A stretch of 46,559 nt of DNA from contig LBYP01000012.1 of NCBI GenBank assembly GCA_000996245.1, positions 1-46,559 of the forward strand, read 5' to 3'. Positions 1 through 46,559 of the stretch are shown one piece after another. The position numbers and the translations under genes were made by a program. The notes below the pieces were generated by a model. That model made no database searches, had not been told where the DNA came from, and worked only from the letters and a program-made list of their open reading frames with translations. The DNA comes from Parcubacteria group bacterium GW2011_GWA2_40_23 (lineage in GTDB: Bacteria > Patescibacteriota > Patescibacteriia > UBA11705 > JABHMO01). Positions within the stretch are counted from its first letter, which is position 1. Each line of letters begins with the position of its first letter.

Positions 1-137
1 AATCATCATATATTTGTTTGGACAGGTATTTATTAAATGTTTTTGTCACCATAGCTTTAGAAGGTTATTTATTACCACCCTATTATATCATATTTTGGCT
101 AAATTTAGTATAGTTTATCAACAATCTCTAATCACAC

Positions 138-166
138 TTGCACAAATTCATGTCTTATGGTATATT
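138..166 (+). promoter_or_regulatory. Promoter of first GC-rich cassette
   Basis: The -35 TTGCAC (138-143) and -10 TATATT (161-166) are separated by exactly 17 bp, with TGG immediately before the -10 (extended -10). It faces the small GC-rich gene beginning at 208, and its layout matches the promoters of the other GC-rich cassettes in the window. Confidence 0.7.
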
Positions 167-207
167 AATTTGTTCCCAAGTGCCCCAACCCGAACATGGA
201 GGAACCC

Positions 208-513
208 ATGGAAAACGTCTGGCTTGCTCTCTGTACTGTTCTCCTCGGCGGCATCCTCGCGATTCCTCTCATCTGGTTCCAAGAATACAAGGTGAGAGAG
301 TACAACAAGACCAAGTTCAACCTCCTTGTCATCGTGCCTGTCACGTTGCTCGTCATGTATGCCCCGAGCTTCATTGTCCAATATCTCATGGATCTGCCTC
401 GACCGATCCCCTTCGGAGTCGCAGTGTCATTTCTTAGCTTCGTCATGATCGACATGTCCCTCTACTACCTCGGAAAACGCAGCTACCACAAGCGCGTAGC
501 TCAGAAGCACTGA
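208..513 (+). CDS. Small GC-rich membrane protein (three predicted spans)
   Basis: This encodes a 101-residue protein of unrecognised family with three hydrophobic stretches (about residues 4-23, 39-58 and 68-88) and a basic tail (KRSYHKRVAQKH), so it is probably an inner-membrane protein. An in-frame ATG at 196 is rejected as start because the GGAGG ribosome-binding site at 198-202 overlaps it; the ATG at 208 lies 5 nt downstream of GGAGG. Codons are rich in G and C at third positions, unlike the AT-rich neighbours. It stands alone with its own promoter and terminator, and is the first of the dispersed GC-rich cassettes. Membrane location is inferred from hydropathy; no function is proposed. 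Confidence 0.75.
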   Translation: MENVWLALCTVLLGGILAIPLIWFQEYKVREYNKTKFNLLVIVPVTLLVMYAPSFIVQYLMDLPRPIPFGVAVSFLSFVMIDMSLYYLGKRSYHKRVAQKH

Positions 514-520
514 CCCAACT

Positions 521-553
521 GCGCCCGTCACTCATCTGACTGGGCGCTCTTTA
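521..553 (+). terminator. Rho-independent terminator of the 208-513 gene
   Basis: GCGCCC at 521-526 pairs with GGGCGC at 542-547, extended inward by GTCA/TGAC, and is followed by a T-rich tail. The loop contains CTCATCTG, which also appears in the terminator loops of the cassettes at 42-46 kb. Confidence 0.8.
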
Positions 554-626
554 TTTACCATGATTTACCATGATTACTTACTATGATTAACATGATTTCG
601 AATATGATTGCTATGATTACAAATAG
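551..626. repeat. Degenerate ATGATTA(C) short tandem repeats
   Basis: Just after the cassette terminator lies a run of imperfect ATGATT-containing units (ATGATTTACC, ATGATTAACATGATT and similar). A related run occurs at 11485-11524 immediately after the terminator of another GC-rich cassette. It has no coding potential. The remaining gene-free sequence up to 786 is AT-rich, with a hairpin at 631-661. Confidence 0.6.
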
Positions 627-630
627 TTAC

Positions 631-661
631 AAAAAGCAGAGAAATTACTTTCCTGCTTTTT
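631..661 (-). terminator. Terminator downstream of TPM gene (possibly bidirectional)
   Basis: AAAAAGCAG (631-639) and CTGCTTTTT (653-661) form a hairpin with A and T tracts on the two sides, so it could terminate transcription from either direction. It lies 125 bp past the end of the minus-strand TPM gene. Confidence 0.65.
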
Positions 662-786
662 CGTTATTCTATATTCGTTATTCTTTATTCAATATTCTAA
701 ATTCTTTTACTTAATTCTTGTTATTCAGTGTCAAGTCAAAACAAGAATTAAGGTTAAGGCAAAGATTAAGAATTGAGGAATTTAAA

Positions 787-1683
787 TTACCAACTACTCG
801 ACGACCCACCGCCACCAGAACCGCCACCACCAAAGCCCCCTCCTCCGCCACCACCGCCACCAAAGCCTCCCCAAAAACCACCTTTACCACCGCCTTTCTT
901 TTTAAACCAATCAAGACGTGACGCTCCATAGTCCATGAACAGCCCAGCGAGCAAGCCAATCAATGCTGGTAACAAAGCGGAGATTATAAACCCAGTCAAA
1001 AACCAAGCAATCATAAAGGCTCCAGCACCACCAATTAAACCACCCAACCAAAATGATTTTGTTTTTCCTAGTGCGTAAAAAACTAAACGCCAAACAGCCA
1101 TCAAAATAAAAAAGAAAATAACTCCTAAAGTTTCCCAAGCGCTACCGCTATATCTACCAGAAGTTGCTTGAGTTGTCTGGGGGACATCAACTATTTCTCC
1201 TTTAATTGTCGCCTCGATTGCCTGTGTGGCCAACAAAATCCCTTTACTGTAATCACCTTCTTTAAAATATGGGCGCGCAATATTATCTAGAATTCCGCGA
1301 GACTGCAAATCTGTTAAGGCTCCTTCCAACCCATAGCCAACCTCAATACGCATTTGCCTATCGTCGACGGCTACGAGAAAAAGAACTCCATTGTCAGCGC
1401 CTTGTTTACCAATGCCCCACTCTTTAAAAAGGTCATTGGCGTAATTCTCGACTGTGTCATCGTCTAAAGTTTTAATGGTGACAACTGCAATTTCGTGTGT
1501 TGTTGTTTGCTCGAATGATTGAATCTCAGCTTCAAGATTTGTTTTTGTTGTTGAATCAATAACATTCGCAAAATCATTCACAAAGCCATTCGGTTGGCCA
1601 GGAGAACTATATGCAAAAACAACTTGAGCGACAATCAAAAAAGCAAAAAAGCAAAAAAACAAAAAGCTTACTTTGCGGAACAT
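787..1683 (-). CDS. TPM-domain (YgcG family) secreted/membrane protein
   Basis: The product of about 298 residues has an N-terminal signal peptide (MFRKVSFLFFCFFAFLIVAQ), then a TPM domain at about 28-165 with the family signatures GFVNDFANVID, NGVLFLVAVDDRQMRIEVGYGLEG and RPYFKEGDYSKG. Two hydrophobic segments follow (about 185-205 and 215-250), and it ends in a long Gly-rich tail closing with SSSSW. Proteins of this family are envelope-associated and often encoded next to LemA, as here; no activity is established for this one. The ATG at 1683 is preferred because it gives a normal signal peptide just after the lemA stop; an alternative in-frame ATG at 1698 would overlap lemA. No clear ribosome-binding site is visible, as is usual for native genes here. 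Confidence 0.9.
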   Translation of the reverse strand: MFRKVSFLFFCFFAFLIVAQVVFAYSSPGQPNGFVNDFANVIDSTTKTNLEAEIQSFEQTTTHEIAVVTIKTLDDDTVENYANDLFKEWGIGKQGADNGVLFLVAVDDRQMRIEVGYGLEGALTDLQSRGILDNIARPYFKEGDYSKGILLATQAIEATIKGEIVDVPQTTQATSGRYSGSAWETLGVIFFFILMAVWRLVFYALGKTKSFWLGGLIGGAGAFMIAWFLTGFIISALLPALIGLLAGLFMDYGASRLDWFKKKGGGKGGFWGGFGGGGGGGGGFGGGGSGGGGSSSSW

Positions 1684-1684
1684 A

Positions 1685-2263
1685 TTACTTAGTAACATTT
1701 AAATCAACAGTTGGAGCTTTTTCTGAACCTTCAACTGCTTCGAAGAAGTTACGAACATCAAAACCAAAAACCTTAGCTAAAATATTTGATGGAAATGTTT
1801 TGATCTTAACATTGTACAATTTAACAATATCATTGAAACGTTTTCTTTCGACGCTGATTCTGTTTTCTGTACCTTCTAACTGAACCATTAAAGCCTGAAC
1901 AGTTTCATTTGACTTTAACACTGGATAATTTTCCATGATCACTAATAAACGAGCTAAGGCTGATTCCACTTGAGTGGCGGCGCCAACCTTATCATTGACT
2001 GTTGTAGCTCCAGCATACTTAGTTCGAGCATCAGCAATATCACCAAAAACTGTTTGTTCTTGAGTTAAAACACCTTTAACGCTGGCAACCAAATTTGGAA
2101 TTAAATCAAAACGACGTTGATATTGAGTCTCAACTTGAGCCCATTGATTATCAACACTTTCATTTAAATTGATGACTGAATTGTAAAAACCAACCACCCA
2201 CAACACCACGATGACGATGACCGCAATAAGAGCGATCCACCACCAGTTTTTTTTGTTAAACAT
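1685..2263 (-). CDS. lemA: LemA family membrane protein
   Basis: The 192-residue protein has an N-terminal membrane anchor (about residues 9-29) followed by the coiled LemA domain. Family hallmarks are visible: NLNESVDNQWAQVETQYQRR, RFDLIPNLVASVKG, and the ARLLVIMENYPVLKSNE block. Length is normal for the family (about 185-200). LemA proteins are anchored at the membrane with a long helical domain; their biochemical role is unsettled. It is directly upstream of, and probably co-transcribed with, the TPM-domain gene, a recurrent pairing in bacteria. Confidence 0.95.
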   Translation of the reverse strand: MFNKKNWWWIALIAVIVIVVLWVVGFYNSVINLNESVDNQWAQVETQYQRRFDLIPNLVASVKGVLTQEQTVFGDIADARTKYAGATTVNDKVGAATQVESALARLLVIMENYPVLKSNETVQALMVQLEGTENRISVERKRFNDIVKLYNVKIKTFPSNILAKVFGFDVRNFFEAVEGSEKAPTVDLNVTK

Positions 2264-2343
2264 AGTTTTGATTACTAATTATTTATTTTTTGCTTGCCAT
2301 ATAGTCAGTGGAACTGTACTTTATGGCTAAAATTACACGATAC

Positions 2344-2372
2344 TTGACAAAATATAATTATAATGCTATACT
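2344..2372 (+). promoter_or_regulatory. Promoter of the 2416-3303 cassette
   Basis: A consensus -35 TTGACA (2344-2349) and -10 TATACT (2367-2372) are 17 bp apart with a TGC extended -10. The ribosome-binding site GAGGA (2406-2410) sits 5 nt before the ATG. Confidence 0.85.
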
Positions 2373-2415
2373 TTTTTGTTCTAGTTCTGGATAGAAAACA
2401 ACCTCGAGGAAGTTC

Positions 2416-3303
2416 ATGGCTCACAAGAAGAATCAACAGTTCAACGTGAACCCGGGTGACGTGGTGGTGCTGAACTTCGAACATCGACATGTCGGTGGTA
2501 TCGAGACAGTCACTGTTCTGACCGTGACCAAGCGCTTCGGCGGAATGGGAGACCTGATCAGCTACATCGACCCCACGAGTGGCGAAGAGCGCCACTGCGA
2601 CGCCAAGTTCGTGACCATGGTCACCTTCCGCGCCACGCAGACGAGCCTGCCGAACCGCTTTCGCGACAACCGCCGCCGCTACCCTGACCAGAACGACCCC
2701 TTACGTCCACAACGCGGAGTTCTCGCCGGCACCCTGGAAGGACTGGTCTCGTACTGCCTGGCCAAGCTGCCCTTCGCACTGGAACACCCGGTGCACGAAG
2801 ATCGCATGAAGGCGCTCTACCTGAAGCAGCGTCCGGGCCAGATCATGGTCAACTGGGACTGCGTGTACACCGTGCATGAGAAGGTCTTCCAGGCCTGGGT
2901 CCGCGCCAACGCCAGAAAGATCTGCGCCACGCGCCAGGAAGCAGACGCCCAGCAGCGCGAAGACGACGCTGCATGGGAAGCTGACTGCCAGGCCGACTAC
3001 GAAGCCGACATGGATCGCGAACTCAGCGAAGCATTGCCTGAGCCGCAGGAAGATCCGGTCGACTACGGCAACCCCATCGACGATGACGACCCTGCCTACC
3101 TCGACGATTACGGCCCGCTCGATGCCGACGACTTGCAGGCCATCCGCATCCACGAGAGCGAGAGTGGAATCCATCCGTCATCCACACCTGCTTCCGAGCC
3201 CAAGCCCTTTATCGACCCCAAGGTTGCTATCGACCTCAAGATCGCTTCGGTCGAAGGCGCCTACTCGGCCTACCTCGACGAAGATGGCTGTTCCGGGCGC
3301 TGA
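2416..3303 (+). CDS. GC-rich hypothetical protein with acidic C-terminal half
   Basis: This 295-residue protein has no family I recognise. Residues 1-75 look like a small basic beta-rich unit (NVNPGDVVVLNFEHRHVGG); the middle (about 95-160) is probably globular and Trp-containing; from about 165 the sequence is strongly acidic and low in complexity (Asp/Glu-Ala-Asp runs, PIDDDDPAYLDDYG). There is no signal peptide or membrane segment, so it is the one cassette product predicted to be cytoplasmic. Codon choice is GC-rich throughout, unlike lemA on one side and the glycyl-tRNA synthetase gene on the other. Start at 2416 is fixed by a GAGGA site 5 nt upstream. Its strand opposes the native genes around it. 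Confidence 0.75.
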   Translation: MAHKKNQQFNVNPGDVVVLNFEHRHVGGIETVTVLTVTKRFGGMGDLISYIDPTSGEERHCDAKFVTMVTFRATQTSLPNRFRDNRRRYPDQNDPLRPQRGVLAGTLEGLVSYCLAKLPFALEHPVHEDRMKALYLKQRPGQIMVNWDCVYTVHEKVFQAWVRANARKICATRQEADAQQREDDAAWEADCQADYEADMDRELSEALPEPQEDPVDYGNPIDDDDPAYLDDYGPLDADDLQAIRIHESESGIHPSSTPASEPKPFIDPKVAIDLKIASVEGAYSAYLDEDGCSGR

Positions 3304-3327
3304 TCACCCACAGCTCCTGATCGAACC

Positions 3328-3363
3328 ACTGCCCCTAGCCTCACAGCGAAGGGCAGTTTTTTA
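3328..3363 (+). terminator. Terminator of the 2416-3303 cassette
   Basis: ACTGCCC (3328-3334) pairs with GGGCAGT (3351-3357) around a 16-nt loop, followed by TTTTTT. Confidence 0.8.
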
Positions 3364-3408
3364 TACTACTAATTACGAATCTGCTACTAATTTACGAATA
3401 GTGACAAA
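3364..3408. repeat. Intergenic TACTAATTACGAAT-type repeat
   Basis: Overlapping TACTAATTACGAATCTGC and TACTAATTTACGAATAGT words occur here. Closely similar tracts lie at 5365-5470, 18711-18760 and 29508-29600, always in gaps between native genes. It is a short interspersed repeat built from ATTCGTA/TACGAAT and ATTAGTA/TACTAAT words; no function is evident. Confidence 0.6.
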
Positions 3409-4794
3409 TTACTTAATTTGTTCAGTGAAATAAGTCACTAAATCCTCGATCTTAATTCGTTTTTGTTCCATTGAGTCACGCTCGCGGACAGTAACAGTAT
3501 TATCTTTTTCAATAGTATCAAAGTCGACTGTGACGCAGAACGGTGTACCAATTTCATCTTGGCGACGGTAACGTTTTCCCACATTACCATTATCATCAAA
3601 CTCCACGCGCCAAGTCTTTCTCAGTTCTTCATAAATGCCATGAGCTTTCGCTACTAGTTCCGGCTTATTTTTCATCAATGGGAAAACAGCAATCTTGATT
3701 GGTGCTAATTGTGGTGAAAAACGCAAAACGATACGTTCGTCCTCGCCATTCTTTTCCTCATCATAAGCATCACAAATAGCAGCGAGCATAATTCGAGTAA
3801 CACCAACTGAAGTTTCAACTATATGCGGCACATAACGTTCATTTGTCATTGGATCCAAATAACTTAAATCCTGTTTGCTAAATTTGGCGTGCTGGGTTAA
3901 ATCATAATCACTGCGAGCATGAACACCTTCCAATTCCTTAAAACCAAACGGAAAATTATACTCAATGTCATAAGCTTCCTTGGCATAGAAAACTAAATGC
4001 TCGTGCTTATGCCACTTTAAATTTTCCTCTTTGATACCTAAATCCAAATAGAATTTCCAACGTCGCGCCTTCCACTGCTCATAATGTTCCATATCCTCGC
4101 CCGGTTTCACAAAATATTGCATTTCCATTTGTTCAAACTCACGAGTTCTAAAAATAAATTGACGCGCCGTGATTTCATTACGAAAAGCCTTTCCGATCTG
4201 AGCGATACCAAAAGGGACTTTGACACGAGCACTATCCAATACATTTTTAAAGTTGATGTAAATCCCCTGGCAAGTCTCACCTCTCAAATAAACCGGATCC
4301 TTGGTCCAATCGCTCGTAAAATTACCCAGATTTGATTGCACCAATAAATTAAACTTCACCACATCAGTCCAATCTGACTTACCACAGCTGGGGCATTTTA
4401 CCTTATCTTTATTCTCACCGAACAATTTATTAATTTCTTCTTCGCTCATTTTTTCATCAGCAAAAACATTAATATCTTCCAACAGATGATCCACCCTGGA
4501 ACGTGTATGACATTTTTTACATTCAGCTAAGGGATCTGCAAAACCACTCACGTGGCCACTCGCCTCCCAAACCTTTGGATGCATAAAAATGGCTGAATCC
4601 AAACCAACAATATTTTCATTTTCTTGAACCATGTTCTTCCACCAAGCTTTTTTAATATTATTGGCCAGTTCAACTCCATAAGGTCCCAAATCATAAATGG
4701 CTGCAAAACCACCATAAATTTCCGAAGACGGAAAAACAAAACCACGTCGCTTGCACAACCCAACAATCTTCTCCATTTTTTGCTCTATAGCCAT
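3409..4794 (-). CDS. glyS: Glycyl-tRNA synthetase (dimeric, class II)
   Basis: The enzyme attaches glycine to tRNA-Gly with ATP in the cytoplasm. The 461-residue product is of the single-chain alpha2 type rather than the alpha/beta type. Visible: the N-terminal motif CKRRGFVFPSSEIYGG, class II motif 2 (GKAFRNEITARQ then RTREFEQMEMQYF), motif 3 near ETSVGVTRIML, and an anticodon-binding domain from about residue 355. An insert carries two zinc-type cysteine pairs, CKKC (about 92-95) and CPSC (about 135-138). The gene follows frr by 4 nt and is probably co-transcribed with it. No Shine-Dalgarno site and no T-box leader were seen. Confidence 0.97.
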   Translation of the reverse strand: MAIEQKMEKIVGLCKRRGFVFPSSEIYGGFAAIYDLGPYGVELANNIKKAWWKNMVQENENIVGLDSAIFMHPKVWEASGHVSGFADPLAECKKCHTRSRVDHLLEDINVFADEKMSEEEINKLFGENKDKVKCPSCGKSDWTDVVKFNLLVQSNLGNFTSDWTKDPVYLRGETCQGIYINFKNVLDSARVKVPFGIAQIGKAFRNEITARQFIFRTREFEQMEMQYFVKPGEDMEHYEQWKARRWKFYLDLGIKEENLKWHKHEHLVFYAKEAYDIEYNFPFGFKELEGVHARSDYDLTQHAKFSKQDLSYLDPMTNERYVPHIVETSVGVTRIMLAAICDAYDEEKNGEDERIVLRFSPQLAPIKIAVFPLMKNKPELVAKAHGIYEELRKTWRVEFDDNGNVGKRYRRQDEIGTPFCVTVDFDTIEKDNTVTVRERDSMEQKRIKIEDLVTYFTEQIK

Positions 4795-4798
4795 AAAT

Positions 4799-5356
4799 TT
4801 ATACGGTCAAAATTTCTTGTTCTTTTTTATCAGCTAATTCTTGTAACATTTTATTTATTTCACTCACCTTTTTCTCGAGAGCATCAACATAATCGTAACG
4901 ATCATCTTCTGTTATGGAGCTACCTTTTTCAGCATTAACAATTTCTTCTTTGACTTTTTCACGGATAGAACGCACAGCTATTTTCGCTTCTTCTAATTTT
5001 TCATTCATCATCTTAACTAATTGCTTTCTGTTTTCTTCTGTCATTTGAGGCACTGTGACACGTACCAAGTTTGAATCAACTCTGAGGCCAACACCCAAAT
5101 CTGCATAGGTTAAAGCTTTTTCTATTTCTTTCAACAAATTCTTATCCCATGGTTCAATCGTCAAAGAGCGCGCTTCTGGCACACCAACAGAACCTAATTG
5201 TTTAATTGGAGTTTTAACTCCATAGGCGTCTACCAAAATGTCTTCAACCATACCAGGGTTAGCGCGACCGGTACGTAAATTTGAAAGTTCTTTTTTGTAA
5301 TGTTCCATGGCACCATCAAAGTCTTTTTGATACTTGTCGATAAATTCATTACTCAT
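4799..5356 (-). CDS. frr: Ribosome recycling factor
   Basis: The 185-residue protein matches the family length exactly and carries typical segments: the helical-domain start with HYKKELSNLRTGRANPGMVEDI, the beta-domain VKTPIKQLGSVGVPEARSLTIEPWD, and the helical PQMTEENRKQLVKMMNEKLEEAK. With EF-G it splits post-termination ribosomes into subunits. It is the first gene of a two-gene unit with the glycyl-tRNA synthetase gene. The 118 bp upstream contain ATTCGTAA-type repeats and no ribosome-binding site. Confidence 0.97.
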   Translation of the reverse strand: MSNEFIDKYQKDFDGAMEHYKKELSNLRTGRANPGMVEDILVDAYGVKTPIKQLGSVGVPEARSLTIEPWDKNLLKEIEKALTYADLGVGLRVDSNLVRVTVPQMTEENRKQLVKMMNEKLEEAKIAVRSIREKVKEEIVNAEKGSSITEDDRYDYVDALEKKVSEINKMLQELADKKEQEILTV

Positions 5357-5364
5357 ATAATTTA

Positions 5365-5470
5365 GATTTATTACTTACGAATAACACTTTTATATTGATG
5401 TTACGAATTATCTTTTGGATCTGAATAGTAATTCGTAAAATCCTTATCATGAAACCATTCGTAACTTTTA
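5365..5470. repeat. ATTCGTAA/TTACGAAT repeat tract upstream of frr
   Basis: Four copies of the ATTCGTAA word or its complement lie in the gap before frr, related to tracts at 3364, 18711 and 29508. I see no clear promoter inside it. Confidence 0.5.
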
Positions 5471-5474
5471 TTTA

Positions 5475-6545
5475 TTATTGTTCTACTGGTAAAAATACGC
5501 CCATATATACTTTTGCATTATCTTTGGGATGAACCACCAACTCACGTGAGATCCTCGTGGTGGGCATATTCTTGACGATCCAATTTGTGCCACCATCTAA
5601 AGTTTTGTACAAAGCCTTGTCTGTGGCGTAATAAATGTTATTAGCATTTTTTGGATCAATAGCAATAGTATAAATTTGTTCTTCCCCTGGTTTTGATAAA
5701 ATATCTAAACCCTTCCAAGTTAACCCACCATCTAAACTACGCAACATTCCAAACTTACTAGCATAGAGAACTAAATTTTGGCTACCAGGCGAGACAACAT
5801 AATCATAATATGTTACAGCGCCAGAATAATCCTTCATACCATCATTTAAATAATTCCATATTTCACCTCTGTTATCTGTTTTATACATCCCGCTATCAAT
5901 AACACCCACAAAAACCTTACGACTATCAAACGGATCTACCGTAATTTTTCGAACACGACTGGGGAAGGTCTTAATAGGTGTCCAACTTTCACCAAAATTG
6001 CCGCTCAGATTCAAGGTCCCATCAGACAAACCAATCCAAACATTTTTGGAATCAAACCAATCAACATCAACTGCGGAGACATATTTACTGGCATTATCTG
6101 TAAAGAAAATTTCTTTCCAAGTTCTTAAACAATCATCACTACGATAAAGCTTAGTACCCACAGCAGCATAACTACGACATTTATTTGTCGGGTCAACTAC
6201 AAAATCACGGATAAACGAAGTGGCCCCTAAACCGGCAACAGGGATCCAACCAGCACCAGCGTTATATGAATAATAAAGACCATTTTCTTGTGTGCCTAAA
6301 AACATATAATTTGAATCGCTTGGATCAAATTTTATGAAATAAGCGTTTACATTACCAATAGAACCTGGCGTTTCGCCTGGCGTCATAAGCTGTGAGCGAT
6401 GGCCCCACGTTTCCATACGATCGCCTGAAAGAAAAACACCACCCAAATTATTAGTGGCCACTGTTGGTTTTTTAACAGTAATACAGGCTGTCGCTCCCAT
6501 CATAACGCTGAGCATGAGCAACACAAGAAGTAACTTTTTAGTCAT
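5475..6545 (-). CDS. Lipoprotein with Asp-box (BNR/sialidase-like) repeats
   Basis: The 356-residue product begins with a lipoprotein signal (MTKKLLLVLLMLSVMMGATAC, lipobox GATAC), so it should be lipid-anchored outside the membrane. The rest is a beta-propeller-type array with recurring Asp-box turns of the S/T-x-D-x-G-x-T/S-W type: SDDCLRTW, SGNFGESW, TDNRGEIW, SLDGGLTW and TLDGGTNW, spaced roughly 40-55 residues apart. Such repeats occur in sialidases, sortilin-type and photosystem-assembly propellers; no catalytic sialidase residues can be recognised, so binding or scaffolding is more likely than hydrolysis. It is the last gene of the 10.9-5.5 kb operon, 7 nt after holB. Confidence 0.85.
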   Translation of the reverse strand: MTKKLLLVLLMLSVMMGATACITVKKPTVATNNLGGVFLSGDRMETWGHRSQLMTPGETPGSIGNVNAYFIKFDPSDSNYMFLGTQENGLYYSYNAGAGWIPVAGLGATSFIRDFVVDPTNKCRSYAAVGTKLYRSDDCLRTWKEIFFTDNASKYVSAVDVDWFDSKNVWIGLSDGTLNLSGNFGESWTPIKTFPSRVRKITVDPFDSRKVFVGVIDSGMYKTDNRGEIWNYLNDGMKDYSGAVTYYDYVVSPGSQNLVLYASKFGMLRSLDGGLTWKGLDILSKPGEEQIYTIAIDPKNANNIYYATDKALYKTLDGGTNWIVKNMPTTRISRELVVHPKDNAKVYMGVFLPVEQ

Positions 6546-6552
6546 ACTTTTA

Positions 6553-7614
6553 TTAGATATTTAAAAATAAATTTTCAAGTATTAAACGAGCGTTAACATT
6601 TTGTTTCAATTGAACCTTGGCTTGCTCGATCCGTTGGAGTAGTTTAGTTAGATCAAGATCCATTTTTTCTTTGACACTCTGTTGCATTACAGGAATTAGC
6701 TCTCTAAATGTAATTAGATCTAATTGTCCGGCTTGCACCAAGAGCAAATCTCGCAAAACGATTGAGAAAGAAGTTAATCCTTTAATTAAACTATCAATTG
6801 ATGGCTTGCCTTGAACAATCTTTTCAGCAGCTTTCAGTTTACCTTGATTATTCTGCGCTAACAACTCCAACCACTTTTCACTTTCAACCAGTTGTTCTTT
6901 AACAATGTCCTGATTCTCTAAATATTTCAAAGCAATAGTTGGTCGTCCCTGGGCTAAACTGGCTATTTCATCTGCCTGTGAACGAGCTAATCCCTTACTG
7001 ATTAAATAGGCTTCAATTTCTTTGCGTGTAACTGGCAAAAACTGCAAATTTTGCGAGCGCGACTGTATCGTTTCCAAAATTATTTCTCGTGCAGTGGTCA
7101 AAAGTATTAAAATTGTTTTCGGTGTTGGTTCTTCTAATGTTTTAAGTAACGCGTTACTCGCCTCCTTGGTCAAAGTTTCAGCTCCGCGAATAATCGCTAC
7201 TTTGTACGAATCGGAAAAAGAACGTTTATTTAATTTGTTCTGCAACTCTCGAACCTGATTAATTGTAATGTTCTGACGAAGTTCTTCTGTCTTTTCATTA
7301 ATTTCTCTTTCGACTAGATAGAACTCCGGGTAGATTCCGCGATCGAACTGCTGACAACTTTCGCAAGTGCCACAAGGTAATTTCGAAAGACTCGCAGAAT
7401 CAGTCAAGATGTTGCTCAATTTGTTATACTCAGCAAACGAAGCGCAAAAAACTGTTTTTGCTAAATACTTGGCCAGCGTAGTCTTACCCACCTTCTCTGG
7501 TCCGTAAAAAAGATAAGTTTGGGCTAGACGTCTCTCGACAACTCCAGCCTGCAAAAACTTCTTTATTTTTTCGTGGCCGATAAGCGGCCAAGCAAATTCA
7601 ACCTGTGCTGACAT
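6553..7614 (-). CDS. holB: DNA polymerase III delta' subunit (clamp-loader AAA+ ATPase)
   Basis: The 353-residue AAA+ protein has Walker A GPEKVGKT (about 38-45), a zinc module formed by C57 and CGTCESC (about 81-87), the HolB/DnaX-type KVAIIRGAETLTKEASNALLK region and the LLKTLEEP sensor-1 element. It is a clamp-loader subunit that helps place the sliding clamp on DNA. An intact Walker A and cysteine module are closer to DnaX/delta' hybrids than to E. coli HolB, which lacks a P-loop, so a DnaX-like role is possible. The gene sits mid-operon, 6 nt after a glycosyltransferase gene, an arrangement implying co-transcription but no functional link. Confidence 0.88.
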   Translation of the reverse strand: MSAQVEFAWPLIGHEKIKKFLQAGVVERRLAQTYLFYGPEKVGKTTLAKYLAKTVFCASFAEYNKLSNILTDSASLSKLPCGTCESCQQFDRGIYPEFYLVEREINEKTEELRQNITINQVRELQNKLNKRSFSDSYKVAIIRGAETLTKEASNALLKTLEEPTPKTILILLTTAREIILETIQSRSQNLQFLPVTRKEIEAYLISKGLARSQADEIASLAQGRPTIALKYLENQDIVKEQLVESEKWLELLAQNNQGKLKAAEKIVQGKPSIDSLIKGLTSFSIVLRDLLLVQAGQLDLITFRELIPVMQQSVKEKMDLDLTKLLQRIEQAKVQLKQNVNARLILENLFLNI

Positions 7615-7620
7615 ATCTAA

Positions 7621-8760
7621 TTATATTTTAGCAAAATTATTGGTACTTGTTAATATTTTTAAAGTTTCCTTAGCGCATTCTTCCCAAGAAAAATTCTGCG
7701 CCCATCGTAAACCCTTATGTTTAAGTGATTCTTGGACAGCCTCATTCAAAAGAACTTGTTCCATGCGGCTAACAATCTCATCCACTTTTTCTGGATTAAA
7801 CATTAAAGCCGCGTCTCCAGCGACTTCTGGCAAACTGGTTGTGTTTGAACAAATGACAGGACAGCCACACGCCATGGCTTCTATGACAGGGATACCAAAG
7901 CCTTCAAAAAGTGATGGAAAAATGAAGAGGTCCGCAGCATTATACAACACTGGCAACATCTCATCAGCGAGCCAACCAGTAAAAACAACATCTTTATCTA
8001 AATTATTTTGTTTAATAATCTCTTTAGCATTGTCCAATCCATTATCGATTCCCGGCGTTCCAACTAAAACTAATTTATGCTTATCATTAATATTTCTTTT
8101 TTTAAATTGAGCAAAAGCCTCCACTAAACGAACAATGTTCTTTTTGAGTTCTAACCTTCCGACAAAGAGAATAAATGGGAAATCGATGTTCAATTTGTCT
8201 TTGATAACAACTTTAGACTCAGGAATTATTTTATAATTGTTTTGATCGTAACCATTATAAACAATAGAAATTTTTTCTGCTGGAATATTATATGTTTTCA
8301 CTACATCATCTTTTGTATATTTAGAAACTGCAATAATTTTAGTGGCAAAAAGTTTTATGATTTGAATTATGAGTTTATGATAAAGTTTGTTCGCCCAATG
8401 ATACGCTTCCGGAATATGTTCGAAACCAATGTCGTGGATAGTCACGACTGATCGAGCGGGATTCAAAAGTGGGATGGTATGAGCAGGTACAAATAAAACA
8501 TCAGGAATATATTTACCGAATTTCATTTCCCAAGATAATCGCCCTATAGTCCACGAACGTGGGATGGGCCATTTCAATAAACATTCCTTAAAATTATCTG
8601 GACATTTAGCCAAATCGCCACGCAGCGGTTCGTTTGTATATAAAAAATAGTGGTTAACTCTATCCATCTTTTTCAGTTCTTCAATCAGATGATACGAGTA
8701 CCACTCTACGCCAGTCTTTTTTTCTTTATTTGCCCGCGAGGCATCTATGCCAATTTTCAT
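7621..8760 (-). CDS. Glycosyltransferase, GT4 family
   Basis: The 379-residue protein has the two-Rossmann GT-B layout. The N-terminal domain starts MKIGIDASRANKEKKTGVEW; the C-terminal domain has ILFVGRLELKKNIVRLVEAF, then the nucleotide-sugar signature ADLFIFPSLFEGFGIPVIEAMACGCPVI with the E-x7-E pair. These enzymes transfer a sugar from an activated nucleotide donor, here probably to a surface glycan or lipid at the cytoplasmic face of the membrane. The acceptor cannot be told from sequence. It is in the mreB operon, 4 nt from the preceding gene. Confidence 0.93.
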   Translation of the reverse strand: MKIGIDASRANKEKKTGVEWYSYHLIEELKKMDRVNHYFLYTNEPLRGDLAKCPDNFKECLLKWPIPRSWTIGRLSWEMKFGKYIPDVLFVPAHTIPLLNPARSVVTIHDIGFEHIPEAYHWANKLYHKLIIQIIKLFATKIIAVSKYTKDDVVKTYNIPAEKISIVYNGYDQNNYKIIPESKVVIKDKLNIDFPFILFVGRLELKKNIVRLVEAFAQFKKRNINDKHKLVLVGTPGIDNGLDNAKEIIKQNNLDKDVVFTGWLADEMLPVLYNAADLFIFPSLFEGFGIPVIEAMACGCPVICSNTTSLPEVAGDAALMFNPEKVDEIVSRMEQVLLNEAVQESLKHKGLRWAQNFSWEECAKETLKILTSTNNFAKI

Positions 8761-8764
8761 AAAT

Positions 8765-9391
8765 TTATTTCATTTTCGCGAGTTTCTTCAGTTTTGCAAA
8801 AGCGACAGAACTCAAAATTTGTTTGGTAAACAATTCATTCAATTTCTTCTCTAAAGTTATTCTTATGTCACCACCAACAAAGCGTGTATTATCTGGACCA
8901 TATATCAATTCAAAATCATTTCGTGCCTTTGCAAAATATTCATTTGCACGTTGTAGGGCTACTGGGGTTCCATCAAGTCCTTCCGCTGCTTTCATAGCAT
9001 ACTGACCAACAACCTCCATCACAACTCGTGATTTCTGTTCCAACGAAACAAAGACATTATTTTTAGACAAGAAGATATCAAATGTTTTACAAGACCCAAA
9101 ATACCCGTCTATTTCATTAAACTCATCAACATCCAGTTTTTTTATAAACAAATGTTTGTAATTATTCCAAGAGTCAACAATTATTAAAGGAACATTTTCC
9201 GACTCTATATTAATTTCTTTCTTCTTCTGCAATTCCTCAATTAGTTTCGATGCTCTTCTTAAATCTGAAACTATAATACTAGCCGCATTTTTTCTATCAT
9301 CCCTTTTTTTCAAAAAATAAACAACAAAGGCAGTGGCACCAACAACAAGAGTAACACTGCCGTTAATAATTTGCCCCCAATCAATATTCAT
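8765..9391 (-). CDS. Hypothetical single-span membrane protein
   Basis: I do not recognise this 208-residue protein. It has one N-terminal membrane span (about residues 9-28) followed by KKRDDRKN, then a cytoplasmic mostly helical domain containing DLRRASKLIEELQKKK and a later charged C-terminus (KLKKLAKMK). It lies 5 nt after mreB and 4 nt before the glycosyltransferase gene, so it is expressed with both. A role at the envelope is a guess from the neighbours. Confidence 0.75.
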   Translation of the reverse strand: MNIDWGQIINGSVTLVVGATAFVVYFLKKRDDRKNAASIIVSDLRRASKLIEELQKKKEINIESENVPLIIVDSWNNYKHLFIKKLDVDEFNEIDGYFGSCKTFDIFLSKNNVFVSLEQKSRVVMEVVGQYAMKAAEGLDGTPVALQRANEYFAKARNDFELIYGPDNTRFVGGDIRITLEKKLNELFTKQILSSVAFAKLKKLAKMK

Positions 9392-9396
9392 ATTTT

Positions 9397-10404
9397 TTAT
9401 TTAGTTGCTAAAATAGAACGTTTATATAACTCTAAATTATCTAATGCAATGCCTGTACCTTTAGCTACGCAAAGAAGCGCATCGTCTGCCACGTAAACCG
9501 GCACGCCGATAGCGCGTGAAATTAATTGATCGATATTACGCAGTAAACTGCTACCACCAGACATAATAATTCCCTTGTCGATAATATCAGCCGAAAGTTC
9601 TGGTGGAGTAATGTATAAAACTTCTTTAACAGCTTCAACAATTCCTTGCAAATCTTTTTGCAAAGCTTCAGTAATATCATTTGAAGAAATGGTAATTGTT
9701 TTTGGTAAACCAGTAATCATATCGCGACCGCGCACATCTAGTACGGCCGGGCCTTCTGAATACATGGCTGAACCAATTTCAATTTTAATATCTTCTGCAG
9801 TGCGTTCACCAATGGCCAAATTATATTTACGACGTATATATTCGGAAATGGCTGCATCAAAACGGTTTCCTCCTATGCGTACAGAAGCTGAAGCCACAAT
9901 ACCACCCAAAGAAATAACAGCAATTTCTGAAGTGCCACCGCCGATATCAATAATCATATGACCAGAAGCGCTACCAATTGGAATGTTCGCCCCAATGGCA
10001 GCGGCAATAGGTTCTTTGATAATATAAGCAGCTTTAGCTCCAGCAGCAATAGTCGCATCAATAACAGCGCGACGTTCAGTTGAAGTAATTCCAGCCGGAA
10101 CCGCTACCATAACTTCTGGACGAAATAGTTTGATACCACCCAAAGCTTTATTAATAAAATAACGAAGCATAGCTTCGGTAGTTTTATAATCTGCAATCAC
10201 ACCGTCTTTTAAAGGACGGCTGGCAATAATTGTATCTGGTGTGCGGCCAATCATTTCCTTGGCTTCATCACCCACGGCTAAAATTTTTCTATCAATGGCC
10301 GAAATCGCCACAACCGATGGTTCGTTTATCACAATACCTTTCTTGGGCAAATGCACAAGCGTATAGGTTGTTCCTAAATCAATCCCGATCTTTCTAATAA
10401 ACAT
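9397..10404 (-). CDS. mreB: Rod shape-determining protein MreB
   Basis: The 335-residue actin-fold ATPase shows the phosphate-1 loop GIDLGTTYTLVH, the phosphate-2 loop DIGGGTSEIAVISLGGIV, and the adenosine motif GIIMSGGSSLLRNID. MreB polymerises under the inner membrane and organises elongation-phase wall synthesis. Length is normal (330-350). No mreC or mreD is adjacent; the gene sits between two hypothetical genes in a long operon. A GGAGGG lies about 20 nt before the ATG, too far for a standard site, and overlaps the end of the preceding gene. Confidence 0.97.
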   Translation of the reverse strand: MFIRKIGIDLGTTYTLVHLPKKGIVINEPSVVAISAIDRKILAVGDEAKEMIGRTPDTIIASRPLKDGVIADYKTTEAMLRYFINKALGGIKLFRPEVMVAVPAGITSTERRAVIDATIAAGAKAAYIIKEPIAAAIGANIPIGSASGHMIIDIGGGTSEIAVISLGGIVASASVRIGGNRFDAAISEYIRRKYNLAIGERTAEDIKIEIGSAMYSEGPAVLDVRGRDMITGLPKTITISSNDITEALQKDLQGIVEAVKEVLYITPPELSADIIDKGIIMSGGSSLLRNIDQLISRAIGVPVYVADDALLCVAKGTGIALDNLELYKRSILATK

Positions 10405-10410
10405 AAGGCG

Positions 10411-10926
10411 CTAAAGCTGGCCCTCCTTATCAGCTTTATAATCCAATAATTTATCTGCTTTAATTTTGATCTCTTGTTCTAAGAAAAATTTATTGACACC
10501 AGGAATCATGAGCAACCAGTCACGAATTACACCAATAACTTTTTTCATATGGACTTTGGCTGACTGCATTAATTTCTCGATTGTTGATGCCGCCTCTTCA
10601 CCTTTTTGTTTAAATTCCATTTTACGATTGTCGGGTAATTTTTTATATAAATCCTCTAAACCTTCAGCCAGAATTTTTTCAATGGCAATCAAATCTTCAC
10701 TCTTAGTAATAACTGGCGCCACGGCCACCGGTTCTACTGGCGTTGCAACAACCGGAGTAGTAATAGGTGCAGCTTCTGAACCAGCAACAACCCGGGCATC
10801 TCCACCGGAAACTTCAACTTGTTGTTCAACCTGTTGACCAGAATTATCTTCGTTTAAATTTTGTTCTGATGGCTGCACGCCTCCAGGCAGTTGCTCTGGT
10901 GCGAGGCCAATATTAGATAAAGGCAT
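10411..10926 (-). CDS. Hypothetical protein with disordered N-terminal half
   Basis: The 171-residue protein is unrecognised. Residues 1-85 are Gln/Pro/Val/Ala-rich and probably disordered. The C-terminal half is helical and charged (EKILAEGLEDLYKKLPDNRKMEFKQKGEEA), with a hydrophobic patch DWLLMIPGVNKFFLEQE, and ends in KADKLLDYKADKEGQL. There is no signal peptide. It is the first gene of the mreB operon and 6 nt upstream of mreB. Confidence 0.75.
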   Translation of the reverse strand: MPLSNIGLAPEQLPGGVQPSEQNLNEDNSGQQVEQQVEVSGGDARVVAGSEAAPITTPVVATPVEPVAVAPVITKSEDLIAIEKILAEGLEDLYKKLPDNRKMEFKQKGEEAASTIEKLMQSAKVHMKKVIGVIRDWLLMIPGVNKFFLEQEIKIKADKLLDYKADKEGQL

Positions 10927-10992
10927 ACTCTTTGTTATTCTTGTATTTTAGTTTTTTTTCTAAGTTAAATCAAGCCCTAAAAAGACCCCTAA

Positions 10993-11021
10993 ATAATAGC
11001 ACATTTAAACTAAATTTACAA
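10993..11021 (-). promoter_or_regulatory. Promoter of the mreB operon
   Basis: On the minus strand, TTGTAA (11016-11021) and TATTAT (10993-10998) are 17 bp apart with TGC before the -10. It is back-to-back with the plus-strand cassette promoter at 11049-11077 and shows that native genes also use the TGC extended -10. Confidence 0.65.
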
Positions 11022-11048
11022 AAAAATGACTAAATTTAGCTAAAAGTA

Positions 11049-11077
11049 TTGACAAAATTGTATTTCTGTGCTATACT
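11049..11077 (+). promoter_or_regulatory. Promoter of the 11116-11436 cassette
   Basis: TTGACA (11049-11054) and TATACT (11072-11077) are 17 bp apart with a TGC extended -10, nearly identical in layout to the 2344 promoter. Confidence 0.85.
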
Positions 11078-11115
11078 TAAATGTTCTGAAAGACACAACT
11101 AACTGGGAGGAAGCC

Positions 11116-11436
11116 ATGAACTTCATCGAGACTCAGATCATTCCCATGGTCATAGGGTTGCTGCTGCTGGGCTTCTTGCTCCACTGCCTGCTTTCGATCG
11201 TCGGGCAGAAGCAGGTCATGCCCAACCTCGGGAAGCGGGCGCTGAACGGGCTCGGGCAAGGTCTCAGCCACATCCTCACCGCACTCGGTAACGGGTTCGT
11301 GTGGTTGGTCGGCTGGCTCGTCGGGTTACTACGTGACATGATCGTCACGGTGGCTCGCAGGGTCTACTACGGCCTGCGCTACAACCGACCGGCACCGCCT
11401 TTGCCCCGCCGCCCCGCACCCAGGAGGCACCCTTGA
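11116..11436 (+). CDS. Small GC-rich membrane protein with Pro/Arg tail
   Basis: The 106-residue protein, unrecognised by family, has an N-terminal hydrophobic segment (about 9-29, MVIGLLLLGFLLHCLLSIVG), a second hydrophobic region (about 55-80, containing WLVGWLVGLL), and a Pro/Arg-rich cationic tail (RPAPPLPRRPAPRRHP). It is therefore probably membrane-embedded with a cytoplasmic tail. The start is set by GGGAGG ending 5 nt before the ATG. It is GC-rich, monocistronic, and on the strand opposite to the mreB operon and dus. Confidence 0.75.
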   Translation: MNFIETQIIPMVIGLLLLGFLLHCLLSIVGQKQVMPNLGKRALNGLGQGLSHILTALGNGFVWLVGWLVGLLRDMIVTVARRVYYGLRYNRPAPPLPRRPAPRRHP

Positions 11437-11450
11437 ACCGTAACTTCGCT

Positions 11451-11487
11451 GCCCCCGTCTTCTTCACCGAAGGCGGGGCGTTTCTTT
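11451..11487 (+). terminator. Terminator of the 11116-11436 cassette
   Basis: GCCCCCG...CTTC (11451-11462) pairs with GAAGG.CGGGGC (ending at 11479) with one bulge and one mismatch, followed by TTTCTTT. Confidence 0.75.
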
Positions 11488-11524
11488 ACTATGATTACTG
11501 TGATTTACATGATTAACATGATTA
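11485..11524. repeat. ATGATTA short tandem repeats after cassette terminator
   Basis: ATGATTACTGTGATT and ATGATTAACATGATT words follow the terminator, as at 551-626 after the first cassette. The remaining gap to dus also holds a perfect 22-nt palindrome at 11567-11588 (GGGAACAATAA and its complement). Confidence 0.55.
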
Positions 11525-11566
11525 GCCACTTGGGTTGCAGTCGGGCTCGATTCGACAGTTAAGCTT

Positions 11567-11588
11567 GGGAACAATAATTATTGTTCCC
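11567..11588. repeat. Perfect 22-nt palindrome downstream of dus
   Basis: GGGAACAATAA is followed directly by its reverse complement. It could be a protein-binding dyad or an extruding hairpin at the 3' end of the dus transcript; no T tract follows. Confidence 0.5.
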
Positions 11589-11609
11589 TACCAAACAAAC
11601 ACAAACAAA

Positions 11610-12569
11610 TTATTTTATGTGTTTAAATATTTGTTTCAACTCATCAATGGTTTTGAACAAAACTAATTCTTTGCGGAAACTAGATGCTTGAGGAAAACCA
11701 CGGAAATACCAACACAAATGTTTGCGCATTTCAACTAAGCCATGATCACCTTTCATTTTATAATTATAACGCGCATGTTCTAGTGCCATTTTTTTTATAT
11801 ACTTTAAGTCGGGAGTAAAATATTTTTTTGATCGAAGATATTCAGCGATCTGTTCGAATATCCACGGCCGACCATAAACACCACGAGCAATACCCACACC
11901 ATCAACACCGGTTCGATCTAACATAATCTTAACCTTCTCTGGAGAATCAAGTCCGCCGTTTCCGATGACAATTCCTTTAAATCTTTTTTTCACTTCTTTA
12001 ATAACTTCATAATCAACCTCTCCGACAAAACCTTGTTCATAACTTCGTCCGTGTATCATTAAAGCCGAGATTGGCAGATCTTTTATTTTTTCAATAAAAT
12101 CAAACACTGTTATTTTCTTTTTTCCGTCATTAATTGAGATACGCGTTTTGACAGAAATTGGTAACTTGGTGTTTTCACAAGCGGCTTTGAGCAAATCGTG
12201 GACTAAATCTAGATTTTTTAAAAGAGTAACTCCACCACCATGTCGCACGACTTTTTTTGCTGGGCAACCAAAATTAAAATCAATACCAGAAAATCCAGCC
12301 TCCTCGACGTATTTAACAGCTTTAGCAACTAATTCTGGACGCTTACCAAATAATTGAAGTACTACTGGTTTTTCGCCTGGCAATTTTTTAAGCATCCCCA
12401 ATGTTTTTTTAGCATCATAATACAATGCGTCAATGGAAGTCATTTCTGTATAAACAACATCAGCCCCATGTTTACGACAGAGTAATCTAAAAGCAGCATC
12501 GCTAATACCGGCCATGGGAGCCAAGGCTAAAATCGGTTTTTTAAATTCCGTCCAAAAGTTCTTTTGCAT
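11610..12569 (-). CDS. dus: tRNA-dihydrouridine synthase
   Basis: The 319-residue FMN-dependent TIM-barrel enzyme reduces uridines in the tRNA D-loop. It shows the N-terminal LALAPMAGISDAAFRLL motif, the catalytic Cys in FNFGCPAKKVVRHGGG, the flavin-site IHGRSYEQGFVGEVDY (with KTRIS before it) and GNGGLDSPE. The ATG at 12569 is chosen as start because the family begins shortly before LALAPMAG and GGAGGG lies 10 nt upstream; an in-frame TTG at 12602 would add a repeat-like extension. The ribosome-binding site lies in the 3' arm of a hairpin between cysS and dus. Confidence 0.93.
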   Translation of the reverse strand: MQKNFWTEFKKPILALAPMAGISDAAFRLLCRKHGADVVYTEMTSIDALYYDAKKTLGMLKKLPGEKPVVLQLFGKRPELVAKAVKYVEEAGFSGIDFNFGCPAKKVVRHGGGVTLLKNLDLVHDLLKAACENTKLPISVKTRISINDGKKKITVFDFIEKIKDLPISALMIHGRSYEQGFVGEVDYEVIKEVKKRFKGIVIGNGGLDSPEKVKIMLDRTGVDGVGIARGVYGRPWIFEQIAEYLRSKKYFTPDLKYIKKMALEHARYNYKMKGDHGLVEMRKHLCWYFRGFPQASSFRKELVLFKTIDELKQIFKHIK

Positions 12570-12579
12570 ATTTTGAAAA

Positions 12580-12600
12580 CCCTCCGCGGAAGGAGGGCTC
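12580..12600 (-). promoter_or_regulatory. Hairpin sequestering the dus ribosome-binding site
   Basis: On the minus strand CCCTCC and GGAGGG pair around the short loop TTCCGC, followed by TTTTC. It is either a weak terminator after cysS or a translational control hairpin for dus, since GGAGGG is also the likely ribosome-binding site. Confidence 0.5.
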
Positions 12601-12607
12601 AATATCT

Positions 12608-13984
12608 TTAATCAATCTTTTTTAAATGTGGCCCGAAAGTTTCATCTTCTATAATCCAGCCAAGATCCAAAACTTTTTTTCGAATCTGATCTGCTTCTGT
12701 CCATTTTTTGGCAATGCGGGCCACTTCTCTATCCTGTACCAGCTTTTTGACTTCTTCTGGTGCGACTGACTGAGCACTTATATTGTTCAACCCCAAACCT
12801 AGAACTTCGTCGAATTTTAATAAGGTTGAACGTTTATCTGAATCGGCCAAAGATGACTTAAAAACATCCCAGACCACAGCCATTGCTTGTGGCATAGACA
12901 AATCATCATTGATATAATCTTGAAACTTTTTCAATGAATCCTCATCAACTATGCCATTCTGTTCACCCAAATCCAAAAATTTTTCCTTAAGTTTACGCCA
13001 ACTTTGACGCGCATTATCTAAGGAATCAAAACTGAAATTTAATTTACTACGATAATGAGCTGACAAACTATAAAAACGATAAACCAAGGGATCATATCCC
13101 TTTTCTTCTAAAGTAGTCAAGGTGATAAAATTCCCTTCTGACTTAGACATGCGGTTTTCATTTATCAAAACAAAATCTCCATGTACCCAATAATTTACAA
13201 ATTTTTTACCGCTAGCTGATTCGCTTTGGGCAATTTCATTAGTATGATGAACTGGGATGAGATCAATGCCACCGGCATGAATGTCTACAGTCTCGCCCAA
13301 ATATTTCATACTCATAGCCGAGCACTCTAAGTGCCAACCAGGGAAACCTTTACCCCAAGGCGAATCCCATTCCATTTGGCGTTGTTTGTCTACTGGAGAA
13401 AATTTCCATACAGCAAAGTCAGTTGGGTTTTTCTTTTCATTATTGGCTTCTACCCTAGCGCCTTCTTCCTGCCCTTCTAAATTGAGACGAGCTAATTTCC
13501 CATAATCAGGAAACTTTGCAGTGTCAAAATATAGTCCATCCGAAATTTTATAAATAAAACCCTTAGTTTCTAATTGCTTAATTAATTCTATTTGCTCACT
13601 AATATGATCTGTCGCTTTAGCCCAAATAGTTGGCGGAACAATGTTTAACTTTTCTAAATCAGCTTTAAACGCCTTGGTATAAAATTCTGCAATATCCCAA
13701 GCGGACTTTGATTCTAGACGGGCAGACTTTTCAATTTTATCCTCACCCAAATCCTGATCGCCTGTTAAATGACCTACATCTGTAATATTAATAACATGCT
13801 TAACATTATATCCATTAAAAACAAGAACGCGCTTTAAAATATCGCCCAAAATAAAGGTACGTAAATTACCAATATGTGCAAAATCATAAACAGTGGGACC
13901 ACAAGCATAAAAAGTGACCTCCTTATCATTCTGGGGTTTAAAATCTTCGATCGTGCGACTTAATGTATTAAATAATCGTAGCAT
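12608..13984 (-). CDS. cysS: Cysteinyl-tRNA synthetase
   Basis: The 458-residue class I synthetase joins cysteine to tRNA-Cys. Visible features are the zinc/active-site start FYACGPTVYDFAHIGNLRT (HIGH-type motif HIGN), the tRNA and zinc element GWHLECSAMSMKYLGETVDIHAGGIDLIPVHHTNEIAQSE, and the KMSKS-type loop NRMSKSEGN. Length is normal for the family. It follows a hypothetical gene by 12 nt and precedes dus, so the three probably form one operon. Confidence 0.97.
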   Translation of the reverse strand: MLRLFNTLSRTIEDFKPQNDKEVTFYACGPTVYDFAHIGNLRTFILGDILKRVLVFNGYNVKHVINITDVGHLTGDQDLGEDKIEKSARLESKSAWDIAEFYTKAFKADLEKLNIVPPTIWAKATDHISEQIELIKQLETKGFIYKISDGLYFDTAKFPDYGKLARLNLEGQEEGARVEANNEKKNPTDFAVWKFSPVDKQRQMEWDSPWGKGFPGWHLECSAMSMKYLGETVDIHAGGIDLIPVHHTNEIAQSESASGKKFVNYWVHGDFVLINENRMSKSEGNFITLTTLEEKGYDPLVYRFYSLSAHYRSKLNFSFDSLDNARQSWRKLKEKFLDLGEQNGIVDEDSLKKFQDYINDDLSMPQAMAVVWDVFKSSLADSDKRSTLLKFDEVLGLGLNNISAQSVAPEEVKKLVQDREVARIAKKWTEADQIRKKVLDLGWIIEDETFGPHLKKID

Positions 13985-13996
13985 ATAATGTCTTTA

Positions 13997-14902
13997 TTAT
14001 TTCCAAAACTTTAATTTTCCAAGAATACCTGAAGCTTGAGTTGGCTTTGCAGCTGTTTGCGGTCTAGCAGCCACTCGTTCACTCGACGCTCGTTGCTGAG
14101 CACCACTAACCGCTACTTGAGCTCTCGCTTTTTGCGCGCGGTCAGCATCAAGAGCATATTTTTCCATTTGAACTGATAAAGAATGAACCTCATCACCCAG
14201 AATAGGGCGCATCGCCTCCACTTCCTGCTGCCAAGCTTCAACTTTTCTTTTAGCATTTTCATCAAAAAAACCTTTTTGCGCATCAAAAAATGTTTGTAAC
14301 GTGTCGACACGATCGCGCGCACTTTGTATTTTTGCTGCTTCAACTGGGCTCACAACATGCAAATCTGGTTTTTGAGGGGCATCACGTTTAGCTTCTAATA
14401 GTTGAATAGATTCTACGTTTTCGAGCAGAGCATCAACTCGTTCTTTAAACTGATCTTGTTTTCTTCTTTCGTTAGCATCGTCAGTGTGAGGAAAATCAAT
14501 TTCTTTTAATTTAGCAATTATATCAGCAACTTGTTCGGGATCAATGACATTTAAATTTTTTTCTAGAAAAGCAACACCCGTCTGAGAACCTCTTTTCTTA
14601 AAAGCTTCAGCCATATCAGTTCCAGGTTCAGCCTTCATACTGCGTTCACTTGTTACTTGCAGAGCACCGCGGAGCATCTCACCATAAGAAGCATCTTGTG
14701 TGCGACGAGGTAATTTTTTTAATAAATCCCAGGCTTCTTCACTATCCATATCAGCGGTAACTCGATCTCTGTTTTTATAAACAAATTCTACGGCGGCATC
14801 AGAATCAGCGCCATCTTTCAGAGATTCAAAACCAGCGATTAATTCCTCTCCTGGCTTTGGTTGTTGTACAGCCGCACCTTCAAATCTAGGCATATTTTGC
14901 AC
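13997..14902 (-). CDS. Hypothetical coiled-coil protein
   Basis: This 301-residue protein is not recognised. It is highly charged and predicted helical (runs such as EDANE-type Asp/Glu/Lys/Arg stretches, AKRKVEAWQQEVEAMRP), without a signal peptide or membrane span. It ends with a low-complexity Ala/Gln/Ser-rich stretch and a short hydrophobic-cationic tail (GILGKLKFWK). It is the first gene before cysS. A -10 of the form TGC-TATACT is visible at about 14922-14930 upstream, with a poor -35. An alternative start is the fourth codon (MPRFEG). Confidence 0.7.
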   Translation of the reverse strand: MQNMPRFEGAAVQQPKPGEELIAGFESLKDGADSDAAVEFVYKNRDRVTADMDSEEAWDLLKKLPRRTQDASYGEMLRGALQVTSERSMKAEPGTDMAEAFKKRGSQTGVAFLEKNLNVIDPEQVADIIAKLKEIDFPHTDDANERRKQDQFKERVDALLENVESIQLLEAKRDAPQKPDLHVVSPVEAAKIQSARDRVDTLQTFFDAQKGFFDENAKRKVEAWQQEVEAMRPILGDEVHSLSVQMEKYALDADRAQKARAQVAVSGAQQRASSERVAARPQTAAKPTQASGILGKLKFWK

Positions 14903-14947
14903 TTAATAATAGCTAAAATTAGTATAGCACAATCATTAAAATTGTCT

Positions 14948-16057
14948 TTAGTCTTCTTTTTCGAATTCTTCGAGCAATTTCCGTTGTGATCGACTAATAT
15001 GAGTCGGGATTTCAACCTCGATTTCAACATAAAGATCTCCGCGATCGTGTCTTTCGAAACGTGTCATGCCTCTATCCTTTAAACGAAGACGTGTACCCGG
15101 TTGAGTGCCAGCCGGAATTTTGAGGCTTACTTCCCCATCTAAAGTTGAGACATCAACAGTATCGCCCAAAGTTGCTTGAACAAAATTGATTTTTTTATTT
15201 GTAATTAAATCATCACCGCGACGAACAAAGTTTTTATCTGAACGAATACTAACACGCACATAGAGATCACCGTTTTGCGCGCCCTTCGCACCTGCTTCGC
15301 CATGACCAGAATAACGAATGGCCGCGCCATCTTCGATACCAGAAGGAATCCCAATATCCATTTGTTCTTTTTTCTTTACTACACCCTGGCCACGACATTC
15401 GTGACACGGTTCACTGATTTTCTTACCCAAACCACGACAATCCGGGCAAACAGAATTAGTTTGAATATTGCCGATAAAAGTTCGCTGGACTCGCGTGACT
15501 TGCCCTTGGCCTTTGCAGGTTGAGCAAGTTTCAACTTTAGTACCCGGTTCAGCTAAATCGCCATGACAATGTGAACACTTGGTTTGTTTATATAATTCAA
15601 TTTCTTTTTTTACGCCAAAAGCAGCTTCACTTAAACTAATTTGCATATCAACTTGGATGTCATTGCCGCGTTCTTCTCGACGTGAACGACCTCTACCACC
15701 ACCGCCAAAACCGAAGACATCACCAAAGATATCACCAAGATCAATTCCGCCAAAATCAAAGCCACCCATATTTCCGCCAGCGAATCCCCCACGAGCTTGG
15801 CTCATAAAATCGTCCCAATTCATACCACCACCAAAACCACCTTGTTGATCAAAACTGGAACCATATTGATCGAATTGCTGACGTTTTTTTTCATTACCCA
15901 AAACCTGATAAGCTTCATTTATTTCTTTAAACTTAGCTTCGTCACCACCTTTTTTATCTGGATGATGGAGATGCGCTAACTTACGAAAAGCTTGTTTAAT
16001 CTCTTCGTTAGTGGCACTTTTATCAACGCCTAATATTTTGTAATAATCTTTACCCAT
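14948..16057 (-). CDS. dnaJ: Chaperone protein DnaJ
   Basis: The 369-residue co-chaperone stimulates DnaK ATPase and delivers unfolded clients. In order: J domain (1-70) with HPD at 32-34; Gly/Phe-rich linker (about 72-135); four CxxC-type zinc repeats (CSHC, CSTC, CPDC, CHEC, about 160-225); C-terminal substrate-binding and dimerisation domains. It is a full-length type I DnaJ. It is separated from dnaK by a NYN-domain gene and a palindrome-rich gap, so it may not be co-transcribed with the hrcA operon, and no CIRCE element is seen in front of it. Confidence 0.97.
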   Translation of the reverse strand: MGKDYYKILGVDKSATNEEIKQAFRKLAHLHHPDKKGGDEAKFKEINEAYQVLGNEKKRQQFDQYGSSFDQQGGFGGGMNWDDFMSQARGGFAGGNMGGFDFGGIDLGDIFGDVFGFGGGGRGRSRREERGNDIQVDMQISLSEAAFGVKKEIELYKQTKCSHCHGDLAEPGTKVETCSTCKGQGQVTRVQRTFIGNIQTNSVCPDCRGLGKKISEPCHECRGQGVVKKKEQMDIGIPSGIEDGAAIRYSGHGEAGAKGAQNGDLYVRVSIRSDKNFVRRGDDLITNKKINFVQATLGDTVDVSTLDGEVSLKIPAGTQPGTRLRLKDRGMTRFERHDRGDLYVEIEVEIPTHISRSQRKLLEEFEKED

Positions 16058-16122
16058 AAATCAAGGAAACAATTAATCAAATAAACAAATAATCAAGAAA
16101 ACAATTTAGACAGCGTTATAAC

Positions 16123-16545
16123 TTAATTTTTGAAATAATTAAATTCTTTTAGCTGCTTTTTTATTTCATCATCATTTAAATAACAAGTTGGTTTATCTCT
16201 AACAGATTGTTTGTCTGGTGCCGAAAAATCAAAATCCTCGGCTTTGATTATCTTGATCTTTTTTCGTTTGGCAACTTCTCGGAGTTCATTGTCTGAACTG
16301 ACTAAAGTATAGAAAGTTGGAGTCTGCGCTTCGTTTAATAATCTGATGATTTCCGCATCAGCGTCGCCGGCGAAGACAACTTGGACTCGAGTGGAAGCAA
16401 ACTCAGCATCACCGTCACCGTCAAAAACAACTTTAGCGTTTTTGTTACAACTGTGACAAAAGTCTGAGATCTTTTTTATTAATTCATCTCGTGATTCTAA
16501 ATTTGTCTTGTGTAATAAGTTGTAGCCGTCGATGATGTACTGCAT
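16123..16545 (-). CDS. NYN-domain protein (YacP-like putative ribonuclease)
   Basis: The 140-residue protein starts MQYIIDGYNLLHKTN, the signature of the YacP-like NYN family of PIN-fold nucleases, with conserved acidic residues in IDGYN, VVFDGDGDAE, AGDADAEIIRLL and SSDNELREVA consistent with a metal site. These proteins are related to Rae1, a ribosome-associated endoribonuclease. The start at 16545 is chosen because an upstream in-frame extension has no family resemblance. It lies between dnaK and dnaJ, within palindrome-rich DNA. Confidence 0.85.
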   Translation of the reverse strand: MQYIIDGYNLLHKTNLESRDELIKKISDFCHSCNKNAKVVFDGDGDAEFASTRVQVVFAGDADAEIIRLLNEAQTPTFYTLVSSDNELREVAKRKKIKIIKAEDFDFSAPDKQSVRDKPTCYLNDDEIKKQLKEFNYFKN

Positions 16546-16610
16546 GTGGTTAGGGATAAGGGTTAAGGGGTATGGGGGAAGGACTAAATCACGAGATCGA
16601 AGAAACAATC

Positions 16611-16642
16611 GGGTACGTGCAGGTCGCGACCTGCACGTACCC
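16611..16642. repeat. Perfect 32-nt palindrome (TCGCGA centre)
   Basis: The arm GGGTACGTGCAGGTCG meets its exact complement with no loop. The left half recurs at 38321-38348 joined to a different right half. It could be a cruciform-forming or protein-binding dyad. Confidence 0.8.
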
Positions 16643-16659
16643 AACTATTTTATCAGTCG

Positions 16660-16685
16660 TACGTGTAAGTCGCGACTTACACGTA
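16660..16685. repeat. Second perfect palindrome, 26 nt, same centre
   Basis: The arm TACGTGTAAGTCG meets its exact complement. It differs from the neighbouring palindrome at arm positions that change symmetrically (GTGCAGG to GTGTAAG), so symmetry has been preserved while sequence changed. Confidence 0.8.
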
Positions 16686-16775
16686 AGTGTTTAGTTCGTT
16701 TCCTTGGGATATGATCAAGACATTGCTTCGTCACAAACATGTAACAGTTAGACTATGCGTGACTCGCAAATCGGA
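16683..16775 (-). repeat. Interspersed nested-inverted-repeat element (copy 4)
   Basis: On the minus strand this copy reads CCGATTTGCGAG ... GAAGCAATGTC ... TTGATCATATCC, then AAGGAAACGA. It shares this core with the elements at 42353, 44370 and 45358. It lies directly downstream of dnaK. Confidence 0.7.
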
Positions 16776-16789
16776 TGGAATAATTACAA

Positions 16790-18700
16790 CTACTTTTTCT
16801 CTTCAAAATCCGCATCCTGAGTTTTACCATCAGCATCACCTGTCTTTGGCTCTTCTGGCTTAACATCACCAGCTGGAGGTGCAGTTGGGTTCGGCGGAGC
16901 TTGCTTATACATAGCCTCACCAGCCTTCATAGCAATTTGATTTATTTCTTCTAATTTCTTTTTGACAGCCTCAGTATCAGGACCATCTTTAATGGCCTTC
17001 AGCTCTTCGACCTTAGTTGTTAATTCTGTTTTGATATCGGCTGGAATTTTATCAGCATTTTCTTTCATCATTTTTTCAGTTGTATAGACAATGGTGTCAG
17101 CCTGATTTTTCATTTCAATCGCTTCACGCTTTTTCTTGTCTTCTTCAGCATGAGCCTCAGCATCCATCTTCATCTTTTCGATTTCTTCTTTGCTTAAACC
17201 AGATGAAGCTGTTATGGTGATTTTTTGTTCACGATTTGTAGCGCGATCTTTGGCTTTAACATTCAAAATACCGTTAGCATCAATATCAAAACTAACTTCA
17301 ACTTGTGGCACGCCGCGCGGTGCTGGTGGGATACCATCAAGAATGAATCGTCCCAATGTTTTATTATCTTCGGACATTTGACGTTCACCTTGCAAGACAT
17401 GAATCTCAACTGTATTTTGATTATCAGCTGCGGTTGAAAAGACTTGAGACTTGGATGTTGGGATTGTAGTATTGCGGTCAATGAGCTTTGTCATAACTCC
17501 ACCGAGAGTTTCAATTCCAAAAGATAGCGGAGTAACATCGAGCAATAAAACATCTTTCACATCGCCTTGTAAAACACCAGCTTGAACAGCCGCACCTAAA
17601 GCAACCACTTCGTCTGGGTTAACACCTAAATATGGTTTTTTGCCAAAAAATTCTTCAACCTTTTTTTGAACCAATGGCATACGTGTCATGCCACCAACCA
17701 TAAGGACTTCTGCTAAATCACCTACCTTGTATCCAGCGTCATCTAAAGCTTTTTGACAAGGTGTTAATGTTTTTTCGACTAAAGCACCAACTAATTCCTC
17801 AAGTTTGGCTCGAGTAACCTTTTTAACTAAGTGAACTGGGTTACCAGATGGATCTTGAGCAATAAAAGGTTGATTGATTTCTGATTCTTGAGCAGTGGAT
17901 AATTCAATCTTAACTTTTTCAGCAGCTTCCTTAACACGTTGGAGCGCCATTTGATCCTTGCCTAAATTGACACCTGTTTCTTGTTTGAATTCAGCAATAA
18001 TCCAATCAATAATCATTTTATCAAAATCATCACCACCGAGATGTGTATCGCCATTAGTTGATTTAACTTCAACAGTATCAGCCGCAACATCCAAAATAGA
18101 AATGTCGAAAGTACCACCACCCAAGTCGTAGACAGCAATTTTTTGACCCTTCTTTTTGTCAAAACCATAAGCGAGAGCTGCGGCCGTCGGCTCGTTGATA
18201 ATACGACGAACCTTTAAACCAGCAATTTCTCCGGCGTCTTTGGTGGCCTGGCGTTGAGCATCATCAAAGTAAGCTGGAACAGTAATAATAGCTTCATCGA
18301 TTTTTTCACCAAGTTTTTCTTCTGCATCGGCTTTTAACTTCTGCAAAATCATCGCTGACACCTCCTGCGGTGAATATTCTTTGTCGGCTAGCTTAATTTT
18401 AATGCCTTCACCAGACTTAACGATTTCGTATGGCAAAGTTTCTTTATCGCGCATAACCTCAGCATCGTCATATCGACGACCGATTAAACGCTTCACGGAA
18501 TAAATGGTGTCCTTTGGATTAGTGACAGCTTGTCGCTTGGCACTTAACCCAACTAAACGTTCGCCGGTTTTTGAAATCGCGACGATTGAAGGTGTGGTAC
18601 GATTACCTTCGGAATTTTCTAATACCTTTGGCTGGCCACCTTCCAAGATGGCCATGCAACAATTAGTTGTACCTAAATCAATACCTAAAATTTTTCCCAT
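16790..18700 (-). CDS. dnaK: Chaperone protein DnaK (Hsp70)
   Basis: The 636-residue chaperone has the ATPase-domain motifs [44 protein letters not shown] and [15 protein letters not shown], then the interdomain linker region [19 protein letters not shown], the substrate-binding domain and a helical lid ending in a low-complexity tail ([21 protein letters not shown]). Family length is normal. It acts with DnaJ and GrpE. It is downstream of a 94-residue unknown gene in the hrcA-grpE operon; TACTAAT/ATTCGTA repeats lie in the 85-bp gap, and no ribosome-binding site is evident. Confidence 0.98.
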
Positions 18701-18710
18701 ATTGTTATTA

Positions 18711-18760
18711 TTACTAATTACTAATCTGCTACTAATCTACGAATAGCTACAAATTATTAT
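18711..18760. repeat. TACTAATTACTAATCTGC intergenic repeat
   Basis: Same family as 3364-3408 and 29508-29600, with TACTAAT and TACGAATAG words. It lies in the 5' region of dnaK. Confidence 0.6.
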
Positions 18761-18785
18761 TGTTTATTTATTATTAGCTGAAATT

Positions 18786-19070
18786 TTAATAATTATCTAA
18801 ATCAACTTCTTGTGTTCCCTTAATAACTTGCCCATTTAATTCGACTTTGATAGCCCAAATGAACCAAAATACTTTTGCATAACTTACACGTAACTCTCCG
18901 TTCGATGTACGAAACATCTTCCCGGCCTTAAGTTCGTCCATACTGACAAATTGTCCCAGCAATTGATCTTTTTCAAAGACCTGAACAACTCCATTACCCG
19001 CAAACATCTTCATACCTTCCCAAGCTACAACGAAAGTTCGATCTCCACTCACGAAATTAAATTTATTCAT
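18786..19070 (-). CDS. Hypothetical protein in the heat-shock operon
   Basis: The 94-residue protein is not recognised. It looks like a small all-beta domain (FNFVSGDRTFVVAWEGMKMF, GELRVSYAKVFWFIWAIKVELNGQ) with no signal peptide; the Trp-rich VFWFIWAIKVEL strand is amphipathic rather than a clear membrane span. It lies between grpE and dnaK on the same strand with 85-132 bp gaps, so it may be an inserted gene or have its own expression. Heat-shock co-regulation is inferred from position only. Confidence 0.7.
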   Translation of the reverse strand: MNKFNFVSGDRTFVVAWEGMKMFAGNGVVQVFEKDQLLGQFVSMDELKAGKMFRTSNGELRVSYAKVFWFIWAIKVELNGQVIKGTQEVDLDNY

Positions 19071-19118
19071 ACTTTTTCTTTATTTTACTTATTTGTTGAA
19101 ATTGTTCTAAATGTTTAT

Positions 19119-19151
19119 CCAGCATTTAAAGGGCACACTTTATAGTGCTGG
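19119..19151. repeat. Interspersed hairpin with AAAGGG(A/C)ACACTTT core
   Basis: CCAGCA (19119-19124) pairs with TGCTGG (19146-19151) around a core AAAGGGCACACTTTA. Related hairpins lie at 42392-42428 and 45461-45487 inside larger repeats. The flanking ATTGTTGAAATTG...CGCTTCGCTTGTTC words recur at 32862-32910. Confidence 0.65.
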
Positions 19152-19202
19152 GTTCTAGATGTTCAAAATGTTATATCGCTTCGCTTGTTCTTTCGTTCTT
19201 CT

Positions 19203-19709
19203 TTACTGGTTACTGGTGACTGGTTCCTGGTCACTTTGAATATGATTGACCGTAACCTTGGCAGCTTGAATTACTTTTCCGTTCAATTTATAGCCCGGCT
19301 TATTCTCGGCTAAAATGATTTGATCTTCTTGGTCTGGATCTGATTCTGTTTTAATCGCATCATGTTCCGTGAGATTAAACTTTTGCCCGACGGTAGCGAT
19401 AGATTCAACTCCATAGTCTGCCAAAAGATCTTCTAACTGTTTTTTGATATGCGAGAAACCAACTACCCAGGCGCTCTTTGCTTCTGCTTCTGGAATCTGC
19501 CGGTAAGCTGTTTTGAAATTGTCCAAGATAGGTAAAAGTGAAATGATCATGCCGGCGTTCGCGCTCTTGATCCATTCTGATTTTTGTAAAGCAGTTTCTT
19601 TTTGCAAATTTTGATAATCAGCCATGGCACGCTTCCAGCCATCTAAATATTCTCCGCATTGTTGCTGTAACACCTCTATCTCGGGATTTATTTTCTTTTT
19701 TTTGTCCAT
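19203..19709 (-). CDS. grpE: Nucleotide exchange factor GrpE
   Basis: The 168-residue protein has the long N-terminal helix (EVLQQQCGEYLDGWKRAMADYQNLQKE) and the beta-domain motifs LLPILDNFKTAY, LLADYGVESIATVGQKFNLTEHDAI, and the C-terminal GYKLNGKVIQAAKVTV. It releases ADP from DnaK. It is slightly shorter than the usual 180-200 because the disordered N-terminus is reduced. It lies 4 nt after hrcA and so is under CIRCE/HrcA control. Confidence 0.95.
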   Translation of the reverse strand: MDKKKKINPEIEVLQQQCGEYLDGWKRAMADYQNLQKETALQKSEWIKSANAGMIISLLPILDNFKTAYRQIPEAEAKSAWVVGFSHIKKQLEDLLADYGVESIATVGQKFNLTEHDAIKTESDPDQEDQIILAENKPGYKLNGKVIQAAKVTVNHIQSDQEPVTSNQ

Positions 19710-19713
19710 AGAT

Positions 19714-20382
19714 TTACTTTATATTATCAATAACTTCGTTAATCAAGGAATAAGCTTTTTCATAATCTAAACGTAAGGTGCCGATAACTGCTATTAATCT
19801 TTTTTCTTTTTGGAAATTGAAACTGCCCAAAACCGCCGAACATTTGGTTCCGAACGGATTATTATGCCCGATCATAATTTCAACTTTGTCTGAATCTTCA
19901 AATAAATCTTCCATAACTTTATCTAAATGATCAATCACTTGTGACATACTAATAAGCATCTTGCGATCGGCAAATTCGGGTTTAGAAAATAAGTTGGAAA
20001 TGCCCGTATAGTAAAAATCGTTTTTAGCAAAAGCCACGACAACAGCTTCATCAGTTAACTCGGCAATTTGTTTAGCCAAGATTTTAATATTTTCGACTGA
20101 ATCAATATTTTTTATATTTAAAAAAATCTTAACTTTTGAAAAATCCAAAATCTCTTCCACGTAAAATTGATACGCTTTTTCGGTTGGGATTCTACCAGCA
20201 GAAGTATGCGGTTGTTCAATTAAGCCTTCCCTTTCTAAAGCCACCATTTCATTACGAATAGTCGCCGAGCTGATTGTAGCCTTTAATTTATTTGCCAAAA
20301 AACCAGAAGCCACCGGCTGGGCATCCTTAATATAAGTAGTAAGAATAGTCTTTAGAAGTTGTTTTTGACGCTCTGTTATCAT
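19714..20382 (-). CDS. hrcA: Heat-inducible transcription repressor HrcA (short form)
   Basis: The 222-residue product is far below the usual 330-350. It keeps the N-terminal winged helix (TERQKQLLKTILTTYI, SSATIRNEMVALEREGLIEQPHTSAGRIPTEKAYQFYV) that binds CIRCE, and a C-terminal portion of the GAF-like region ending GTLRLDYEKAYSLINEVID, matching the usual HrcA end. The middle of the family is missing rather than the end, so this looks like a genuine compact version and not a truncation. It is the first gene of the operon and presumably represses itself. Confidence 0.93.
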   Translation of the reverse strand: MITERQKQLLKTILTTYIKDAQPVASGFLANKLKATISSATIRNEMVALEREGLIEQPHTSAGRIPTEKAYQFYVEEILDFSKVKIFLNIKNIDSVENIKILAKQIAELTDEAVVVAFAKNDFYYTGISNLFSKPEFADRKMLISMSQVIDHLDKVMEDLFEDSDKVEIMIGHNNPFGTKCSAVLGSFNFQKEKRLIAVIGTLRLDYEKAYSLINEVIDNIK

Positions 20383-20399
20383 AGGTATATTACTTCCAT

Positions 20400-20428
20400 A
20401 TTATAATACCTGTTTTAGCAGTCGTCAA
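20400..20428 (-). promoter_or_regulatory. Promoter of the hrcA operon
   Basis: TTGACG (20423-20428) and TATAAT (20400-20405) on the minus strand are 17 bp apart. The -35 lies inside the CIRCE element, so HrcA binding should block RNA polymerase directly. Confidence 0.85.
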
Positions 20429-20441
20429 GAGAGAGTGCTAA
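20415..20441 (-). promoter_or_regulatory. CIRCE operator
   Basis: The inverted repeat TTAGCAGTC-N9-GAGTGCTAA matches the CIRCE consensus TTAGCACTC-N9-GAGTGCTAA with one mismatch. It is the binding site expected for HrcA encoded immediately downstream. Confidence 0.93.
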
Positions 20442-20482
20442 ACCGAACGTCAAATGAAGTCAAGGGTTAATAAGAAGGGCAT

Positions 20483-20513
20483 TAAAAAATACCAGATTAT
20501 TATCTTCTGGTAT
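20483..20513 (-). terminator. Terminator of the 20516-20815 gene
   Basis: On the minus strand ACCAGAAG.../ATCTGGT form a hairpin followed by ATTTTTT, directly after the stop codon. Confidence 0.75.
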
Positions 20514-20515
20514 AA

Positions 20516-20815
20516 TTACTTATTATTGTATTCTAATAATTTTTCAGCCGGAGAGATACCACCCAAGGCTTTGTGCGGAAAATAATTCCACGCATCAGTT
20601 ACGAGCTCAAGAACATTACTTAATTCCGAAACATCTCCGCCACGATCAAACATGGCGACAACTTTCATCATGTCGTCGTTGTCCTCTTCGTGAAAAATAA
20701 CGTCTCGAACATGATCCAAAGTAAAATCGCTCCGGGTTTCTTTAAGCATATCCACGAGTTCTTGCTCGATCTCTTTTTGCCGTTCAATGATTTGTTGTTT
20801 TGATTCTATTTCCAT
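20516..20815 (-). CDS. Hypothetical protein with integrase-like C-terminal motif
   Basis: The 99-residue protein has a charged helical N-terminus (KQQIIERQKEIEQELVDMLKE) and ends NYFPHKALGGISPAEKLLEY. The PHKALGG-SPAE motif resembles the C-terminal end of IS3/rve-type transposases, but there are no catalytic DDE residues and the rest of the protein is different. It may therefore be a domesticated tail or coincidental similarity. It carries its own terminator and opens the accessory island. Confidence 0.65.
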   Translation of the reverse strand: MEIESKQQIIERQKEIEQELVDMLKETRSDFTLDHVRDVIFHEEDNDDMMKVVAMFDRGGDVSELSNVLELVTDAWNYFPHKALGGISPAEKLLEYNNK

Positions 20816-20854
20816 AATGTTATTCTACCAAAGCTTCGACAACAACTCTTTCTA

Positions 20855-22024
20855 TTACCGATTTCCCTTTGCTCGATTATGCGTCTTACACAACATCTCA
20901 CAATTTTTTGCCGAAGTCGCACCACCTTTGCTCCAAGCCGCTACATGATCGGCATCCATATCGCTCAAACTCCAAATTTTCTCTTTGTTTGCGTCGTGTC
21001 CAATAGCACAATGCGAACAATTTGATTCGCCCTTCTTCTCCGCTTTAGCGGTTTGCGTTGCATAAACCGTTTTTTTAGTTGCTTCATCAAAAATTCGGAC
21101 TTCAAGCAATTTCGTATCAATCAAACCACCTAAGATAAATTCAAAAATACCTTTGCGATTTTTGACATACGGATCGCCATACAATTTTTGCACCTCTTCC
21201 AAAACTTTTTTTGGATTATACGATTTTTTATGGTACGCCTCATACAACCGTCCCCATTCCAGTCCGCGCATCTCGCTTGCTACATCAATAAATACAGTAG
21301 AAACCCAGTCAATCACACTGTTAAAATACTTTTTCAACTCAGTAATGTTTTTATCAAAACGATGGCTACTCATATAGTCTCCGATGTTGTCCTTGCTTAC
21401 CCAACTCAGTGCACATTCCAAAAAATCCTGCCGATTTACGCTACCTGATACATACGCACTCCATTTCTGGATATTGGCATTCTGGCTATTGCTAAACTCT
21501 TCTTTGCCCAGTGTTACAAAATGCCCTGAATATACAGCATTTAACAACTCTTGGTTATTAAGCGGAACACCAGCGATGTTAATAGTTCGAAACCACTCTT
21601 TTATTTCGCTTTCGGTGCCTTCGCATTCATAAATGAGAAGTTTAGTTCCTAATATTCTAGCTTTCTTGTCTTTTGCCATACCACCAAAATATTGTTCCAT
21701 CCCATTTTCATCTTTGATAGCAAATTTGTCAGTCACAAAACGTCCAACACTGGTGATGCGCTGTTGACCATCCAGAACTTCTAAATTGTTTTCAGAAACC
21801 TGATTAAAATAAATCAGGCCTATTGGATAACCTTTAAGTATTGATTCAATAACAGCCATCTCTCTTTTTCCGCCGTCAGAAGCATAAATATAATTGCGTT
21901 GGTATTCTGGTTGGATAGTCAACTTGCCAGACAAGCCAAACAACCCTTTGCCTTCGAGTTCGTTATAAACAAACCCTTCGCAAATATCTTTGACAGTAAT
22001 GTTAGTTTTTAAAATTGTTTTCAT
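20855..22024 (-). CDS. DUF262-HNH endonuclease family protein
   Basis: The 389-residue product has an N-terminal DUF262 (ParB-like NTPase/DNase) domain with the motifs [11 protein letters not shown] and [15 protein letters not shown] (about residues 35-95), a middle helical region, and a C-terminal HNH module: CSHC, then the histidine motif [13 protein letters not shown], then [14 protein letters not shown]. This layout is related to GmrSD-type modification-dependent restriction and to other anti-phage nucleases. The single polypeptide is shorter than typical GmrSD fusions, so the target is unknown. It lies beside a broken RhuM gene and a methyltransferase in the defence island. Confidence 0.88.
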
Positions 22025-22039
22025 AATATTAAAATTTTA

Positions 22040-22776
22040 TTAATTTTTATCTTTAATTTTTTTCTTCACCTTTTTCTCCAGCAGTTTAATGTTTTCGAAA
22101 TAGGCTTTTTCAACGGGAGAGAGTGTTTTTACTTGAAACTTTTTATATTCATTTTCTGCTTTTTCTATGGCTTTTTTATGTGTTACTGTTCCAGCATCAA
22201 TCAAAATCCCTTCGCCGTAAGCGGAAAGCAATTTATCTAAAGATGCAAGATGATCTGTCATATGCATTACTCGCTGACACATAGCACGCAATTCTGCCAA
22301 TTCAAAATATGCCGAGACAAGAGCTTCTTCCAATATAAGCCACCGCCATTGTTTTTCAAAAATTCATCATTCATCGTAAATCCAGAAACAAGGTATTCTC
22401 GAAGTCTCGCTGTAGCCCACTGGCGAAAATGTGTCCCCCTTAAAGAATTGATGCGATAACCTACGGAAATTATGGTGTCTGAATTATAGAGTTTAACAGG
22501 CCTATTTATATTTCTTCCTCCTTCCATTTGAACTACCGAGGATTCCTCGGAAGTTAAATTTTCCGCTAATTCTCGTTCAAAATAGATGTTTTTCAAGTGC
22601 AAACTAATATTATCCACAGTACAATCAAAAAGCTCCGCCATTTGCTTTTGTGAAAGCCAAACAGTTTCGTCCTTCATTTGCACCTCAATACTAGGCGCCC
22701 CATCCGCGCCTTCATAGATTATTATTTCGCCGGAATTATTGTTGTTTATCATATTGTTTTTGCCTTGGCTGGTCAT
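22040..22776 (-). pseudogene. RhuM-family gene with internal deletion and frameshift
   Basis: The 5' part (from about 22776 or an internal ATG at 22752) encodes the standard RhuM N-terminus: SGEIIIYEGADGAPSIEVQM, ETVWLSQKQMAELFDCTVDNI, the GRNINRPVKLYNSDTIISVGYRINS motif and FRQWATARLREYLVSGFTMNDEFLKNNGGG. At about 22330 the frame changes. The other frame continues with the C-terminal RhuM block (HMTDHLASLDKLL, ILIDAGTVTHKKAIEKAENEYKKF) to 22040. Roughly 90 residues normally between these parts are missing, so a deletion joined two pieces out of frame. RhuM proteins are common on mobile elements and have no settled function. The start is uncertain. Confidence 0.8.
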
Positions 22777-22780
22777 GAGA

Positions 22781-23455
22781 TTATTTTTTGAAAACTTTAT
22801 CAAATTCAATATATTCATCAATGTTCGCTGACAATAAAGTATCCATATCTGCTTGATTAAGTAATAAATTATATTTAATTGTCATTTTCTCCAACAAATC
22901 AATCGCATTAAATAATTTTTTTATAGGAACGATTGCTTTCTTGTTGTCGTTTGAAAAATGTGCCCCTCTTTTATTTCTATATTTTTTTAAACTTTCAACG
23001 GATTGTCTTTTTTTACCAAACCTTACTCCGCATATTGCCTGTTTAATTTCTTTAATATCGTTATCTATTTTTTTAACACTTATCTTTTTATTGTTTTTAA
23101 TCGTGAATTTCTTAAAATCATTTTCGCCATTGCCACGCATCCAGACTGGATACTTTTGAACAAACCAACCCAACGAAAAACTATTTTTTAATTTTTTAAA
23201 GTCTTTCAGTAGATTCACTAAACTCTCAACATCATTTCTCTCATCGACCTGCTTACAAACGTTTATAACTGATAAAATTTGATAGTTTTTTGCGATCCAA
23301 AACAAAAAATTGTTTTGTTTACTAATGTTTTTATTGTCTTCTATATATTTTTTATATTGCTCGAAAACATATTTATCGTCAACGAGCTGAGATATTTCAT
23401 TTTCAATAATTTTAAATCTATTCTTTATTTTTCTTATTATCATTTCATTGCCCAT
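22781..23455 (-). CDS. Hypothetical protein next to EcoRI-type methyltransferase
   Basis: The 224-residue protein is not recognised. It is Lys/Asn/Ile-rich and mostly helical (IRKIKNRFKIIENEISQLVDDKYVFEQ, SLVNLLKDFKKLKNSF), with a short motif KKYRNKRGAHFSNDNKKAIVPIKKLF typical of HEPN-like or AbiV-like helical proteins (RxxxH-type spacing RNKRGAH). There is no signal peptide. It occupies the place where a cognate restriction enzyme could be expected beside the methyltransferase, but shows no PD-(D/E)xK motif. A HEPN-type toxin is one possibility, held weakly. Confidence 0.65.
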   Translation of the reverse strand: MGNEMIIRKIKNRFKIIENEISQLVDDKYVFEQYKKYIEDNKNISKQNNFLFWIAKNYQILSVINVCKQVDERNDVESLVNLLKDFKKLKNSFSLGWFVQKYPVWMRGNGENDFKKFTIKNNKKISVKKIDNDIKEIKQAICGVRFGKKRQSVESLKKYRNKRGAHFSNDNKKAIVPIKKLFNAIDLLEKMTIKYNLLLNQADMDTLLSANIDEYIEFDKVFKK

Positions 23456-23505
23456 AAAATTATTTATTCATTTTTCCCTCCGCAAACTCAATACTCACTG
23501 GCCGA

Positions 23506-24675
23506 TTATTTTCTAACTTTCTTATGCCTTATAAGTACTCTTTGATAAACTTTTTCTAATAAGCCATCCTTGCTAACTACTCCGCTAGCATTCAAATCAT
23601 AGGTTCCTTTTTTACCAAATTTATCTAAATATGCCTTCTTACATTCTGCCGTCGTGTATACCTTTGTTTTCATTTTGTACAAATCTTCATTCTCGCACAT
23701 TCCAACAATCCTAAACTGTTTGGGACTGTACTTGCTAAGAAAGCTAATTGGTACACCCATTACTCCATCGTAATCACTGGGAATATATTTAACCAAAGGA
23801 ACCTCTATCGCGTCGTAGTTATCGTATTTTTCAAATGGCATTTTTGTACCAAATTTTATCACCTCAGCCCCAGTCATTAATGGCAAAGATTGGTGGCGTC
23901 GCCCATGATCAAGATTTGTGAACCAGATTGTTCCCGCAACGAACGCGTATTTTTTACCGTCCTCTTCTTTATGGAAATTTTCATAGTTATCGGGGATTTG
24001 ATACCACACATTTCGTCCATCGTTTTTACCAGCTCCGAGCCATATTTTATTAACCTTAATTAATGGGAATACTTCTTTATAAGTAATCGCGTTCATATTA
24101 CTGATAATCATAAATTTCTTATTGTATGTCATAAGCTGCTTTAGGTATTCGCGAAACAAACTAAACGGCGGGTTTGTTACAACTATGTCGGATTGTTCCA
24201 ATAATTCCACGCACTCGGGACTTCTGAAATCACCGTCTTTTTCAAGAGGCATCCATTCGTTGTTTTTGTTTGCCTTTAGCTGTTGAGCAATATCATACAA
24301 GTTGAACTCGCCATCACCGTCTATGTCGTGCACTTCGTTGATAATGAATTTGTTGGCGGTTACTTTCGGACGGCTATTTGATTTTGTGAGAGTTTTATTA
24401 TAGTCGATTAAATCTAGTAGCGTGTTGGCTATGGGCGAGGGCTTATAGCTAGTGGTGATGAGCTGTTTCAATCCAAGCTTGTTAAAGTTGAGCACAAAAT
24501 AGCGAAAGAAATTACTCTCAAATGGGTCATCACAGTTACAATAAACCGTCTTACGGCGGAATGTGTCGGGGTTATATTCCAGATAAGCTTCAATCTCTTT
24601 CTGGATATCAACATACTGGGTATAAAACTCGTCATTCTTTGCTCTTTTTGCGTTTGTAAGATTATTGTTTGGCAT
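23506..24675 (-). CDS. Adenine-specific DNA methyltransferase, EcoRI family
   Basis: The 389-residue protein resembles the EcoRI methylase family: N-terminal AKNDEFYTQYVDIQKEIEAYL, the characteristic VYCNCDDPFESNFFRYFVLNF, and the catalytic NPPF motif in DIVVTNPPFSLFREYLKQL. It should transfer a methyl group from SAM to adenine N6 in a specific DNA site. No restriction endonuclease gene is recognised nearby; the neighbours are an unknown helical protein and the AbiE pair, so it could be an orphan methylase. No ribosome-binding site is seen. Confidence 0.9.
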   Translation of the reverse strand: MPNNNLTNAKRAKNDEFYTQYVDIQKEIEAYLEYNPDTFRRKTVYCNCDDPFESNFFRYFVLNFNKLGLKQLITTSYKPSPIANTLLDLIDYNKTLTKSNSRPKVTANKFIINEVHDIDGDGEFNLYDIAQQLKANKNNEWMPLEKDGDFRSPECVELLEQSDIVVTNPPFSLFREYLKQLMTYNKKFMIISNMNAITYKEVFPLIKVNKIWLGAGKNDGRNVWYQIPDNYENFHKEEDGKKYAFVAGTIWFTNLDHGRRHQSLPLMTGAEVIKFGTKMPFEKYDNYDAIEVPLVKYIPSDYDGVMGVPISFLSKYSPKQFRIVGMCENEDLYKMKTKVYTTAECKKAYLDKFGKKGTYDLNASGVVSKDGLLEKVYQRVLIRHKKVRK

Positions 24676-24713
24676 ATATTTTAATTCTAGCTTTAGCTTC
24701 TTTTTGTATATAT

Positions 24714-25997
24714 TTATTTTAACAAATCGTCCAACTCACACGACAACAAAGCAGATTTATTTAAAACTATCTGCTCCTTCTGATTTAAATTATCAGCTGT
24801 CATTCTGATTACTTTGGTGACAATAGCATCACCAAGCATCACCCCATTGGTTTTCTTAAAGTATTTCTCTGTTTTGTGGTAAAAAAGGGTGGCATACTGT
24901 TTTAGCTTGTCCTGAGATGTCGGCCGGCTACTCCAACCATTGCTACTAAATTCAAATTTATCATCTAATTGTTTGTCAATTTCTGTTGATAAATCTCCAT
25001 CTCGGAACTCCATCCAGTAATCGCTTATTGTGTAAACGATTCTTACTGATTCCCCCTCTTCTGTCTTATACCAATAGATAAAAGAAAAATTATCTGAATG
25101 AAAATCCTGATGAACAATTACCCGTTCAAATTCTTTTATAGTACAAATTTTATATTCATCCAGAAGTCTTAAATAACTCTCCCTCCAATTTCTGAGCCAA
25201 TTTGTAATAAAGGTCGGATCCACAAACAGAGGCGACAAATCATTTTCAAGATTTTCATCGCTTACTTTATTCATCTGAAGCGTCAGCTTGTCAAAAAGAG
25301 CGCGCGGATCCTTCACGTCAATACCTTTAGCTATCATATAATCAAAATCCGGTACAACTTTTTTACCCATATACCAAATTAAATCATAAATGTCACGACC
25401 TTTTTCTTCATAAAGAGCCTCGCCGACTCCACGAGTACCACGCAAAAAAATGGCGGCTAATTTGCTAGCCATAAGCGCGCCCATGTTATAAGTCAAAATA
25501 ACAAATGAAAGCTGATCACGGTTTATTGGTCGACGTTCAGTTACCGTTTTCGGAGCAACAAAGTGATTCAAATCAATTTTTACATGTACCTGATTAGATG
25601 GATGCCCGAGACTCAATTCTTTGCCGACATGAAATTTCAAAAGCAATCCTCTGCCAGTGGTAATTTTTGTTGTTAAAAAATCACTATTGGCACCATAGGT
25701 ATTAACAAAATAATCCTCAACCTCTTTTTTCAATTCTTCTAAAAATTTTTCAGTTATGCTGTGAAATATTTCAAAATCCAAATCAACAGACATACGATCT
25801 AATCCATGAATTATACGAAGTGCAGAACCACCATACATAATCCATTTGCTATATTCTGGGTGATGGTAAATAAAATTAAGAACATAAAACTGCAATTCTT
25901 CTTTAAGAGCATTGCGACGTGTTTCGGCGTCAATTCCCCCGTAAGTGCTAAGGTCATCAAGTTTTCTTTTTAAAATTGTAGTTATCTGTTCACTCAT
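24714..25997 (-). CDS. abiEii: AbiEii-type nucleotidyltransferase toxin
   Basis: The 427-residue protein has a DUF1814/AbiEii nucleotidyltransferase core: WIMYGGSALRIIHGLDRMSVDLDFEIF gives the GGSxL motif and the D-x-D metal pair, followed by KLAAIFLRGTRGVGEALYEEKGRDIYDLIWYM with conserved Lys and Asp residues. AbiEii toxins cause growth arrest; relatives transfer nucleotides to tRNA. The protein is longer than many AbiEii proteins (about 300) owing to a C-terminal extension from about residue 290. It overlaps abiEi by 8 nt, the usual antitoxin-first order. Confidence 0.9.
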   Translation of the reverse strand: MSEQITTILKRKLDDLSTYGGIDAETRRNALKEELQFYVLNFIYHHPEYSKWIMYGGSALRIIHGLDRMSVDLDFEIFHSITEKFLEELKKEVEDYFVNTYGANSDFLTTKITTGRGLLLKFHVGKELSLGHPSNQVHVKIDLNHFVAPKTVTERRPINRDQLSFVILTYNMGALMASKLAAIFLRGTRGVGEALYEEKGRDIYDLIWYMGKKVVPDFDYMIAKGIDVKDPRALFDKLTLQMNKVSDENLENDLSPLFVDPTFITNWLRNWRESYLRLLDEYKICTIKEFERVIVHQDFHSDNFSFIYWYKTEEGESVRIVYTISDYWMEFRDGDLSTEIDKQLDDKFEFSSNGWSSRPTSQDKLKQYATLFYHKTEKYFKKTNGVMLGDAIVTKVIRMTADNLNQKEQIVLNKSALLSCELDDLLK

Positions 25998-26604
25998 ATG
26001 TTTTTTTAATCATTGAATAAAATTTTTTCTGTTCTAATTCATCCATTTCATCGATATCTATACGCAATTCTTCTATTAACCCCTTAATCGTATCCGACTT
26101 AACACCTCGGAACTGACGTGTTCTAAAATACAATAAATCGAACAATGCTTTTGAGGGTGAAGCGATATAAAAATCGAATTTTCCCTTAGATAAAGAAAAA
26201 CCAGTGAATAATTCCTTTTTAATTGACTGATAAGCAAAGCTACCTGCTTTTGTCTGATATTCTCTTGTGACTTTTGGCGTGATCGAAGTGATAGAATGAA
26301 TTGCCTCAGTAGCAAGATTATAATACTGGAGAGCGACCCAAGAACTTACATATGATGGAGTACGAATAATATTTGCAAGATAAAAAGAGTATGAAATATC
26401 GGTTTTATTTTTTTCAAAAAATTCCGTAGATACATACATACCTTTTTTCAGCGATATAATTTCTTTATATTTCAAAAATCGGCTGATATAGGTGTCAACC
26501 GTCGTGTCTTTAAGCCCCAACTGTTTGCCAAGCTGATAAACAGTGTTTTTGTTAAAATGGGGTAAGATTTTTAACTGTTCTAAAAGGTTTTTTTTGCTTT
26601 TCAT
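25990..26604 (-). CDS. abiEi: AbiEi-type antitoxin/transcriptional regulator
   Basis: The 204-residue protein has an N-terminal winged helix (FNKNTVYQLGKQLGLKDTTVDTYISRFLKYKEIISLKKGMYV) and the AbiEi middle and C-terminal region (YVSSWVALQYYNLA, SITPKVTREYQTKAG, SPSKALFDLLYFR). It neutralises AbiEii without a stable complex in characterised type IV systems and represses its own promoter. A consensus promoter lies immediately upstream. Confidence 0.88.
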   Translation of the reverse strand: MKSKKNLLEQLKILPHFNKNTVYQLGKQLGLKDTTVDTYISRFLKYKEIISLKKGMYVSTEFFEKNKTDISYSFYLANIIRTPSYVSSWVALQYYNLATEAIHSITSITPKVTREYQTKAGSFAYQSIKKELFTGFSLSKGKFDFYIASPSKALFDLLYFRTRQFRGVKSDTIKGLIEELRIDIDEMDELEQKKFYSMIKKTYE

Positions 26605-26616
26605 ATTCTTGACACT

Positions 26617-26645
26617 ATTGTATCATATCTGAAATGTGTTGTCAA
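26617..26645 (-). promoter_or_regulatory. Promoter of the abiE operon
   Basis: TTGACA (26640-26645) and TACAAT (26617-26622) on the minus strand are 17 bp apart with a TGA extended -10. It lies 13 bp before the abiEi start codon, giving a very short leader that AbiEi could occupy. Confidence 0.75.
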
Positions 26646-26723
26646 TAATTATCCACCTTGATATAGGAGTTATATGGCAGTTTTTTGCTAAAATTAAACC
26701 TTTTACAAGCATTGAAAACCACC

Positions 26724-26761
26724 TAAAAATAAGAGCCAAAACTGTATGCACAGTCTGGCTC
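26724..26761 (-). terminator. Terminator of the 53-residue gene
   Basis: On the minus strand GAGCC...GGCTC with an inner CTGT/ACAG stem is followed by TTATTTTT, starting just after the TAG stop at 26768. The gap from here to the abiE promoter shows nothing else. Confidence 0.8.
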
Positions 26762-26767
26762 GAGGCT

Positions 26768-26929
26768 CTAATCGTTGTCTATCACGACAGGGTGGCAATG
26801 TTCACAAGCACTACCCTTCCAATCTATGGACCAAGGCCCCCAGTCAATCCAAGAACGACTGAACATGTCCCAATCTATGCCCACGTGAACAGGACGCCAG
26901 CAATGCCGACAGAAGATGATCACAAGCAT
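26768..26929 (-). CDS. 53-residue Trp-rich protein with two CxxC motifs
   Basis: A short gene with GGAGG 5 nt before its ATG, and a strong terminator after its TAG. The product begins MLVIIFCRHCW and ends CEHCHPVVIDND; two CxxC pairs (residues 7-10 and 42-45) frame a 31-residue centre with six tryptophans and repeated IDW motifs. A small zinc-ribbon or redox-type fold is plausible, not shown. Its base composition is more GC-rich than its neighbours, and its ribosome-binding site is of the cassette type. It follows a duplicated copy of the 3' end of the DUF11-like gene, so the ancestral order was probably that gene followed directly by this one. Confidence 0.7.
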   Translation of the reverse strand: MLVIIFCRHCWRPVHVGIDWDMFSRSWIDWGPWSIDWKGSACEHCHPVVIDND

Positions 26930-26999
26930 CTTGTCCTCCCTAGGTTTAGCGAACTACACCGTCACGTAACTTGCCTTTAGTATCTTGAATTAACTTGGT
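26896..26999. repeat. Direct repeat, left copy (end of DUF11-like gene plus start of small gene)
   Basis: About 104 bp are close to identical (roughly 90% by eye) to 27601-27705. On the minus strand the copy encodes KLIQDTKGKLRDGVVR-stop, then the ribosome-binding site and MLVIIFCRHCW of the small gene. Confidence 0.85.
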
Positions 27000-27000
27000 A

Positions 27001-27030
27001 GATAATTATCTCGCCAGAATTATTATTTTG
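27001..27030 (-). pseudogene. RhuM N-terminal fragment
   Basis: On the minus strand, directly after the DUF559 stop, the sequence encodes QNNNSGEIIIY, nearly the same as NNNNSGEIIIY at the start of the RhuM gene at 22.7 kb. It is a remnant marking a rearrangement boundary. Confidence 0.6.
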
Positions 27031-27032
27031 TT

Positions 27033-27362
27033 TTAATTCCCCTCATTACGAGGGGTGCCCGCAGTGCGGAATGTTAAACTCTCCCGCAAAAACCCAAAAA
27101 CACCATCAAGGTTCTTTTTAACATCAATATCTTGAATATGAAATATTTTTAAACCAAAACTTTCTAAATAATTATCTCGTTCTTTGTCATATTCTTGCTT
27201 TCCGTTATGGCTTCCTCCGTCAATTTCAACCACTACCCCTAATTCTTTACAGTAAAAATCAACAATGTAATTTCCTATAATTTTTTGCCTGTCAAAATCC
27301 AATTTTAAAAATTGTTTAAAACACCCCGCACTGTAGATTCCCCTCTTGTAGAGGGGTGGCAT
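27033..27362 (-). CDS. DUF559 (Vsr-like endonuclease fold) protein, short
   Basis: The 109-residue protein has the DUF559 core FDRQKIIGNYIVDFYCKELGVVVEIDGGSHNGKQEYDKERDNYLESFGLKIFHIQDIDV, with the VDFYC, EIDGGSH and DNYLESFG nuclease-fold motifs. It lacks the usual N-terminal helical block (RELRKNxTxAE), and both ends are read-through of palindromic repeat DNA: the start MPPLYKRGI and the tail RTAGTPRNEGN. It is probably a fragmentary or repeat-embedded copy. Activity is unknown for the family; the fold is related to very-short-patch repair nucleases. Confidence 0.75.
   Translation of the reverse strand: MPPLYKRGIYSAGCFKQFLKLDFDRQKIIGNYIVDFYCKELGVVVEIDGGSHNGKQEYDKERDNYLESFGLKIFHIQDIDVKKNLDGVFGFLRESLTFRTAGTPRNEGN
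27041..27062. repeat. CCCCTC...GAGGGG hairpin at the 3' end of the DUF559 gene
   Basis: CCCCTC-ATTAC-GAGGGG hairpin, followed by GTGCCCGCAGTGCGGAA. Related hairpins occur at 27338-27357 and 27423-27444, so the gene is bracketed by them. Confidence 0.65.
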
Positions 27363-27446
27363 TGCGAAGCAATGACGGGGTGTTCTTCCCCTCTTCCAGA
27401 AAAAACACCCCGCCTTTCAGGCACCCCTCTTGTAGAGGGGAATTTT
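27338..27446. repeat. Cluster of CCCCTCTTGTAGAGGGG palindromes upstream of DUF559
   Basis: Two CCCCTCTTGTAGAGGGG hairpins flank a stretch with GGGGTGTT/AACACCCC and GCATTGCGAAGCAATGACG words. The DUF559 start codon lies in this block. An in-frame minus-strand reading from 27499 (MNKQDISNQNYVRVAR) runs into the repeats and is probably the head of a gene destroyed by them. Confidence 0.65.
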
Positions 27447-27535
27447 ATACACCGAGCTACTCGTACATAATTTTGATTGCTTATATCTTGTTTGTTCATA
27501 ATTTATATCCCTCACAAATATCATTGTTGGTTAAG

Positions 27536-27634
27536 CTACCGATAGCCCATTGATGGAACTACGACCACGATCGGAATTAATACGACAACAGGGTTATAAT
27601 GCCAGCAATGCCGACAAAAGATGATCACAAGCAT
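27536..27634 (-). pseudogene. Truncated second copy of the CxxC small gene
   Basis: After the DUF11-like gene, GGAGG and an ATG at 27634 start MLVIIFCRHCW, identical to the first 11 residues of the 53-residue protein. The reading then departs into an unrelated hydrophobic stretch and stops at 27536 (32 codons). The rest of the gene was separated by the inserted DUF559 block. Confidence 0.65.
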
Positions 27635-27705
27635 GGTGTCCTCCCTCAGGTTTAGCGAACAACGCCGTCACGTAACTTGCCCTTAGTATCTTGAATTAAT
27701 TTAGT
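27601..27705. repeat. Direct repeat, right copy
   Basis: Counterpart of 26896-26999. It covers the last codons of the DUF11-like gene and the start of the truncated small gene. The two copies bracket about 600 bp containing the DUF559 gene. Confidence 0.85.
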
Positions 27706-29505
27706 TGTAATATTTCCTAACTCTTTTTCAATCAAAGCTCCGGTACGTTCATCTTTTCCTGAAATCTTGATGTTCTGAATTAAAACTGGATTTTGTCCTA
27801 CTTGACTAGCTGTCGGGATTATACTCACTTCAAAGGCCAAACCGATGTTCGTTGGTTTAACTGGCAATTTACTCACGGTCCAAGAAACAGTCCTAGTGTT
27901 CGGGTCATAAACAAGCGGATCTCCGACCGCAACGCTAGTTTTATCGCTCCATGAAACGTTAAGAGGTAATTCCATAGTCAAAGTAACTTTTTCGACAGGA
28001 CTAATATCATTTATCAGTCGTGCAAAAACCCAATACTTAGTAGATTCCCCAACTTTTGGTGGTAAAGACCCCCTACCCAACTGATCACCCGTGGCCGCAT
28101 AATACATAGGATATGCCTGAACAGCTAAATTACTATTTAATCTTGTTGTTAATGGATCACTCGTTATGGTCACTACGTTTCCTTCAAAAAGATCATTCAA
28201 AACCGTAATACTTTTCAAATCAAAATCAGAACTTCCACTCACATAAGCCTTTGTTTTAATACTAAGCTTGATCTCACCTTTTTCACCAGGTTGTATCAAG
28301 GCTAAACGTGGGATTTCATTTTCCGTCCAAACAACATAATTTTGGCTGACTAAACCGTTGGCTTTTTTCAGATTCGACAAATCCCAATAATCACCCATGA
28401 GTTGCAAACTTAATTTAGCATTTTCGATCGTAAACGTTCCAGCATTCTCATAATTCAAAACAAAGTCGACCCATTCCCCCGGATTAACAGTTTTTGTATT
28501 TAAAACTTTCTGAGTCAACGTAAATTTCTGATCCACGACAAATTGATTCTTTTGCCACTGGGCTTGAATTAAATTCCACTCTGGCGCAATCCAAGCTAAA
28601 CTCAAACCGACATTCTTTTCCGTTTTATCTGTATTAATCATCACTTTAATTTTAAACTCAGAAATAGCTCCTGGCTCTAAATTATTTATCTCTTTTCCCT
28701 TAAATTCCACAAACTTAACCTGTTCGTCGATCACCGGGGTTAAGAGTAATTTCTTATATGTAATATTGTCACTTCTATTTATTATTTTTACAGGCATATC
28801 AAAAACCTGTCCCCGCACTAATTTGTCTGGTAAGCTAGCCTCGATCATCAAAAGACTATCATTAATGCTATATTCCAAAATCATATTATTTCTAAACTGC
28901 CCCCACAAACGAGCGTCCTTTTTATCTGTTTTAAAATAATTGATAGCACCAAAGACAGCTTGCTTCTCGTCAATATTTCCATATATCTTTCCTGTGATGA
29001 CAATTTTACCATTAGCCCCCGGCGCTAAATCTCCCAAGACTAAAATATTATTCAGGGCATCATAGTTTTCCCTATCCACACTTTCGAGCACAAAATATTT
29101 GGGAAAAGTTAAACTAAGAACAGCTTCTTCAATTTCAAACTTGTTCCTATTATTATACTGAACAACAATCTCTGACGTGGCACCACTAACAACTTTCTCG
29201 TTAGTGAGCTGTGCCGAAAAATCTAGACGATTGAAAAAATAATGAAAACCACCATACGCCCAAAAAATATTTAAACCGATTAAAAACAAAACCCCCAAGG
29301 CAATAAGGATATCCATGACTAAATGTTTTTTGTTAAATTTATAGCGCACTTCCCAACGACGCTTAAGCTTTTCCCTCGGAGCCGAAAAAATATTAACAAT
29401 AATATTTTTCTTTCCAGCCTTATCCGCGGCTTCAATAATATCCTCTTCGATTTGTTCGAGGTTCTCGTTGGTGTTCACGTCAATAATTTTATCTGGCTTT
29501 GTCAT
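27652..29505 (-). CDS. Membrane-anchored protein with DUF11-like repeat domains
   Basis: The 617-residue protein has a cytoplasmic N-terminus of about 65 acidic/basic residues, one membrane span (about 66-86, IALGVLFLIGLNIFWAYGGF), and a large outer part of beta-sandwich repeats. Sentences such as SGATSEIVVQYNNRNKFEIEEAVLSLTFP, NPGEWVDFVLNYENAGTFTIENAKLSLQL and GESTKYWVFARLINDISPVEKVTLTMELP are DUF11/CARDB-like. These are extracellular structural domains. It probably projects from the cell surface. It lies 88 bp after the glycosidase-like/VCBS gene. Its last codons are duplicated at 26.9 kb. Confidence 0.85.
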   Translation of the reverse strand: MTKPDKIIDVNTNENLEQIEEDIIEAADKAGKKNIIVNIFSAPREKLKRRWEVRYKFNKKHLVMDILIALGVLFLIGLNIFWAYGGFHYFFNRLDFSAQLTNEKVVSGATSEIVVQYNNRNKFEIEEAVLSLTFPKYFVLESVDRENYDALNNILVLGDLAPGANGKIVITGKIYGNIDEKQAVFGAINYFKTDKKDARLWGQFRNNMILEYSINDSLLMIEASLPDKLVRGQVFDMPVKIINRSDNITYKKLLLTPVIDEQVKFVEFKGKEINNLEPGAISEFKIKVMINTDKTEKNVGLSLAWIAPEWNLIQAQWQKNQFVVDQKFTLTQKVLNTKTVNPGEWVDFVLNYENAGTFTIENAKLSLQLMGDYWDLSNLKKANGLVSQNYVVWTENEIPRLALIQPGEKGEIKLSIKTKAYVSGSSDFDLKSITVLNDLFEGNVVTITSDPLTTRLNSNLAVQAYPMYYAATGDQLGRGSLPPKVGESTKYWVFARLINDISPVEKVTLTMELPLNVSWSDKTSVAVGDPLVYDPNTRTVSWTVSKLPVKPTNIGLAFEVSIIPTASQVGQNPVLIQNIKISGKDERTGALIEKELGNITTKLIQDTKGKLRDGVVR

Positions 29506-29507
29506 AT

Positions 29508-29600
29508 GTACTACTAATTACTAATCAACTACTAATCCACGAATCGTAACTAATAATTCGTAACCATTAGTAAATTAGTAATAAGATTCGTAATTAGTAA
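29508..29600. repeat. Long TACTAAT/ATTCGTAA intergenic repeat
   Basis: A dense array of TACTAATTACTAATC, CACGAATCGTAAC, ATTCGTAAC and GATTCGTAATTAGTAAC words, the longest member of the family also seen at 3364, 5365 and 18711. Confidence 0.65.
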
Positions 29601-31630
29601 CTATTATAATTCATTATAGAAAAAACATCTGAAGATGTGGCAATAATTTCACTGGTTCCATTTTTATCCATATCTGTGGTTGCGACTTCGACACCATTAC
29701 GTAATTTACTATCAAACGCAAAAAACTTTGGGCCTATCATCTCACCTTTTTTATTAAACACTTTTACTTCCGGAGCACCACCCTTACCTTGTCCCGTAAT
29801 AATTTCATCTTTGCCGTCACCATTAATATCGCCGCAGGCAACATTTACACCACCGCGAAATTTAGTGTCGTAGGCAAAAAAACCAGGATTAATTAATTTC
29901 CCATCAGCAGAAAAAATACGGACATGCGGACCACCGGTCACACCGGCACCAGCGATTATTTCTTGACGTCCATCTCCTTCCAAATCACAAACAGTAATAT
30001 TCACTCCGCCGCGGAAAGTAGTAGCATAAGCGAAGAAACCTGGGTTAATCAAATCTCCACGATTATTAAAAATTCGAACCTGTGGACCACCTCCATTTTC
30101 TGTACCTGTAATTATTTCCATAGTCCCATTATTGTCCAAATCTCCAACTGAAATATTTATGCCTTTATTATAAGTCTCTCCATACGGATAAAAAGTTTTA
30201 GTGACAAGCCCTTCGTTTAAAATTCTAACTTTACTATTGTCAGCAATAAGAATTTCTCTGACACCATCTTGATCTATATCTTGTTCAACGACTTGATTAC
30301 TGCCCTGCGCTGCATCTAAATAAGCAAAGAAACCAGTTCGTGCCACGTGTCCATATTGGTTGAAAACGCGCGCAAAAGATCCGTTGACATAAGTGGCATC
30401 ATAAATCTTTTCCACTGAGCGAAGTAAAATTAAACCATCTTGAGCTGGCAAACTTACACTCGTAATAAACGAGCCATCATTAACTCTTGTATCTTGGATA
30501 CCGTGCAATTTTTCGTATTCTCCACTTAATTCAACTGTATATGCTTTGTCTGTTGAATTAACCAAAACCAAACCATTCTCGTAATTACGACGCCAAACAC
30601 CAGTTTGAAATTTTGTTCCATTATTATTCAAAATATTCGTGGCTTCGCCCACCGGTACACCCAATGAAGCCTCATACTCATCGTACCACCAAACTTCGGC
30701 GTGTGACTGATCCCCATTATCAAAACCGCTGTAACCATTAGCCATCAAAGCTGAAGCTAAACCAAAACGCATTAACGAATAATTATCCCGTCTACCAGTA
30801 TTATTAACATTGGTATTAAGAACACCGATTGGCGGTTGAGTTCCTTTCTCCGTAATAAACCGATATTTATCTAAAGTTTGTGCCCAGCCACGTACTGGAA
30901 AACTTTCGTACAAAGTTCCATTCACATATTTATAATAATATTCCCCGCCATTCCCCATGATAATTTTGTCAGGACCCAAAAGTTTGCGGGTATTATCTAA
31001 AATCTGGATCATGCCAGCACGCCATTTGTTTGTCAGTTCGACATTGTTCTCGGCCACGCCATCATTATTCGTATCAACTTTGAGCGGAGTCAAAAAACCA
31101 ACTTCATCCCAACAATTGTCATAAAACACACCATCCCAATATCCAGTCATCATAAGTTCATTCTGCACAAACTCTGGCAAAGCATCAGACCAACGCTTAC
31201 CACCGACCACTGGAGCATCTGGTGTAATGTTGATCATGGGATTCGGTGCCCACCAAGCAACTGATGAACCTGTATCATTTTTTAACCACCAATTAGGTTG
31301 AATTTTATTGTAAAATTTCTGTCGTAATGTTCCAGTTAAACCGCCAGAATCACCTCTTACTTCTTCTGGTGCCAAATACGCCAAGAGGATTATGTTGGGA
31401 TTTAATTCTTTTAACCTTTTCAAATGCTGTGGCGAATAGGTTTGCACATCCATATCGATAATGAGAATATCCCACTTAGCAAGTTCCGCCACTTCTTTTT
31501 CTTCTATGTGCCAACGATAAAACAGATTGGCGAGTTTTGGATAATTATAATGTTTCAAAACAGCTCCGCGCATCATAAAAGGCACGGAGATCAAAGCTAC
31601 AAAAATAATAATGTAAATAAAGCGTCGCAT
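29594..31630 (-). CDS. Secreted putative glycoside hydrolase with VCBS/FG-GAP repeats
   Basis: The 678-residue product has a signal peptide or anchor (MRRFIYIIIFVALISVPFMM). Residues about 30-370 resemble a TIM-barrel glycosidase of the GHL15 (PF14885) type: KLANLFYRWHI, AKWDILIIDMDVQTYSPQHLKRLKELNP, WDGVFYDNCWDEVG with acidic residues on strand ends, and HAEVWWYDEYEASLG. The C-terminal part (about 430-675) contains five or more VCBS/FG-GAP repeats with calcium-type loops (DLDNNGTMEIITG, DLEGDGRQEIIAG, DINGDGKDEIITG, DMDKNGTSEIIAT). It acts outside the cell, probably on polysaccharide. It overlaps the next glycosyltransferase gene by 1 nt. Confidence 0.85.
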   Translation of the reverse strand: MRRFIYIIIFVALISVPFMMRGAVLKHYNYPKLANLFYRWHIEEKEVAELAKWDILIIDMDVQTYSPQHLKRLKELNPNIILLAYLAPEEVRGDSGGLTGTLRQKFYNKIQPNWWLKNDTGSSVAWWAPNPMINITPDAPVVGGKRWSDALPEFVQNELMMTGYWDGVFYDNCWDEVGFLTPLKVDTNNDGVAENNVELTNKWRAGMIQILDNTRKLLGPDKIIMGNGGEYYYKYVNGTLYESFPVRGWAQTLDKYRFITEKGTQPPIGVLNTNVNNTGRRDNYSLMRFGLASALMANGYSGFDNGDQSHAEVWWYDEYEASLGVPVGEATNILNNNGTKFQTGVWRRNYENGLVLVNSTDKAYTVELSGEYEKLHGIQDTRVNDGSFITSVSLPAQDGLILLRSVEKIYDATYVNGSFARVFNQYGHVARTGFFAYLDAAQGSNQVVEQDIDQDGVREILIADNSKVRILNEGLVTKTFYPYGETYNKGINISVGDLDNNGTMEIITGTENGGGPQVRIFNNRGDLINPGFFAYATTFRGGVNITVCDLEGDGRQEIIAGAGVTGGPHVRIFSADGKLINPGFFAYDTKFRGGVNVACGDINGDGKDEIITGQGKGGAPEVKVFNKKGEMIGPKFFAFDSKLRNGVEVATTDMDKNGTSEIIATSSDVFSIMNYNSY

Positions 31631-32856
31631 TAACCTAAGCCTACTTTATTAGATTGAACTAAAAAATTGTATATACTCATTATCTCTTTGTAATATTCTT
31701 CTGAACTATTTTTAATTTCTACTGTACGCCGTGCATTACGGCCGAGCTGTTCAATAAGCGGACCATTGTCATAAATTCGTTTAATCCGTTCTTGCAAATC
31801 AAGAGTATTCCCAGCCTCAAAAAACCAACCATTATAATTTTCTGTGATCATTTCCGTAAGCCCTCCGAGTCGAGATGCTAATACTGGTTTACCAAGAGCC
31901 ATGGCTTCGATAACTATCATCGGATAATTTTCTAACCATTGCGAAGGAACCACTACAAATCGAACGCATTTAACAGTCTCAAATAGTTCTGTTCCACTCA
32001 ATTGTCCTAAAAGCTCAATATTCGATACTTGTTTTTCCTGTAAATAATCCTCCAAAGATTCTGCCTCAGGTCCAGTACCAATTATTTTTAATTTAACATT
32101 CGGCATTTTGCGGACAGCCTGACAAAGAGTTTTTACGCCTTTCTCGCGACTCAAACGTCCGAAGTAAACAATATAATCACCTGGCGTAAACTCTGGCTCA
32201 AAGGCATTCAATTCTAAACTATTATGAATCACTTTAATTGGATATTTAAAATCCCACTCTGCATATTTGTCAGCTAAAAATTTACTGGGAGCAATAAATT
32301 GATCGATCCTTTTTGCATAACCAGCAAACCAATTCAGATATGACTCCAACGAGCCCCAAAGACTGGACCAAAAACTATTTTGAATACATTTACTAAAAGC
32401 ACACTTATAAAATTTATGAGATCGACAAGACTCACAAATCTTGTTATGCGAATAAAGATTATAGTCCGGAGCAATCATGTGATAATCATGTAGAGTCTGC
32501 ACTATCGGTATATGATATTTCTTCAACGGTTTTAAAATAGAATAAGTCAATTGGTGATAAACATTATGCAGGTGAGCGATGTCTGGTTTTTCTTCTTGAA
32601 TCAATTTTTCGAGGCGACGCGACGCTTCTTTGTAATAAATAAAACGCCAAGCCTTTTTATACCAACCTGTTTTGTCTGAAAAATCAACATGCGGCACAAA
32701 AAATTCGCTTTCCGTGCAAGGAATATTCTTTTTGTCTTGCATGGAAAAACAAATCACTTCGTGTCCATTTTCTTCAAGGATACGTTTGGTTTCGAAGTAG
32801 ACGCGTTCAGCACCGCCCTTGAGATAATGGAATTTATTGATTAGGAGAACTTTCAT
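31630..32856 (-). CDS. Glycosyltransferase, GT4 family
   Basis: The 408-residue GT-B protein starts MKVLLINKFHYLKGGAERVYFE, the acceptor-domain motif, and has IVYFGRLSREKGVKTL, then SQWLENYPMIVIEAMALGKPVLASRLGGLTEMI with the nucleotide-sugar glutamates. A cysteine cluster (CESCRSHKFYKCAFSKC, about residues 141-157) is a recognised insert of many WcaL-like transferases and may bind zinc. It builds a surface polysaccharide or glycolipid; sugar specificity cannot be predicted. Confidence 0.93.
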   Translation of the reverse strand: MKVLLINKFHYLKGGAERVYFETKRILEENGHEVICFSMQDKKNIPCTESEFFVPHVDFSDKTGWYKKAWRFIYYKEASRRLEKLIQEEKPDIAHLHNVYHQLTYSILKPLKKYHIPIVQTLHDYHMIAPDYNLYSHNKICESCRSHKFYKCAFSKCIQNSFWSSLWGSLESYLNWFAGYAKRIDQFIAPSKFLADKYAEWDFKYPIKVIHNSLELNAFEPEFTPGDYIVYFGRLSREKGVKTLCQAVRKMPNVKLKIIGTGPEAESLEDYLQEKQVSNIELLGQLSGTELFETVKCVRFVVVPSQWLENYPMIVIEAMALGKPVLASRLGGLTEMITENYNGWFFEAGNTLDLQERIKRIYDNGPLIEQLGRNARRTVEIKNSSEEYYKEIMSIYNFLVQSNKVGLG

Positions 32857-32942
32857 ATTGTTCTAATTGTTCAAATTGTTGAAATTGTTCAATCGCTTCG
32901 CTTGTTCACTTTTTGAGAACCCGGGCTCAATTTCTTGAGCCC

Positions 32943-34037
32943 CTACCTTTTTAAGAACAAGCTCAAACCTGATTTGATCCAAGAAAAAATGCTGGGGTCG
33001 TACATGCAACCGAGTAAACAATCATAATTACAATGATTCGCAGCTTTGCGCACATCATCATATTTTTTACTACGCCAAATTTCTTTAATTGTTTGTTCTC
33101 TAATATTCCCGACTTCGCCGAATCGACAGACCGAAACTTCGCCAAATGGTCCAACAACAAAGGAACGGTAACCAACATTACATGTTTTGCGATTTAATTT
33201 AACAGCAAAATATTTTGTCATGGCTGCCAAATGTTCCAAGGAATTAATAATCAAGCTAGCATCAGACTTTTTAAGTTTTATTAAATCCTTAATAACTTTT
33301 TCTAATTTAGGAAAATTATATTCGCTAATCCAAAGCGGATATTTTTCGTGATACTGCGTTTGATTTAAAGTTTTACGCGTAGTCCAGTTATATGGATCAT
33401 ATGGTTGCAACCAAATTGAAACACCAATCGTGCGTGCCATTTTAACCACATCCAAAACTTCATTCAAATTCTTTTCTGAAATAACTAAATTAATTTTTAA
33501 TAAAATGTTTTTGGGCCTGACTTTTTTGTAGGCTTCCAAAGTTTTTTTTACTCGCTCAAAGGCGCCTGGAGTTCCTCGAAGTTCGTCGTGCAAAGGACTG
33601 AATGCATCTAAAGATAATGAAATATGCCCACCACCAACGGCTTCATAACCTCTTATAATGTCTTCGTCGAGCAACCAACCATTAGTCACAAAGTGCGTAT
33701 ACATGCCTTTTTTATTAGCATAAGCCAGGTATTCGAGTAGATGTTCTTTAAATAACAGGGGCTCTCCTCCGCTCACACCAAAGCTCTTGATTCCCCACGC
33801 ACTCGCTTGATCAATCATTTTTTTGACTTCAGTCGTAGATAAATATTCTTTAACATCTTCCGTTTGACCCATTTTCCACTGATCGCACATAGGGCAGCGA
33901 AAATTACAACGATTAGACATCAAGTAATAAATTCCATCCGGCTTGGTAAAATTAATACCGGTTAACAAACTCAAAGAAGTAGTAACTTTATTTTGTACCT
34001 TTCCACAGAAAACTTTAAATAAACGGAAAAAATGCAT
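32943..34037 (-). CDS. Radical SAM protein with SPASM-like C-terminus
   Basis: The 364-residue protein has the iron-sulfur motif CNFRCPMC (CxxxCxxC, about residues 43-50), a typical GVSGGEPLL glycine motif, and a C-terminal auxiliary-cluster region with Cys in KTCNVGYRSF, VSVCRFGEVGNI and NHCNYDCLLGC. It should generate a 5'-deoxyadenosyl radical and hold at least one extra cluster. The substrate is unknown; the location within polysaccharide genes suggests modification of a sugar, lipid or peptide of the envelope. It is 3 nt downstream of a glycosyltransferase gene. Confidence 0.9.
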   Translation of the reverse strand: MHFFRLFKVFCGKVQNKVTTSLSLLTGINFTKPDGIYYLMSNRCNFRCPMCDQWKMGQTEDVKEYLSTTEVKKMIDQASAWGIKSFGVSGGEPLLFKEHLLEYLAYANKKGMYTHFVTNGWLLDEDIIRGYEAVGGGHISLSLDAFSPLHDELRGTPGAFERVKKTLEAYKKVRPKNILLKINLVISEKNLNEVLDVVKMARTIGVSIWLQPYDPYNWTTRKTLNQTQYHEKYPLWISEYNFPKLEKVIKDLIKLKKSDASLIINSLEHLAAMTKYFAVKLNRKTCNVGYRSFVVGPFGEVSVCRFGEVGNIREQTIKEIWRSKKYDDVRKAANHCNYDCLLGCMYDPSIFSWIKSGLSLFLKR

Positions 34038-34040
34038 ATT

Positions 34041-35114
34041 TTATTTTAATAAACTCAAATAAAGCTCTTCGTATTGTTTGATTACTTTATTAATATCAAA
34101 TTTTTCTAAAACCTCTCTTTGCAAATTCAAGGCCATGCGGGCAGCTTCTCGTTTATTATTATTAACCCATTCTAAATGCTGGACTAAAACTTCAATATTT
34201 TTTGGGCGAAACAATAAACCTGTTTCATTATTAGTTACAATTTCAGGAATTCCACCAACATCAGTTGCAATAATAAACTTACCAGCTAGCGATGCTTCAA
34301 TTATCGACAAACCCAAGCCTTCGCTTACGGAAGGTAAAACAAAAACATCAAATTCATCATAAAATGGTCGCACATCATTTACAAAACCAGTGAACTTAAT
34401 ATGCTCATCAATACCCAAGAACCGAGCCTGCGCTGCCAATTCTTTTTCTAATGGCCCACCACCGACAACCACCAGCTTCCATTCACGATTGCGTAAAAAA
34501 CGACAAGCGCGAATCAAATGCTTTTGGCCTTTTTCTTTACTCAAACGTCCAACCGTACCAATGGCCAAATAATTACGTTTAAATATTTGAGGCTCAGCCA
34601 CATAAAATTTATTAACATCGACTCCATTATAAATAACTTGAACTTTTTGATAAGGAACTTTTTCGACTTTAATTAAATGTTCTTGTGTTGCCTTAGAAAT
34701 AGCAATTATTTTTTGGAAGCGTCGACGAATTCTACGCCCCAAACAATTACGCCAGCAACCTTCACTTAGAACATCATGTTTCGTCGATATTATAACCGGC
34801 ACCTTAGCACGCAAAGCAGCCCTACCTCCCCAAAAATCTCCGGCGAATAAATGAGTGTGCACAATATCGGGTTTCTCTTGGACTAAATAATTGGCCACTC
34901 TTTTGATAATGCCCAAATCAAATTTATTTTTTTTATGAAAAAACTTTAGTTTAACTCCAGCATCTTCAAAGGCAGCGACAATAGGATTTTCATCTTGTAA
35001 AACAATAACCGAAACCTCAAATTTTTCTTTATCAATTTTACGACAAAGATCGAGCAACAACTTTTCAGCTCCGCCATAGTTTAGCCGACCAATAATATGT
35101 ATTATTTTTTTCAT
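34041..35114 (-). CDS. Glycosyltransferase, GT4 family
   Basis: The 357-residue GT-B enzyme starts MKKIIHIIGRLNYGGAEKLLLDLC and shows AIGTVGRLSKEKGQKHLIRA, VFVLPSVSEGLGLSIIEASLAGKFIIATDVGGIPEIV, with the E-x7-E pair in the donor site. It is the second of two GT4 enzymes in this polysaccharide block. Tight spacing to the methyltransferase (10 nt) and radical SAM gene (3 nt) indicates one transcript. Confidence 0.94.
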   Translation of the reverse strand: MKKIIHIIGRLNYGGAEKLLLDLCRKIDKEKFEVSVIVLQDENPIVAAFEDAGVKLKFFHKKNKFDLGIIKRVANYLVQEKPDIVHTHLFAGDFWGGRAALRAKVPVIISTKHDVLSEGCWRNCLGRRIRRRFQKIIAISKATQEHLIKVEKVPYQKVQVIYNGVDVNKFYVAEPQIFKRNYLAIGTVGRLSKEKGQKHLIRACRFLRNREWKLVVVGGGPLEKELAAQARFLGIDEHIKFTGFVNDVRPFYDEFDVFVLPSVSEGLGLSIIEASLAGKFIIATDVGGIPEIVTNNETGLLFRPKNIEVLVQHLEWVNNNKREAARMALNLQREVLEKFDINKVIKQYEELYLSLLK

Positions 35115-35124
35115 ATTCTATTCA

Positions 35125-35826
35125 CTATTTTTGCGCCACGATAAAAATTATTTCATCCACGATCTTTGGTGGATAGGTGAATTCTAGAAAATAAACTAAT
35201 TTCCAAAGTCCGTGTACAATCTTCTGCAATCCAGCTCGAATAATTCGACGGATGCGATTGCGCGGGACTTTAAATGGATAAACTTGAAAAACAGAAAACC
35301 CAGCGATCTGAATTACTTGAGCCAAACTATATTCAGTGAATCCTTGATAATGCGTAAAATCACCAAAACGAATACGCGGGCCAATGAGTGAAGATAAATT
35401 ACCTGTTTTGATTATCAATCGTCCGCCTGAATTTAAACGCTCATATAGACGGTGCAAAGTTTCAAGAGTTTCATCTTGTGGCAAATGTTCGATAACATCA
35501 TTCATAAAAATCAAATCAAAATTACCAGAACCTATTAAAAAGTCATCAATACTTTTAATTAGTTGGACTTTTTTAATTCCCTTTTCCTCGCAATATTGAA
35601 TTGATTCAGGCGAAATATCAACGCCCAAAAAATTTTCATACCCTGCTTCGCCTAAATATTGTAAAAATCTCCCCATACCCGCACCAATCTCCAAAATTCT
35701 GGCTGATTTGTTTGAGGGCAAAAACTTTTTGTAGTTATATCCATACTGACTAATCAAATAACGGGCATTGCTTTCATTAAAAGCAGCAAAGCCTGCGCTT
35801 AAAAATTTATTATAGACTTCTTGCAT
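35125..35826 (-). CDS. SAM-dependent methyltransferase
   Basis: The 233-residue protein has a class I methyltransferase core: motif I ILEIGAGMGRFLQYLGEAGYENFLGVDIS, then DLIFMNDVIEHLPQDETLETLHRLYERLNSGGRLIIKTGNL with the post-I and motif IV/VI positions. A C-terminal tail has a basic stretch (FKVPRNRIRRIIRAGLQ) and a hydrophobic patch that may associate with the membrane. It probably methylates a glycan or lipid intermediate of the same pathway. Confidence 0.9.
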   Translation of the reverse strand: MQEVYNKFLSAGFAAFNESNARYLISQYGYNYKKFLPSNKSARILEIGAGMGRFLQYLGEAGYENFLGVDISPESIQYCEEKGIKKVQLIKSIDDFLIGSGNFDLIFMNDVIEHLPQDETLETLHRLYERLNSGGRLIIKTGNLSSLIGPRIRFGDFTHYQGFTEYSLAQVIQIAGFSVFQVYPFKVPRNRIRRIIRAGLQKIVHGLWKLVYFLEFTYPPKIVDEIIFIVAQK

Positions 35827-35827
35827 A

Positions 35828-37234
35828 TTAGACTTTATAAAGTTTTACTCCAGCCAAACAAACACCTAGCGGCAACCACATTTTAGCTAAGAAATATGAG
35901 GTTGAAAAAAGTTGAAAGAAAACCACCCCACCTGCCATAACAATGAGGAGTAGTATCATTAATTTCTTTTCACCAAAACTATCCAGATATCCATTCAACA
36001 AATTTTTAAAGATATAACCGAGCAGGATCACAAAAGCTATAAAACCAATTAAACCAGTTTCAGCCAAGAGCTTTTGCACAAAGCCATGAGAATCTAGCGG
36101 ATCGCCAAATTCTACAGCATAGACAAATGTGCGACCGACTAAATCGTTAAAAGTATTTAAACCATTACCAATGATTGGATGATTCGTAAAATGATACCAA
36201 GCCACAGAGGTCATAAGCCAACGACTTGAGTCAGAACCTTTCACAGCGCTAATCTGCGCCCAGAAAAAAACATAGACAATAACTAAAATCAATAAAGTCA
36301 GACCAAGCAAAAGAATCACCCGTTTATCAAACATGCTCTTGCGCATAAAACCAAAAAGCAAAATCAAAAACTGAAATGCCAGAACCAACCAACCGGAACG
36401 TGATAGAGTTAAAAGTAAAATTGAAATTAAAAACATGGTTAATAGAACAAAATAACCGCGGTTATGAACTTTCTTGGCGGCAAAATAAAATATGATAGCG
36501 CAAGGAATCGCCACAACCAAAGTTTCAGCCAGCGCGTTCCAATTACCACCGAGTAAATTCACACCGAATATGGGGAAAGATTGTGCCCGTCTAGCAAATA
36601 ATCCCCCCTCAGTAAATATAACAGTTAACAAACCAAGGATAGCCGTCAAGACTCCACTGGATAAAAACGCTATCAAGACTCTTTTGAATACTTTTTTGGT
36701 CTGAATTAAATTTATTGGTAAAAGAACAAACATCAGATAGAAAAAAACTAATGGTCTTAATAAATATTTCAAACTTATTAAAGCGTCAGGACTATTTAGT
36801 AGCGAAAAAGCACTGGCCACAAAAAACAATAAAAAATAAGGCCAAGCAAAAAACTTTTTAAAATAAGTGAACCCTTCGACTTTGTCGCCTTCAAGTTTAA
36901 TCAGCCAAGCCACAACAGTTCTAAGAATTAAGGCAAAGAATAAGGATAAGGCAAAAAAATCTACATAGGGCACGTTAATTTTATCAGAGACATACTGCCA
37001 GCCCCAAAACGGAGTCAAAAAAACCATGGAATAAAGTCCGATATTTGGCCACTTTAGGAATAACGAAGAAAGAATAATAAATAAAGCGACCATAATAATG
37101 TTCGAAGCGCTCAGACTACCAAAGGAGGCCAGTGTCACTAGCAAAACTAAAACCAAAACAAGCAGCACAAACTTCAGACAGGAATAAAAATCCTTTGCCT
37201 GTAAAAAGTTTTTGAATTTATTTATTTGCCCCAT
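35828..37234 (-). CDS. O-antigen ligase/polymerase-like membrane protein
   Basis: The 468-residue protein is mostly hydrophobic with roughly 11-12 predicted spans and a large loop with LTLSRSGWLVLAFQFLILL, followed by the HPIIGNGLNTFNDL element typical of Wzy/WaaL (PF04932). Members join or polymerise undecaprenyl-linked glycans at the outer face of the membrane. It overlaps the radical SAM gene upstream by 13 nt and lies 1 nt before the methyltransferase, so it belongs to the same operon. Confidence 0.9.
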   Translation of the reverse strand: MGQINKFKNFLQAKDFYSCLKFVLLVLVLVLLVTLASFGSLSASNIIMVALFIILSSLFLKWPNIGLYSMVFLTPFWGWQYVSDKINVPYVDFFALSLFFALILRTVVAWLIKLEGDKVEGFTYFKKFFAWPYFLLFFVASAFSLLNSPDALISLKYLLRPLVFFYLMFVLLPINLIQTKKVFKRVLIAFLSSGVLTAILGLLTVIFTEGGLFARRAQSFPIFGVNLLGGNWNALAETLVVAIPCAIIFYFAAKKVHNRGYFVLLTMFLISILLLTLSRSGWLVLAFQFLILLFGFMRKSMFDKRVILLLGLTLLILVIVYVFFWAQISAVKGSDSSRWLMTSVAWYHFTNHPIIGNGLNTFNDLVGRTFVYAVEFGDPLDSHGFVQKLLAETGLIGFIAFVILLGYIFKNLLNGYLDSFGEKKLMILLLIVMAGGVVFFQLFSTSYFLAKMWLPLGVCLAGVKLYKV

Positions 37235-38220
37235 GATAATTTCTTTTTAAAAATCCAATTGGCCACTGTGAGAGGGTTGCGCTTCATGGCTGTCCGAGCT
37301 GTACAAACCATCCAATAATCATCTTCGAACCCACGGATTTTCGCGCGTGCACTGGCCGCTTCTTTTGAATTCCATAAATCTTTAAAATCTCGATAACTGA
37401 AGATGTTCCCCATCACAGTGCTATCAATAACCGAGGGATAGACATCACCGCGCGGATCGAGGAAAAAAAAGTCCTCGCCAGCAAATTGCTGCAAGGGACG
37501 TTTTTCGCCCTGGGATAATTTGTATAAACCATCAACAAAATAGGCACGCGCCCAATCTTTAACTCGAAGTGATTTTATAAAATGTCGAATTATATATTCG
37601 AATTGTTTTTTTACTTCTGGTGTTTGAAAATTTTTATTTTCTTGTGCCTTACCAAAATAAATATCTGAGGAATGAGCAATGGCCATGGTAAATTCTACGC
37701 CCAACTTATTACTCCACTCAAAAGCTGTTTGCAATTGAGTATAATTAATATCATTCAAAGTAAAAGCCATTTTCACTTTATGTGAGCCCAATAAGTTTCG
37801 ACAAAAGTTGAGCGTGTCCATCACTTTCGGCCAAGCATTTGGGACTCGACGAACAGCTTCGTGCATTTGACCGATGCCATCGATAGAAATTGAGATAGCA
37901 ATTTCAGGACAAATCTTTTTGATTTGAGGTAAAACTTTTTTGATTGTATCGACAAGAAAACCATTGCTTGAAATATTGATATTCGCTTTGGGGCAGGCCT
38001 TGCGCATAGCCTTAATGATCTCGACTAAATCCTGGCGCAAAAATGGTTCCCCACCGCTCACGTTAATATCACGCAAGCTCTTTGGTAAACGCCAATAAGC
38101 TTCAGGCAAAAGTTCTGGATAATCTTTAATTTGCCAAATATTACACATGACGCAACGAGCGTTGCAACGATAAGTTACGGCCACTACAGCATCGACGGGC
38201 ATTTTTGTTTTTTTGATCAT
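37222..38220 (-). CDS. Radical SAM protein with degenerate SPASM domain
   Basis: The 332-residue protein has CNARCVMC (CxxxCxxC, about residues 17-24) and INVSGGEPFLRQDLV, so the main cluster is intact. The C-terminal region keeps the SPASM outline (GEDFFFLDPRGDVYPSVIDSTVMGNIFSYRDFKDLW, then WMVCTARTAMKRNP) but most of the cysteines expected there are replaced: YPS for YPC, and only one Cys remains in the terminal block. An auxiliary cluster is therefore unlikely. It is the first gene of the polysaccharide operon. Confidence 0.88.
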   Translation of the reverse strand: MIKKTKMPVDAVVAVTYRCNARCVMCNIWQIKDYPELLPEAYWRLPKSLRDINVSGGEPFLRQDLVEIIKAMRKACPKANINISSNGFLVDTIKKVLPQIKKICPEIAISISIDGIGQMHEAVRRVPNAWPKVMDTLNFCRNLLGSHKVKMAFTLNDINYTQLQTAFEWSNKLGVEFTMAIAHSSDIYFGKAQENKNFQTPEVKKQFEYIIRHFIKSLRVKDWARAYFVDGLYKLSQGEKRPLQQFAGEDFFFLDPRGDVYPSVIDSTVMGNIFSYRDFKDLWNSKEAASARAKIRGFEDDYWMVCTARTAMKRNPLTVANWIFKKKLSWGK

Positions 38221-38228
38221 AAATAAGT

Positions 38229-38249
38229 AGATTTATGAGTCATAAATCT
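38229..38249. promoter_or_regulatory. 21-nt dyad between promoter and start of the polysaccharide operon
   Basis: AGATTTATGA and TCATAAATCT are perfect inverted repeats around a single G, lying just downstream of the -10. It could be an operator or a leader hairpin; no matching regulator is identified. Confidence 0.5.
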
Positions 38250-38255
38250 GAGTTA

Positions 38256-38284
38256 AATATAGCATATTTCTGCCATTTCAGCAA
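38256..38284 (-). promoter_or_regulatory. Promoter of the polysaccharide operon
   Basis: TTGCTG (38279-38284) and TATATT (38256-38261) on the minus strand are 17 bp apart with a TGC extended -10. It drives the genes from 38220 leftward. Confidence 0.7.
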
Positions 38285-38320
38285 AGAAACAAGCAAACAA
38301 TTAATCAAAAAAACAAATCC

Positions 38321-38348
38321 GTACGTGCAGGTCGCGACTTACACGTAC
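38321..38348. repeat. Hybrid palindrome (halves of two different palindromes)
   Basis: The left half GTACGTGCAGGTCGCGA matches the 16611 palindrome and the right half CTTACACGTAC matches the 16660 palindrome. The result is imperfectly symmetric at two arm positions. The remaining gap (38285-38440) holds only this and the repeat at 38375. Confidence 0.75.
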
Positions 38349-38374
38349 ACTTAATTAGCAGCTCGAGATCATTT

Positions 38375-38434
38375 AGATATGTGGGATTGCTTCACCCCTG
38401 CCCAGAGCGGGTTCGCAATGACCTTTGGATTCGG
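38375..38434. repeat. 60-bp dispersed repeat, copy 1
   Basis: Nearly identical (one difference) to 39589-39648. It contains GGGATTGCTTCACC ... GCGGGTTCGCAATGACC, an inverted-repeat pattern common to small interspersed bacterial elements. The two copies flank the DUF362 gene. Confidence 0.85.
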
Positions 38435-38443
38435 GGGAAACGA

Positions 38444-38473
38444 CAAAAAAACACCAACCCTACGCTGGTGTTT
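38444..38473 (-). terminator. Terminator of the DUF362 gene
   Basis: On the minus strand AACACCA and TGGTGTT form a hairpin followed by TTTTTTT. A second palindrome (TTCAAAATTTTGAA, 38491-38504) lies between the stop and this terminator. Confidence 0.8.
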
Positions 38474-38507
38474 CTCGTAATTCGTAGGGGTTCAAAATTT
38501 TGAACAC

Positions 38508-39464
38508 CTACACGATGTATTTTTGTGTATAATCAATCTGCAAATACGGATCTTTATGATTGGCAGAAAGGAAGGTGTTCTCACCTGTCTTTTGGTTAAT
38601 TAAATCGAGGGTTGCTCTATCAATCTGAACTGCATCAGAACAGAACAAAACGCCCAAATCTGGAGCAATTATTTCTTCGGGATTGGCTTCGCAATCACAA
38701 AACTTTGAAATATTCTTCACAATATTGATGTAAAAAGTTTTTGACGGCAAATTATTAATAACAGCGGCCGCGGATTGTCCTAGCAAATCGTCAAAATAAG
38801 CAACCTGCGGAGCCAAACAATTGTGTGGGCAATTCAATTCGCAGATAGAACAGCCCCAACACCCCTTAAGGTTTATATTGGCTTTACCGTTTTCCATTTT
38901 AATAGTTTTGGCTGGACAGAAACTGGTGCACAAACCACAGCCCTGACATTCCGCAATCCATTTTGGCGCACCTAAACCATGTTGATCTGATTTACTTTTT
39001 GGAGTAACTCCGCCCATAGCCAAATTTTTTATAGCACCACCAAATCCCGCACAATAATGTCCCTTTACATGTGAGATAACCAAAATCATTTCGCTCTCGA
39101 CCAAAGGTTTAGCAACTTGGACAATCATGTTTTTCGTCGCGATTTCTTTATAATCGTCTGAAATCAAAACGTTCGCGAGCTGATTGTAGCCTCTGTCCTT
39201 AGCAACTTTTTCATATCCTGCGACAGTTTTTCTTGGAGAGTTATAAGCAACCGGAGTATCGAACAAAGTAACTTCAATGTTTTTCTTTTTAAAATAATCA
39301 ACAATGGACTCAATATCTTTAGGCATTAAAGCATAAGGATTGCCGGGTTCGCCAAAATGGAGTTTGACTAATACTTTATTACCGCCAGAAAAAATCGAAT
39401 CCATTTTTGCGATGACTTCATTTGGGATTTCGTTATAACTCTCTGAGAAAAAAGTTTTGTTCAT
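38508..39464 (-). CDS. DUF362 protein with two 4Fe-4S motifs
   Basis: The 318-residue protein has an N-terminal DUF362 domain (VLVKLHFGEPGNPYALMP, VTLFDTPVAYNSPRKTV, GHYCAGFGGAIKNLAMGG) and a ferredoxin-like pair, CQGCGLCTSFCP (about 175-186) and CWGCSICELNCP (about 203-214). The family is predicted to use iron-sulfur clusters in electron transfer or metal-centre work; no substrate is established. It is a monocistronic gene with its own terminator, between two copies of a 60-bp repeat. Confidence 0.9.
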   Translation of the reverse strand: MNKTFFSESYNEIPNEVIAKMDSIFSGGNKVLVKLHFGEPGNPYALMPKDIESIVDYFKKKNIEVTLFDTPVAYNSPRKTVAGYEKVAKDRGYNQLANVLISDDYKEIATKNMIVQVAKPLVESEMILVISHVKGHYCAGFGGAIKNLAMGGVTPKSKSDQHGLGAPKWIAECQGCGLCTSFCPAKTIKMENGKANINLKGCWGCSICELNCPHNCLAPQVAYFDDLLGQSAAAVINNLPSKTFYINIVKNISKFCDCEANPEEIIAPDLGVLFCSDAVQIDRATLDLINQKTGENTFLSANHKDPYLQIDYTQKYIV

Positions 39465-39544
39465 AGTGTTTAATTTATAGTGGTATTATCACATATCCAA
39501 ATTATTTTTACCACTTGATAGCAGATCAAAATGCATAACTATGG

Positions 39545-39588
39545 GAGATTGCTTCGGGCTGCCCAAAGCGCCCTCGCAAGGACGCTTA
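39545..39588. repeat. REP-like inverted repeat
   Basis: GAGATTGCTTCGGGCTGCCC and GCCCTCGCAAGGACG words form the typical interspersed repeat that closes this end of the GC-rich array. Confidence 0.55.
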
Positions 39589-39648
39589 AGATATGTGGGA
39601 TTGCTTCACCTCTGCCCAGAGCGGGTTCGCAATGACCTTTGGATTCGG
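39589..39648. repeat. 60-bp dispersed repeat, copy 2
   Basis: Copy of 38375-38434 with one base changed. It abuts the terminator of the Cys-rich gene. Confidence 0.85.
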
Positions 39649-39686
39649 AAAAAAAAGAGCCCCTTCGCGCAGATGCGAAGGGGCTC
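39649..39686 (-). terminator. Terminator of the Cys-rich protein gene
   Basis: GAGCCCCTTCGC and GCGAAGGGGCTC (39657-39686) form a perfect 12-bp stem, followed on the minus strand by TTTTTTTT. A second strong hairpin (CTGGCA/TGCCAG with inner TCAGG/CCTGA) lies just before it, at about 39695-39726. Confidence 0.9.
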
Positions 39687-39733
39687 AAGTTGGTCTGGCA
39701 CTCAGGATTCTGCCTGAAATGCCAGGTCTGCGA

Positions 39734-42172
39734 TTAGTTGCCGCAGAAAAGCGTTTCGAAGTCGACGATGGCGACGCCGAGGTCGCCCATGGTGACGTTG
39801 GGGTCACCGCTCGGTGTCGGGTCGGGACGGATCCAGGCTCCGACGTTGCAGATGAGGGTCACGTCGACACCCCCACCCCACTTCCAGACGCCGTCGCTCA
39901 AGTTGAGCTTGAACTCGGGGTTCTTCGTCCCCCACTCACAGAGCGAAGCCTGCGTCATGGCGAAGGAAGCTCCGCAGGTGACCGTGATGTCGAGGTTGTC
40001 TCCGTACCAGATGACGGCCTCGGTCCACGCCGGATTGGCCGTGGGGCAGTTGACCTGGCAGACCACGTCATCGGTCTGGACGCAAGTGTTACCCTCGCAA
40101 ACCGTACCAAAACCGCACTGGGCGTCATTTCCGCACTCGACACAGCCGTAGCTCATCGTGGTATTACTCCAAATGCACTTGGGCAATCCCATGGTACAGC
40201 CCCAGTCCGTAGCCATGGCCGGAGCGTTCTCTGCCACGTGGCACTGGTAGCAGTGCTTCTCCGCAGTGACCATGTCTACCTCACAGAAGTACTGGCCATT
40301 CACGAAGTTGCTCCCCTGGCAGTCCGCATCAGTCTGACACGAGAACTGCTCCACTGGGATACACTGGCTGTTCTGGCACGCCGTTCCCTCGGGACACGGC
40401 AGACCGTCGTAACATTCGTAGTCGACGCACTTGCCAGCCCCGAAGTCGCAGGCGCCGGTGCCGAAGCAATCGGAGTCGACAGCGCACTCGGGGTAGCCGC
40501 TGTTGTTGTTGTAGTAACAGGTACCCAAGATACAGGTCCCGTCGCTAGCCGGGCAGTCGGCATCGTTCGTGCACTCTATCGGGTACTCGCATCCGTAGAT
40601 TTTGACGTCTACGGTGAAGTCCCAGGAGTCGAGCTGGCACGCACCGCTCGTTTCGCAGTTCGCGTACTGGATCAGAACACCACCACCCGCGTTGTCGCAC
40701 CAGGACTGCACTTGGCAGTCATTGTCGTCGGCGCAGTGCGTGCAGTGTTCCTTGACGTTGTGGTAGCACTCGGTCATCCCGCAGAAGTCCGTGGTACACG
40801 GATCCTTGTCGTCGCAGTCGGCCGAGCTCTCGCAGACGAGATCCTCGCACCAGAAGACCGAGTAGTATTGGCCTTCGTTGCCGCCGATGCCCCAGAAACA
40901 GAGCTCCCAGGGCAGGCACTCGTTCTGCTCCCCTCCACCGCTGCACTCTTGGCACAGCTTCAGCGGAGTTCCCGGCTCTCCGGACGCAACACAGTAGTCG
41001 CCGAAGCCGGAACCGAGGCAGTCCGAGTCGTACTCGCAGGTGAGCATCTTGGGCTCTCCGTCGAGGCAAAGCTTGTCGTGCTCGCAGGTGGCGCCGTTGC
41101 AGAAATCCTGCGTGCACACGTCGTTGTCGTTGCAGTCGGAGTCGACGTGACAGCAACCTGGAATCGGAATGTACTCGCACTTGTTCATCGGATCTGTGCC
41201 CACGGGATTCACCACGCACATATCGACCGTGCAGTAGTCCCCGTCTTGGCAAACCAGATCGTGGACGCACTTCCCGTCTTCGGTAATGTTGTCCGTGCAG
41301 ATATTTCCATCATCACAGTTTCCAGCTGGAGTGTCGTTCCAGCAGTATCCGGCCTCGCAATGACCCACCAGACCACCGACCTCGCAAGTCGCATTGTTGT
41401 CCGGAAGGAGCCAGCAAGAATTGTCAGCTCCGCAAACCGGAGACTTCGTGCACGGATTGTTGTCATCCGAGCAAATATTGCTCTGATCGCTACAACACTC
41501 AGCCTTGAACCTCATCTCGCAGGTTCCAAAGACGCACTCGTCGTCCCGGCAGGGATCGTTTGCACCAGCGCAGTCGGCGTCGTTCTGGCACTCGGCCTTG
41601 CAGGCTCCATCGTGGCACTCGCCGTCCTTGCACTTCTGCCCACCGGCACACTCGCCGATCAGGCAGTAGTCGTTGATGGTGCAGGGATCGTTGTCGTCGC
41701 ACTCGCGACCGTTGTTCGGGTTCATCTGACAGAACCCGTTCGCGCAGTACGGATCGTAGCACTGGCCAGGCGCCTGGCAGTCGTCGTCGACGTTGCAGGT
41801 GTAGGCGCAGGCGCGCTGTCCCACCTGGGACTCGTAGCACTCCATGCCTTCCCCGCACTTGTACTGCTCGTGGTAGCAGATGCCCCACTGGCAGTGGTCG
41901 ATCGTACAGACGTTGCCGTCGTCGCACTCGAGGTCGTTGTGGCAGGTCGGGGTCGTGTCGGTCGTGGTCTCCACCGCGGTGTCGTTCTTCACGACGTCGG
42001 GACAGGTGTCGATCGCCGTGTCGGTCTGGACTTCCGGTCCGGACTCGTTGGCGATGTCGGCCGCAACTTCACCCTGGATGTCGTTGTCGACGGGGGTGAT
42101 GTTCGAACCGCTGCAGTTGATGAACATGACGCCGAAGGACAGGACGAGGACGGTGGTCAGCACTCGGTTCAT
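39734..42172 (-). CDS. Large secreted Cys-rich repeat protein (GC-rich cassette)
   Basis: The 812-residue product starts MNRVLTTVLVLSFGVMFINC, an export signal with a non-canonical lipobox-like Cys. An acidic Thr/Asp-rich linker (about 20-65) follows, then some 600 residues of Cys-rich repeats of the type CDDGNVCTIDHC, CDDNDPCTINDYC, CNDNDVCTQDFC, CDDKDPCTTDFC, with DxDC spacers. Such repeats are common in surface proteins of Myxococcota. The last roughly 110 residues are a different, Trp-containing domain. The ATG at 42172 is preferred over the GTG at 42181: AGAGG lies 8 nt upstream of it. GC-rich and monocistronic, with a perfect terminator. Surface location and disulfide-rich structure are inferred. 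Confidence 0.85.
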   Translation of the reverse strand: MNRVLTTVLVLSFGVMFINCSGSNITPVDNDIQGEVAADIANESGPEVQTDTAIDTCPDVVKNDTAVETTTDTTPTCHNDLECDDGNVCTIDHCQWGICYHEQYKCGEGMECYESQVGQRACAYTCNVDDDCQAPGQCYDPYCANGFCQMNPNNGRECDDNDPCTINDYCLIGECAGGQKCKDGECHDGACKAECQNDADCAGANDPCRDDECVFGTCEMRFKAECCSDQSNICSDDNNPCTKSPVCGADNSCWLLPDNNATCEVGGLVGHCEAGYCWNDTPAGNCDDGNICTDNITEDGKCVHDLVCQDGDYCTVDMCVVNPVGTDPMNKCEYIPIPGCCHVDSDCNDNDVCTQDFCNGATCEHDKLCLDGEPKMLTCEYDSDCLGSGFGDYCVASGEPGTPLKLCQECSGGGEQNECLPWELCFWGIGGNEGQYYSVFWCEDLVCESSADCDDKDPCTTDFCGMTECYHNVKEHCTHCADDNDCQVQSWCDNAGGGVLIQYANCETSGACQLDSWDFTVDVKIYGCEYPIECTNDADCPASDGTCILGTCYYNNNSGYPECAVDSDCFGTGACDFGAGKCVDYECYDGLPCPEGTACQNSQCIPVEQFSCQTDADCQGSNFVNGQYFCEVDMVTAEKHCYQCHVAENAPAMATDWGCTMGLPKCIWSNTTMSYGCVECGNDAQCGFGTVCEGNTCVQTDDVVCQVNCPTANPAWTEAVIWYGDNLDITVTCGASFAMTQASLCEWGTKNPEFKLNLSDGVWKWGGGVDVTLICNVGAWIRPDPTPSGDPNVTMGDLGVAIVDFETLFCGN

Positions 42173-42306
42173 GGTCAGCACCTCTGCAAGCGTGGTTTTC
42201 TAAACCACTTGGTTTTGACGCACCTGAACTAGGGTTCTAAACCCAGAAAAAAAGACTAATCAGGATAGCATTTTCTTCTAAATTTAGGACTTTTATCTAA
42301 CACCAG

Positions 42307-42335
42307 AGTATAGCATGTAATTTTAGAAAAGTCAA
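42307..42335 (-). promoter_or_regulatory. Promoter of the Cys-rich protein gene
   Basis: TTGACT (42330-42335) and TATACT (42307-42312) on the minus strand are 17 bp apart with a TGC extended -10. The 130-nt leader contains short hairpins (GGGTT/AACCC; TGGTTT/AAACCA). Confidence 0.8.
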
Positions 42336-42352
42336 GAGCATTAATCCGATTT

Positions 42353-42510
42353 GCGAGCCCCACAATTCTAAAACATTTTAACGTGGTGTTTACCCTGCAC
42401 CTAAAGGGAACACTTTATGGTACAGGGTGGGAATCTCTTAATCATATCCTAAGGAAACGATGTAATAGATTACTTCGTCACCTGCGTGAAATTACGAGAT
42501 CCTCACAAAG
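42353..42510. repeat. Nested-inverted-repeat element, copy 1
   Basis: It begins GATTTGCGAGCCCCAC, contains AATCTCTTAATCATATCC then TAAGGAAACGATG and AGATTACTTCGTC, and includes the inserted hairpin with AAAGGGAACACTTT. It separates the C-B unit from the Cys-rich gene. Confidence 0.75.
42392..42428. repeat. Inserted hairpin with AAAGGGAACACTTT core
   Basis: ACCCTG (42392-42397) pairs with CAGGGT (42423-42428). The core is shared with 19119-19151 and 45461-45487. Confidence 0.65.
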
Positions 42511-42514
42511 AAAA

Positions 42515-42543
42515 GCGCCTCCCCAGATGAGCCGGGGAGGCGC
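42515..42543 (-). terminator. Terminator within copy B of the 3' element
   Basis: Perfect 10-bp GC stem with loop GGCUCAUCU (RNA), followed by UUUUC on the minus strand. Confidence 0.9.
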
Positions 42544-42675
42544 GCGAAAGCAACGAATCACTCGGTGAGGAGTGGCAGCGTTCCAGCTGCACGTCCGATT
42601 CAGCTTAATCGGGAAAGCCTCTTTCGAAGCCATCTCACCACTAGGGCTTGCAGCAGGTGACGCTGAGAACAGGGT
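42515..42675 (-). ncRNA. Structured 3' RNA element, copy B
   Basis: Read on the minus strand: CAGC-GUCACCU-GCUG hairpin; outer stem GGUGAG/CUCACC (42634-42639 with 42564-42569) enclosing GGCUUC-GAAA-GAGGCU, CCGAUU/AAUCGG and GCAGC/GCUGC hairpins; then a 10-bp terminator stem GCGCCUCCCC/GGGGAGGCGC (42515-42543) and UUUUCUUU. It closes the two-gene unit 44135-42754. Paralogous copies lie at 44520 and 45515. No coding potential; whether it is cleaved off as a separate RNA is unknown. Confidence 0.75.
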
Positions 42676-42753
42676 GACCGAGTTGGTCGGTTCTGAGCTT
42701 TATGACAGCTCGCCGACCGGGTAGCGAAAAGCGCACTTGACGCTCCTTCCGAG

Positions 42754-43533
42754 CTACTCGAGGCAGGAATCCGACGTCCCGTCTTCGTTGACGGCGTCGC
42801 AAAGGCCGTAGCCGCAGCCGGGGGCGTCCGTGGAGCCAAGCTCCGTAGACGCGCTGTTGATGGTGCAGCTCTTCGGCGCGATGCCGTCGAGCCACTGACC
42901 GTTCGCGACCTCGCCCTGCGTCAGCTTCGTCCAGAAGCCACGCGTGACGTTGTCGACGGCGTAGAACTTGGTGCTGGTGCCACACCCGTGCTCGTCCATC
43001 GGGATGTTCCAGTGGAACCCCCCGGACTCGCTCGGATTCTGGACGCCGGCGCCGAAGTTCACCATCTTGCCGGTGTTGGCCAGGCTCCCGTCCCAGCAGC
43101 AGGTGATGGAGTAGAACTCCGCCTGCGGCTCCACGGGGTCGACGGGCTCGGGCTCGACCGTGTAGGGCGTGCACACGAACTGCTGCGGGTGGCAGAACAC
43201 CGTGGTGTCTCCGTCCCGCTGGCAGCTGTCGCCGTCCTTGGTCGTGGCGCCGGTTCCGTCCTCGTTCATCACGGTGAAGAACTCGACGTCGCAGCCCGCC
43301 TCGCAGCGGTAGACGTCGAACTCCAGGTCCTCGGACGCGCCCTCGGCGAGAACGCACAGCTTGTCGTAGCTGCAGTCCTCGTCGGAGAAGCACTGGTCCG
43401 GGTCCCACACCGCGGTGTTGTTCGCACCGCTGACGTCGACCGGCAACGTGCCGTTGACGTCCACGACGTTGTCTTTCCCGCAACCGAACGCGAACAGAGC
43501 CAGGCACAGGGCGAACAGGGTGTTGCGCAGCAT
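42754..43533 (-). CDS. GC-rich lipoprotein
   Basis: The 259-residue product begins MLRNTLFALCLALFAFGCGKDN, a lipoprotein signal with lipobox AFGC, so it should be lipid-anchored outside. The rest is Cys-rich and acidic, with the phrase CFSDEDCSYDKLCVLAEGASED resembling the repeats of the Cys-rich protein at 39.7 kb, then an uncharacterised domain (FYSITCCWDGSLANTGKMVNFG, GFWTKLTQGEVANGQWLDG) and a C-terminus with APGCGYGLCDAVNEDGTSDSCLE. The ATG at 43533 has GGAGG 7 nt upstream; an in-frame ATG at 43581 with GAGGAG 9 nt upstream would give a 16-residue extension. It follows the 43728-44135 gene with no convincing promoter between. Confidence 0.8.
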   Translation of the reverse strand: MLRNTLFALCLALFAFGCGKDNVVDVNGTLPVDVSGANNTAVWDPDQCFSDEDCSYDKLCVLAEGASEDLEFDVYRCEAGCDVEFFTVMNEDGTGATTKDGDSCQRDGDTTVFCHPQQFVCTPYTVEPEPVDPVEPQAEFYSITCCWDGSLANTGKMVNFGAGVQNPSESGGFHWNIPMDEHGCGTSTKFYAVDNVTRGFWTKLTQGEVANGQWLDGIAPKSCTINSASTELGSTDAPGCGYGLCDAVNEDGTSDSCLE

Positions 43534-43657
43534 GATCGTTCCTCCATGGTTGATGACGCAGCCGTTGTTGGTCGAACGCATGATCCAGTTCTCCTCGTAT
43601 CAGTTTTTAGCACCTTTTACCCATCTCAGAAGACAACCCATGTTATCTCCTAGGATG

Positions 43658-43687
43658 ACGGGGCCAGCAACTGTTTGCTAGGCCCCT
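43658..43687 (-). other. Intercistronic hairpin without U-tract
   Basis: On the minus strand GGGGCC-U-AGCA and UGCU-GGCCCC pair, giving a strong stem between the two genes of the unit, but GUCAUCC rather than a U-run follows. It may tune read-through or protect the upstream message. Confidence 0.6.
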
Positions 43688-43727
43688 GGTTGTATCACCG
43701 ACGATGCGCCGGTGAGATTGTTGTCGA

Positions 43728-44135
43728 TCAGCGACCGGGCATGTTGACCGTGGTGTGGTCGCCACCACCGCAGTAGCCGGCGCCGCACACGCCTCCGACG
43801 GTAGCGCCGGCGACGATGACCGCGAGGCCGGTCCAGACGTACCAGTGGTCGTACCAGGGATCTCCCTGGATGACGACCGGCGCCGGCAGGACGGTGACGT
43901 CGACCTTGTTGACCGGGGTCACGATGACCTCAGCCTTGGCCGGCAGGACGGTGACGTTGTTCACGACGTTGTTGTTCGGCGCGAACGTCGGCTTCACCAG
44001 CACGCTGGCCTTGGACGGCTGGACCACGATGTCCTGGTGGATCACCTCGTCAGTGGAGTTGACCTGCGCGACCGCGACGAGCGGCGCCAGGGTGAGCACG
44101 AACGTGAACAGGGCGAGCAGGGAGAGCTTCCTCAT
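43728..44135 (-). CDS. GC-rich secreted or anchored small protein
   Basis: The 135-residue protein has a signal peptide (MRKLSLLALFTFVLTLAPLV, likely cleaved after AVA). A Val/Pro/Thr-rich stretch with repeated VLPA(K/P)..VIV/VVI phrases follows (KAEVIVTP, NKVDVTVLPAPVVIQG), then a hydrophobic span (about 100-118, VWTGLAVIVAGATVGGV) and a Gly/Cys tail (CGAGYCGGGDHTT). It may be anchored by the C-terminal span. No family is recognised. GGAGG lies 9 nt before the ATG. It is the first gene of a two-gene unit with the lipoprotein. Confidence 0.78.
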   Translation of the reverse strand: MRKLSLLALFTFVLTLAPLVAVAQVNSTDEVIHQDIVVQPSKASVLVKPTFAPNNNVVNNVTVLPAKAEVIVTPVNKVDVTVLPAPVVIQGDPWYDHWYVWTGLAVIVAGATVGGVCGAGYCGGGDHTTVNMPGR

Positions 44136-44179
44136 CTGTCAGTTCCTCCAGGTTGTGAATACCGCGGTTACGACCTTGT

Positions 44180-44232
44180 CAGTCGTTCCCCTTCTCAGTT
44201 TTCCCTTAGAAAACCAGGAAAGGGAGCGACCG
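44180..44232 (-). promoter_or_regulatory. Leader hairpin of the 44135 unit
   Basis: On the minus strand GTCGCTCCCTTTC and GAAGGGGAACGAC pair (with G-U pairs), containing an inner GGTTTTC/GGAAAAC hairpin. Long leader hairpins also precede the genes at 45158 and 46312. Confidence 0.65.
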
Positions 44233-44255
44233 ATTCTTTATGTGTTTAACAGGAT

Positions 44256-44284
44256 AGTATAGCATACTTAGATTTTTTTGTCAA
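44256..44284 (-). promoter_or_regulatory. Promoter of the 44135-42754 unit
   Basis: TTGACA (44279-44284) and TATACT (44256-44261) on the minus strand, 17 bp spacer, TGC extended -10. The 80 bp upstream (44285-44370) contain a CCCAGAACC/GGTTCTGGG hairpin and two copies of GGGT(T/G)CTGGGCAAGGC. Confidence 0.88.
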
Positions 44285-44369
44285 GTACCCAGAACCACTC
44301 GTTCCTCGGGTTCTGGGCAAGGCCCTGAACAACTAGTTACTATCGGGTGCTGGGCAAGGCTGCCATACC

Positions 44370-44517
44370 GATTTGCGAGCCCCACGATTCCAAATGATTA
44401 GAGAGCGCTGGGGCGTGGCAATCTCTTGATCATATCTTAAGGAAACAATGTAAAAGATTGCTTTGTCCCCAGCACAAGATGCGTAGTTCCTGCCTACCAG
44501 AAGGCAGGCTCGCAAAG
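44370..44517. repeat. Nested-inverted-repeat element, copy 2
   Basis: CGATTTGCGAGCCCCACGAT ... GGCAATCTCTTGATCATATC ... AAGATTGCTTTGTCC ... GGCTCGCAAAG: outer arms TTTGCGAG/CTCGCAAA and inner arms CAATCT/AGATTG are nested. It lies directly after the 3' element of the collagen-like gene. Confidence 0.75.
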
Positions 44518-44519
44518 AA

Positions 44520-44685
44520 AAGCGCCCCCCCAGATGAGCCGGGGAGGCGCGAGATCAGCAACGAATCACTCGGTGAGGAGCGGCAGCATTCCGGCTGCAC
44601 GTTCGATTCCAGCGAATCGAGAAAGTCTCCTATGAGACCTCACCACTTTGCCCTAAGACCAGCAGGTGACGCTGAGAACAGGTGT
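44520..44685 (-). ncRNA. Structured 3' RNA element, copy D
   Basis: Same architecture as copy B: the conserved 5' block CUCAGCGUCACCUGCUG, outer stem GGUGAG/CUCACC, hairpins GGUCUC-AUAG-GAGACU (44624-44639), UCGAUUC/GAAUCGA (44603-44620) and GCAGC/GCUGC, then the terminator stem with loop GGCUCAUCU. Compared with copy B, the third pair of the first hairpin changes C-G to U-A and the first pair of the second changes C-G to U-A, keeping pairing. Confidence 0.75.
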
Positions 44686-44705
44686 AACCAGACACGAAGC
44701 CTTGG

Positions 44706-45158
44706 TTACTTCATCGTGGGCACGGGCACCCCGTTGATGGTGACCGCTGACCCGTTCGCCGCGTAGATGTTTTGCTCGAACATCACGCGCGGCTTGTATA
44801 CCGGCGCGGGCACCTCGACGAACCGCGGGATGCAGCCGCCGGCGTGGTGGCAACAGCCGTTGAGGCAGATGCCGTCCAGACCGTCGTTGCCGGTGTCACC
44901 CTTGGCGCCGGTGTAGCCGCGCGAGCCCATGGGACCGATGTCGCCCTTCTCGCCGTTGAGGCCCGGGAGACCGATGTCGCCCGTGTCGCCCTTCTCGCCT
45001 TGGGGACCGGTGTCACCCTTGAACGTGGTGACGCCCAGTTCCTCCATCGCGGTCAGGACGGCGGCGGGCATGTCGGCCTTCTTGACCACCTTGGTCATAC
45101 CATAGCCCAGCAACCCGATCAGCAGGAACGCGCACACGATCGCAGTCAGGATACGCAT
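44706..45158 (-). CDS. Collagen-like membrane-anchored protein (GC-rich cassette)
   Basis: The 150-residue protein has an N-terminal signal anchor (MRILTAIVCAFLLIGLLGYG), a short helical linker, then 16 uninterrupted Gly-X-Y triplets (about residues 48-95, GDTGPQGEKGDTGDIGLPG and onward). A Cys cluster (ICLNGCCHHAGGC) and a C-terminal beta-type domain of about 40 residues (VMFEQNIYAANGSAVTING) follow. Such domains form triple helices on bacterial surfaces; the C-terminal part may trimerise. The start is set by GGAGG 5 nt upstream. It stands alone between promoter and 3' element. Confidence 0.85.
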   Translation of the reverse strand: MRILTAIVCAFLLIGLLGYGMTKVVKKADMPAAVLTAMEELGVTTFKGDTGPQGEKGDTGDIGLPGLNGEKGDIGPMGSRGYTGAKGDTGNDGLDGICLNGCCHHAGGCIPRFVEVPAPVYKPRVMFEQNIYAANGSAVTINGVPVPTMK

Positions 45159-45190
45159 CTCTTCCTCCAACATGGTTGTCGAACGTTTCG

Positions 45191-45214
45191 GACGTGGATA
45201 CCTTACGGCTCCCT
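45191..45214 (-). promoter_or_regulatory. Conserved leader box (GGTATCCACGT)
   Basis: On the minus strand AAGGTATCCACGTC follows the right arm of the leader hairpin. The same box occurs before the gene at 46312 (46345-46366), just after a hairpin ending in GGGAACC. Confidence 0.7.
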
Positions 45215-45297
45215 AAAGCACTCGTTAATTCGTTATCAAAGCCTGAAAAAATCATCTCACCGCTCAGTACAATTCGAACAAGTAGCTTTAGGGAACC
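45207..45297 (-). promoter_or_regulatory. Leader long-range hairpin of the collagen-like gene
   Basis: GGTTCCCTAAAGC (45285-45297) pairs with GCTTTAGGGAGCC (45207-45219), a 13-bp stem enclosing about 65 nt. It lies in the 5' untranslated region. Confidence 0.75.
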
Positions 45298-45324
45298 TCT
45301 AATCCAATTTGATTAGAACATAGC

Positions 45325-45353
45325 ATTATAGCATACATACATTTTTTTGTCAA
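45325..45353 (-). promoter_or_regulatory. Promoter of the collagen-like gene
   Basis: TTGACA (45348-45353) and TATAAT (45325-45330) on the minus strand, 17 bp spacer, TGC extended -10; both hexamers are consensus. Confidence 0.9.
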
Positions 45354-45357
45354 GCAT

Positions 45358-45515
45358 CATCCGATTTGCGAGCCCCACAATTCTTAATGATTAAAGAGCG
45401 ATGGGGCGTGGCAATCTCTAGATCATATCCTAAGGAAACAATTCAGGAGATTGCTTCCCCGTACCAGAAAGTGTTCCCTTTCGGTACAGGGTAAACATCG
45501 TTCCTCCTCGCAAGA
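45358..45515. repeat. Nested-inverted-repeat element, copy 3
   Basis: TCCGATTTGCGAGCCCCACA ... GGCAATCTCTAGATCATATC ... GAGATTGCTTCCCC ... CTCGCAAG, with the inserted GTACC/GGTAC hairpin at 45461-45487 carrying AAAGTGTTCCCTTT. It separates the 45776 gene's 3' element from the promoter of the collagen-like gene. Confidence 0.75.
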
Positions 45516-45665
45516 AAAGCGCCCCCCCAGATGAGCCGGGGAGGCGCGCGAAAGCGACGAAATCACTCCGTGAAGAGTGGCAGCATTCCGGCTGCACGTC
45601 TAATTCGGCAAATCAGTAACCTCACCACTTCGCTTGGTAGCCAGCAGGTGACGCTGAGGACGAGA
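45515..45665 (-). ncRNA. Structured 3' RNA element, copy E (shortened)
   Basis: It retains the CUCAGCGUCACCUGCUG block, GUGGUGAGG and its partner CUCUUCAC, the GCAGC-CGGAAU-GCUGC hairpin, and the terminator with loop GGCUCAUCU, but the region of the two covarying hairpins is reduced. It closes the unit of the 45776 gene. Confidence 0.7.
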
Positions 45666-45775
45666 TGTCGTCGTCGGTGTGGGTGGGGCTTGAAGCCCTA
45701 TAGTCACCCAAATCCGACCGGGTACGGCTCGAACACGTTCACCTCCGAAGAGGTTGGTCCTCTCCCGGCTTCTGC

Positions 45776-46312
45776 CTAGGAGAAGAACACTCCCAAGATC
45801 ACCAGGAACGCGACCGTACAGACGATCGGGATGAGCCACGCGGGCAGCTCGTCCTCGACGACGGTCACGGTCTCGAGCTCGGGCTCGGTGCGCTGGGCGG
45901 CCGGCTTGTCGATGACCGGCTTGGGAGCCGGCTCGACCTTGGCGGTCACGGCGGGCTTCGCCTCGGGCTTGGTCACGACGGCCGCGGTCGTGGCGGGGGC
46001 CGGCTTCACCTCGTCGACCTTGGGGGCGTCGGCAGGCGCAGGGGACGGCAGCACGACGTCTGCGACGGTCGCGGACGTGTCGTCGGTCGGCAGCTTCGGC
46101 GCGGCGCCGATCAGGGTCTCGGCGGCCGGCTTGGGCGCGGGGGGCGGCTCGTCGGCCTTCTTCAGTCCCTTGAAGAAGGCCGAAACATCGGTCTGTTCGT
46201 CCTCGTCGACGAACTCGGACTCGGACTTCCGCCCCTTGATGACGCGGATGACGAGCAGTACCCCGAGCACGATGGCCAACGCGACTGCGACGGAAATCAA
46301 CACGGCTTGCAT
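45776..46312 (-). CDS. GC-rich protein with N- and C-terminal membrane spans and Pro/Ala-rich middle
   Basis: The 178-residue protein starts MQAVLISVAVALAIVLGVLL (span about 3-22), then a basic-acidic stretch (IKGRKSESEFVDEDEQTD) and a long Pro/Ala/Val/Lys-rich low-complexity middle (repeats of AxAPKP and VxKPEAKPAV type). It ends in a second span (about 157-178, WLIPIVCTVAFLVILGVFFS) reaching the last residue. The C-terminal span would suit a tail anchor. The ATG at 46312 has GGAGG 6 nt upstream; a longer in-frame reading to 46384 runs into the leader. No family is recognised. Confidence 0.78.
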   Translation of the reverse strand: MQAVLISVAVALAIVLGVLLVIRVIKGRKSESEFVDEDEQTDVSAFFKGLKKADEPPPAPKPAAETLIGAAPKLPTDDTSATVADVVLPSPAPADAPKVDEVKPAPATTAAVVTKPEAKPAVTAKVEPAPKPVIDKPAAQRTEPELETVTVVEDELPAWLIPIVCTVAFLVILGVFFS

Positions 46313-46344
46313 GACGCACCTCCACAGCAGTTGACGGTTAGAGC

Positions 46345-46401
46345 ACGTGGATACCTTCCGGTTCCCCTCTATAGCTTTAGACAAAGCTAGAAAAAGGAAC
46401 C
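46345..46401 (-). promoter_or_regulatory. Leader hairpin plus conserved box of the 45776 gene
   Basis: GGTTCC (46396-46401) pairs with GGAACC (46360-46365), enclosing an AGCTTT/AAAGCT hairpin; then GGAAGGTATCCACGTG follows, matching the box before the collagen-like gene. Confidence 0.7.
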
Positions 46402-46427
46402 AACAATCAAATTGATTATGACATCAC

Positions 46428-46456
46428 ATAATAGCATGGTTAGAAAAATTTGTCAA
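46428..46456 (-). promoter_or_regulatory. Promoter of the 45776 gene
   Basis: TTGACA (46451-46456) and TATTAT (46428-46433) on the minus strand, 17 bp spacer, TGC extended -10. The last 100 bases of the window show no further gene. Confidence 0.85.
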
Positions 46457-46559
46457 TAGGTCGTTCTAGCTCATAAAAACTGTTACCGAAAACCTAGTGG
46501 ATAGCTCATAAATGGGTTACCGTAGTCGTATATGACTATGGAAACAAGAAATAACATCT

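Follow-up and report, generated by a model that had tools for sequence, protein, structure and literature searches.

Three intergenic RNA elements in a Patescibacteria genome, very probably members of a pseudoknot class common in phage contigs

The gene island and its three RNA elements

The window, meaning the whole stretch of 46,559 nt analyzed here (contig C12 of a 1.22 Mb genome in 37 contigs), carries on its minus strand an island of five GC-rich genes encoding membrane, collagen-like, lipoprotein-like, and Cys-rich products, the lipoprotein signal being predicted from sequence. The genes form four co-directional units, each headed by a near-consensus extended -10 promoter, and at least two of the four mRNAs have strong 5' hairpins. 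GC3 of the island genes is 0.81-0.94, compared with about 0.3 in their neighbors and 0.26 in EF-Tu, and the RNA element described here therefore probably arrived with foreign GC-rich DNA. No nuclease family was found among the window genes, and no viral or plasmid relative was found for the protein encoded upstream of copy B.

Structured RNA elements, termed copies B, C, and D, occupy the three internal junctions of the four units, each lying between a stop codon and a terminator and each with a co-directional gene on its 3' side; the end of the last unit has no copy (Table 1). A sequence-only reading of this DNA had described three minus-strand elements ending different transcription units, and this was confirmed by a terminator scan that found all three terminators, the loops of which are identical. 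The shared sequence noted in that reading was likewise recovered, with CTCAGCGTCACCTGCTG invariant in B, C, and D and the observed count reached by 0 of 100 shuffles. The proteins encoded upstream of the three copies have no mutual similarity, in agreement with the earlier description of the preceding genes as unrelated.

Table 1. Coordinates of the gene island, the RNA elements, and their parts in the window
Feature	Position	Strand	Basis
GC-rich island, five genes grouped in four units (178, 150, 135+259, 812 aa)	39734..46312	-	units from promoters and terminators
Copy D, whole element	45512..45661	-	
Copy D P1 hairpin CAGC-GUCACCU-GCUG, loop = pseudoknot 5' strand	45642..45656	-	family covariation
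Copy D GGUGA, pseudoknot 3' strand	45622..45626	-	pseudoknot covariation in phages
Copy D P3 hairpin CUGAUU-UGCC-GAAUUAG, GCC loop, immediately 3' of pseudoknot as in phage copies	45600..45616	-	
Copy D intrinsic terminator	45519..45547	-	terminator scan
Promoter of unit downstream of copy D, TTGACA-17-TATAAT, extended -10	45325..45353	-	
Copy C, whole element	44515..44679	-	
Copy C P1 hairpin, UCACC loop	44660..44674	-	
Copy C GGUGA, pseudoknot 3' strand	44640..44644	-	
Copy C extra hairpin P2, inserted ahead of P3	44626..44637	-	
Copy C P3 hairpin, GCUG loop	44603..44620	-	
Copy C intrinsic terminator	44522..44550	-	terminator scan
Promoter of unit downstream of copy C, TTGACA-17-TATACT	44256..44284	-	
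Copy B, whole element	42508..42670	-	
Copy B P1 hairpin, UCACC loop	42651..42665	-	
Copy B GGUGA, pseudoknot 3' strand	42635..42639	-	
Copy B P3 hairpin CCGAUU-AAGCUG-AAUCGG	42595..42612	-	
Copy B P4 (GCAGC/GCUGC) and P5 (CACUC-CUCACC-GAGUG) hairpins, both also in C and D	42559..42590	-	
Copy B intrinsic terminator	42515..42543	-	terminator scan
Promoter of unit downstream of copy B, TTGACT-17-TATACT	42307..42335	-	
Last unit's terminator, different sequence, no preceding RNA element	39657..39686	-	

All three copies start at the 5' end with the same hairpin (P1), whose loop segment UCACC is able to pair with a downstream GGUGA within AGUGGUGAG to give an H-type pseudoknot. This covarying pseudoknot makes the P1 loop the best-supported partner of GGUGAG, and the CUCACC of the outer GGUGAG/CUCACC stem drawn in the sequence-only reading is at most an alternative. 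Another hairpin (P3) has a GC[UCA]-type loop in every copy (AAGCUG in B, GCUG in C, and UGCC in D); it stands in its canonical place after GGUGAG in D and is preceded by an inserted hairpin, P2, in B and C.

A common structure of 39 pairs is formable in B, C, and D, and three of these pairs have changed on both sides, one in P2 and two in P3. Compensatory changes of the kind first reported do exist, but covariation among three sequences is weak evidence, having been equaled by 29 of 500 shuffles. Support is also thin for the earlier claim that pairing works only on the minus strand, as just one or two G-U pairs per copy break on the other strand. Each single copy folds better than its shuffles (z -3.4 to -4.0), and the minimum-energy folds disagree between the copies. 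In comparisons with Rfam 15, no family reached its gathering cut-off in the window, tmRNA included, the homologous loci described below gave tRNA, tmRNA, and unrelated matches only, and known ribozyme families had no match at either.

Similarity among the junctions extends beyond the RNA, as the spacer between terminator and next promoter, part of which is a dispersed repeat found genome-wide, is 66%-71% identical among the copies. Pairwise identity of the RNA elements is 84%-86%, and the junctions therefore represent a duplicated intergenic cassette of which the RNA is the least altered portion; the original view of the RNA as the conserved part stands to that extent, although the spacer is shared too. 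Duplication including the flanks had been named as a competing account of the identity. The repeated spacer favors it, but a recently duplicated cassette with no RNA function is very improbable given the higher conservation of the RNA and the covariation of its phage homologues, and its strong form is refuted by the scans for broken pseudoknot pairs reported below.

Homologues in phage contigs

The covariance-model search for more Patescibacteria homologues that had been proposed largely failed. Across 380 genomes of the phylum, the model detected clear copies in the source genome only, remaining matches being at noise level, and searches by DNA similarity, pattern, and model together yielded, within Patescibacteria, the source genome clearly and one likely further member, L170. 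L170, which belongs to the same class and was found by pattern, has a pseudoknot-like core and a following hairpin 5' of a co-directional gene, with an A-G mismatch adjoining the loop in P1. Pattern search of genome contigs also located a similar element in a Patescibacteria MAG (L145), while two other candidates (L169 and L172) were rejected as resembling chance intragenic matches.

Further homologues were instead found in phages. The pattern GCGTCACCTGC-N{3,32}-GTGGTGAG occurs in at least 120 stretches of IMG/VR viral contigs, a lower bound on the abundance of the element, compared with 3 for the reversed pattern; a few plainly intragenic matches were excluded, and features outside the search pattern are common to most of the viral matches listed. 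Of 36 records searched over their full length, 35 of them viral contigs and the other a named phage, most have one copy and a few have two. When the elements were compared with named phages by BLAST, there was one useful match, Microcystis phage Mel-JY33. Vibrio phage Va2 has no P1 and was not counted as a member.

As the phage homologues were retrieved with a pattern derived from the window, the conservation of GCGUCACCUGC and GUGGUGAG among them is partly a product of selection, whereas the tests of covariation and of P3 use positions outside the pattern or deliberately altered ones and are not circular. Among the matches listed, 81 of 90 non-redundant phage copies have a Watson-Crick combination at the free P1 pair, compared with 40.4 expected from base frequencies, including G-C (38), C-G (32), and A-U (10). 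An A directly precedes GUGGUGAG in 84/90 of the copies among these matches, and a P3 hairpin with a GC[UCA] loop lies 3' of the pseudoknot in 74/90, as opposed to 13.6 in shuffles.

The pseudoknot itself was tested by scanning for variants that break one pair and then scoring compensation. With the C-G pair broken, 18 of 18 matches were compensated to A-U or U-A; six of these loci are independent, all of them A-U, and a T-A group (L151 and others) resembling a protein-coding repeat is to be discounted. With the A-U pair broken, both matches (2/2) had G-C, one of them possibly coding, and a change of U to G in the U-A pair was met by C at the partner position in six of seven matches, the seventh resembling coding sequence. 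Mel-JY33 carries the G-C form of a pseudoknot pair, in an element located between two genes, and in L055, a related contig, the U-A form is present. Thus, three pseudoknot pairs covary in independent lineages. A covariance model (R2) ranked the three window copies top in their genome at 25.4, 21.2, and 21.1 bits, with the next match at 12.5, scores that are partly circular since the model was built from 15 phage copies only and those had been found with the window pattern.

Based on these results, the three window copies are very probably members of a single RNA class that is uncatalogued and frequent in tailed-phage contigs. We are highly confident that the class has two parts, an H-type pseudoknot formed between the P1 loop GUCACCU and AGUGGUGAG and, 3' of it, a hairpin whose loop is of the GCU, GCC, or GCA type. 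The conserved structured minus-strand RNA proposed from sequence alone is strongly supported, through its phage homologues rather than the three copies by themselves, and covariation in the enlarged set comprises the three pseudoknot pairs and the P1 pair. Beyond the phage-type core, the window copies carry additional hairpins and a terminator; a viral sequence search with the P4-P5 module alone returned no homologue. This strongly covarying compact RNA, present in some hundred phage contigs or more, lies outside Rfam 15. We found no published description of the class, although one may exist in subscription journals, most of which fell outside the search.

Genomic context and possible function

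Gene neighbors of the phage copies were taken from our own codon-based gene calls. Among the matches listed, the strands of the flanking genes relative to the element were (+,+) in 53 cases, (-,+) in 17, (+,-) in 2, and (-,-) in 1, the next gene being co-directional almost always. The ratio of divergent to convergent placement among these matches was 17:2, compared with 32:39 for other gaps of the same contigs (Fisher p 0.0006), and the element therefore matters for the sequence downstream of it. The downstream phage genes are diverse (replication initiation, ParB-like, nucleotidyltransferase, and structural genes, and tRNAs). Some copies lie inside tRNA arrays or near tmRNA, and some directly follow tRNAs, as in L099, where the core begins about 4 bases past the end of tRNA-His and 5' of tRNA-Ser. 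Apparent -10 boxes upstream of phage P1 were dropped from consideration, these sequences often being the far arm of another hairpin.

It is an evenly balanced question, in our judgment, whether the whole constitutes an undescribed, widespread class of phage RNA, a 43-nt pseudoknot-hairpin that contacts RNA polymerase or the ribosome and controls the expression of phage genes on its 3' side, and that has in this case been carried into a Patescibacteria-type chromosome. The compact, covarying phage RNA itself opens a new way into the means by which phages influence host gene expression.

A 3'-end stabilizing role, raised in the sequence-only reading, was demoted as leading interpretation by the orientation test, which ties the phage element to downstream sequence, 5' leaders included. 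It remains the main rival, ranked second, and we consider it unlikely but far from negligible that the compact pseudoknot blocks exonucleases at the 3' end of an upstream mRNA or tRNA or at the processed 5' end of a downstream transcript. The position of every window copy between stop codon and terminator fits such a role, as do the phage copies directly 3' of tRNAs and the 5' hairpins of at least two window mRNAs; moreover, 39 of 108 phage copies among the matches listed begin no more than 30 nt from a stop codon, compared with 6.5% at random. However, the element avoids convergent ends, where a 3' protector is expected (2 of the 19 non-collinear cases among the matches listed), the last window unit has no element, phage records normally have a single copy, and so strictly conserved a sequence suggests that it has a specific partner. 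REP/BIME intercistronic stabilizers are also structured RNAs often placed just 3' of a stop codon, but they are not pseudoknots, occur in many copies per genome, and do not share the avoidance of convergent ends seen here.

In several phages, the anatomy is that of a leader, with the element, P3, a terminator, an RBS, and ATG in succession (L041, L044, L045, L064, L102, L107, L134, L128, and L051), and in L137 the order of element, terminator, promoter-like sequence, and gene matches the window. A regulated, riboswitch-like attenuator, in which a ligand or protein bound to the pseudoknot sets termination or translation of the next gene, would account for these leaders, and the size of the element is similar to that of known pseudoknot aptamers. 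Nonetheless, the downstream genes are too diverse for a single ligand, and we regard this reading as doubtful.

We tentatively favor, at somewhat less than even confidence, a put-like element that would promote antitermination or read-through in cis. By analogy with the put RNA of phage HK022, which acts in cis on RNA polymerase (PMC9378689), the element would work within the nascent transcript by contacting a host machine that is universally conserved, with RNA polymerase as the likeliest candidate, and that machine would then read past downstream terminators. In the window, the four units would join into one read-through operon, and the absence of a copy from the last unit would be accounted for. 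With downstream genes so diverse, tRNAs as neighbors, and a single copy in each genome, the evidence leans toward a general function in cis, and terminators between the element and the first gene suggest antitermination, with HK022 put as the analogue. Read-through control would be one form of the regulatory role that the sequence-only reading allowed, proposed here on the grounds of structure, distribution, downstream orientation bias, and terminators after some copies. If it is correct, antitermination by RNA alone, of which HK022 is the best-known case to date, would be far more widespread in phages.

Like putL and putR of HK022, the element is a phage RNA of similar size with two structural domains, located upstream of phage genes and terminators. 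However, HK022 put folds into two stem-loops forming a V shape with a triplex and has no reported pseudoknot (PMC9378689), a distinction drawn from the published structure rather than an alignment. Further points against the proposed antitermination are that every window unit owns a strong promoter, which leaves no obvious need for read-through, and that most phage copies have no nearby terminator: among the matches listed, a terminator-like hairpin lies within 200 nt downstream in 14 of 80, compared with 23 of 282 other gaps. The proximity of many phage copies to stop codons also suits an intercistronic or 3'-end role.

Lastly, a trans-acting or decoy RNA cut from longer transcripts, such as a type III antitoxin-like or anti-defense RNA, is improbable, more so than an attenuator. 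The normally single copy per phage record, the location in tRNA/tmRNA arrays, and the compact pseudoknot are consistent with it, and type III antitoxins (ToxI and relatives) are small H-type pseudoknot RNAs as well. These, however, form tandem repeats beside an endoribonuclease toxin gene, whereas the window copies lie 1-2 kb apart within mRNAs, neither tandem arrays nor a consistent partner gene was seen, and the Rfam models of type III antitoxins do not match the element. Pseudoknots are also a feature of tmRNA, from which the window copies differ in having no tRNA-like part or tag frame, although in one phage contig (L034) the core is located within the tmRNA gene.

GC-rich genes and a dispersed repeat

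Among the genes of the window genome, those at two places in the window, together with loci L008, L011, L019 and L022, stand apart in codon composition, with a GC3 of 0.6-0.94 against about 0.3 for the remaining genes (0.26 for EF-Tu). We read these scattered, very GC-rich genes, many of them close to dispersed repeats, as islands of foreign DNA. The three spacers that run from the terminator of an element copy to the next promoter each contain a repeat (GATATGAT..AAGAGATT..CACCCTGTACCATAAAGTGTTCCCTTTAGGTGCAGGG) that is dispersed across the genome.

Coordinates of features in and outside the window
Feature	Location	Folding z
GC-rich genes	39734-46312
GC-rich genes	2416-3303
Dispersed repeat	42344-42485
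Dispersed repeat	44366-44473
Dispersed repeat	45359-45497
Dispersed repeat, outside window	contigs C3, C7, C15, C18, C24 of G000 (apparently the same genome)
mRNA start, 812-aa gene	42170-42300	-2.8
mRNA start, 135+259-aa unit	44155-44250	-3.2
mRNA start, collagen-like unit	45217-45320	-1.6
Collagen-like protein	44706-45158
Phage tmRNA gene	L034:338-738
sRNA-Xcc1 matches	L067:6591-8859

Predicted folding at mRNA starts

Strong hairpins are predicted at the mRNA starts of the 812-aa gene and the 135+259-aa unit, and weaker folding at that of the collagen-like unit. The last, ended by element copy C, holds the gene for a 150-aa protein predicted from its sequence to be membrane-anchored, with a collagen-like repeat.

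Pseudoknot cores near tmRNA and tRNA genes

One pseudoknot core lies inside the coordinates of a phage tmRNA gene; the L106 sequence is the same as this stretch. Variant cores, with a P3 loop of the AGCAGA/AGCAGU type, sit within large non-coding, apparently structured regions (L026, L027, L048, L142 and the patescibacterial L145 and L170), with tmRNA or tRNA genes nearby in L026, L048 and L142. In L067, the region that follows the element matches the Rfam family sRNA-Xcc1 at four places; even the highest-scoring of these falls slightly short of the cut-off.
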